From an uncultured Paraprevotella sp. (lineage in GTDB: Bacteria; Bacteroidota; Bacteroidia; Bacteroidales; Bacteroidaceae), in the NCBI GenBank assembly GCA_944321345.1, contig CALUKY010000025.1:1-33880 (forward strand): a DNA stretch of 33,880 nucleotides. Direction: 5' to 3'. The stretch's first letter is position 1. Each line of letters opens with the position of its first letter. The notes below the pieces were generated by a model. It saw only the letters and a list, made by a program, of their open reading frames with translations. It made no database searches and was not told the origin of the DNA. A program made the position numbers and the translations under genes. Shown here piece after piece: positions 1 through 33,880 of the stretch.

Positions 1-50
1 GCTGATTCACGGCCGTTCTTAGAACTACCTACACCTTTCTTATGTGCCAT
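1..50 (-). CDS. rpmA: 50S ribosomal protein L27, N-terminal fragment (cut by window edge)
   Basis: Reading the minus strand from the ATG at 48-50 gives MAHKKGVGSSKNGRES, the highly conserved start of bacterial ribosomal protein L27, a component of the 50S subunit near the peptidyl-transferase centre. Only 16 codons lie in the window; the rest is beyond position 1. The N-terminus begins directly with AHKKG, without the cleavable extension seen in some Firmicutes L27 proteins. It lies 21 nt downstream of the rplU stop codon on the same strand, the usual rplU-rpmA order, and is presumably co-transcribed from the rplU promoter. Confidence 0.95.
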   Translation of the reverse strand, partial: MAHKKGVGSSKNGRES

Positions 51-71
51 TTTCTTCTACGTTTTTAATGA

Positions 72-389
72 TTAAGCAATAACTTGTTTGATAGTTAACT
101 CTGTGAACTGCTGGCGATGACCATTCAGTTTACGATAACCTTTTCTTCTCTTCTTGTGGAATACCAATACCTTGTCGCCCTTTACCAGCGGAGATACAAC
201 TTCGCAAACAACTTTAGCGCCTTCTACAGTAGGAGCACCTACAGTGATGTTACCGGCATTGTCAACCAATAATACTTTCTCAAACTCTACAGTCTGATTT
301 GCTTCAGCATTCTGAATGTGGTAAACAAACAGTTTCTTACCTTCTTCAGCCTTAAACTGCTGACCGTTAATTTCTACAATTGCGTACAT
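72..389 (-). CDS. rplU: 50S ribosomal protein L21
   Basis: A 105-residue protein of normal L21 length that starts [13 protein letters not shown] and carries the basic C-terminal signature [17 protein letters not shown] (about residues 78-94), which contacts 23S rRNA. It is a structural protein of the large ribosomal subunit. The gene is the first of the rplU-rpmA pair on the minus strand. It is preceded by a roughly 80-nt leader with a strong nested stem-loop and by a consensus Bacteroidetes promoter (476-506), so the leader may carry translational or transcriptional feedback control. Nothing about the protein is unusual. Confidence 0.97.
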
Positions 390-411
390 TTATTTATTAT
401 AATTAAACGGG

Positions 412-470
412 TTTCTCCGCAAGGCGAATACCTATGGTATTACTTGACCAAGCCTCCACGGACTAAAATC
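412..470 (-). promoter_or_regulatory. Structured 5' leader of rplU-rpmA
   Basis: On the minus strand the transcribed leader can form a nested hairpin: TCCG/CGGA (459-462 with 416-419), AGGC/GCCT (452-455 with 422-425) and an apical AATACC/GGTATT stem (436-441 with 427-432) closed by a three-base ATA turn. It lies between the promoter and the rplU start. Ribosomal-protein leaders with autoregulatory structures are known in many phyla; that this one is such an element is inference. Confidence 0.5.
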
Positions 471-475
471 GGGTG

Positions 476-506
476 CAAAGATACAATGAAAATGCCGAAT
501 GGCAAA
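476..506 (-). promoter_or_regulatory. Bacteroidetes-type promoter of rplU-rpmA
   Basis: Minus strand TTTG (503-506), 19-nt spacer, then TATCTTTG (476-483), a full match to the TTTG / TAnnTTTG promoter of the Bacteroidetes primary sigma factor. The predicted transcription start is near 470, giving a leader of about 80 nt. Confidence 0.85.
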
Positions 507-542
507 TTGTATCCAGATAATGATTTTGATTTTTAATATTTT

Positions 543-1481
543 TTATAAATTGTTCTCTGTAAGATAGCGTTCTGCTTCTATAGCGGCCTTGCATCCGCTG
601 CCTGCAGCCGTGATGGCTTGGCGGTAGTGAGGATCGGCTACATCGCCTGCCGCGAATACACCCGGAACTCCGGTGCGTGGTGAAGATCCTTCTGTCAGGA
701 TGTAACCTATCTCGTCGGTCTTGATCCACGGCTTGAAGATATCCGAATTCGGCTTATGGCCAATTGCCAGGAAGAATCCGTCAATGGCAATGTCATAACG
801 GGTTTCGTCGGCTTCGCCCAAACGTTTTACGAGGTGCGCTCCTTCCACTCCGTTTTCGCCAAAGAGCCCGATGGTGTTGTGCTCAAAGAGAACTTCAATT
901 TTAGGATTGTTCAGCACACGCTCCTGCATGATCTTTGAGGCACGCAGGAAAGGCTTGCGCACAATGAGATATACCTTATTGGCCAGACCGGACAGGTAAG
1001 TGGCTTCTTCGCAGGCAGTATCTCCACCGCCGACAACAGCTACGGTCTTTTTACGGTAGAAGAAACCGTCGCAGGTGGCGCAGGCACTGACTCCCATGCC
1101 GGCATATTTTTTCTCGTCCTCAAGGCCCAGATATTTGGCAGTGGCTCCGGTTGCGATGATCAGGGTGTCGGCAGTCACTTCATCCCCGTTGTCGAAGGTA
1201 ATCCGGTAGGGACGCTCGCTTAAATCGGTTTTGATGGCGATAGCGCTTCGGATGTCAGCTCCGAAACGTTCGGCCTGCTTGCGCAGGTCTTCCATGAGTT
1301 CGGGACCGGTGATTCCTTCCGGGTATCCTGGAAAATTCTCTACTTCTGTCGTTGTGGTTAACTGGCCTCCAGGCTGTATGCCTTCGTAGACAACCGGTCC
1401 GAGGTTAGCGCGTCCGGCGTAAATGGCCGCAGTATATCCGGCAGGGCCGGAACCTATAATCAAACAACGGATGTGTTCCAT
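543..1481 (-). CDS. trxB: Thioredoxin reductase (NADPH)
   Basis: A 312-residue flavoprotein of standard low-Mr TrxR length. It transfers electrons from NADPH through FAD and a redox disulfide to thioredoxin in the cytoplasm. Visible motifs: FAD-binding GSGPAG (10-15), the redox-active CATC (Cys134 and Cys137), a second dinucleotide fold with GGGDTA (151-156) for NADPH, and the C-terminal FAD motif with GDVAD (about 275-279). It is the last gene of the ftsK-lolA-trxB run, starting 41 nt after the LolA-like gene. No clear intrinsic terminator follows it; the rplU promoter lies immediately downstream. Confidence 0.96.
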   Translation of the reverse strand: MEHIRCLIIGSGPAGYTAAIYAGRANLGPVVYEGIQPGGQLTTTTEVENFPGYPEGITGPELMEDLRKQAERFGADIRSAIAIKTDLSERPYRITFDNGDEVTADTLIIATGATAKYLGLEDEKKYAGMGVSACATCDGFFYRKKTVAVVGGGDTACEEATYLSGLANKVYLIVRKPFLRASKIMQERVLNNPKIEVLFEHNTIGLFGENGVEGAHLVKRLGEADETRYDIAIDGFFLAIGHKPNSDIFKPWIKTDEIGYILTEGSSPRTGVPGVFAAGDVADPHYRQAITAAGSGCKAAIEAERYLTENNL

Positions 1482-1522
1482 AATTTACTTTGTTTTTGGG
1501 ATTTGTTCTTGTTATATTATTT

Positions 1523-2161
1523 TTATCTCATGTCAATGATTTCCGCGTTAGGATAAGCTTCTTTGGGGAAGCTGAATTCCTGATCCTGAAAGTTTTGTCT
1601 GTTTTTGAAATTCCGTACGACAATTTTGGTCCAGTTGCCGTTTTGCTGGCGGAACCGGATGCAGAACGGAACATAATGGCTCTGGCTCACATCCAGAAGG
1701 ATTTCCTGAATGTCGCTGGATTTTTTTTCTGCATTCAGCTTTACGGTATACACCTTCTGGCCGCGCAAAGTTCCCTCCTGCACGGAATAACGGAAGCCTT
1801 TCTTGTAGATCTTCAGAAATGCGTAGGGATTCATGCTTTGCACTTCGGCGTCGGTAGGGGTGCTGATATTTACTTCGTCATTCTGTTTCAGATAGCTCCA
1901 TTGGGTCTTGCCGTCGAACCAGGTGATCAGGTTGTCGGTGTTGATCTGGAATTTCTGTCCTTTGATTTTTATATTTCCCGAAGTACTGCCTTGTGATTGT
2001 CCGTTGACAAACGTTTCGGCTGTAAACTGGGCGCTGACAGCTCCTCCTTTCTCAAAAGCCTGTTCGGTAGCTTCCAAAACTTTGCGGGCCTGACTGCTTT
2101 TTTGTGCAAAAGAAGTCTGAAGGCCGCATACGAACAAAAGTAATAAAAAGATTTTCTTCAT
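1523..2161 (-). CDS. LolA-like outer-membrane lipoprotein carrier
   Basis: A 212-residue protein with a clear signal peptide (MKKIFLLLLFVCG..., cleavage probably after Ala19 in SFAQ), so it is exported to the periplasm. The mature part matches the LolA-like fold by pattern: alternating short beta strands, a central ITWFDGKTQWSY segment and the MNPYAFLKIY segment typical of Bacteroidetes LolA-like chaperones. The expected role is carrying lipoproteins across the periplasm to the outer membrane. It sits 9 nt after ftsK and 41 nt before trxB on the same strand. LolA next to ftsK is a widely seen arrangement, which supports the call. Confidence 0.85.
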   Translation of the reverse strand: MKKIFLLLLFVCGLQTSFAQKSSQARKVLEATEQAFEKGGAVSAQFTAETFVNGQSQGSTSGNIKIKGQKFQINTDNLITWFDGKTQWSYLKQNDEVNISTPTDAEVQSMNPYAFLKIYKKGFRYSVQEGTLRGQKVYTVKLNAEKKSSDIQEILLDVSQSHYVPFCIRFRQQNGNWTKIVVRNFKNRQNFQDQEFSFPKEAYPNAEIIDMR

Positions 2162-2170
2162 AGGTGTCTG

Positions 2171-4687
2171 TTATCTTAAATTGTTTAAACGCATTTCCAG
2201 ATCGGTTTCATCAACACAGAGCACTTCGCGCGGTTTGCTGCCTTGGGCGGCTCCTACGATACCTGCTTTCTCCAACTGGTCCATCAGGCGGCCGGCCCGG
2301 TTGTAGCCAATGGAGAATTTTCTCTGGATCATGGACGTGGATCCCTGTTGTGAGGCTACAATCATTCGGGCAGCATCGTCAAACAACGGATCCAGATTGC
2401 TCATGTCCACACTGCCGGCATTTTCCTCTCCTTCGACTTCCACACGAGGCAGTTCAAAGGGACCGGCATAACTTTGTTGCCGGGCAATGTAATTGGCGAT
2501 ATGCTCTACTTCCGGAGTGTCGACAAACGCACATTGCACACGTACCGGTTCGCTGCCGCTCAGGAACAGCATATCACCTCTACCGATCAGCTGGTTGGCG
2601 CCCGGACGGTCCAGAATGGTACGGGAGTCAATCATGGAGCTTACTTTAAAGGCCATGCGGGCCGGGAAGTTGGCTTTGATCGTACCGGTAATAATATTGG
2701 TGGTCGGACGTTGTGTCGCGATGATCATGTGGATACCCACGGCACGGGCAAGTTGGGCTATTCGGGCAATAGGCAGTTCGATTTCCTTGCCGGCTGTCAT
2801 GATCAGGTCGCCGAACTCGTCTATGACAACGACAATATACGGCATGAACCGATGGCCGTTTTCCGGGTTGAGAAGGCGGTTCTTGAATTTTGTATTATAC
2901 TCTTTCAGGTTACGCGCTCTGGCTTTTTTCAGCAGGTCGTAACGGCTGTCCATTTCAACGCAGAGACTTTTTAATGTCTGTACCACTTTGTTGACATCGG
3001 TGATGATCGGTTCGCCCGGCTCGTCGGCTACTTTGGCCAGAAAATGGTTTTCAATAGGAGAGTAGATGCTGAACTCAACCTTTTTCGGGTCGACCATGAC
3101 AAACTTTAATTCTGCCGGGTGCTTCTTATACAGCAAAGAGGTGATGATGGCATTCAATCCCACGGATTTTCCCTGTCCGGTAGCACCGGCCACCAGCAGG
3201 TGAGGCATTTTGGCCAGATCGACCATAAACACCTCGTTGGTGATGGTCTTTCCCAGGGCTATAGGCAGTTCCATATCTGCTTCCTGAAATTTCTTGCTGT
3301 TCAGGATACTTTCCATGGATACCATTTGCGGGCGTGCGTTCGGAACCTCTATACCGATGGTGCCCTTTCCGGGGATCGGGGCGATAATACGAATGCCCAA
3401 GGCACTGAGGCTAAGGGCGATATCGTCTTCCAGATTCTTGATCTTGGAGATACGTACTCCTTTTGCCGGAGTGATCTCATACAAGGTTATGGTCGGGCCG
3501 ACTGTGGCCTTTATGGAAGAAATGCCGACTCCGAAGTTTTGCAGAACATCGATAATCTGATCTTTGTTCTTGTTCTGCTCTTCCATGTCAATGCCGGAAG
3601 AAGTCTCTTCATATTTGTTCAGCAACTCCAAAACCGGATATTTGTAGTTCTCCAGGTCCAGCTTGGGATCGAAAGGTTCCAGGGCCCCTTTGCCGTTGTC
3701 GCTGGCTGTTTCTTCCTGTAAAGTTTCGGCGATGTCCAGAGTGATCTGACTCTCCGGAGTGGAGGGAGCGGCATTTGTATCCTTCTTTTTCGTGGTCGGT
3801 ATTACCGGTTCACGAGGAGCCTCTTCCTTGGCCGGTAAATCAAAATCAATGGTGGTTTCGTTCGTCGTTTCTTCTTCAGGCTCGGAAACGGTATTCAGGG
3901 GAGTATCCTCTTTCTGAATTTGCAGGTCCGTTCCAGTAGGAAGTTCTTCTGCCTCCTCTTTCATATAGTCGGCATTTGTTCCGTTATCCTCAGACGGAGT
4001 CTTGTGCGGCATTTTGGATTTGATATAATCCACCGGGTTCAGCAGTTTCCGTACAAAAATAATCGTACTTCTGCTTAGATAGATAAAATAAAGCAGGGTG
4101 CTGAGCAAAATGATGAGAAACACTCCTGCCGATCCGATGGTTTGGGTCAGGCGGGCAACCATGTATTGTCCGTGCAATCCTCCCGGATTCAGAAAATTCC
4201 AGGATGGCAAACCGGAGATCAGTCCGTCAAGGAAATATGACGCGCTTATGGAAAACCATATCGTGAGAAACGAACAGTGGAGGAACCATTTCCATAGCCG
4301 TATATGATAAGCTTTGGTGAGCTTCATGGAAGCCGCCAATAAAAATACAGGAATGAAAAATGCGGCGATGCCGAAGCATCTGTTCATCCAGAAGTCGGCG
4401 CAGTAGGCTCCGATGGTTCCGGCATAATTGGAAAAGCCTTCGGAAGCGTGAGCTTCTATAAGACCCTGGTCTTCGGCACCTGTAAATATATGTGAGGAAA
4501 AGGATAGAAGCATGAGCAGGCTGACAACCAAAAGGACACTTCCCGCCAGAAAATGAAAGGTTTCCTGACGGTTGGGCTTGTCGTTTTCGGCATTGCCTTT
4601 TGTCTTCTTTTTCCCGGATGCTGAGGTGTTCTTTGAAGTCTTGTTTCCTAATTTGGTCAATTGTATGTTAGAATTGTTTTTAGGCAT
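2171..4687 (-). CDS. ftsK: DNA translocase FtsK/SpoIIIE family
   Basis: An 838-residue membrane-anchored ATPase that pumps chromosomal DNA through the division septum. The N-terminal third has four predicted membrane helices (about residues 46-67, 103-123, 132-153 and 183-203). An acidic, Thr/Glu-rich linker follows (about 235-330), then the motor domain with Walker A GATGQGKS (501-508) and Walker B VVVIDEFGD (about 618-626). The C-terminal winged-helix gamma domain (about 770-835, RKFSIGYNRAGRLMDQLEK) reads KOPS sequences in characterised family members. The length is normal for Bacteroidetes FtsK, whose linker is much shorter than in E. coli. It is the first gene of the minus-strand run with the LolA-like gene and trxB. 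Confidence 0.96.
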   Translation of the reverse strand: MPKNNSNIQLTKLGNKTSKNTSASGKKKTKGNAENDKPNRQETFHFLAGSVLLVVSLLMLLSFSSHIFTGAEDQGLIEAHASEGFSNYAGTIGAYCADFWMNRCFGIAAFFIPVFLLAASMKLTKAYHIRLWKWFLHCSFLTIWFSISASYFLDGLISGLPSWNFLNPGGLHGQYMVARLTQTIGSAGVFLIILLSTLLYFIYLSRSTIIFVRKLLNPVDYIKSKMPHKTPSEDNGTNADYMKEEAEELPTGTDLQIQKEDTPLNTVSEPEEETTNETTIDFDLPAKEEAPREPVIPTTKKKDTNAAPSTPESQITLDIAETLQEETASDNGKGALEPFDPKLDLENYKYPVLELLNKYEETSSGIDMEEQNKNKDQIIDVLQNFGVGISSIKATVGPTITLYEITPAKGVRISKIKNLEDDIALSLSALGIRIIAPIPGKGTIGIEVPNARPQMVSMESILNSKKFQEADMELPIALGKTITNEVFMVDLAKMPHLLVAGATGQGKSVGLNAIITSLLYKKHPAELKFVMVDPKKVEFSIYSPIENHFLAKVADEPGEPIITDVNKVVQTLKSLCVEMDSRYDLLKKARARNLKEYNTKFKNRLLNPENGHRFMPYIVVVIDEFGDLIMTAGKEIELPIARIAQLARAVGIHMIIATQRPTTNIITGTIKANFPARMAFKVSSMIDSRTILDRPGANQLIGRGDMLFLSGSEPVRVQCAFVDTPEVEHIANYIARQQSYAGPFELPRVEVEGEENAGSVDMSNLDPLFDDAARMIVASQQGSTSMIQRKFSIGYNRAGRLMDQLEKAGIVGAAQGSKPREVLCVDETDLEMRLNNLR

Positions 4688-4715
4688 GTAAAACAGTTAT
4701 TAAAAGAATCTTTCG

Positions 4716-4723
4716 CAAAATTA
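4716..4723 (-). promoter_or_regulatory. Candidate -7 element upstream of ftsK
   Basis: Minus strand TAATTTTG (TAnnTTTG consensus), 29 nt before the ftsK start. No TTTG is seen at the expected upstream distance, so the call rests on the -7 box and the divergent intergenic position. Confidence 0.45.
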
Positions 4724-4766
4724 ATCTAAAATCGCATATCCCTATATATTTTCGAGTGAATTTTCT

Positions 4767-4774
4767 TACCTTTG
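4767..4774 (+). promoter_or_regulatory. Candidate -7 element of the DUF5063/exonuclease/rlmI run
   Basis: TACCTTTG matches TAnnTTTG and lies 35 nt before the chosen ATG at 4809. The upstream half is poor (an AT-rich TATATATTTT stretch). It is arranged divergently from the ftsK candidate. Confidence 0.55.
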
Positions 4775-4808
4775 TAACGTGAATTTATTTAAATGAATCA
4801 CTGGTTTT

Positions 4809-5366
4809 ATGGAAAATATGAAGGCGGTAATTTACGCAAAAGATGTTTTGGAGTTTGTAACGGTCGGTGTGCGTTTTTGTGCTTTTCTGGAGCAGGATGC
4901 GCCCGTAAGGCCGAAAGATTTTATCGGGACTCTGTCCAAACTTCTTCCGTTGCTTTATCTGAAAGCGGAAATGTTGCCGCGTGTTGACGAAACAGAATGT
5001 TCTTTTCCCGAAGAATTTGTTACAGAGCAGGATTATGAAGCTGTCCGTTCTCAGGTAGCCTCTCTGTTGGGAGAAAAGGATGCTTATCTGGATTTGGATA
5101 TTGCCAATCTGCATTATATTCAGGAACCTCAGGTTAAAAACATATCGGAAGATCTGGCGGATGTTTATCAGTCTGTCCGTAATTTTGTTACTACTTATAA
5201 ACTGGAGCTGGAGCAAAACATGTATGACGCTTTGGCGCAGGTGAAGGAGCAGTTTGAGATGTATTGGGGACAGTCCTTGTTAAATGCATTGCGTGCTTTG
5301 CATGGTGCGCGTTTTTCCGATGATCATTCTGAAGAAGAACCGGAAGAGACGGATTTTTGGGAATAA
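4809..5366 (+). CDS. DUF5063 domain protein
   Basis: A 185-residue, soluble, mostly helical, acidic protein without signal peptide or membrane segment. It resembles the DUF5063 family by its length, the early LEFVTVGVRFCAFLE helix and its fixed position ahead of an exonuclease and an RlmI-like gene, as I recall for Bacteroides. No biochemical function is known to me. The C-terminus is very acidic (EEEPEETDFWE). An alternative start lies at the ATG at 4818 (three codons shorter). It is the first gene of a plus-strand three-gene run; its stop is 8 nt before the exonuclease start. Confidence 0.75.
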   Translation: MENMKAVIYAKDVLEFVTVGVRFCAFLEQDAPVRPKDFIGTLSKLLPLLYLKAEMLPRVDETECSFPEEFVTEQDYEAVRSQVASLLGEKDAYLDLDIANLHYIQEPQVKNISEDLADVYQSVRNFVTTYKLELEQNMYDALAQVKEQFEMYWGQSLLNALRALHGARFSDDHSEEEPEETDFWE

Positions 5367-5374
5367 ACAGGGAA

Positions 5375-6022
5375 ATGGATATGAAAATATTATATAATAA
5401 GGTAGACAAACAGGAAATTTCGTCGTTGCCGCGAGCTGTCTTCAACGGGCGTATTTTTACGATACATACAGAACGTGAGGCTGAGAAGGCTGTTGATTAT
5501 CTTTTGTCTTTCCGGCTGTTGGGAGTGGATACAGAGACAAGACCCTCCTTTAAAAAAGGCAAGATGAATTCTGTGGCCTTGTTGCAGGTTTCTACCGAAG
5601 ATACCTGTTTCCTGTTCCGGTTGAACCGGATCGGGTTGCCTCAGTCCTTGCTGCGTTTGCTTGAGGATACCAGCGTTCTGAAAGTCGGGCTCTCCTTAAA
5701 GGATGACCTGGCCATGTTGAAGAGAAGAGGTGATTTCTGTCCCGGAAACTTTTTGGATCTTCAGGAGTTTGTCCGTAAGGTAGGAATAGAGGACATGAGC
5801 CTGCAGAAAATTTATGCCAATCTTTTCCGGGAGAAGATTTCCAAAGGGCAGAGACTGACAAACTGGGAGGCAGAGATTCTTACCGATGGGCAGAAACTGT
5901 ATGCGGCGACAGATGCCTGGGCTTGTGTCCGGATTTATAATGAGCTGAATGAACTGATGCAAACCCGGAATTATGAGCTGATCGCGAAAACAAACAGAAC
6001 TGAAAATAATTATACTTTATAA
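5375..6022 (+). CDS. 3'-5' exonuclease domain protein (DEDDy, RNase D superfamily)
   Basis: A 215-residue single-domain exonuclease counted from the ATG at 5375; a start upstream would need a TTG inside the preceding gene. The DEDDy pattern is present: VDTET (Asp52, Glu54), LSLKDDLAML (Asp110 or Asp111) and YAATD (Tyr176-x3-Asp180). These acids bind two metal ions to remove nucleotides from a 3' end, as in RNase D and the WRN exonuclease domain. There is no HRDC domain, so it is shorter than RNase D; the substrate (RNA or DNA) cannot be told from sequence. It lies between the DUF5063 gene and the rRNA methyltransferase gene, which suggests an RNA-metabolism setting. Confidence 0.88.
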   Translation: MDMKILYNKVDKQEISSLPRAVFNGRIFTIHTEREAEKAVDYLLSFRLLGVDTETRPSFKKGKMNSVALLQVSTEDTCFLFRLNRIGLPQSLLRLLEDTSVLKVGLSLKDDLAMLKRRGDFCPGNFLDLQEFVRKVGIEDMSLQKIYANLFREKISKGQRLTNWEAEILTDGQKLYAATDAWACVRIYNELNELMQTRNYELIAKTNRTENNYTL

Positions 6023-6035
6023 TAAAATACTTTGT

Positions 6036-7217
6036 ATGTATAAGAATATATTTCTGAAAAAAGGAAAAGAAGAAAGTCTGAAACGCTTTCATCCCTGGAT
6101 CTTCTCCGGGGCAATACATCATATTGAAGGAGAACCGGAAGAAGGTGAGGTGGTACGGGTACTGTCGTCCGACGGAACATTCCTGGCTGTAGGCCATTGG
6201 CAGATCGGATCCATTACGGTACGCGTATTGTCTTTTTCCGATATAGAAATTGATGCGGCCTTTTGGGAAGAAAGAATCAGGGTGGCCTATGAGATGCGTT
6301 GCGCCATTGGCGTTGCCGGGGTAGAGCAGAACAATACCTATCGTCTGATTCATGGTGAGGGGGATTGCTTGCCGGGACTGGTTGTGGATATTTATGGAAA
6401 GACTGCCGTGATGCAGGCGCATAGTGTCGGAATGCACGTAGACCGGATGGCCATTGCGGATGCTTTGTTGAGCCAGACTAAGGGAGCCGTGGAGCATGTA
6501 TATTATAAGAGTGAAACCACGCTTCCGTTTAAGGCAAATCTGGGCCAGGAGAATGGCTTCATCCGTGGAGGAAGTGCGGACAATATAGCTGTGGAAAATG
6601 GTTTGAAATTCCATATTGACTGGCTGAAGGGCCAAAAGACCGGCTTTTTTGTCGATCAGCGTGACAATCGTTCTCTGCTGGAGCACTATGCGCATGGCCG
6701 TGCTCTTTTGAATATGTTTTGTTATACCGGTGGATTCAGTGTCTATGCCATGAGAGGCGGGGCTCGGCTGGTTCATTCGGTAGACAGTTCGGCCAAGGCG
6801 GTAGATCTGGTAAATAAGAATATCGAATTGAACTTCCCGGGAGATTCCCGTCATCAGGCTTTTGCCGAAGACGCGTTCAAATATCTGGATGCCATGGGAG
6901 ATCAGTATGATCTGATCATTCTTGATCCTCCGGCCTTTGCCAAGCACAAGGATTCTCTGAAGCAGGCACTGAAGGGATATACCCGTTTGAATGCAAAAGC
7001 TTTTGAGAAAATTCAGCCCGGCGGCATTCTGTTTACCTTCAGCTGTTCGCAGGTGGTAAGTAAAGATAATTTCCGTACGGCGGTGTTCAGTGCGGCGGCG
7101 CAGAGTGGCAGACGTGTGCGTATTTTACATCAGCTTCACCAGCCTGCAGATCACCCGATAAATATCTATCATCCTGAGGGTGAGTATCTTAAGGGACTCG
7201 TGCTTTATGTGGAGTGA
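6036..7217 (+). CDS. rlmI: Class I SAM-dependent rRNA methyltransferase, RlmI-like
   Basis: A 393-residue protein matching the RlmI/RlmK-N-like m5C methyltransferase family. Residues 1 to about 80 form a PUA RNA-binding domain (GKEESLKRFHPWIFSGAI). A linker domain follows, then a Rossmann methyltransferase domain with the motif I region MFCYTGGFSVYA, motif IV DPPAF (297-301) and the SCS motif with Cys337 (336-338). E. coli RlmI makes m5C1962 in 23S rRNA; the exact target here is inferred. It starts 13 nt after the exonuclease gene. No terminator follows immediately; the first downstream hairpin with a T-run is at 7344-7374. Confidence 0.88.
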   Translation: MYKNIFLKKGKEESLKRFHPWIFSGAIHHIEGEPEEGEVVRVLSSDGTFLAVGHWQIGSITVRVLSFSDIEIDAAFWEERIRVAYEMRCAIGVAGVEQNNTYRLIHGEGDCLPGLVVDIYGKTAVMQAHSVGMHVDRMAIADALLSQTKGAVEHVYYKSETTLPFKANLGQENGFIRGGSADNIAVENGLKFHIDWLKGQKTGFFVDQRDNRSLLEHYAHGRALLNMFCYTGGFSVYAMRGGARLVHSVDSSAKAVDLVNKNIELNFPGDSRHQAFAEDAFKYLDAMGDQYDLIILDPPAFAKHKDSLKQALKGYTRLNAKAFEKIQPGGILFTFSCSQVVSKDNFRTAVFSAAAQSGRRVRILHQLHQPADHPINIYHPEGEYLKGLVLYVE

Positions 7218-7268
7218 TTTTAATAATGATAATAATTGAAAATGTAAGTTAAAACTCAAGATTATTTA

Positions 7269-7298
7269 TTGCTAATTCCAAGAAAAACTCTACCTTTG
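7269..7298 (+). promoter_or_regulatory. Strong Bacteroidetes promoter driving a short transcript
   Basis: TTG (7269-7271), 19-nt spacer, TACCTTTG (7291-7298): a near-ideal match. The predicted start is near 7304. No coding start follows before the terminator at 7344-7374. Confidence 0.8.
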
Positions 7299-7303
7299 CA
7301 TTG

Positions 7304-7374
7304 TGTTTTTCATGGTATTAGATTTAAGGTTAACGAAAAGATTGGTTGTCGAGATGACAACCTTCTTTTTTTTT
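7304..7374 (+). ncRNA. Candidate small RNA or attenuating leader (about 70 nt)
   Basis: The stretch between a consensus promoter and an intrinsic terminator contains no credible ORF. It includes the AT-rich segment GTATTAGATTTAAGGTTAAC and ends in the terminator hairpin. I believe this kind of GGTATTAGATTTAAGG segment recurs near promoters in Bacteroides genomes, but I cannot verify that here. It could be a stand-alone sRNA, or a leader whose terminator gates transcription of the permease operon starting at 7511. Confidence 0.55.
7344..7374 (+). terminator. Intrinsic terminator
   Basis: GGTTGTC (7344-7350), loop GAGAT, GACAACC (7356-7362), then TTC and nine Ts to 7374. A perfect 7-bp stem with a long T-run. 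Confidence 0.85.
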
Positions 7375-7462
7375 ATACACCTGCCTGTCTGAAGCAAATC
7401 CGAAAAGCATAATGCCATTTTATATTTTTGTGGTTAAAAGTCGTATAATCAAAAAACTTTTT

Positions 7463-7470
7463 TAATTTTG
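7463..7470 (+). promoter_or_regulatory. Candidate -7 element of the permease operon
   Basis: TAATTTTG matches TAnnTTTG, 40 nt before the permease ATG. A second match, TATTTTTG, lies at 7423-7430. Neither has a clear TTTG at 19-21 nt upstream. Confidence 0.45.
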
Positions 7471-7510
7471 CAGTTTATAACTATTGTTTTATCGCAAAAA
7501 TAAGAAGGCT

Positions 7511-8782
7511 ATGAGTTTAAAGGTTAGACTGACGATTATGAACTTTCTGGAGTTCGCCGTATGGGGGGCTTATCTGACTTCTATGGGAACTTACCTGGCT
7601 CGGGTTGGCCAGGCTGAAAATATAGGTTGGTTTTATTCTATCCAGGGAATTGTTTCTTTGTTTATGCCGGCTCTTATCGGAATTATTGCCGACCGCTGGA
7701 TTCAAGGACAGAAACTTTTGGGTATCTGCCATATTCTGGCCGGAGCATTTATGCTGGCGGCGTCATATTATGGAATGCAGACAGGAGAATCTGTTTCTTT
7801 TCCAGTCCTGTTTTCCTTGTATACGCTGAGTGTAGCCTTCTTTATGCCTACCATCGCATTGTCAAATTCCGTGGCCTATTCCATTTTGGATCGTGCCGGT
7901 ATGGATACCGTGAAGCATTTTCCGCCGATCCGCGTATTTGGAACCGTAGGATTCATATGCTCCATGTGGGTGGTTGATCTCGGGGGAATGCAGCAAACCG
8001 CTTTGCAGTTTGCCTTTTCCGGTATTTTGAGCTTTATTCTCGCCCTTTATGTATTCACTTTGCCGGAATGTCCGGTAAACCGGGAGGGAGAAACAAAAAG
8101 TTTGTCAGAAGCATTGGGTCTGCAGGCTTTTCGTTTGTTCAAGGTTAAGAAAATGGCCGTTTTCTTTATCTTTTCCATGATGTTGGGTATCTGTTTGCAG
8201 ATTACCAACGGTTTTGCCAATCCGTTTATTTCTTCCTTTGCTCAGATTCCTGAATATGCGGATACTTTCGGAGTGCAGCATGCCAATATCCTGATATCTT
8301 TGTCGCAGATGAGCGAAACGCTGTGTATTTTGCTGATACCTTTCTTTTTGCACCGTTTTGGCATTAAGGTCGTTATGCTGATGGCTATGGTTGCCTGGGT
8401 GTTGCGCTTTGCCTTTTTTGCCATGGGAGATCCCGGAAGCGGAGTATGGCTCTTTGTACTTTCCATGATCGTTTATGGAGTGGCCTTTGACTTCTTCAAT
8501 GTATCCGGTTCTTTATTTGTTGACAAGGAAACCGATGTTCATGTACGTAGCAGCGCACAGGGGTTGTTCATGGTGATGACCAATGGTCTGGGAGCTACCA
8601 TCGGTACTTTGGCGGCTCAGGAAGTCATCAATGTATATGTATATAATCTGAAGGATGCTACCGGGCAGCAGATTGCTGAAGGATGGAGCACCTGCTGGTA
8701 TATCTTTGCCGCTTATGCACTGGTTGTGGCAATTTTGTTTGCTGTAGTTTTCCGCTACAAGCACGATCCGGAAAAATTATAA
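7511..8782 (+). CDS. Nucleoside permease, MFS (NupG/XapB-like nucleoside:H+ symporter)
   Basis: A 423-residue polytopic inner-membrane protein with about 12 hydrophobic segments. It aligns by eye with E. coli NupG: the opening LKVRLTIMNFLEFAVWGAYL, the MPALIGIIADRW loop (52-63) and the signature FPPIRVFGTVGF (137-148) are all shared. The expected role is proton-coupled nucleoside uptake. The ATG at 7511 was chosen because AAGAAGG lies just upstream (about 7502-7508); an upstream extension would need a TTG. It is the first gene of a plus-strand run, ending 4 nt before the bifunctional-nuclease gene. Confidence 0.9.
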   Translation: MSLKVRLTIMNFLEFAVWGAYLTSMGTYLARVGQAENIGWFYSIQGIVSLFMPALIGIIADRWIQGQKLLGICHILAGAFMLAASYYGMQTGESVSFPVLFSLYTLSVAFFMPTIALSNSVAYSILDRAGMDTVKHFPPIRVFGTVGFICSMWVVDLGGMQQTALQFAFSGILSFILALYVFTLPECPVNREGETKSLSEALGLQAFRLFKVKKMAVFFIFSMMLGICLQITNGFANPFISSFAQIPEYADTFGVQHANILISLSQMSETLCILLIPFFLHRFGIKVVMLMAMVAWVLRFAFFAMGDPGSGVWLFVLSMIVYGVAFDFFNVSGSLFVDKETDVHVRSSAQGLFMVMTNGLGATIGTLAAQEVINVYVYNLKDATGQQIAEGWSTCWYIFAAYALVVAILFAVVFRYKHDPEKL

Positions 8783-8786
8783 GATC

Positions 8787-9356
8787 ATGGAAGAGCATAC
8801 AGATCAATCGTATAAGTATTTACAGGTAACCAATGTTTCACAGTGCTCTAAAGAAGGCAATGCCTATTTGGCCATTCTGAAGGAGACTGACGGTGAACGG
8901 ATGCTTCCGGTGTTGATGGAGCGGCAGGATGCTTTGCTTTTGCTCCTGAAGATGAAAAAAGTATTTATCGCCTCTACACCGATTGATTTTTCAGATATTA
9001 TGCTGGGATGCTTCAACAGTTTCTCCATACGTTTGCGTGAAGTGAGAATTTGCGCTGTGAGAGGGGGCATCACTTATTGTCATCTGTTTTGTGAGCAATA
9101 TGGCGAGCGGAAAATCATATCGTATTGCCGGGCGTCTAATGGTTTGGTCTTGGCCGCTACGTTCAAGTGCCCGATTACCATTCATGAAGAGCTCCTGAAG
9201 CTGCAGTATATGCGTGAAGTGGCCGACGGTACTTATTCCATGCCGATTAACTCCGTCAATAAGGAGGCGTTGGAGGAGGCCTTGAAGCGTGCCATAGAAA
9301 CTGAAAATTATGAATTGGCTTCTTTATTAAGAGATGAAATACAACGACGAAAATGA
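8787..9356 (+). CDS. Bifunctional nuclease family protein (DUF151) with C-terminal UVR motif
   Basis: A 189-residue protein. Residues about 8-140 fit the bifunctional nuclease (BFN/DUF151) domain: the ILKETDGERMLPVLMERQDA strand-loop and a central beta-rich core. The tail (about 160-189, EALKRAIETENYELASLLRD) is a UVR motif, the short helical hairpin used by UvrB, UvrC and Clp adaptors to bind partners. BFN proteins have been described as RNases/DNases in plants and in T. maritima; activity here is inferred. Its stop overlaps the rsmE start (ATGA at 9353-9356), indicating translational coupling. Confidence 0.85.
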   Translation: MEEHTDQSYKYLQVTNVSQCSKEGNAYLAILKETDGERMLPVLMERQDALLLLLKMKKVFIASTPIDFSDIMLGCFNSFSIRLREVRICAVRGGITYCHLFCEQYGERKIISYCRASNGLVLAATFKCPITIHEELLKLQYMREVADGTYSMPINSVNKEALEEALKRAIETENYELASLLRDEIQRRK

Positions 9357-10120
9357 AAGAGGTACGTTTTTTTTATGTTCCCGATGCGGCCGTTGCCGGA
9401 CAGTTGCCTGATGAAGAGGCACAACATTGCATCCGCGTATTGCGCTTGCAACCGGGGGATGAAATGATGCTGATGGATGGCCAGGGTACTTTTTATCGGG
9501 CGCAGATTGTCAGTGTACAGGCTAAAAAATGCTTTTATCAGATTGTTGCCACGGAACCGCAGGCAAAAGAGTGGAAGGGATGGCTGCATCTGGCTATGGC
9601 TCCGACCAAAAATATGGACCGGGTGGAATGGTTGGCCGAGAAGGCAACGGAAATAGGTTTTGACGAGTTGTCTTTCCTGAATTGCAAAAATTCAGAGCGC
9701 AAGGTCATTAAAACGGAACGGGTCGATAAGATCCTGATTTCGGCAGTCAAGCAAAGTCGGAAAAGCTGTAAGCCGGTATTGCATGAGATGACGGATTTCA
9801 AGAAGTTTGTTCAATCTGTGAGCCATTATGAACAGAAGTTTATCGCCCATTGTCATGACGAGCGTGAGGTCGATGGAGAACAGACTGAGAGTCAGGAAGA
9901 AGAGGATATGAACTACGGAAAGCCCAAATTGTATGATATACTGCAACCGGACAAGAAAACGGTGGTTCTGATCGGACCGGAAGGAGATTTTTCTCTGGAA
10001 GAGGTACGTTTGGCCTTGCAACAGGGATTTACACCGATATCATTAGGGAAAAGTCGTTTGCGTACTGAAACGGCAGCCTTGGTGGCTGTGCAGATGATGC
10101 AGATGAAAAATGATTATTAA
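9353..10120 (+). CDS. rsmE: 16S rRNA (uracil-1498-N3)-methyltransferase
   Basis: A 255-residue SPOUT-fold methyltransferase with an N-terminal PUA-like domain (1 to about 70) and a C-terminal knotted SAM-binding domain. The signatures GPEGDFS (208-214) and LGKSRLRTETAAL (231-243) identify RsmE, which makes m3U1498 in 16S rRNA. An acidic, probably disordered insertion (about 168-188, rich in Glu, Asp and Gln) separates the methyltransferase strands and makes the protein slightly longer than most RsmE proteins. The start overlaps the previous stop by 4 nt. Confidence 0.93.
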   Translation: MKEVRFFYVPDAAVAGQLPDEEAQHCIRVLRLQPGDEMMLMDGQGTFYRAQIVSVQAKKCFYQIVATEPQAKEWKGWLHLAMAPTKNMDRVEWLAEKATEIGFDELSFLNCKNSERKVIKTERVDKILISAVKQSRKSCKPVLHEMTDFKKFVQSVSHYEQKFIAHCHDEREVDGEQTESQEEEDMNYGKPKLYDILQPDKKTVVLIGPEGDFSLEEVRLALQQGFTPISLGKSRLRTETAALVAVQMMQMKNDY

Positions 10121-10142
10121 CTAACTTAAAATTAATGCCGTT

Positions 10143-11609
10143 ATGAAAAAACAATGGATTATTGGAATCGTCGCATGTGTCATTGTCGTGTTGGCTGTAT
10201 GGCTTTTATGGCCAAAGAATCAGGCATCTCATGCCCGTGTGATACCGGCCGATGCTACGGCTTTGTTGGAGTTTGATGTCAATGAATTTGTTCAGGAGAG
10301 TGGGCTGACAGAGGAAAAGATGAGGGAAATGCTTCCGGAAGGAGTGGATCTGTCTGCCTCTGGCATTGATATGAAGAAAAATGCTTATGTCTTTGTGGAT
10401 GCTTCCGGAATGAACGGACTTTTGCTGGCTGTGGATGATGTGGATCAGCTTAAGGAGTTTATGGTCAAAAATGCGGAACAGATGCAGTTTGCTCCGATCG
10501 AGGAACAGCAGGGATACAACTGGACTTCTCTGGGAAATTCTTTGGTGGTGGGATTCGACAGTGAGGTGCTTCTGGTAATGGGGCCTTCTATCGCGTCTGC
10601 CCAGGCTGAATTGCGTCAGCATATGCTAGGATATTTCAAGCAGGACAAGGATGAAAGTGTCTTGAAAGCCCCGATATATAAAACATTGCAGAAACAGGAT
10701 GGTTTGCTGAAGGCTGTCGCTTCGCTGGAACTGTTTCCGGAATATTATAAGATGCTGGAAAATATGGGCTTGCCCGAGCATGTGGATTTCAGTAAAATGC
10801 AGATGTTCATGTCTTTGGTTTCCGAGAATGGAAAGATTGTTCTTCAATCCGGTGTGCAGACAGACGACAAGACGCTGGCTCAGAAGATGAAAGCCATTGA
10901 CGATATGATCAGACCGATAGACGGTGATTTCGTTTCTTCTGTGGTTCCGAATGCCCTGTTCTGGCTGGGTGCCAATGTTGAGGGAGAGAAACTGATGAAG
11001 ATCATGAGCGAGATTCCTGCCCTGCGCCTGTATCTGATGGCGATGAATAATGTCATGGATGTGGAGAAGATGATCAAGCAGATTGACGGAGACATTTCTA
11101 TGTCGGCTGCCATGAACATGAAGGAGGCTCCGGTGCTTCAGATGCAGATGCATATGGAGGGTTTGTCTTTTATGGACGATGTGGATTATTGGATTTCTTC
11201 GGCAAAACGCTCCGGAAATTATCAGTTTGAACGCATTGACGAGGATCTGTACCGCATCGGAAATCTGGCTCCGATGGATATCTATTTCGGATTGAAAGAC
11301 AAGAATGTGTTGCTTTCTTCCAACCGTGCGGCAATGGACCGCCTGCAGAAAGGAGAGGACAATGATTTGCTGGAACCATATGTATCGGATATCAAAGACA
11401 GCAAGTTCTATGCCTGGACCAACATGGCAACATTCCTGGTTATGCTTCAGGCAGAGCTGGGTACTACCGGAAATCCGTATCAGGCACAGTTTGAAAAGAT
11501 GCTCGGTAAATTTAATGCCATAGCTTTAAGATCGAAAAACGCCACTTCCATCGATCTGATTTTTTACCTGAAAGAGAATAAGAGTGGACTGAAACAATTG
11601 TTTGAATAA
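10143..11609 (+). CDS. Membrane-anchored hypothetical protein, DUF4836-like
   Basis: A 488-residue protein with one N-terminal hydrophobic segment (about residues 4-24, IIGIVACVIVVLAVWLLWP) that is either a signal anchor or an uncleaved signal peptide, since no lipobox or AxA site is evident. The rest appears exported. The opening of the mature part (HARVIPADATALLEFDVNEF) and the overall pattern resemble Bacteroidetes DUF4836 proteins, a family without known function. It starts 22 nt after rsmE, and its stop overlaps the ABC ATPase start by one base (TAATG), so it is probably translated together with the transporter and may serve it. No catalytic motif is recognised. Confidence 0.75.
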   Translation: MKKQWIIGIVACVIVVLAVWLLWPKNQASHARVIPADATALLEFDVNEFVQESGLTEEKMREMLPEGVDLSASGIDMKKNAYVFVDASGMNGLLLAVDDVDQLKEFMVKNAEQMQFAPIEEQQGYNWTSLGNSLVVGFDSEVLLVMGPSIASAQAELRQHMLGYFKQDKDESVLKAPIYKTLQKQDGLLKAVASLELFPEYYKMLENMGLPEHVDFSKMQMFMSLVSENGKIVLQSGVQTDDKTLAQKMKAIDDMIRPIDGDFVSSVVPNALFWLGANVEGEKLMKIMSEIPALRLYLMAMNNVMDVEKMIKQIDGDISMSAAMNMKEAPVLQMQMHMEGLSFMDDVDYWISSAKRSGNYQFERIDEDLYRIGNLAPMDIYFGLKDKNVLLSSNRAAMDRLQKGEDNDLLEPYVSDIKDSKFYAWTNMATFLVMLQAELGTTGNPYQAQFEKMLGKFNAIALRSKNATSIDLIFYLKENKSGLKQLFE

Positions 11610-12253
11610 TGGAAAATATAACGCTGAAGAATGTCTTGCCCGAAGTTTTTGCTTCGCGCAATGACATTCAGAGTGAAATCTGGCACAAGGAGGTCTTGCT
11701 GGAAAAAGGAAAAGTCTATTTGGTTGAGGCTAATTCCGGAACCGGCAAGTCCTCCCTGTGTAGCTATATTGCCGGATATCGCAGAGATTATCAGGGAATT
11801 ATTGATTTTGACGGAAAAAATATCTGTAATTTGCGTATTGCCGACTGGGCCCGTTTGCGTCGGGAATCGCTCAGTATCCTGTTTCAGGAGTTGCGTCTGT
11901 TTCCTGAACTGACGGCTTATGAGAATGTCAGTATCAAGAACGGACTGACCCATTTCAAGTCGAAAAAAGAAATTCTGGCCTGGTTTGAGGCTTTGGGTAT
12001 TGCAGACAAGGTAGATGCCAAAGTGGGACTGATGAGTTTCGGACAGCAGCAGCGTGTGGCGATGATCCGCGCTTTGGTGCAGCCGTTTGATTTTCTGCTG
12101 GCCGATGAACCGATCAGTCATTTGGATGAAAGGAACAGTGCGGTTATGGCCGAACTGATGCTGGAAGAGGCACGCCGCCAGGGAGCAGGTATTATTGTGA
12201 CCAGTATCGGAAAACACATGGATTTAAATTACGATAAAGTATTCAAATTATGA
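11609..12253 (+). CDS. ABC transporter ATP-binding protein (LolD/MacB/FtsE-like)
   Basis: A 214-residue single ATPase domain. It shows a Walker A ANSGTGKSS (41-49, first Gly replaced by Ala), a Q-loop LFQELRLFPE (91-100), the signature MSFGQQQR (142-149, in place of LSGGQ) and Walker B FLLADE (162-167, catalytic Glu167). The switch His is not obvious: the expected TH reads TS (VTSIGKH). The size and neighbouring FtsX-like permease place it in the LolD/MacB/FtsE group that powers lipoprotein release or mechanotransmission rather than solute flux. The start overlaps the previous stop and its own stop overlaps the permease start (ATGA), so the pair is translationally coupled. Confidence 0.88.
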   Translation: MENITLKNVLPEVFASRNDIQSEIWHKEVLLEKGKVYLVEANSGTGKSSLCSYIAGYRRDYQGIIDFDGKNICNLRIADWARLRRESLSILFQELRLFPELTAYENVSIKNGLTHFKSKKEILAWFEALGIADKVDAKVGLMSFGQQQRVAMIRALVQPFDFLLADEPISHLDERNSAVMAELMLEEARRQGAGIIVTSIGKHMDLNYDKVFKL

Positions 12254-13458
12254 ATTTGGTTTGGAAATTGTTACGTCAGCATATCAGTAAGCCACAGTTG
12301 GCCGGTTTCTTCTTTGCCAACCTTTTGGGAATGCTGATTGTGTTGCTGAGTCTGCAGTTTTATAATGATGTGGTACCGGTTTTTACTCAGGGCGACAGTT
12401 TTATAAAAAAGGAATTTCTTATTGTGTCGAAACGTATTTCCGTGGCTCATTCTTTTTCATCGTCGGCAACAGCCTTTAAAGAGGATGAAATCGAGGAGAT
12501 GAAAGAACAGCGTTTTACCAAATCGGTCGGACAGTTCTGTTCCAGCCAGTATCATGTGGATGCCAGTATGGGCATGGCCGGTGCTCCGTCATTACGTACG
12601 GAGCTGTTTTTTGAATCTGTGCCCGATGATTTTGTAGACACCGATCTGTCCCAATGGCATTTTGATCCCGAAAAGGCTGTGATTCCCATTATATTACCGA
12701 AAAACTATCTGACCATTTATAATTTTGGTTTTGCCCAAAGCCGTGCGTTGCCTAAATTGTCAGAAGGAGTCATTGGCGCCATTGATCTTATGATCCGTAT
12801 CCGCGGTAACGGCAAGGAGGATTATTATAAAGGTAAGGTGATCGGTTTCAGTACACGCCTGAATACGATATTGGTGCCGGAAGCTTTTTTGAAATGGAGT
12901 AATGCGGAGTATGCTCCGGATGCCGATACGGCACCGTCGCGTCTGATTGTCGAGGTGAAGAATCCTACCGATGATGCCATAGCTACCTATTTCAAGAAAA
13001 AGAATTACGAAACGGATGACGATAAGCTGGATGCCGGAAAAACGACATTCTTCCTGAAAATGGTTTCGGGCATTATCATGAGTGTCGGTCTGCTGATCAG
13101 TGCACTGTCGTTTTATATTCTGATGCTGAGTATTTATCTGCTGGTAGAAAAGAATACTCATAAGCTGGAAAACCTGCTTCTGATCGGATATACTCCACAG
13201 CGGGTGTCTTTCCCTTATCAGGCATTGACGGTAGGAATGAATGCACTGGTTTTGCTGCTGTCCTTGCTTCTTTTGTTTTGGATCCGTTCATATTATATGG
13301 ATATGCTTTATCAGATATTCCCTCAGATGACCGAAGGAAGCATGTGGCCTGCCTATCTGTTGGGCGGAATGCTGTTTCTGGGAGTCAGTGTGATCAATGT
13401 ATGGGCGGTCCGTCAAAAAGTAATTGCAATCTGGTATAGAAAAGGAGTAAGGTTATGA
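12250..13458 (+). CDS. ABC transporter permease, FtsX/MacB-like
   Basis: A 402-residue inner-membrane protein with the MacB/LolCE-type layout: one N-terminal helix (about 18-38), a large periplasmic domain (about 45-265), then three C-terminal helices (about 275-300, 325-345 and 362-385). It pairs with the ATPase gene that it overlaps by 4 nt; presumably two copies assemble with two ATPases. The cargo is unknown, but neighbours acting on cell-wall sugars and an exported upstream protein fit an envelope role. It overlaps the next gene by 4 nt (ATGA at 13455). Confidence 0.85.
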   Translation: MNLVWKLLRQHISKPQLAGFFFANLLGMLIVLLSLQFYNDVVPVFTQGDSFIKKEFLIVSKRISVAHSFSSSATAFKEDEIEEMKEQRFTKSVGQFCSSQYHVDASMGMAGAPSLRTELFFESVPDDFVDTDLSQWHFDPEKAVIPIILPKNYLTIYNFGFAQSRALPKLSEGVIGAIDLMIRIRGNGKEDYYKGKVIGFSTRLNTILVPEAFLKWSNAEYAPDADTAPSRLIVEVKNPTDDAIATYFKKKNYETDDDKLDAGKTTFFLKMVSGIIMSVGLLISALSFYILMLSIYLLVEKNTHKLENLLLIGYTPQRVSFPYQALTVGMNALVLLLSLLLLFWIRSYYMDMLYQIFPQMTEGSMWPAYLLGGMLFLGVSVINVWAVRQKVIAIWYRKGVRL

Positions 13459-14948
13459 TCAAACTGATGGCTTTATATAAAAAGTGGAAAGGAGAAGAGC
13501 CGAAACGTGTGGAGGCTTTGGCTGGAGCCGGAAGCAACCGGAAATATTATCGTTTTTATGATGCTCAGGAACACACGGTCATAGGAGTTGTCGGTACTTC
13601 GACGGAAGAGAACCGTACTTTCATCTATTTAAGTGCCTTTTTTCGGGAACAGGGTGTTTCTGTGCCGGAAATTCTGGCGCAGGACGATCTGTGCGAGTGC
13701 TATTTGCAGACCGATCTGGGGCAGGTAAGCCTGTATGCGGCTTTGGCCGAAGGGCGGAAAAGCGGACATTACAGCGAATCGGAATGTGCTTTGTTGAAAC
13801 GGACATTGCGTGAACTTCCCAAACTTCAGTACAGTGCCCGTCGGGGAATGGATTTTTCCCGTTGCTACCCTTTGGAGGAAATGAACCGTGAGGCGGTGAT
13901 GTTCGATTTGAATTATTTCAAGTATTGCTTCCTGAAAGCCAGCGGTATTGAATTTCATGAGATGAAGCTTGAAGAAGACTTTCAGGCTTTGGCTTCCGAT
14001 TTGCTGCAGGAATCCTCGGATACCTTTTTGTATCGTGACTTTCAGGCCCGAAATGTGATGCTGGATCCGGACGGGAATCCTTGTTTTATCGATTATCAGG
14101 GGGGGCGGAAAGGGCCCCGTGAATACGATGTGGCCAGTTTTCTGTGGCAGGCTTCGGCCCATTATTCATCGCAGTTGCGTGAAGAGTTGATAGCATGCTA
14201 TCTGGAAGCTTTGCAGGCCTACGATTCGGTAAATCCGGATCATTTCCGCAAGCGCCTGAATCTGTTTGTGTTCTTCCGTACGCTGCAGGTATTGGGAGCC
14301 TATGGATTGCGTGGTTATTGCGAGCGTAAACAATACTTTATTGACAGTATTCCGTTTGCTCTGGAAAACCTGCGTGAATTGCTGGAACAGGGCATTTGTA
14401 CCTATCCTTATCTGAAACAGGTGCTTGAGACGCTGGTTCATGCTCCCCGTTTCCAGACAGAGAAGGAAAGTACTCAGGTTACGTCCGCGCCCGACCGTCC
14501 GACACCGGTTGTCGCAGAAAAGGGACAGCCGGTATTGCAGGTCGATGTCCTGAGTTTTTCTTACCGTAAGGGAATACCCGAAGATCCTTCAGGCAATGGC
14601 GGAGGGTATGTGTTTGACTGCCGTGCGGTGCACAATCCCGGAAAATATGAACCTTATAAAAAGTTGACCGGTCTGGATGAGCCGGTGATCCGTTTTCTGG
14701 AAGAAGACGGAGAGATCCTGACATTCCTGGAGCATGTCTATGCACTGGCCGATGCTCATGTAGAGCGCTATCTGCAACGTGGATTTACGCATCTGATGTT
14801 TTGTTTCGGATGTACCGGCGGACAGCATCGCAGTGTCTATTCCGCCCAGCATCTGGCAGTTCATCTTCACGAAAAATATGGAATAGAAGTGATTGTGAAT
14901 CATCGTGAACAGGCGATTCAGACAATCTTTCACGCAAAAAACAGATAA
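13455..14948 (+). CDS. Fusion: AmgK-like sugar kinase + RapZ C-terminal domain
   Basis: A 497-residue two-domain protein. Residues 1 to about 330 form an aminoglycoside-phosphotransferase-fold kinase closest by pattern to AmgK (anomeric MurNAc/GlcNAc kinase): nucleotide loop GAGSNRKYYR (24-33), catalytic loop YRDFQARN (193-200, Asp195 and Asn200) and metal site FIDYQGGRKGPREYDVASF (211-229, Asp213). A Pro/Thr/Glu-rich linker (about 332-358) leads to a domain (about 360-485) matching the RapZ C-terminus: DVLSFSYRKGIP (364-375), YVFDCR (385-390) and GCTGGQHRSVY (452-462). In E. coli RapZ this domain binds glucosamine-6-phosphate and the sRNA GlmZ; the RapZ P-loop half is absent here. The MurU-like gene starts 2 nt downstream, supporting a role in amino-sugar salvage. 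The sensing role is inference. Confidence 0.85.
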   Translation: MIKLMALYKKWKGEEPKRVEALAGAGSNRKYYRFYDAQEHTVIGVVGTSTEENRTFIYLSAFFREQGVSVPEILAQDDLCECYLQTDLGQVSLYAALAEGRKSGHYSESECALLKRTLRELPKLQYSARRGMDFSRCYPLEEMNREAVMFDLNYFKYCFLKASGIEFHEMKLEEDFQALASDLLQESSDTFLYRDFQARNVMLDPDGNPCFIDYQGGRKGPREYDVASFLWQASAHYSSQLREELIACYLEALQAYDSVNPDHFRKRLNLFVFFRTLQVLGAYGLRGYCERKQYFIDSIPFALENLRELLEQGICTYPYLKQVLETLVHAPRFQTEKESTQVTSAPDRPTPVVAEKGQPVLQVDVLSFSYRKGIPEDPSGNGGGYVFDCRAVHNPGKYEPYKKLTGLDEPVIRFLEEDGEILTFLEHVYALADAHVERYLQRGFTHLMFCFGCTGGQHRSVYSAQHLAVHLHEKYGIEVIVNHREQAIQTIFHAKNR

Positions 14949-14950
14949 AT

Positions 14951-15685
14951 ATGAAAGCCATGATCTTTGCAGCGGGCCTGGGTACGCGCTTGCGCCCGCT
15001 GACCGACCGGATTCCCAAGGCGCTCATACCGGTGGGAGGAACTCCGTTACTTGATCTTTTGATTCGCCGGCTTTCGGTAGCCGGAGCTACGGATATCGTC
15101 ATCAATGTGCATCATCACGCCGATATGATGAAGCGGCATATTCATTCCCTGCAGGGAGAAGGACCGCGTTTATGGATCAGTGACGAGACCGATGCCCTGC
15201 TGGATACCGGTGGGGGAATCCGGAAAGCGGCCGCTTTTTTTGAAAAGGATGAGGAACCGTTTCTGGTGCACAATGTGGATATTCTTTCGAACGTGCAACT
15301 GGATGCTTTTTTTGAGCAGGGAAAGGCTTTTGATGCGGCGTTGCTGGTTAGCGAACGCTCTACGTTCCGTTACCTGCTTTTTGATGCGTCCGGAAGGTTG
15401 TGTGGATGGATCAATGAGAAAACCGGAGAGATCAAGTCGCCTTATCCGGATCTGGAACCCGCTTCCTGCCGTAAACTGGCCTTTTCCGGAATCCATACCT
15501 TTTCGCCCGGTCTTTTTCCGTTATTTGACGGATGGCCCGATAAATTCTCGATTATCGACTTCTACCTTTCGGTGTGCGACAAGGTGCATATCCAAGGTAT
15601 TTGTCAGCCAGACCTGAAACTTATGGATATCGGAAAGCCTGAAACTCTTCCTTTGGCAGGAGATTTCTTGAAGGGCATCATTTGA
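14951..15685 (+). CDS. Sugar-1-phosphate nucleotidyltransferase, MurU-like
   Basis: A 244-residue nucleotidyltransferase with the family signature AAGLGTRLRPLTD at 7-19 followed by PKALIPVGG (22-30), and the catalytic-metal region VHNVDIL (about 105-111). Length and pattern fit MurU (MurNAc-1-phosphate uridylyltransferase), which with AmgK converts recycled MurNAc to UDP-MurNAc, bypassing de novo synthesis and fosfomycin inhibition in Pseudomonas. Coupling to the AmgK-like fusion 2 nt upstream makes this the leading call. A mannose-1-P or glucose-1-P transferase remains possible. It is the last gene of the run; the guaA promoter overlaps its stop codon. Confidence 0.82.
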   Translation: MKAMIFAAGLGTRLRPLTDRIPKALIPVGGTPLLDLLIRRLSVAGATDIVINVHHHADMMKRHIHSLQGEGPRLWISDETDALLDTGGGIRKAAAFFEKDEEPFLVHNVDILSNVQLDAFFEQGKAFDAALLVSERSTFRYLLFDASGRLCGWINEKTGEIKSPYPDLEPASCRKLAFSGIHTFSPGLFPLFDGWPDKFSIIDFYLSVCDKVHIQGICQPDLKLMDIGKPETLPLAGDFLKGII

Positions 15686-15709
15686 GTACAATTTTTTTTT
15701 GTATATTTG
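15681..15709 (+). promoter_or_regulatory. guaA promoter overlapping the upstream stop codon
   Basis: TTTG (15681-15684, sharing bases with the TGA stop at 15683-15685), a 17-nt T-rich spacer and TATATTTG (15702-15709). The spacer is slightly short, but the -7 box is exact and lies 30 nt before the guaA ATG. Confidence 0.65.
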
Positions 15710-15738
15710 CAGACAAAATCAGATAAATATCCTTTTTT

Positions 15739-17262
15739 ATGCAACAAAAAATCATTATTTTGGATTTTGGTTCACAGACGACCCAGCTGATAGGCCGTCG
15801 TGTACGTGAGTTGGATACATTCTGTGAGATTCTTCCTTACAACAAATTTCCCAAGAATGATCCTTCGGTAATCGGTGTGATCCTGAGCGGTTCACCATTC
15901 AGCGTATATGACGAGAAGGCGTTTAAGATCGAACTGGATGAAATCCGCGGTAAATATCCTATTTTGGGTATTTGCTATGGCGCACAGTTTATGAGTTATG
16001 CTCTTGGCGGTAAGGTTGAGCCGGCTGAAAGCCGTGAGTACGGTCGCGCAAACTTGCAGACTTTCGACCATGAGAATCCTTTGTTCAAGGGATTTGACGA
16101 GCACTCACAGGTCTGGATGAGCCATGGAGATACCATTACGGCATTGCCCGAAGGCTTTAAAGTGATTGCTTCGACTGACAAGGTGGTTAATGCGGCTTAT
16201 CAGGCAGAAGGAGAACCGTTGTGGGGCGTGCAGTTCCATCCGGAAGTGTTCCATTCCGTTCAGGGTTCTTTGTTGCTGAAAAACTTTGTGGTAGATATCT
16301 GTGGAGGAAAGCAGGACTGGAGTGCCGCTTCTTTTGTAGAAACAACAGTTGCCGAACTGAAAGAACAGTTGGGTAATGACCGGGTAATTCTTGGTCTGAG
16401 CGGTGGTGTTGATTCTTCGGTTGCGGCTGTTCTGCTGAACAAGGCCATTGGCAAGAACCTGACTTGTATCTTTGTGGATCACGGTATGCTCCGCAAGAAT
16501 GAGTTCAAGAACGTGATGCACGACTATGAATGTCTGGGACTGAACGTTATCGGTGTTGATGCCAGTGAGAAATTCTTCAAGGATCTGGAAGGGGTAACCG
16601 ATCCGGAACAGAAGCGTAAGATTATCGGTCGCGACTTTATCGAAGTGTTCGATGCCGAGGCGCATAAGATTACCGATGCCAAATGGCTGGCACAGGGAAC
16701 CATCTATCCGGACCGTATCGAGAGTCTGAACATTACCGGTAAGACCATCAAGAGCCATCATAATGTAGGTGGACTGCCCGAAGAGATGAATCTGAAGCTT
16801 TGCGAACCGTTGCAGTGGCTGTTTAAGGACGAAGTCCGTAAGGTAGGCCGCGAGCTGGGTATGCCGGAGCATCTGATTACCCGTCATCCGTTCCCGGGTC
16901 CGGGTCTGGCCGTACGTATATTGGGCGATATCACTCCGGAAAAGGTACGTATCCTTCAGGATGCCGACGATATCTTCATTCAGGGCTTGCGCGACTGGAA
17001 TCTTTATGACCAGGTATGGCAGGCTGGAGTGATTCTGCTGCCGATCAAGAGTGTTGGAGTTATGGGTGATGAGCGTACCTATGAGCGTGCCGTGGCTCTG
17101 CGTGCAGTAACCAGTACCGATGCCATGACTGCCGATTGGGCTCATCTGCCTTATGAATTCATGGCCAAGGTAAGCAATGACATTATTAATAAAGTAAAAG
17201 GGGTGAACAGAGTATGCTATGACATCTCTTCAAAACCACCTGCCACAATTGAGTGGGAATAA
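15739..17262 (+). CDS. guaA: GMP synthase (glutamine-hydrolysing)
   Basis: A 507-residue cytosolic enzyme converting XMP, ATP and glutamine to GMP, the last step of guanine nucleotide synthesis. The N-terminal class I glutamine amidotransferase domain (1 to about 190) has nucleophile Cys79 in GICYGAQ and His167/Glu169 in QFHPE. The ATP-pyrophosphatase domain carries the P-loop SGGVDSS (221-227). The C-terminal dimerisation/XMP domain contains [12 protein letters not shown] (about 384-395) and ends KPPATIEWE. Normal length and all key residues present. It has its own promoter and a strong terminator and looks monocistronic. Confidence 0.97.
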
Positions 17263-17265
17263 AAT

Positions 17266-17312
17266 CAAGATACAGGCTGAAGGATTGCCTTCAGCCTGTA
17301 TCTTGTTCTTTT
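17266..17312 (+). terminator. Intrinsic terminator after guaA
   Basis: A perfect 18-bp stem: 17266-17283 pairs with 17288-17305 around the loop ATTG, followed by TTCTTTT. It starts 3 nt after the guaA stop codon. The long perfect stem could also stabilise the mRNA 3' end. Confidence 0.93.
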
Positions 17313-17433
17313 AAGAACCATATCCGTTCCGGGATAGGCCCCTTTCGCGGGGTATTTGCCCCGATGAATTTGTTCATTGATTTTTTTAATGATATTTTTC
17401 CGGGAATTTGGAACGTATATGAAAAGAATTTAT
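17313..17433 (+). other. Intergenic stretch with two mutually exclusive GC hairpins
   Basis: GGGG at 17351-17354 can pair either with CCCC upstream (17341-17344) or, as CGGGG (17350-17354), with CCCCG downstream (17361-17365). The stretch lies between the guaA terminator and the promoter of the small lipoprotein gene. I see no ORF in it. Confidence 0.4.
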
Positions 17434-17441
17434 TAATTTTG
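17434..17441 (+). promoter_or_regulatory. Candidate -7 element for the small lipoprotein gene and gap
   Basis: TAATTTTG matches TAnnTTTG. A TTTG occurs at 17407-17410, a 23-nt spacing that is slightly long. It lies 21 nt before the 29-residue ORF. No equally good box is seen just before gap, so gap may be transcribed from here. Confidence 0.55.
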
Positions 17442-17462
17442 CAGTGAATAAAATTAGAGTAA

Positions 17463-17552
17463 ATGAGACGTACATATCACATCTGTATCATAGTTCTGTC
17501 AGCTGTCTTGCTTATGTCGTGTGGAGCGGCCCATTACTGTAATTGTGGCTGA
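17463..17552 (+). CDS. Very small lipoprotein (29 residues)
   Basis: Translation gives a basic start (MRRTYH), a hydrophobic helix (ICIIVLSAVLL, 7-17) and a lipobox-like LMSCG with acceptor Cys20. After signal peptidase II cleavage the mature peptide would be only 10 residues, CGAAHYCNCG, with two further cysteines in a CxC arrangement. A consensus-like promoter box lies 21 nt upstream, and the complete signal/lipobox architecture makes chance unlikely. It precedes gap by 72 nt on the same strand. Function unknown; it might be an envelope lipopeptide or a leader peptide affecting gap expression. Confidence 0.6.
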   Translation: MRRTYHICIIVLSAVLLMSCGAAHYCNCG

Positions 17553-17612
17553 TATAAAGCCCGTAAAAGATTTTAGAGATTAATAATTTATATTCTAACC
17601 TTTAATTTTTAA

Positions 17613-18635
<1,023 letters not shown>

Positions 18636-18655
18636 TAAATCGTATCCAATAAATG

Positions 18656-18688
18656 AAGCCACTCAGTTTGCCTGAGTGGCTTTTTTTT
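18656..18688 (+). terminator. Intrinsic terminator after gap
   Basis: GCCACTCAG (18658-18666), loop TTTGC, CTGAGTGGC (18672-18680), then eight Ts; two A-T pairs extend the stem to 18656. The loop TTTG also serves as the -33 element of the following promoter. Confidence 0.94.
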
Positions 18689-18697
18689 GTATTTTTG
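18667..18697 (+). promoter_or_regulatory. Promoter embedded in the gap terminator
   Basis: TTTG (18667-18670, in the terminator loop), 19-nt spacer, TATTTTTG (18690-18697): a perfect match to the Bacteroidetes consensus. The next gene starts at 18717, so the 5' UTR is only about 14 nt. Confidence 0.8.
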
Positions 18698-18716
18698 CAC
18701 CGCTAAATTTGAAGAA

Positions 18717-19895
18717 ATGAATAGGAAAAGACTGAAAGAGGCATTGTTGCAGCGTAAAACGGCCGAAGGATTTATATTTATTGTGGTGTTTTTGGCTGTG
18801 TTTACTTATATCGGAAGCGTGATGGGCCTTTCCAATATGCTCAATACGATCATGAATACGGCTCATGACCTGCTTTTGCAGACAGTATTTTATCTGATGG
18901 GAGTTGTCGTGCTCTCCGGTGCCTTGAGCCGTTTGTTTATTGAATTCGGTGTCGTGCGGATTATGGAGTTTTTGTTCGGACGGTTGATGAAACCGGTTTT
19001 CGGACTGCCGGGTGTAGCCGTTTTGGGAGCTATCATGCCCTTTTTGTCTGATAATCCGGCGGTATTGACTCTGGCCAAAGACAAAAACTTCAGTCGCTAT
19101 TTTAAAAAATACCAGTTCGTTTCGTTCATAAACTATGGTACGGCATTTGGCATGGGATTGATTGTACTGGTGTTCATGCTGGGAAAGGGATATGCTCTTG
19201 AGCCTTTGCTGGGCGTTTTAGGAGCAATTGCCGCTTGTGCTCTTTCTACCAGATTCTTTCAGAGAATGCTGATTCAGAAAGATCCTTCATATCTGGAACC
19301 GATGCCGGTTGTTACCGAGGAAAATAAAGAACTGCGCACCCATGAAGCTCAGCGTGCCGAAGTGCTTCAGGCCAAAGAAAGTACCTTTATCCGTTTTTTG
19401 AACGCTTTGCTCGACGGAGGAAAAAACGGTGTGGAACTCGGATTGGCGATTATTCCTGGTGTGATTATCATTTCTACCGCTGTGTTTATTCTGACATTCG
19501 GTCCCGGTCCGTCAGGAGTCTATGACGGCTCTCCATATCAGGGTATTGCCTTATTGCCCGACCTGGCTGGTAGAATCAATTTTATTTTTGAATGGCTTTT
19601 CGGTTTCAAACATCCGGAGCTGGTCGCTTTTCCGATCACTTCCTTGGGAACGGTAGGAGCGGCTTTAGGTCAGGTTCCCATGTTTATTTCACAGGGATTC
19701 CTGGACGGTAATGCCGTTGCTGTGTTTACGGCTATGGGAATCAGTTGGAGCGGATTCCTTTCAACCTATTCAGCCATTTTTGATGCCATCGGCTATCGCC
19801 ATCTTACTTCGCAGGCTATGGGAATTCATTTGGTCAGCGGACTGGTAGCCGGTGTATTTGCCCATTTGCTTTATTTGTTGTACGCACTTTTCTAG
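18717..19895 (+). CDS. Nucleoside-recognition (Gate) domain membrane protein
   Basis: A 392-residue integral membrane protein with about nine hydrophobic segments. The pattern (TVFYLMGVVVLSGALSRLF; PFLSDNPAVLTLAKD; ITSLGTVGAALGQVPMFIS) resembles the spore-maturation/nucleoside-recognition Gate family found in transporters and in SpmA/SpmB. The transported substrate is unknown; no sporulation role is expected in this phylum. The ATG at 18717 fits the promoter ending at 18697; an extension to an upstream TTG would precede the predicted transcript start. A soluble, charged loop lies at about residues 195-235. miaA begins 10 nt downstream. Confidence 0.8.
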   Translation: MNRKRLKEALLQRKTAEGFIFIVVFLAVFTYIGSVMGLSNMLNTIMNTAHDLLLQTVFYLMGVVVLSGALSRLFIEFGVVRIMEFLFGRLMKPVFGLPGVAVLGAIMPFLSDNPAVLTLAKDKNFSRYFKKYQFVSFINYGTAFGMGLIVLVFMLGKGYALEPLLGVLGAIAACALSTRFFQRMLIQKDPSYLEPMPVVTEENKELRTHEAQRAEVLQAKESTFIRFLNALLDGGKNGVELGLAIIPGVIIISTAVFILTFGPGPSGVYDGSPYQGIALLPDLAGRINFIFEWLFGFKHPELVAFPITSLGTVGAALGQVPMFISQGFLDGNAVAVFTAMGISWSGFLSTYSAIFDAIGYRHLTSQAMGIHLVSGLVAGVFAHLLYLLYALF

Positions 19896-19905
19896 AAACC
19901 GAAGT

Positions 19906-20823
19906 ATGAAATATGATCTGATTACCGTGCTGGGGCCTACAGCCTCGGGAAAAACAACTTTGGCAACTCATATGGCCGCCTCTTTGCATGCAGAGATTAT
20001 CAGTGCCGACAGCCGTCAGGTGTATCGCCGCATGGATTTGGGAACCGGAAAGGATTTGGCTGATTATCTGGTGGACGGTCAGCAGATTCCTTATCATCTG
20101 ATTGATATTTGTGAACCGGGGAGCCAGTATAATGTTTATGAGTATCAGAAAGATTTTAAGGCAGTATACTTGCGGTTGAAGGAAAAACAGGTGTTGCCCG
20201 TACTGTGCGGAGGTACCGGCCTTTATCTGGAGTCGGTGCTTCGCGGTTATCGTATGGATACTGTTCCGGAAAATACGGAACTGCGTCACTCCCTCGAAGG
20301 GAAGAGTCTGGCAGAGCTGACCGATATTCTGAGTGGATACAAGCAATTGCACAACAAAACGGATGTGGATACAGTGAAGCGTGCCATCCGTGCCATTGAA
20401 ATAGCCGAATATTACCGCACTCATCCGGTAACACAAACGGATATGCCCGATTTCCATTCTTTGGTGATCGGAGTCGATATTCCTCGCGAATTGCGTCGCC
20501 AGCGTATTTCCGACCGTTTGAAACAGCGTCTGGAAGACGGAATGGTCGATGAGATACGCGATTTGCTGGCCGAAGGAATTCCTGCCGAGAATTTGATTTA
20601 CTATGGTCTGGAATATAAGTTCCTGACTTATTATGTTTTGGGAAAACTTACTTACGAGGAAATGTATTCCCAACTCGAGATTGCTATCCATCAGTTTGCC
20701 AAGCGCCAGATGACCTGGTTCCGGGGAATGGAGCGTCGGGGTACGGTCATTCATTGGATTGATGGAACCCTTCCCCTCGAAGAAAAGGTGCGGCAGATCG
20801 AAGAACTGTACCGAATGGGATAA
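19906..20823 (+). CDS. miaA: tRNA dimethylallyltransferase
   Basis: A 305-residue enzyme that transfers the dimethylallyl group to N6 of A37 in tRNAs reading UNN codons. Motifs: P-loop GPTASGKT (10-17), SADSRQVYRRMDLGTGK (33-49) for tRNA and DMAPP contact, and CGGTGLYLESVL (101-112). The ATG at 19906 aligns the P-loop at the normal distance from the N-terminus; earlier in-frame starts lie inside the preceding gene. As I recall, Bacteroidetes genomes often carry two miaA copies, so this could be one of two. It lies 10 nt after the membrane-protein gene and is likely co-transcribed with it. Confidence 0.94.
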   Translation: MKYDLITVLGPTASGKTTLATHMAASLHAEIISADSRQVYRRMDLGTGKDLADYLVDGQQIPYHLIDICEPGSQYNVYEYQKDFKAVYLRLKEKQVLPVLCGGTGLYLESVLRGYRMDTVPENTELRHSLEGKSLAELTDILSGYKQLHNKTDVDTVKRAIRAIEIAEYYRTHPVTQTDMPDFHSLVIGVDIPRELRRQRISDRLKQRLEDGMVDEIRDLLAEGIPAENLIYYGLEYKFLTYYVLGKLTYEEMYSQLEIAIHQFAKRQMTWFRGMERRGTVIHWIDGTLPLEEKVRQIEELYRMG

Positions 20824-20837
20824 AAAAATGATATTTC

Positions 20838-20869
20838 TTGCACATTTTCTTTTCTTTTGTGTAACTTTG
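20838..20869 (+). promoter_or_regulatory. Promoter of the diacylglycerol-kinase-like gene
   Basis: TTG (20838-20840), 21-nt spacer, TAACTTTG (20862-20869), 19 nt before the ATG at 20889. Confidence 0.7.
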
Positions 20870-20888
20870 CCGGATAAAACAGCTTGAT

Positions 20889-21812
20889 ATGTCTAAGGAA
20901 AATAGCAGATGGGGTATTATTTACTGCCCAAAGGAAGGGAAAACCGGATCGCAGAAGCATTGGTCAGCTATACGTAAGTATCTGAAGGAGAAAGAGGTAC
21001 ATTATGATTTTGTGCAGAGCGAAGATAAGGAATCTGTGGAGCGTCTGGCCGCCATGCTGGCCGATAACGGATATACCACGATTGTCGTGGTAGGGGGCGA
21101 TGCGGCTCTTTATCGGGCTTTGAACGGATTGCTTTCTGTGGATGCTTCACGTTTGGCCAGGATATCGGTAGGAGTGATTCCTTATGGTTGGGCCAATGAT
21201 TTTGCCCGTTTCTGGGGCTTGACCGAAGATGACTATAAAAAAGCCGTTGATACGATTCTGGAACACCGTGTCCGTAAGGTGGATGTCGGTTACTGTCAGT
21301 TGGAAGACAACACCCGTCGTTATTTTCTGAATTGTGTGAATATTGGTCTGGTGGCCAATATTATGAAAATCAAGCATAAAACCCAGCGTTTTTGGGGAAT
21401 GCGCAGTCTTTCTTTTTTCTCATCCATGTTTTTGCTGCTGTTTCACCGTATGGAACACGTAATGCATCTGAAGGTGAATCAGGACGATATCCGAAAAAAG
21501 ATCATGACGGTTTGTGTTGGCAATGCCTGGGGATACGGACAGACTCCAAGCAGTGTACCTTATAACGGATGGCTGGATGTGTCCGTTGTGTCGCATCCGG
21601 AGCTGACCAAAATGTTTGAGGGGCTTTGGATGCTGATTTGGGGGCGTTTCCTGAATCATAAGAATGTTAAGGCTTATCGTACCCGGAGAATTCTAGTGGT
21701 GGAACATAACAAGTCTTGTGTCAGTCTTGACGGGGCTGTTTGGGAAGAGGCACATGGACCGCTGGAAATCGGTATCCTTCCAGAGGCGCTGAATTTCATC
21801 ATTCCGGTTTAA
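20889..21812 (+). CDS. Diacylglycerol/lipid kinase family protein with altered motifs
   Basis: A 307-residue protein with the two-domain DAGK/YegS/sphingosine-kinase fold by pattern: an N-terminal nucleotide-binding half and a C-terminal beta-sandwich ending near LEIGILPEALNFIIPV. The nucleotide loop reads GGDAALYRALNG (69-80) where GGDGTxxExxNG is usual, and the second glycine motif reads PYGWAND (98-104) instead of PxGTGND. Asp71 and Asn103/Asp104 remain. It may phosphorylate a lipid at the membrane, but the altered glycine loops leave activity uncertain. It has its own promoter and is convergent with the Crp/Fnr gene. Confidence 0.8.
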   Translation: MSKENSRWGIIYCPKEGKTGSQKHWSAIRKYLKEKEVHYDFVQSEDKESVERLAAMLADNGYTTIVVVGGDAALYRALNGLLSVDASRLARISVGVIPYGWANDFARFWGLTEDDYKKAVDTILEHRVRKVDVGYCQLEDNTRRYFLNCVNIGLVANIMKIKHKTQRFWGMRSLSFFSSMFLLLFHRMEHVMHLKVNQDDIRKKIMTVCVGNAWGYGQTPSSVPYNGWLDVSVVSHPELTKMFEGLWMLIWGRFLNHKNVKAYRTRRILVVEHNKSCVSLDGAVWEEAHGPLEIGILPEALNFIIPV

Positions 21813-21855
21813 ATCTGTTTGGGATGCCTGCATTGTGGCGAAACGGTTTTTTATT

Positions 21856-22557
21856 TTAACCGAATTTAGAGATTCTTTCTAAAGCCGCTTCATCAATAAT
21901 CTTTATTTTCCGTCCGTCAATGGCAATGATTTTCTCGGAAGAGAAATTCGACAGGGTACGGATGGCATTTGCGGTGGTCATATTCGACAGGTTGGCCATA
22001 TCTTCGCGCGACAGATATATGCTCAAAGTGCATCCGTCTTCTTCTACTCCGTAGTTTTCTTTCAGGAAGAGAATGGCTTCTGCCAGTCTGCCCCGTATGT
22101 GTTTTTGGGTCAGATTGACTGTTCGTTCGTCGGCAATTCCCAAGTCTATAGAGAGTTGTCGGATAAAGAACCACGCCAGCTGGTGGTTTTCGCACACCAG
22201 TCGGGTTACGATACTCATCGGGATCATTCCCACAATAGAATATTCAAAGGCAGCAGCTGCTGTCAGAAAACTTTGTCCGGCAAAAGATGCGCGGTATCCG
22301 AAGTATTCCACAGGCTTGATGACCCGGATAATCTGATTTCTTCCTCCGGCTCCGTTTTTGAATATTTTTACTTTACCTTGAAGCAGACACAGCAATTTGT
22401 TTGGAAGTTCTCCTTCCAAATAAATCGGTTCGTTTTTTTTGAAGCTTTGTATGGTCAGATGGTCCTTAAGCAGTTTCTTCTGCTCTTCATTTAATGGATC
22501 CCATATGTCTGATAATTTTTCTATTGCTTCGTCCAGACTTATACTTTGTTTCACCAT
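21856..22557 (-). CDS. Crp/Fnr-family transcriptional regulator
   Basis: A 233-residue regulator. Residues about 25-140 form a cyclic-nucleotide-binding-like beta roll (KNEPIYLEGELPNKLLCLLQ, 41-60; FGYRASFAGQ, 86-95). A long dimerisation helix follows, and a winged helix-turn-helix occupies about 178-222 (YLSREDMANLSNMTTANAIR, 181-200). There is no N-terminal cysteine cluster, so it is not an oxygen-sensing FNR; the cAMP-binding RxS signature of E. coli CRP is not evident either, so the effector is unknown. It is divergent from the glucan cluster across 233 bp, suggesting it may control it. Confidence 0.9.
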   Translation of the reverse strand: MVKQSISLDEAIEKLSDIWDPLNEEQKKLLKDHLTIQSFKKNEPIYLEGELPNKLLCLLQGKVKIFKNGAGGRNQIIRVIKPVEYFGYRASFAGQSFLTAAAAFEYSIVGMIPMSIVTRLVCENHQLAWFFIRQLSIDLGIADERTVNLTQKHIRGRLAEAILFLKENYGVEEDGCTLSIYLSREDMANLSNMTTANAIRTLSNFSSEKIIAIDGRKIKIIDEAALERISKFG

Positions 22558-22587
22558 GATACTGTGTCAAAAATATGTTATACGGCA

Positions 22588-22619
22588 CAAAAATAATAAT
22601 TTTATACATCCGCAACAAA
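22588..22619 (-). promoter_or_regulatory. Promoter of the Crp/Fnr gene
   Basis: Minus strand TTTG (22616-22619), 20-nt spacer, TATTTTTG (22588-22595). A second TATTTTTG lies at 22568-22575, just before the ATG, and could be an alternative -7 box. Confidence 0.65.
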
Positions 22620-22710
22620 AATGTTATCGCAAAAAAAAAATCATTTTTTATAAAAATAAGTTTTATGTGATAATTTTCTCGTTTTATTTTTAAATAAAGA
22701 ATATTTGTTA

Positions 22711-22718
22711 TATATTTG
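22711..22718 (+). promoter_or_regulatory. Candidate -7 element of the glucan cluster
   Basis: TATATTTG matches TAnnTTTG, giving a 5' UTR of about 67 nt before the ATG at 22791. The upstream half is only AT-rich, which would fit activator dependence. Confidence 0.55.
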
Positions 22719-22790
22719 AAGACATGAATACCATAAATTGCCTGTGAACAATAAACAATAATATAAATCTAAAACCTTAAGAAGTCGACT

Positions 22791-24734
22791 ATGAGTTATT
22801 TACAGTTTGATAAAACTCTGATGACGAATCTGCAAGAGTCCTTACCCAAAGAAATCTTGCGATCCAATCGGTCGGGCGCATATTCTTGTTCTACAATTGT
22901 CGATTGCAATACAAGAAAATACCATGGATTATTGGTGGTCCCGATACCCGAGATGGATGATGAGAATCATGTCTTGCTTTCATCATTAGATGAGACGGTC
23001 ATTCAGCATGGAGCTGAGTTTAATTTGGGACTGCACAAATATCAGGGCGATAATTTCAGTCCAAAAGGTCATAAGTACATTCGCGAATTTGAATGTCAGC
23101 AGGTTCCGACAACCATTTATCGTGTCGGTGGCGTTCTGCTCAAAAAGGAAAAGGTATTCCAGCATTATGAAAACCGAATTCTGGTACGATACACATTATT
23201 GGAAGCACATTCTGCCACCAAACTTCGTCTGCGTCCTTTTCTGGCCTTCAGAAGTGTGCGCGAATATACTCATGAAAACCAATATGCCTCACGCGAATAC
23301 ACCGAGATTAACCATGGAATAAAAACGAGTATGTATCCCGGATATCCGGAGTTGTACATGCAGCTGGACAAGAAGAATGAGTTTGTGTTCTGTCCGGACT
23401 GGTATCGTGGGGTTGAGTATCCTAAGGAACAGGAGCGCGGATACTCTTTTAATGAAGACCTGTATGTTCCCGGATATTTTGAGTGTGACATTAAGAAAGG
23501 AGAGAGTGTGACTTTCTCTGCGGGATTATCGGAGATCAAGGTGAGCCAGTTGAATAATGTGGTTGATTTTGAGGTGAAATCACGTACTCCGCGCGATAAT
23601 TTCTATCACTGTATGGTTAATTCCGCCCATCAGTTCTATAATCATCGTGATGGCGAGAATTATATTTTGGCCGGTTATCCCTGGTTCAAGTGCCGTGCGC
23701 GCGATATGTTTATCTCTTTGCCGGGATTGACTTTGGTGAACGATGAGATCGAGAAGTTTGAGCTCTTTATGGAAACGGCACGTAAGGGAATTGAGGATAT
23801 TATCAACGCCCGTCCTTTGTCCGTGCGCATTTATGAAATGGAGCAACCCGATGTCTTGCTTTGGGCCGTATGGTGCATCCAGCAGTATGCCAATATTGTT
23901 TCCGAAGAAAAATGCATGGAGAAATACGGCGTTCTGTTGCGTTCTATCATGGATTTTATGCTCGAAGGAAAGCATCCGGAAATCGAGCTTCGCGAAAACG
24001 GATTGCTTTGGGTCGAAGGCAAGGAAAAGCCGGTAACGTGGATGAACTCCACTTCCAACGGTCGTCCTATTGTTCCGCGCTCCGGATATGTGGTCGAAAT
24101 AAATGCCTTGTGGTATAACGCATTGAAGTATTGTGCACAGATGTGCGCTGCCATGAATAATGCCGATCGCGGACAGATGTACGAGGAGCGCGCCCGTGTG
24201 GCACAGGAGTCTTTTGTACAGGTATTCTGGAACGAGCATGGTTACTTGATGGATTATGTTGACGACGGTGTTGCCGATTGGAGTGTTCGTCCGAACATGA
24301 TCTTTGCCGTAGCATTGGATTATTCTCCATTGGATAAGAAACAGCAGAAGGCTATTCTGGATATCTGTACCAAGGAATTGCTTACTCCAAAGGGACTCCG
24401 TTCCTTGAGTCCGAAGAGTACCGGTTATAATCCGATGTATGTCGGTCCTCAGATTCAGCGTGATTATGCTTACCATCAGGGAACCGCATGGCCATGGTTG
24501 GCCGGTTTCTACATGGAAGCCTGTCTGAAAGTATATAAATACAGCCGTCTGAGCTTTATTGAGCGTCAGTTGGTCGGTTACGAAGAGGAGATGTTCTATC
24601 ACTGTCTGGGTACACTGCCCGAACTGTTTGACGGTAATCCGCCTTTCCATGGTCGTGGCGCCATTTCTTTCGCTATGAATGTGGGAGGTATTTTGCGTGT
24701 GTTGAAGTTAATGGAAAAATATAACTTGGAATAA
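22791..24734 (+). CDS. Glycogen debranching enzyme-like amylo-alpha-1,6-glucosidase (GH133)
   Basis: A 647-residue protein matching prokaryotic GDE/GH133 debranching enzymes. The N-terminal beta-sandwich domain (1 to about 260) opens with EILRSNRSGAYSCSTI and NTRKYHGLLV; the C-terminal (alpha/alpha)6 barrel (about 270-645) includes GYPWFKCRARDMFISLPGL (295-313), TWMNSTSNG (416-424), VEINALWYNAL (435-445) and RDYAYHQGTAWPW (557-569). It would hydrolyse alpha-1,6 branch stubs in cytosolic glycogen. The WMN (417-419) replaces the WMD I recall as usual, where the Asp is a catalytic candidate. It is first in a three-gene glucan cluster; the GT4 gene follows after 19 nt. Confidence 0.88.
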   Translation: MSYLQFDKTLMTNLQESLPKEILRSNRSGAYSCSTIVDCNTRKYHGLLVVPIPEMDDENHVLLSSLDETVIQHGAEFNLGLHKYQGDNFSPKGHKYIREFECQQVPTTIYRVGGVLLKKEKVFQHYENRILVRYTLLEAHSATKLRLRPFLAFRSVREYTHENQYASREYTEINHGIKTSMYPGYPELYMQLDKKNEFVFCPDWYRGVEYPKEQERGYSFNEDLYVPGYFECDIKKGESVTFSAGLSEIKVSQLNNVVDFEVKSRTPRDNFYHCMVNSAHQFYNHRDGENYILAGYPWFKCRARDMFISLPGLTLVNDEIEKFELFMETARKGIEDIINARPLSVRIYEMEQPDVLLWAVWCIQQYANIVSEEKCMEKYGVLLRSIMDFMLEGKHPEIELRENGLLWVEGKEKPVTWMNSTSNGRPIVPRSGYVVEINALWYNALKYCAQMCAAMNNADRGQMYEERARVAQESFVQVFWNEHGYLMDYVDDGVADWSVRPNMIFAVALDYSPLDKKQQKAILDICTKELLTPKGLRSLSPKSTGYNPMYVGPQIQRDYAYHQGTAWPWLAGFYMEACLKVYKYSRLSFIERQLVGYEEEMFYHCLGTLPELFDGNPPFHGRGAISFAMNVGGILRVLKLMEKYNLE

Positions 24735-24740
24735 AGATTA

Positions 24741-24746
24741 AGGAGG
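24741..24746 (+). promoter_or_regulatory. Perfect Shine-Dalgarno site before the GT4 gene
   Basis: AGGAGG seven nucleotides before the ATG at 24754. This is unusual in this window, where most genes lack a recognisable Shine-Dalgarno sequence, and it fixes the start codon. Confidence 0.75.
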
Positions 24747-24753
24747 AATAAAG

Positions 24754-26034
24754 ATGAAGGTATTGATGTTCGGATGGGAATTTCCTCCTCATATTCTGGG
24801 AGGATTAGGTACGGCCAGTTACGGTTTGACCAAAGGGTTGTCCATGCAGCCCGATATGCAGATTACATTTTGTATTCCGAAGCCTTGGGGCGATGAGGAT
24901 CGGAGCTTTATGAATATTATAGGTATGAATTGTGTGCCTATTGCCTGGCGTGATCCTTCCTGGGAGTATGTACAGGAGCGCATCGGCAAGTGCATGGATC
25001 CTCAGTTGTATTATGATTTGCGTAGTCATATCTATGCCGATTTCAATTATATGCATGTAAATGATCTGGGTTGCATGGAGTTTTCCGGAAGATATCCTGA
25101 TAACCTGCACGAAGAGATCAATAATTATTCTATTGTTGCCGGAGTTGTGGCGCGCCAGCAGGACTATGACATTATTCATGCGCACGACTGGCTGACTTAT
25201 CCGGCGGGTATTCATGCCAAGCAGGTCAGCGGAAAGCCATTGGTCATCCATGTGCATGCTACCGATTTTGACCGAAGCCGTGGTAATGTGAATCCTACGG
25301 TCTATAGCATTGAAAAGGATGGTATGGACCATGCTGATTGTATTATGTGTGTGAGTGAGCTGACCCGTCAGACGGTCATCAATCATTATCACCAGGATCC
25401 CAATAAGTGCTTTGCCATGCATAATGCGGTATATCCGTTGGCCGAAAACTTGCAGGCCATTGTGAACCAGCGTAAGCCTGCCTCAGAGCGTAAGGAGAAG
25501 GTGGTCACTTTCTTGGGACGTATTACGATGCAAAAGGGACCGGAATACTTTATTGAGGCTGCCCGTAAGGTTTTGGAGCGCACGCACAATGTCCGTTTCT
25601 GTTTTGCCGGAAGTGGTGATATGATGAACGCAATGATCGAGCTGGCTGCGTCTTACGGTATTGCAGACCGTTGTCATTTCCCGGGTTTTATGAAGGGACC
25701 TCAGGTATTCGAATGTTTCCGCGACAGTGATGTGTATGTCATGCCGTCGGTATCCGAGCCTTTCGGTATTTCTCCTTTGGAGGCCATGCAGAGTGGTGTG
25801 CCTTCTATTATCAGTAAGCAATCCGGTTGTGCCGAGATTCTGGACAAGTGCATCAAGATTGACTATTGGGATATTGATGCCATGGCCGATGCCATGTACT
25901 CTTTGTGTACCAATCCGGCTTTGCATCAGTATTTGCAGGAAGAGGGCAAGAAAGAGGTCGATGGCATTACCTGGGAGAAGGTCGGCGTGAAAATCCGCGC
26001 TTTATATGAGAAAACCATAGAAAAATGTAAATAA
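24754..26034 (+). CDS. Glycosyltransferase family 4 protein, probable alpha-glucan synthase
   Basis: A 426-residue GT-B fold enzyme. The N-terminal domain begins VLMFGWEFPPHILGGLGTAS (3-22), giving the glycine-rich acceptor/donor loop, and includes HAHDWLTYPAG (about 142-152) and HVHATDFDRS. The C-terminal GT4 domain has FLGRITMQKGPEYFIEAA and the donor-binding EX7E motif within SEPFGISPLEAMQSG (about 333-347). Position between a GH133 debranching enzyme and a GH57 protein points to glycogen or maltodextrin synthesis; the donor (ADP- or UDP-glucose) cannot be read from sequence. It has a perfect AGGAGG site, and the GH57 gene follows after 17 nt. Confidence 0.88.
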   Translation: MKVLMFGWEFPPHILGGLGTASYGLTKGLSMQPDMQITFCIPKPWGDEDRSFMNIIGMNCVPIAWRDPSWEYVQERIGKCMDPQLYYDLRSHIYADFNYMHVNDLGCMEFSGRYPDNLHEEINNYSIVAGVVARQQDYDIIHAHDWLTYPAGIHAKQVSGKPLVIHVHATDFDRSRGNVNPTVYSIEKDGMDHADCIMCVSELTRQTVINHYHQDPNKCFAMHNAVYPLAENLQAIVNQRKPASERKEKVVTFLGRITMQKGPEYFIEAARKVLERTHNVRFCFAGSGDMMNAMIELAASYGIADRCHFPGFMKGPQVFECFRDSDVYVMPSVSEPFGISPLEAMQSGVPSIISKQSGCAEILDKCIKIDYWDIDAMADAMYSLCTNPALHQYLQEEGKKEVDGITWEKVGVKIRALYEKTIEKCK

Positions 26035-26051
26035 TTAAATAAGGTCTATAT

Positions 26052-27422
26052 ATGAAAACCATTTGTTTGTACTTTGAGATACATCAGAATATTCATCTGA
26101 AACGTTACCGTTTCTTTGATATAGGTACCGATCATTATTATTATGATGATTACGAAAATGAGCATGCCATAACCGAAACGGCCCAGAATTCTTACATTCC
26201 GGCCCTGCAGGCATTGCTCGAGATGGCCCGCATGCATCCGGGATATTTCAAATGTGCCATTTCTCTGTCTGGAGTGGCTGTAGAACAGCTTGAGAATCAT
26301 GCGCCCGATGTTATTGAACTGTTGCAGGAACTGAATGAAACGGGTTGTGTGGAATTCCTGGCAGAGCCTTATTCTCACGGACTGTCTTCACTGACTAATG
26401 AAGAAGCTTTTAAGGAAGATGTTCAGAAACAGGCCCGTTTGATGAAGGAGATGTTTGGAAAAGAGCCGAAGGTCATCCGTAACTCCTCTTTGATTTATTC
26501 AGATGAAATCGGAGATGTTGTTGCTTCCATGGGCTTTAAGGGAATGATTACCGAAGGTGCCCGTCACATTCTGGGTTGGAAGAGTCCGCATTATCTGTAT
26601 CATTGCGCTCTGAATCCGAATCTGAAACTTTTGTTGCGCGATTACAAGCTTTCTGATGATATCGCTTTGCGTTTTGCTAATCCGCAGTGGTCGGAATATC
26701 CGTTGTTTGCCGACACTTATGTGGATTGGATTGCTTCTTTGCCGGAAAATGAAAAAGTGATCAATATCTTTATGGAATTGTGTGCTTTGGGTATGTTCCA
26801 GCCACTGTCTTCACATATTCTGGATTTCCTGAAGGCCATTCCGGCTTATGCCAAGGAAAGAGGATTGGCTTTTGCAACTCCGTCAGAGATTATTGCGGCC
26901 AATAAGTCGGTCGATGCTTTGGAGGTTCCTTATCCGATGTCCTGGACAGACGAAGAGCGCGACACTTCTTTCTGCTTGGGAAATGTGATGCAGCGTGAAG
27001 CCTTCGAGAAACTCTATAGTCTGGCCGATCGTGTACGTATGTGTCGTGACCGCCGTATCAAGCAGGATTGGGACTATCTGCAGGCCAGCAACAATTTCCG
27101 TTTCATGAATACGAAAGCATCCAGCTATGGTATGTATCGTGGTATTTATGATTCGCCTTATGATGCGTTTACCAACTATATGAATATTCTGGGTGACTTT
27201 ATGAACCGTGTCAATAATCTCTTCCCGAGCGAGATCGAGAATGAGGAGTTGAACGCCCTGTTGACCACAATCAAGAATCAGGGTGAGGAACTGCAGGTTA
27301 AGGATAAGGAAATTGCCCGTCTCAATGCCCGTCTGAAGAAACAGGAAAGTGCTTTGGCTTCAGAGGTTCAAACGGAAACAAAAGGCCGTAAGCGTAGTAC
27401 TTCGGTCAAGAAAACAAATTAA
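26052..27422 (+). CDS. GH57 family alpha-amylase-like protein with altered active site
   Basis: A 456-residue cytosolic protein of the GH57 (beta/alpha)7-barrel family. Conserved region 1 is present as HQN (11-13, usually HQP), and the region with the nucleophile is GFKGMITEGARHILGW (161-176, Glu168 candidate). The region that normally carries the acid Asp (FMDYE...G) reads FMELCALGMFQ (240-250), so Asp is replaced by Glu242 and the following acidic residue by Cys244. The surrounding fold and length look intact. The last about 65 residues are a coiled coil (ELNALLTTIKNQGEELQVKD) ending in a basic tail. It may degrade or rearrange alpha-glucans, or bind them without catalysis. Last gene of the cluster. 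Confidence 0.87.
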   Translation: MKTICLYFEIHQNIHLKRYRFFDIGTDHYYYDDYENEHAITETAQNSYIPALQALLEMARMHPGYFKCAISLSGVAVEQLENHAPDVIELLQELNETGCVEFLAEPYSHGLSSLTNEEAFKEDVQKQARLMKEMFGKEPKVIRNSSLIYSDEIGDVVASMGFKGMITEGARHILGWKSPHYLYHCALNPNLKLLLRDYKLSDDIALRFANPQWSEYPLFADTYVDWIASLPENEKVINIFMELCALGMFQPLSSHILDFLKAIPAYAKERGLAFATPSEIIAANKSVDALEVPYPMSWTDEERDTSFCLGNVMQREAFEKLYSLADRVRMCRDRRIKQDWDYLQASNNFRFMNTKASSYGMYRGIYDSPYDAFTNYMNILGDFMNRVNNLFPSEIENEELNALLTTIKNQGEELQVKDKEIARLNARLKKQESALASEVQTETKGRKRSTSVKKTN

Positions 27423-27503
27423 GTCTGAATAAAGTCATTTTGTTATTATTGTTTGTAATTTTGTTCACTAAGTTTTGGGGGACTTTATAAAAGACTGATT
27501 GGG

Positions 27504-27535
27504 AAAGGATGTGCCGTGAGGCACATCCTTTTTTT
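27504..27535 (+). terminator. Intrinsic terminator after the glucan cluster
   Basis: AGGATGTGCC (27506-27515), loop GTGA, GGCACATCCT (27520-27529), followed by T-run to 27535. It ends 12 nt before the stop codon of the convergent DUF5686 gene. Confidence 0.93.
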
Positions 27536-27546
27536 ATGGATACTCG

Positions 27547-30147
27547 TCAGAAAGACATCCGGAACAGGAAGCGTATACCCCATTTCTGGGTATCTGCTTC
27601 CAGATAATTCATACGGCGTACATATTCCACATGGAAGATCTTGAAAATATTATGTACACCGACAATCAGTTCTACATACGGCACTTTCCGGTCCATGGTT
27701 CTGGAGTTATAGGTAAAGACTCCGTTTTTGTCGAAGTTACCCGGGAAGAAGAACAGGTCCGAATCGTAACGGTTCTCTTCCAAGAACGGGTTGTTTTTAT
27801 GGCTTAGGGTACCCCAAAGCACATTACAGCCTATGAATTCGCGCCATTTCAGGCGTTTGATCAGTGGGATACGGTTCAGGATTTTTCCGTTCATATCCCA
27901 GGAGAACATCAGCGAGGCATAGCGGTCATTCAGAAACTCCATGTTGTCGATCAGGTGGAAGGTGTTGTCTTCGATGATGTACGACAGGTTGGCCGGAGGC
28001 ATGATCAACAGTGGGAAGGGCACTTTATTCCATTGTATTCCTCCCTTTACATAGAAGTCCATGCGGCCCCAGGAACGCAGCCAGAACCGTTTGTACAAGG
28101 TTGCTTCCGTAAAGTTATAGTTATATTCTCCGCCCAATACCCCTTTTAAGCCGGTGGTGTGCTCCAGTCCCAGTATCGGGGCGTCCTGATTGCTCTGCAG
28201 GCGTCTTTGTTTCGAGTTGATCCAGGTTGCTCCCGGCTGATAAGTGATTCCAACGGTTGCGTCAGTCGTAATCAGTTCTTTCTTAAGATTGCCGGGCAAT
28301 CCGTCCGGAGTGTCCTGTCCGTTCAGCCGTTGATAGAACAGGGCACCTGTCGGTTCATTGCTTTCCCGTTTCATTCGGATATTGAAGCGCAGGCCGTTTT
28401 CCCATTCCTTGTCATAATTCAGGACAAAACGTTCATAATACTGCATGTGGTCTACAGTGGTCCATTTGAACGAGATGAACACATTGTCCTTGTCGGTCGG
28501 CAGGAACTTGTCGCTGGGCGACATCACATCGCGTGCGTAGGAGAACGTCAGATTGTGCACCGGAAACTCCCGGGGCAAATAGTCCTTTTTGTTGAACGAA
28601 TAAGTCAGTTCGCCCATACCTTTCCAGCGTTGGTCTCCGAATCCGTAGGCCACATATCCCTTTCCGAAAAGATGAGGATGCAGGTTGGCGGTGGTCTGTG
28701 CGCTGGCTCTCAGGCGCAATCCTTCTACAAAGTTATGCGTAATGATGGTGTTGATGGGTCCGATATCTACCGGACTCGGCTTTTCCGGGTCTTTGCTTAC
28801 CTCTACATGGTTTTCGATAAAGGCTTTGGCAACGAACAGCACGAAATTGAATCCTTTGATACTTTCCAGCTTTTTGATAAAGTCGTTCATTTTACCTTCG
28901 GATGAGGTCAGTTCTTCCGGTCGGTTTTCTTTCCAGAAGTCTTCATTCCGCATCATGGCACTGGGGTCTGTCTTTTGTTTTCCCTTAAATTTGAACAGCT
29001 TTTCCGGAATCGGATCAAAGGCATAGTCATTGTATCGTGTGGTTCGTTCTACCTGGAATTTCTGCAGGGATTTAACCACAACCAGCTGTACGATCATCTT
29101 GTCTTCGGTCAGTACATATTCTCCCGTGGGCAGTTGTTCGTATTCCTGCATGATGTTCATGTGTTCCACGAAGTTTACGTCCGACCGTTGTGGTATTCCC
29201 ATTTCCACGCGTTTCACCTGCCACGAAGAGTCGGCCAGAATGTACAGGGTTCCCGAGAATCCGAAGTCCTGCGGATTGTTGGGAGTGAAATCCACCTTGA
29301 TGCACTTTTGTCCGCTCACGTTTACCGTGTCTCCCAGATAATAGCGGTAGAAGCGTATGGCCGAGGTGCTGGATATCGGACTGATAAAAGGAAACTGCAG
29401 CAGTCTGATTTCATTGTCATAGATATTTACATCCGTAAAGCAGTCCTTGATCAGCGTATTCACAACCTCACCGGTATTGAACAGTTCGTTGATACCGTTC
29501 GAACGGAGTCCGGTAATGATTTCCTTTTCCTTTTGGGGCGACTTGCTGTAGATGTGCTGCGATACGGTTTCGTTCACCGTCAGAGGCAGGATCAGCTTGC
29601 CGGTTTCGGGGCATACCTCTACATGGTCTTTCAGGAAAGGCATTCTTTTGAACTCTCCTTCTTCGAAAACCTTTTCGGTCACTTCATTCAGTCCGAAAGT
29701 CAGTTTCTGGTATTTCTGGTAACTGAAATAGTCTTTTTCGTGCAAGTCGGTTTTCTGTTTGGCCTCGATTACTTTTTTCATCAGTTCTACGGCTGGATTG
29801 TTTTTCCGGCTGTAGCGGCTTCGTTTTTCCGTGATCTCCACTTCCTGGATATCCTTTGCCTTGCTGCTCAGGCGCACATGGAGCGTTCCGGCACGTTCTA
29901 TCTTGAAGGTTTGTGGTTCGTATCCCATCATCGACACGCACAGGGTTTTTCCTTTGCGGTAAGGCATATTGTATTTTCCGTCCGCATCGCTGTGCGTTCC
30001 CGCAGTCTTCTGGTCCTCATAGTACACCTGGACCCATCCCAGCGGTTCTCCGGTTTCTTTGTCCGTTATCGTACCGGTCACCCTTTGTGCATAGGTCGGC
30101 ATGCCCAAAAGCAGGAGAAGAAATAATAGAAAATATGTTTTTTGCAT
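27547..30147 (-). CDS. DUF5686 outer-membrane protein with carboxypeptidase-regulatory-like domain
   Basis: An 866-residue exported protein counted from the ATG at 30145-30147. The signal peptide is residues 1-20 (KTYFLLFLLLLLGMPTYA). A CarboxypepD_reg-like beta-sandwich follows (about 22-105; RVTGTITDKETGEPLGWVQV), as in many SusC/TonB-dependent proteins. The remainder fits DUF5686, a Bacteroidetes family whose C-terminal part resembles an outer-membrane beta-barrel; the chain ends FRMSF with a terminal aromatic residue, the usual barrel-insertion signal. There is no plug domain or TonB box that I can see. Function unknown. A start 12 codons upstream is possible but would remove the signal peptide from the N-terminus. 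Confidence 0.85.
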   Translation of the reverse strand: MQKTYFLLFLLLLLGMPTYAQRVTGTITDKETGEPLGWVQVYYEDQKTAGTHSDADGKYNMPYRKGKTLCVSMMGYEPQTFKIERAGTLHVRLSSKAKDIQEVEITEKRSRYSRKNNPAVELMKKVIEAKQKTDLHEKDYFSYQKYQKLTFGLNEVTEKVFEEGEFKRMPFLKDHVEVCPETGKLILPLTVNETVSQHIYSKSPQKEKEIITGLRSNGINELFNTGEVVNTLIKDCFTDVNIYDNEIRLLQFPFISPISSTSAIRFYRYYLGDTVNVSGQKCIKVDFTPNNPQDFGFSGTLYILADSSWQVKRVEMGIPQRSDVNFVEHMNIMQEYEQLPTGEYVLTEDKMIVQLVVVKSLQKFQVERTTRYNDYAFDPIPEKLFKFKGKQKTDPSAMMRNEDFWKENRPEELTSSEGKMNDFIKKLESIKGFNFVLFVAKAFIENHVEVSKDPEKPSPVDIGPINTIITHNFVEGLRLRASAQTTANLHPHLFGKGYVAYGFGDQRWKGMGELTYSFNKKDYLPREFPVHNLTFSYARDVMSPSDKFLPTDKDNVFISFKWTTVDHMQYYERFVLNYDKEWENGLRFNIRMKRESNEPTGALFYQRLNGQDTPDGLPGNLKKELITTDATVGITYQPGATWINSKQRRLQSNQDAPILGLEHTTGLKGVLGGEYNYNFTEATLYKRFWLRSWGRMDFYVKGGIQWNKVPFPLLIMPPANLSYIIEDNTFHLIDNMEFLNDRYASLMFSWDMNGKILNRIPLIKRLKWREFIGCNVLWGTLSHKNNPFLEENRYDSDLFFFPGNFDKNGVFTYNSRTMDRKVPYVELIVGVHNIFKIFHVEYVRRMNYLEADTQKWGIRFLFRMSF

Positions 30148-30168
30148 TTTAGTCTGTTTAGAAGAGTA

Positions 30169-30176
30169 CAAAAATA
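30169..30176 (-). promoter_or_regulatory. Candidate -7 element of the DUF5686 gene
   Basis: Minus strand TATTTTTG, 21 nt before the ATG; no TTTG at the right distance upstream. Confidence 0.4.
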
Positions 30177-30371
30177 CTATCAAATCTCCAAATGCGTGGA
30201 AAATTACCTCTTATATTATAGATTAATATCTTTGTTTAGCAGAAAATGTGAGTTTTTGCGGCCGGTGTACCGTACTGGCGGTTGCGTGTGGGAGTGTTTC
30301 GGTGAGTATATTTTTTTGATCCCGTTTGTTTGTGAATAAAAAATAACATCTGTTTTGGTGATCGTTTCGGA

Positions 30372-30399
30372 TTTATCCGTAATTTTGTTAACGGATAAA
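30372..30399 (+). promoter_or_regulatory. Promoter -7 box inside a perfect inverted repeat
   Basis: TTTATCCG (30372-30379) and CGGATAAA (30392-30399) flank 12 nt containing TAATTTTG (30380-30387), the -7 element of the TerB/DnaJ gene. The repeat could be an operator or a start-site hairpin. The intergenic region 30184-30371 holds nothing else I can support. Confidence 0.55.
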
Positions 30400-30440
30400 G
30401 TTTAGTGAAAAAAGAGTTTTACGTATTAATTGACAAAACC

Positions 30441-31214
30441 ATGGGTTTAGGTAAATGGATCGGAGGAGCGATGGGATATGTCGCATTGGGTCCTCTGGGA
30501 GCTTTGGCCGGCTTCTTTATCGGCCGTCTTTTTGACCGCGCTTCGGAAGAAGAGGCGGCCAATCCCGCTGCTGCGCAGGGTACCGCTGCTGAGGGGCAGC
30601 GCAATAGTTTTCTTTTTTCTCTGTTGGTTATGGCGTCCTATGTCATTCGGGCCGACCAGAGAATCATGCACAGCGAGATGGAGTTTGTCCGTCGTTTTCT
30701 GCGCACCCGTTTTGGCGAGGGCGCTGTGGTCGAGGGAGAGCAGATTCTGCTGCACCTGTTTGATGAGGCCAAGAAAATGGATGCTGCCGTTCCCGGCGGT
30801 TATAAGAATACCATTATGGATTGCGGGGCCCAGATAGCCCAGAATATGAGTTACGAACAGCGTTTGCAGCTGTTGAGCTTCCTGGTGCAGCTGGCCCAGA
30901 GCGACGGTCATATCTGTTCCGACGAGATTTTGTCTCTGCGTGATATTGCTCTGGCGATGCAGCTTTCCGCCCGGGAACTAGATTCTCTGCTGCATCTTCG
31001 TGGTGATTCTCTCGAAGAGGCTTATCAGGTACTTGAGATCTCTCCGTCGGCTACCGACGAGGAAGTCAAGGCAGCCTATCGCCGTATGGCCTTGAAGCAT
31101 CATCCCGACCGTGTAGCGGCTTTGGGCGAGGATGTGCGCCGTGCCGCCGAAGAAAAGTTTCAGCAGATCAACAATGCCAAGGAACGTATTTATAAGGCCC
31201 GCGGTTTGCGCTAA
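30441..31214 (+). CDS. TerB/DnaJ (DjlA-like) co-chaperone
   Basis: A 257-residue protein. Residues 1-30 form a glycine-rich hydrophobic segment (GYVALGPLGALAGFFIG) that may insert in or associate with the membrane, as in DjlA. A TerB-like helical domain follows (about 56-185, with the acidic LAQSDGHICSDE at 151-162), then a C-terminal J domain (about 193-257; YRRMALKHHPDR with HPD at 221-223) that would stimulate DnaK. The ATG at 30441 gives the usual MGLGKWIGG start; a GTG at 30405 would add 12 residues. The promoter lies at 30380. It is convergent with the DUF4270 gene across a two-way terminator. Confidence 0.88.
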   Translation: MGLGKWIGGAMGYVALGPLGALAGFFIGRLFDRASEEEAANPAAAQGTAAEGQRNSFLFSLLVMASYVIRADQRIMHSEMEFVRRFLRTRFGEGAVVEGEQILLHLFDEAKKMDAAVPGGYKNTIMDCGAQIAQNMSYEQRLQLLSFLVQLAQSDGHICSDEILSLRDIALAMQLSARELDSLLHLRGDSLEEAYQVLEISPSATDEEVKAAYRRMALKHHPDRVAALGEDVRRAAEEKFQQINNAKERIYKARGLR

Positions 31215-31300
31215 GCCGGATGGTTTCCTTTTTAAAAAGTATGTGCCAAAACTGAAATGATGACTACTCCTTAAGTTACAGATTGCAACTATAACCCTAA

Positions 31301-31350
31301 AAAGGGCCGTATCAGACTCTGTGTTGAGTAATGATACGGCCCTTTCTTTA
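31301..31350. terminator. Bidirectional terminator between convergent genes
   Basis: A 14-bp perfect stem (31301-31314 with 31332-31345), with an inner ACTC/GAGT stem (31316-31319 with 31326-31329). The plus strand is followed by TTTCTTT; the minus strand is followed by TTTTAGGG. It serves the TerB/DnaJ and DUF4270 genes. I see nothing else in 31215-31449. Confidence 0.88.
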
Positions 31351-31449
31351 GTTTATTAAGGTACTCAAATTTTAAATTATAAATTTATATTTTCAAAAAA
31401 TGAATTTACGCCCTCTTTCAGATCTGTATCCAGACCGTTCTTTCTTATA

Positions 31450-32883
31450 TTATTTGGAGAACTTGCTGTAGATCACATTGATCGAGATCGGCTGGTTTTC
31501 ACCGACCAGTCGCATGCTGTTCAGTTTCATATCCAGCAACAGGCGGGCTGATGAGCTGCTGCTACTGCTTTGACTGTTTGAGGTGGTTACCGGTATCAGT
31601 ATCGCCTTGTTCCAGTCCGGGTTTTTCCGTTCCCATTCCGCTTCTGTGAGTCCGGTTTCTTTCATGCCGGCATATTTTTCCTGCTGGCAGTATGAAATCA
31701 GCCGTGCAATGTTGGAATATACATACTGGTTCACGTTGAAACTGGTGGTATACGACGTGATATTGTCAGCAGTCTTCCGGTTCTCAAAGAAAGAGTTCAT
31801 GTCCTTTTTGCGCACCAGCAGTAATGTTTGCGGTATTCCCAGGGCATAATGGCTGGTGTTGAAGTCATTGTAGCGGTTCAGGGTGAGTTTTACGTTGCTC
31901 ACGCTGTCCTGTTCATGCTGTCTGTAAATCTCGTTGATCGGCAGTTCCAGCTGCGTGTACAGTCCCACTGGTGTTTTGATATACGTATGCGAAGAGTTCA
32001 GCGAAGCTTGCAGCAGATCCTTTGTTCCGTCTACGTCCATGTGGTTGCTCTGGATTACCTCGCCGGTAGCGGCAAAGCGGGTCACACCGGCCAGAATCGT
32101 ATCTTTTTGTGTGGTTTCGCTTTTTCCGGTATACGAGAAATATATATCCATGGCGCTGACATCCAGATAGAGCATGGTACCGTCACCCTGTGTCAGGTTG
32201 AAGTAGAATCCCGGGCATACATGATGGATAAACTCATAAGAGTTTTTGAAATACTCCGGATGCTCGTAATACTTGTTCAGGATGAACGAACCGTATTCCG
32301 CAGGCAGTTTTACCTGAATGTTCGGATAGTAATTGCTTCCGTTGAGTGTTCCCTCGTCTTCGGTATAGTCTCTTGCGGTGAATACCTTTTGGGCAATAGG
32401 TTCCGGCCGTTGGGCATTGATGAACTGGCTCAGGTCCAGATTGGTGTAATATTTTTTGCCTTCTTCAATCACATTCAGGGTATCCAGTTCATACACATTC
32501 ATTTTCATGACATTGGTCGAATCCCCGTAGAAGTCATTGAAGTAGAGTCTTACCACGATCGAGTCGGCCACCACCTTTCCCTCGCTGTCTTTGAGCATGG
32601 TGCTTTTTGCCGGCAGCTTATAGTTTTCCATCGTGTGGAACTGGGTCAGGAAGTCCGCTTTGATTCGTGTTTTTGTTTCCGGGTCTGTCACCTGTCCCAG
32701 ATAGCAGGTACCGTTTACCGCCGGAATGGAATCTACCTGGATGGTGGTTGTTTTCATTTGGATCTGGGTATAGGATGAAGTGATCTGATCGCTGTCATCA
32801 AGAATACCCAGGGTGCCGGTATTGTCATCGCAGGCTCCAAGAATTGCGGAAGCCAGGATAAATCCTAAAAATTTGGCTTTCAT
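31450..32883 (-). CDS. DUF4270 family lipoprotein
   Basis: A 477-residue predicted lipoprotein counted from the ATG at 32881-32883. The signal has the lipobox LGAC with acceptor Cys18, followed by Asp-Asp-Asn; acidic residues just after the lipidated Cys are associated with surface export in Bacteroidetes, so surface exposure is possible. The mature part is beta-rich and fits DUF4270 (opening GTLGILDDSDQITSSYTQI; Phe/Tyr-rich strands such as VNQYVYSNIARL). A run of seven serines lies near the C-terminus. It follows the GT5-like gene after 25 nt on the same strand and is likely co-transcribed with it. No activity is known to me. Confidence 0.82.
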   Translation of the reverse strand: MKAKFLGFILASAILGACDDNTGTLGILDDSDQITSSYTQIQMKTTTIQVDSIPAVNGTCYLGQVTDPETKTRIKADFLTQFHTMENYKLPAKSTMLKDSEGKVVADSIVVRLYFNDFYGDSTNVMKMNVYELDTLNVIEEGKKYYTNLDLSQFINAQRPEPIAQKVFTARDYTEDEGTLNGSNYYPNIQVKLPAEYGSFILNKYYEHPEYFKNSYEFIHHVCPGFYFNLTQGDGTMLYLDVSAMDIYFSYTGKSETTQKDTILAGVTRFAATGEVIQSNHMDVDGTKDLLQASLNSSHTYIKTPVGLYTQLELPINEIYRQHEQDSVSNVKLTLNRYNDFNTSHYALGIPQTLLLVRKKDMNSFFENRKTADNITSYTTSFNVNQYVYSNIARLISYCQQEKYAGMKETGLTEAEWERKNPDWNKAILIPVTTSNSQSSSSSSSARLLLDMKLNSMRLVGENQPISINVIYSKFSK

Positions 32884-32908
32884 ATTCAGAAGAATTGTGC
32901 ATTGCTGT

Positions 32909-33730
32909 TTAGCCGTTTTTGCCTTCGCTCCATATTTTGTCATAAAAGTCGGCATAGGCATCGGCATAATCTTCACCCGGATAGTTCAGGACAGGAATCT
33001 GGTTGGCCCGGGCATATTCCTCAAAGTTTTTGTTGGCTCCCTCGCTGGCCATAATCAGTCCGTCGGCATATTTCACGGCCAGTTTGTTCAGCTCTTCGAA
33101 GGTAAATTCCTTGCTGAACTCACTCAATACAGAGGCATCTACATCCTTAAAGGCGATGCAGTTTCCGAAGTTGCTGCCCAGATTCTGTTTCAGTTCGTCC
33201 TGATGCAGGGCGTAAACCACTTTGGAATCGCAGAAAGAAGGTTCGTCCTTATAGGCTGTCTTGATATACAGCGGTACAAGGGCCGACATCCATCCCTGGC
33301 AGTGGATCACATCCGGTGTCCAGCGCAGTTTCTTGACGGTTTCCAGCACGCCTCGTGCATAGAAGATGGCTCTTTCTCCGTTGTCTTCATATTCCTGGCC
33401 CTCTTCGTCGGTAGCCATTTGTCTTTTCATGAAATAGTCATCATTGTCAATGAAGTATACCTGCATTCTTGCTGCCTGAATGGAAGCCACCTTGATGATC
33501 AGCGGGTGATCGGTGTCATCGATAATCAGATTCATTCCCGACAGGCGGATCACCTCATGCAACTGGTTGCGGCGTTCGTTGATATTGCCCCATTTAGGCA
33601 TGAAGGTTCTGATTTCGCGTCCTTTTTCCTGGATGCTTTGTGGTAGTTTGCGTCCCATGACCGACAGTTCGGTTTCCGGAACATAAGGTACGATTTCTTG
33701 TGTTATAAATAAGATCTTTTTCGCCTCCAT
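32909..33730 (-). CDS. Single-domain GT5-like (glycogen/starch synthase N-terminal domain) protein
   Basis: A 273-residue protein counted from the ATG at 33728-33730. It resembles only the N-terminal half of GT5 glycogen synthases: KKILFITQEIVPYVPETELS (4-23), LPQSIQEKGREIRTFMPKWG (29-48), and a WTPDVIHCQGWMSALVPLYI segment matching the usual PDVxHxHDW region. The second GT-B domain that binds ADP-glucose is missing; the ORF ends with a stop and the DUF4270 gene follows normally, so it is not obviously a recent truncation. The K-x-G-G motif is replaced by PETELS (18-23). It therefore probably binds glucan or a partner rather than acting alone. A group II intron ends about 24 nt upstream. Confidence 0.82.
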   Translation of the reverse strand: MEAKKILFITQEIVPYVPETELSVMGRKLPQSIQEKGREIRTFMPKWGNINERRNQLHEVIRLSGMNLIIDDTDHPLIIKVASIQAARMQVYFIDNDDYFMKRQMATDEEGQEYEDNGERAIFYARGVLETVKKLRWTPDVIHCQGWMSALVPLYIKTAYKDEPSFCDSKVVYALHQDELKQNLGSNFGNCIAFKDVDASVLSEFSKEFTFEELNKLAVKYADGLIMASEGANKNFEEYARANQIPVLNYPGEDYADAYADFYDKIWSEGKNG

Positions 33731-33752
33731 GGTTTCTTTATAAATATTTGTT

Positions 33753-33790
33753 ATGTAGGTCAGCGGCATTGCTGCCGCTTTCCCCATTAA
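33753..33790 (-). other. Group II intron domain VI and 3' splice site
   Basis: Immediately after domain V on the minus strand, GGGGAAAGCGGCAGCAATGC (33785-33766) begins a hairpin AGCGGCA/TGCCGCT with loop GCAA. It is followed by GACCTAC ending at 33755, with an unpaired A (33760) as the branch-point candidate. The intron probably ends at CTAC (33755) or CTACAT (33753). Confidence 0.8.
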
Positions 33791-33824
33791 GAACTGTACG
33801 TGTGATTTTCACCGCATACAGCTC
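33791..33824 (-). mobile_element. Group II intron domain V (3' part of an intron extending past the window)
   Basis: The minus strand reads GAGCTGTATG, CGGTGAAAATC, ACACGTACAGTTC in order: 34 nt with the AGC catalytic triad, a GAAA tetraloop and the CACGTAC return strand. GAGCTGTATG pairs with CGTACAGTTC over 10 bp. This is the diagnostic catalytic domain of group II self-splicing introns, retroelements that move with an intron-encoded reverse transcriptase. The body of the intron lies beyond position 33880. Confidence 0.9.
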
Positions 33825-33853
33825 CGATAATTCTAAATTTAATTCTCATAAAA

Positions 33854-33880
33854 TTAAATCGGCTCATAATCATCTTTTGA
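33854..33880 (-). CDS. Possible C-terminal end of the intron-encoded protein
   Basis: On the minus strand one open frame reads SKDDYEPI followed by TAA at 33854-33856, 29 nt before domain V. Intron-encoded maturase/reverse transcriptase ORFs normally end in domain IV, a short distance before domain V, so this could be that end. Only eight codons are visible, so identity cannot be confirmed. Confidence 0.25.
   Translation of the reverse strand, partial: SKDDYEPI

Follow-up and report, generated by a model that had tools for sequence, protein, structure and literature searches.

Within the window (the whole stretch of 33,880 nucleotides that was analyzed, from an uncultured Paraprevotella sp.), an ATG-start open reading frame encodes a 497-residue protein in which an AmgK-like kinase is joined to the C-terminal domain (CTD) of RapZ (Table 1). 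The kinase part matched the Pfam APH family PF01636 (E 9.3e-15, 55.5 bits relative to a cut-off of 23.2), the top solved structure found for its model with Foldseek was 3csv (TMt 0.73), and a sequence search of the PDB with the fusion protein returned the APH structure 3csv as well as 5o5s, which is E. coli RapZ. The motifs by which a first-pass annotation had recognized the kinase, YRDFQARN and IDYQGGRKGPREYD, are both present; in terms of the APH family, D195 and N200 would be its catalytic residues and D213 its metal-binding aspartate. These three residues (conserved in 53/53 sequences), the APH-type fold and the murU neighbor are features of AmgK. As the protein scored under the cut-offs of the NCBIfam AmgK equivalog models NF045759 (66.7 bits relative to 550) and NF045698 (27.1 relative to 500), we refer to the kinase as AmgK-like. 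The C-terminal part matched the RapZ domain PF22740, as had been proposed (E 3.6e-32, 111.5 bits relative to a Pfam cut-off of 27), and its predicted model matched the CTD of E. coli RapZ (5o5s) with a TMt of 0.91, the comparison that the first-pass annotation had suggested as a check. Of the span originally given, residues 360-490, the domain itself was confirmed and its start was refined to about residue 361, past a linker modeled with low confidence. The RapZ equivalog NF003828 was missed (93.6 bits relative to 244). The P-loop half of RapZ had been described as missing, and its family, PF03668, indeed has no match in the fusion protein or in the 2.90-Mb, 91%-complete assembly, which holds one copy of the CTD.

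Table 1. Features of the fusion gene and its neighbors in the window (residue numbers refer to the fusion protein).
Feature	Position	Strand	Remarks
ABC ATPase and 402-aa membrane protein	11609..13458	+	Directly upstream; second gene overlaps fusion gene by 4 nt (ATGA)
AmgK-like kinase-RapZ CTD fusion gene	13455..14948	+	Full-length model mean pLDDT 92.4, pTM 0.70
Kinase part, residues 1-337, APH/AmgK-like fold	13455..14465	+	Pfam APH, residues 19-258
Kinase catalytic motif YRDFQARN, residues 193-200	14031..14054	+	R194, D195, F196, Q197, N200 invariant in 53/53
Metal-binding motif IDYQGGRKGPREYD, residues 212-225	14088..14129	+	I212, D213, Q215, G216, G220, Y224, D225 invariant in 53/53
Disordered linker, residues 338-356	14466..14522	+	pLDDT below 50
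RapZ CTD (PF22740), residues 362-486	14538..14912	+	Pfam; CTD model pLDDT 94.2
NPGK, residues 394-397	14634..14645	+	G396 at position of E. coli RapZ H190
CX5R(S) anion-binding loop CTGGQHRS, residues 453-460	14811..14834	+	C453 = E. coli C247, R459 = R253
MurU-like sugar-1-phosphate uridylyltransferase, 244 aa	14951..15685	+	NF045697, 111 bits

The transferase gene follows after 2 nt (14949-14950), as first noted. Its product is termed MurU-like because it missed the curated MurU models of NCBIfam (NF045697, 111 bits relative to 370; NF045761, 106.8 relative to 250); its best PDB match was 4y7t, "Nucleotidyl transferase" (E 3.7e-17), and the second was 8hhd, "N-acetylmuramate alpha-1-phosphate uridylyltransferase" (E 1.6e-13). 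The upstream ABC/membrane pair is likely cotranscribed with the fusion gene, based on the ATGA overlap. The family is common in Bacteroidales (at least 584 relatives), and at the best 80 of these, retrieved as L031-L110 by peptide patterns that contain the CX5R(S) loop itself, murU was directly downstream at 56 loci, elsewhere in the locus at six and not found at 16, with the contig too short at two. The ABC/membrane pair was directly upstream at six of the 80 (L031, L048, L055, L064, L075, and L077), and when the neighborhoods were clustered, every gene family other than the fusion and murU was confined to 11 loci or fewer. This gene context supports the role in cell-wall-sugar salvage that was originally suggested.

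The CTD was present in 36 of 296 sampled genomes of the phylum, fused to the kinase in 27 and encoded by a separate gene in nine. The recurrence of the same architecture in 27 of the 36 CTD genes indicates that the fusion is not a chance joining; Bacteroidota conserve it as a protein of two domains with a MurU-like gene alongside. Seven of the nine separate genes lie on one strand in the order kinase, CTD, murU, and the CTDs of L112 and L113 adjoin neither kinase nor murU. Both arrangements occur in a single genus (g60), where the gene is fused in G124 and split in G031 via an in-frame stop and a new ATG.

Within the CX5R(S) loop, residues C453, T454, G455, G456, H458, R459, and S460 are invariant in 53/53 sequences, and the loop is kept as CTGG[QR]HRS in 36/36 CTDs found by HMM. 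It is on these 36 that the claim of conservation rests, a motif count over 102 sequences being partly circular (the script selected sequences by the loop pattern, one row is a false loop match, and six separate CTDs of family f4 failed its other filters). When the window CTD was shuffled 20000 times, a C-X5-R-[ST] pattern arose by chance in 219 cases. Four of the five GlcN6P pocket residues of E. coli RapZ (H190, T248, G249, H252, and R253) are kept, namely T, G, H, and R, and H190 is replaced by Gly, which was found at this position in 47/47 aligned sequences and 36/36 HMM-found CTDs; the surrounding motif, NPG[KR], is present in 47/47 and 35/36, respectively, the exception being L018 (NPGQ). 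Cysteine phosphatases of the PTP superfamily have a CX5R(S/T) motif, and in the CTD model a strand stops at the loop cysteine and a helix begins at the loop arginine, forming a strand-loop-helix turn. When a PTP-like fold was sought for the CTD, only RapZ was matched below E 0.001 and no PTP was among the best 50 of 253 matches. The CTD has the RapZ fold and hence is without the HAD fold of MupP.

The distribution of the CTD was compared with those of AnmK and MurQ across the 296 genomes. MurQ was scored as present in 211, the E-values falling into two separate groups (3e-51 or better and 5.5e-12 or worse); the TIGR00274 cut-off was exceeded in 204, so seven of those counted as positive fall under it. 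All 12 genomes with AnmK and without MurQ carry both the kinase and the CTD, and they span six families, although six of the 12 belong to f4 and per-genome counts ignore kinship. The CTD was present in 13 of the 195 genomes with both AnmK and MurQ, and no AnmK genome was without both MurQ and the CTD. Among kinase-bearing genomes the CTD was found in 25/25 with AnmK (the AnmK match of CTD genome G216 being weak, 1.2e-10) versus 11/75 without it. The 64 kinase-bearing genomes that are without the CTD are all also without AnmK and MurQ, a contrast representing few evolutionary events, as 63 of the 64 come from one family (f17). AnmK by itself is not enriched with the CTD (25/36 CTD genomes versus 182/260 others) and was dropped as a predictor, being informative only in combination with MurQ and the kinase. 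In the window's own 91%-complete genome, AnmK, MurQ, and a PF01869 kinase were all not found.

Ten of the 11 CTD genomes without AnmK have another candidate 6-kinase. Nine of the 11 encode a PF01869 kinase of ~300 residues (E 7.7e-24 or better), which was found in two of the 25 CTD genomes with AnmK (G132 and G216), and G230 encodes a MurK-type kinase that matched PDB entry 8ow9, "Putative novel MurNAc kinase" (E 6.5e-110), its best match being the unnamed 1zxo (1.2e-110). One PF01869 example (L125) matched 8zo3, "N-acetylmuramic acid/N-acetylglucosamine kinase" (1.1e-37), and downstream of its gene are AmpG-family and GH3 genes (L132). CTD genomes are not alone in having PF01869 kinases: matches of 1e-20 or better were also identified in 13/13 CTD-less genomes with MurQ and without AnmK, and in 11 of 28 sampled from the 182 CTD-less genomes with both; in 11 examined of the 64 kinase-bearing genomes without the CTD, a full-length PF01869 protein was found in one (G024) and a partial one in three. 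Kinases of the MurK type, as in G230, are matched only weakly by PF01869, the model on which the counts for the other groups rest. The substrate of the PF01869 candidate may be GlcNAc. HAD proteins matching the broad phosphoglycolate-phosphatase model TIGR01449 at E 1e-15 or better, none of which reaches its cut-off, were identified in 39 of 43 genomes, a distribution that speaks neither for nor against a MupP.

The co-occurrence and the loop motif lead us to suspect, with a probability of about one half, that the CTD acts as a cysteine phosphatase on MurNAc-6-P, standing in for MupP and feeding AmgK and MurU. MurNAc-6-P would be supplied by AnmK or a MurK-type kinase, its 6-phosphate would be held by the CX5R(S) loop and attacked by the loop cysteine, and the freed MurNAc would be handed to the kinase half, from which, judging by what is known of the enzyme families, MurNAc-1-P (perhaps also GlcNAc-1-P) would pass to the MurU-like enzyme to yield UDP-MurNAc. 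More speculatively, the change of His190 to Gly followed by Lys/Arg might provide room for, and pairing with, the lactyl carboxylate of MurNAc. The RapZ domain here would then be mainly a sugar phosphatase, not mainly an RNA adaptor. Slightly more tentatively, we propose that RapZ CTDs represent a family of cysteine-dependent amino-sugar-6-phosphate phosphatases, acting on MurNAc-6-P in Bacteroidota, and that E. coli RapZ is a relative whose active site was repurposed as a sensor and RNA adaptor; the fused protein alone would convert MurNAc-6-P to MurNAc-1-P.

The phosphatase is favored by the linkage of the CTD, whether fused or between kinase and murU, by its presence with the kinase in every AnmK genome without MurQ and in every kinase genome with AnmK, by the candidate 6-kinases of the AnmK-less CTD genomes, and by the loop being kept in all 36 CTDs at a strand-loop-helix turn. 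It is also favored by the reported inactivity of E. coli RapZ variants C247A and C247S, for which the authors suggest a catalytic SH (PMC9841335), and by a report of phosphatase activity for the B. subtilis homologue YvcJ (PMC7525490), although this activity may belong to the P-loop half of YvcJ. Conversely, as those pocket and C247 variants that were examined in pull-downs are also reported to lose GlmZ binding, that loss alone could explain their inactivity (PMC9841335). Further points against a phosphatase are that AnmK is not enriched in CTD genomes, that a MurNAc-6-P source was not found in the window's own 91%-complete genome, that PF01869 kinases also occur in CTD-less genomes, that two CTDs are unlinked to kinase or murU, and that PTPs are missing from the best 50 of 253 fold matches. 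Phosphorylating MurNAc at position 6 and removing the phosphate again in the same cell would make a futile cycle unless controlled, and the invariant loop could be a mere ligand binder. The widespread HAD matches leave room for a MupP-like enzyme elsewhere.

Those HAD proteins also suit the main rival, in our estimate rather unlikely, in which the CTD is an allosteric sensor of GlcN-6-P, GlcNAc-6-P, or MurNAc-6-P that tunes the kinase up or down, in cis if fused and by contact if separate, and any phosphate removal is performed by a HAD phosphatase elsewhere. Sensor domains joined to enzymes are a common design, which we count in its favor. The CTD of E. coli RapZ alone is reported to bind GlcN6P with a KD of 10 nM (PMC7073468), and with four of five pocket residues kept the GlcN6P sensing envisaged in the first-pass annotation is possible, but in altered form, H190 being Gly in 36/36 HMM-found CTDs. 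Against a sensor, H190A is reported to abolish the activity of E. coli RapZ, and the inactivity of C247S hints at chemistry (PMC9841335). A sensor by itself also leaves unexplained why the 12 AnmK genomes without MurQ all have the CTD, versus 64 kinase genomes without CTD, AnmK, or MurQ, a pattern that agrees no less well with dephosphorylation of MurNAc-6-P, and the unlinked CTD genes suit a diffusible enzyme somewhat better. A CTD whose main task is to dimerize the enzyme or to pass MurNAc from one enzyme to another, independently of any ligand, appears improbable: RapZ-CTD is reported to be dimeric, with F181A and D182A studied as dimer-breaking (PMC5737377), and their counterparts F387 and D388 do not vary in the 53-sequence alignment, but the invariance of C453, H458, and R459 would be needless and separate CTD genes could not dimerize the kinase in cis.

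We consider it very improbable that the fused CTD binds RNA and couples amino-sugar level to post-transcriptional control, a possibility raised in the first-pass annotation. The E. coli RapZ-CTD alone is reported to suffice for RNA binding (PMC5737377), so the domain may still bind RNA here; the pocket and C247, kept here except for H190, are required there for GlmZ binding (PMC9841335), R184 corresponds to the invariant R390, and K170 to R371 (K/R in 46/47). However, the RNA-binding tail residues K270, K281, R282, and K283 are not kept (K270 aligns with I477), nor are the RapZ-quad residues required for E. coli RNA binding; the E. coli tail has eight K/R in its last 19 residues, a number reached by none of the 102 motif-picked sequences (maximum seven), and past H483, aligned by eye, there is no K/R cluster in the window CTD or the nine separate CTDs. 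The basic tail is reported to be confined to Enterobacteriaceae (PMC7073468), and presentation of GlmZ to RNase E to require both RapZ domains (PMC9841335). No GlmY or GlmZ family was found at Rfam cut-offs in a search of the window. With the tail and H190 not conserved and the N-terminal half missing, RNA binding was set aside as the main reading.

Judged mainly by titles in a largely non-subscription literature, we found no published account of a kinase-RapZ fusion, and no report there of metabolite control of a wall-salvage kinase, which a sensor, if true, would represent directly. If the CTD is a phosphatase, it would close the gap in the anabolic recycling of MurNAc in Bacteroidota and represent a second type of enzyme for the MupP step, unrelated to the first. 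It would also explain chemically why RapZ C247S unexpectedly loses its function, account for the "transformed" GlcN6P reported in RapZ crystals (PMC9841335), and suggest that RapZ too has a chemical activity so far overlooked.

Relative to the PTP superfamily, the CTD model resembles it in the C-X5-R-S at a predicted strand-to-helix turn and differs in that no PTP-like overall fold was among the best 50 of 253 matches, catalysis here being putative. Compared with E. coli RapZ, the protein used for the alignment, the fusion shares the CTD fold, the CX5R(S) loop, and equivalents of R184, N188, P189, G200, and D202, but it is without the P-loop half and the basic RNA-binding tail, has Gly then Lys/Arg at H190, and has a sugar kinase as the partner domain. 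An AmgK-like kinase beside a MurU-like transferase is likewise described for AmgK-MurU-MupP recycling in Pseudomonas (PMC5371407, PMC5371409) and in Caulobacter, whose table lists AnmK, AmgK, MurU, and MupP but no MurQ (PMC13046382), and here too AnmK is often present and MurQ absent; MupP in those systems is a separate HAD phosphatase, whereas here a RapZ CTD is fused to the kinase or lies between kinase and MurU. MurNAc salvage in Tannerella forsythia, with catabolic MurK/MurQ and anabolic AmgK/MurU, belongs to the same phylum and pathway, and in the available text of these papers AmgK is not described as carrying a RapZ domain (PMC7670621, PMC5790795, PMC10465942). A Tannerella sp. MAG (L070) in our set encodes the fusion with an adjoining MurU-like gene.

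The first-pass annotation had proposed an AmgK-like kinase joined to a RapZ C-terminal domain (CTD) in one gene, with a MurU-like gene beside it, and both proposals were borne out. Pfam placed an APH-type kinase domain (PF01636) at residues 19–258 of the fusion protein and the RapZ CTD (PF22740) at residues 362–486, the latter at 111.5 bits against a cut-off of 27. The nearest NCBIfam names for the kinase and the transferase are AmgK and MurU, respectively; both scores fall below the equivalog cut-offs, and we therefore use the labels "AmgK-like" and "MurU-like". The full-length protein was predicted with a mean pLDDT of 92.4 and a pTM of 0.70, with a disordered linker at residues 338–356, and its top structural match was an APH-family protein (3csv). 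The isolated CTD model (pLDDT 94.2) matched the crystal structure of the E. coli RapZ CTD (5o5s) with a TM of 0.91 over the target at 33% identity, and no non-RapZ chain matched it at E < 0.001 in the fold search. We are highly confident in the kinase, CTD and MurU-like identities.

Features of the window and of one comparison locus
Feature	Position	Strand	Remarks
FopS sRNA family, Bacteroidetes	7303–7375	+	Rfam RF04319, 83.7 bits
Membrane-type protein	12250–13458	+	402 aa; between ABC ATPase gene and fusion gene, 4-nt overlap with the latter
Fusion gene	13455–14948	+	ATG start, 497 codons
MurU-like gene	14951–15685	+	244 codons, 2 nt past fusion gene
Group II intron match	33750–33826	-	Rfam RF00029, 47.1 bits; window's end
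Candidate wall-recycling operon (locus L132)	6707–11764	+	CTD-bearing genome without AnmK or MurQ; MurNAc/GlcNAc-type kinase, AmpG-family transporter, GH3 protein

The CTD was identified in 36 of 296 sampled genomes from this phylum (the window's own genome included), fused to the kinase in 27, in proteins of 475–513 residues, and encoded separately in nine. Thirty were read as loci (the 27 fusions and three separate genes); the remaining six are also separate. Family f4, which has genomes with AnmK but no MurQ, shows the separate form. For seven of the nine separate genes (L111 and L114–L119) the order is kinase, CTD, murU on one strand; the other two (L112 and L113) do not lie between kinase and murU. 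At L111 the kinase and the CTD are split by an in-frame stop with a new ATG after it, and a genome of the same genus (G124, locus L013) has the fused form. L113 (6773–8493, minus strand) has a separate CTD gene followed 32 nt later by an MFS transporter gene, for which there was no NCBIfam match. A scan of named genomes confirmed at least 584 relatives, and the best 80 of these were kept, including Prevotella, Bacteroides, Parabacteroides, Phocaeicola, Tannerella and Muribaculum as well as Carboxylicivirga, Saprospirales, Ignavibacteria and Calditrichia. Of these 80 loci, 56 have murU immediately downstream and six have it at another place in the locus; it was not found in 16, and two could not be assessed. 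The gene for the membrane-type protein, which has no Pfam or NCBIfam match, is directly upstream of the fusion in six.

AnmK converts anhydro-MurNAc to MurNAc-6-P (PMC7670621), which then has to be either cleaved by MurQ or dephosphorylated, the latter being the role of MupP in Pseudomonas (PMC5371407). Profiles for the CTD, AnmK, MurQ and the kinase were crossed over the same 296 genomes, with MurQ counted as present at a best match below 1e-50 (7 of the 211 genomes so counted score under the family cut-off) and all remaining matches, weaker than 1e-12, taken as other SIS proteins. Every genome in this sample that has AnmK but lacks MurQ carries the CTD: all 12, from six families, have both kinase and CTD. 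Genomes with both AnmK and MurQ comprise 13 with CTD and kinase and 182 with neither; those with MurQ but not AnmK, three with both and 13 with neither; and those lacking AnmK and MurQ, eight with both, 64 with the kinase only and one with neither. The 64 are G009 and 63 genomes of family f17. In G009 (C44:46089–47791) a kinase belonging to the family of the fusion kinase (E 1.2e-108) adjoins murU, making this a natural comparison genome. The 63 f17 genomes carry a more distant kinase, and in G169 (C2:109034–110709) a MurU-like gene lies beside it; this is apparently a different salvage layout.

The E. coli RapZ sulphate/malonate pocket consists of H190, T248, G249, H252 and R253, with C247 nearby (PMC5737377, PMC9841335). 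By alignment, T454, G455, H458 and R459 are kept in the window, H190 is replaced by G396, and C453 corresponds to C247. All 47 aligned CTDs share D388, R390, N394, P395, G396, D408, C453, T454, G455, G456, H458, R459, S460 and H483, with Lys or Arg at position 397. The loop CTGG[QR]HRS occurs in all 36 HMM-found CTDs, and NPG[KR] in 35 (the exception, L018, has Gln). C-X5-R-S is the cysteine phosphatase signature, and in the predicted structure the Cys lies at a strand end and the Arg at a helix start. The motif arose by chance in 219 of 20,000 shuffles of the window CTD and is therefore modest evidence by itself; its invariance and its modelled position count for more. No tyrosine phosphatase fold was among the 50 matches listed in the fold search.

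The simplest account of the available pattern is that the CTD is a phosphatase for MurNAc-6-P, to which we assign a probability of about 0.5 on the basis of the linkage, gene order, separability, invariant Cys/His/Arg and AnmK/MurQ pattern. An AnmK or MurK-type kinase would supply MurNAc-6-P and the CTD would strip off its 6-phosphate, thereby connecting these kinases to AmgK and MurU. That the CTD instead senses the same metabolite class, amino-sugar phosphates, would account for the pocket, yet it leaves the AnmK/MurQ pattern unexplained without a further phosphatase. Given how widespread HAD phosphatases are (39 of 43 genomes), such an enzyme may exist, and we consider a sensor possible if rather unlikely.

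The RNA-linked control raised in the first-pass annotation becomes less likely, and a chemical role somewhat more so, because of the literature on E. coli RapZ and YvcJ and because the E. coli-type RNA-binding tail, said in PMC7073468 to be limited to Enterobacteriaceae, is not conserved in the window CTD or the nine separate CTDs. Both C247A and C247S abolish E. coli RapZ activity, and the authors suggest that the SH group may serve a specialised catalytic function (PMC9841335); GlmZ binding was, however, also lost in the variants assayed by pull-down, and a failure to bind RNA is an alternative explanation of the inactivity. NTPase and phosphatase activities are reported for YvcJ (PMC7525490). 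Neither RapZ half was matched in a Bacillus subtilis control genome, although YvcJ is a RapZ homologue in print, perhaps owing to a gap or mask.

Nine of the 11 CTD-bearing genomes without AnmK carry a PF01869 kinase of ~300 residues, and a comparably strong one was found in only two (G132 and G216) of the 25 with AnmK. One such kinase (L125) matched 8zo3, "N-acetylmuramic acid/N-acetylglucosamine kinase" (E 1.1e-37), and its gene (locus L132) is followed by genes for an AmpG-family transporter (TIGR00901 at 8.8e-54, below the model's cut-off) and a protein that joins a GH3 domain to a beta-lactamase-family domain, likely forming a wall-recycling operon. In a tenth genome, G230, the candidate is a MurK-type kinase that matched 8ow9, "Putative novel MurNAc kinase", at E 6.5e-110. 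Candidate 6-kinases are thus present in 35 of 36 CTD-bearing genomes (25 AnmK, nine PF01869, one MurK-type) versus one of 11 tested among the 64 with the kinase only, a contrast weakened because the latter are nearly all one family, because PF01869 kinases also occur in CTD-less genomes with MurQ (13 of 13 without AnmK and 11 of 28 sampled with it), because the PDB comparison for MurK-type kinases covered G230 and G012 only, and because the candidates may act on GlcNAc.

The sole CTD-bearing genome in which no candidate 6-kinase was found is the window's own (2.90 Mb, 78 contigs, 91% complete). It has one RapZ CTD and no match to the RapZ P-loop domain, in agreement with the earlier view that this half is missing. 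As it encodes MurB, the organism can presumably make UDP-MurNAc de novo. Elsewhere in the window, the FopS match lies a short way upstream of the gene for a nucleoside:H+ symporter (7484–8782), which opens the series of genes that leads up to the fusion, and the Group II intron match partly overlaps a starch-synthase-like reading frame (32909–33787, minus strand).

In a mostly open-access literature no paper names both AmgK and RapZ, and we found no report there of a RapZ domain fused to AmgK or lying between the kinase and MurU. An AmgK/MurU route in Bacteroidota has already been proposed for Tannerella forsythia (PMC7670621, PMC5790795); the pathway itself is already known, and the apparent novelty is the RapZ domain, either fused or intervening.
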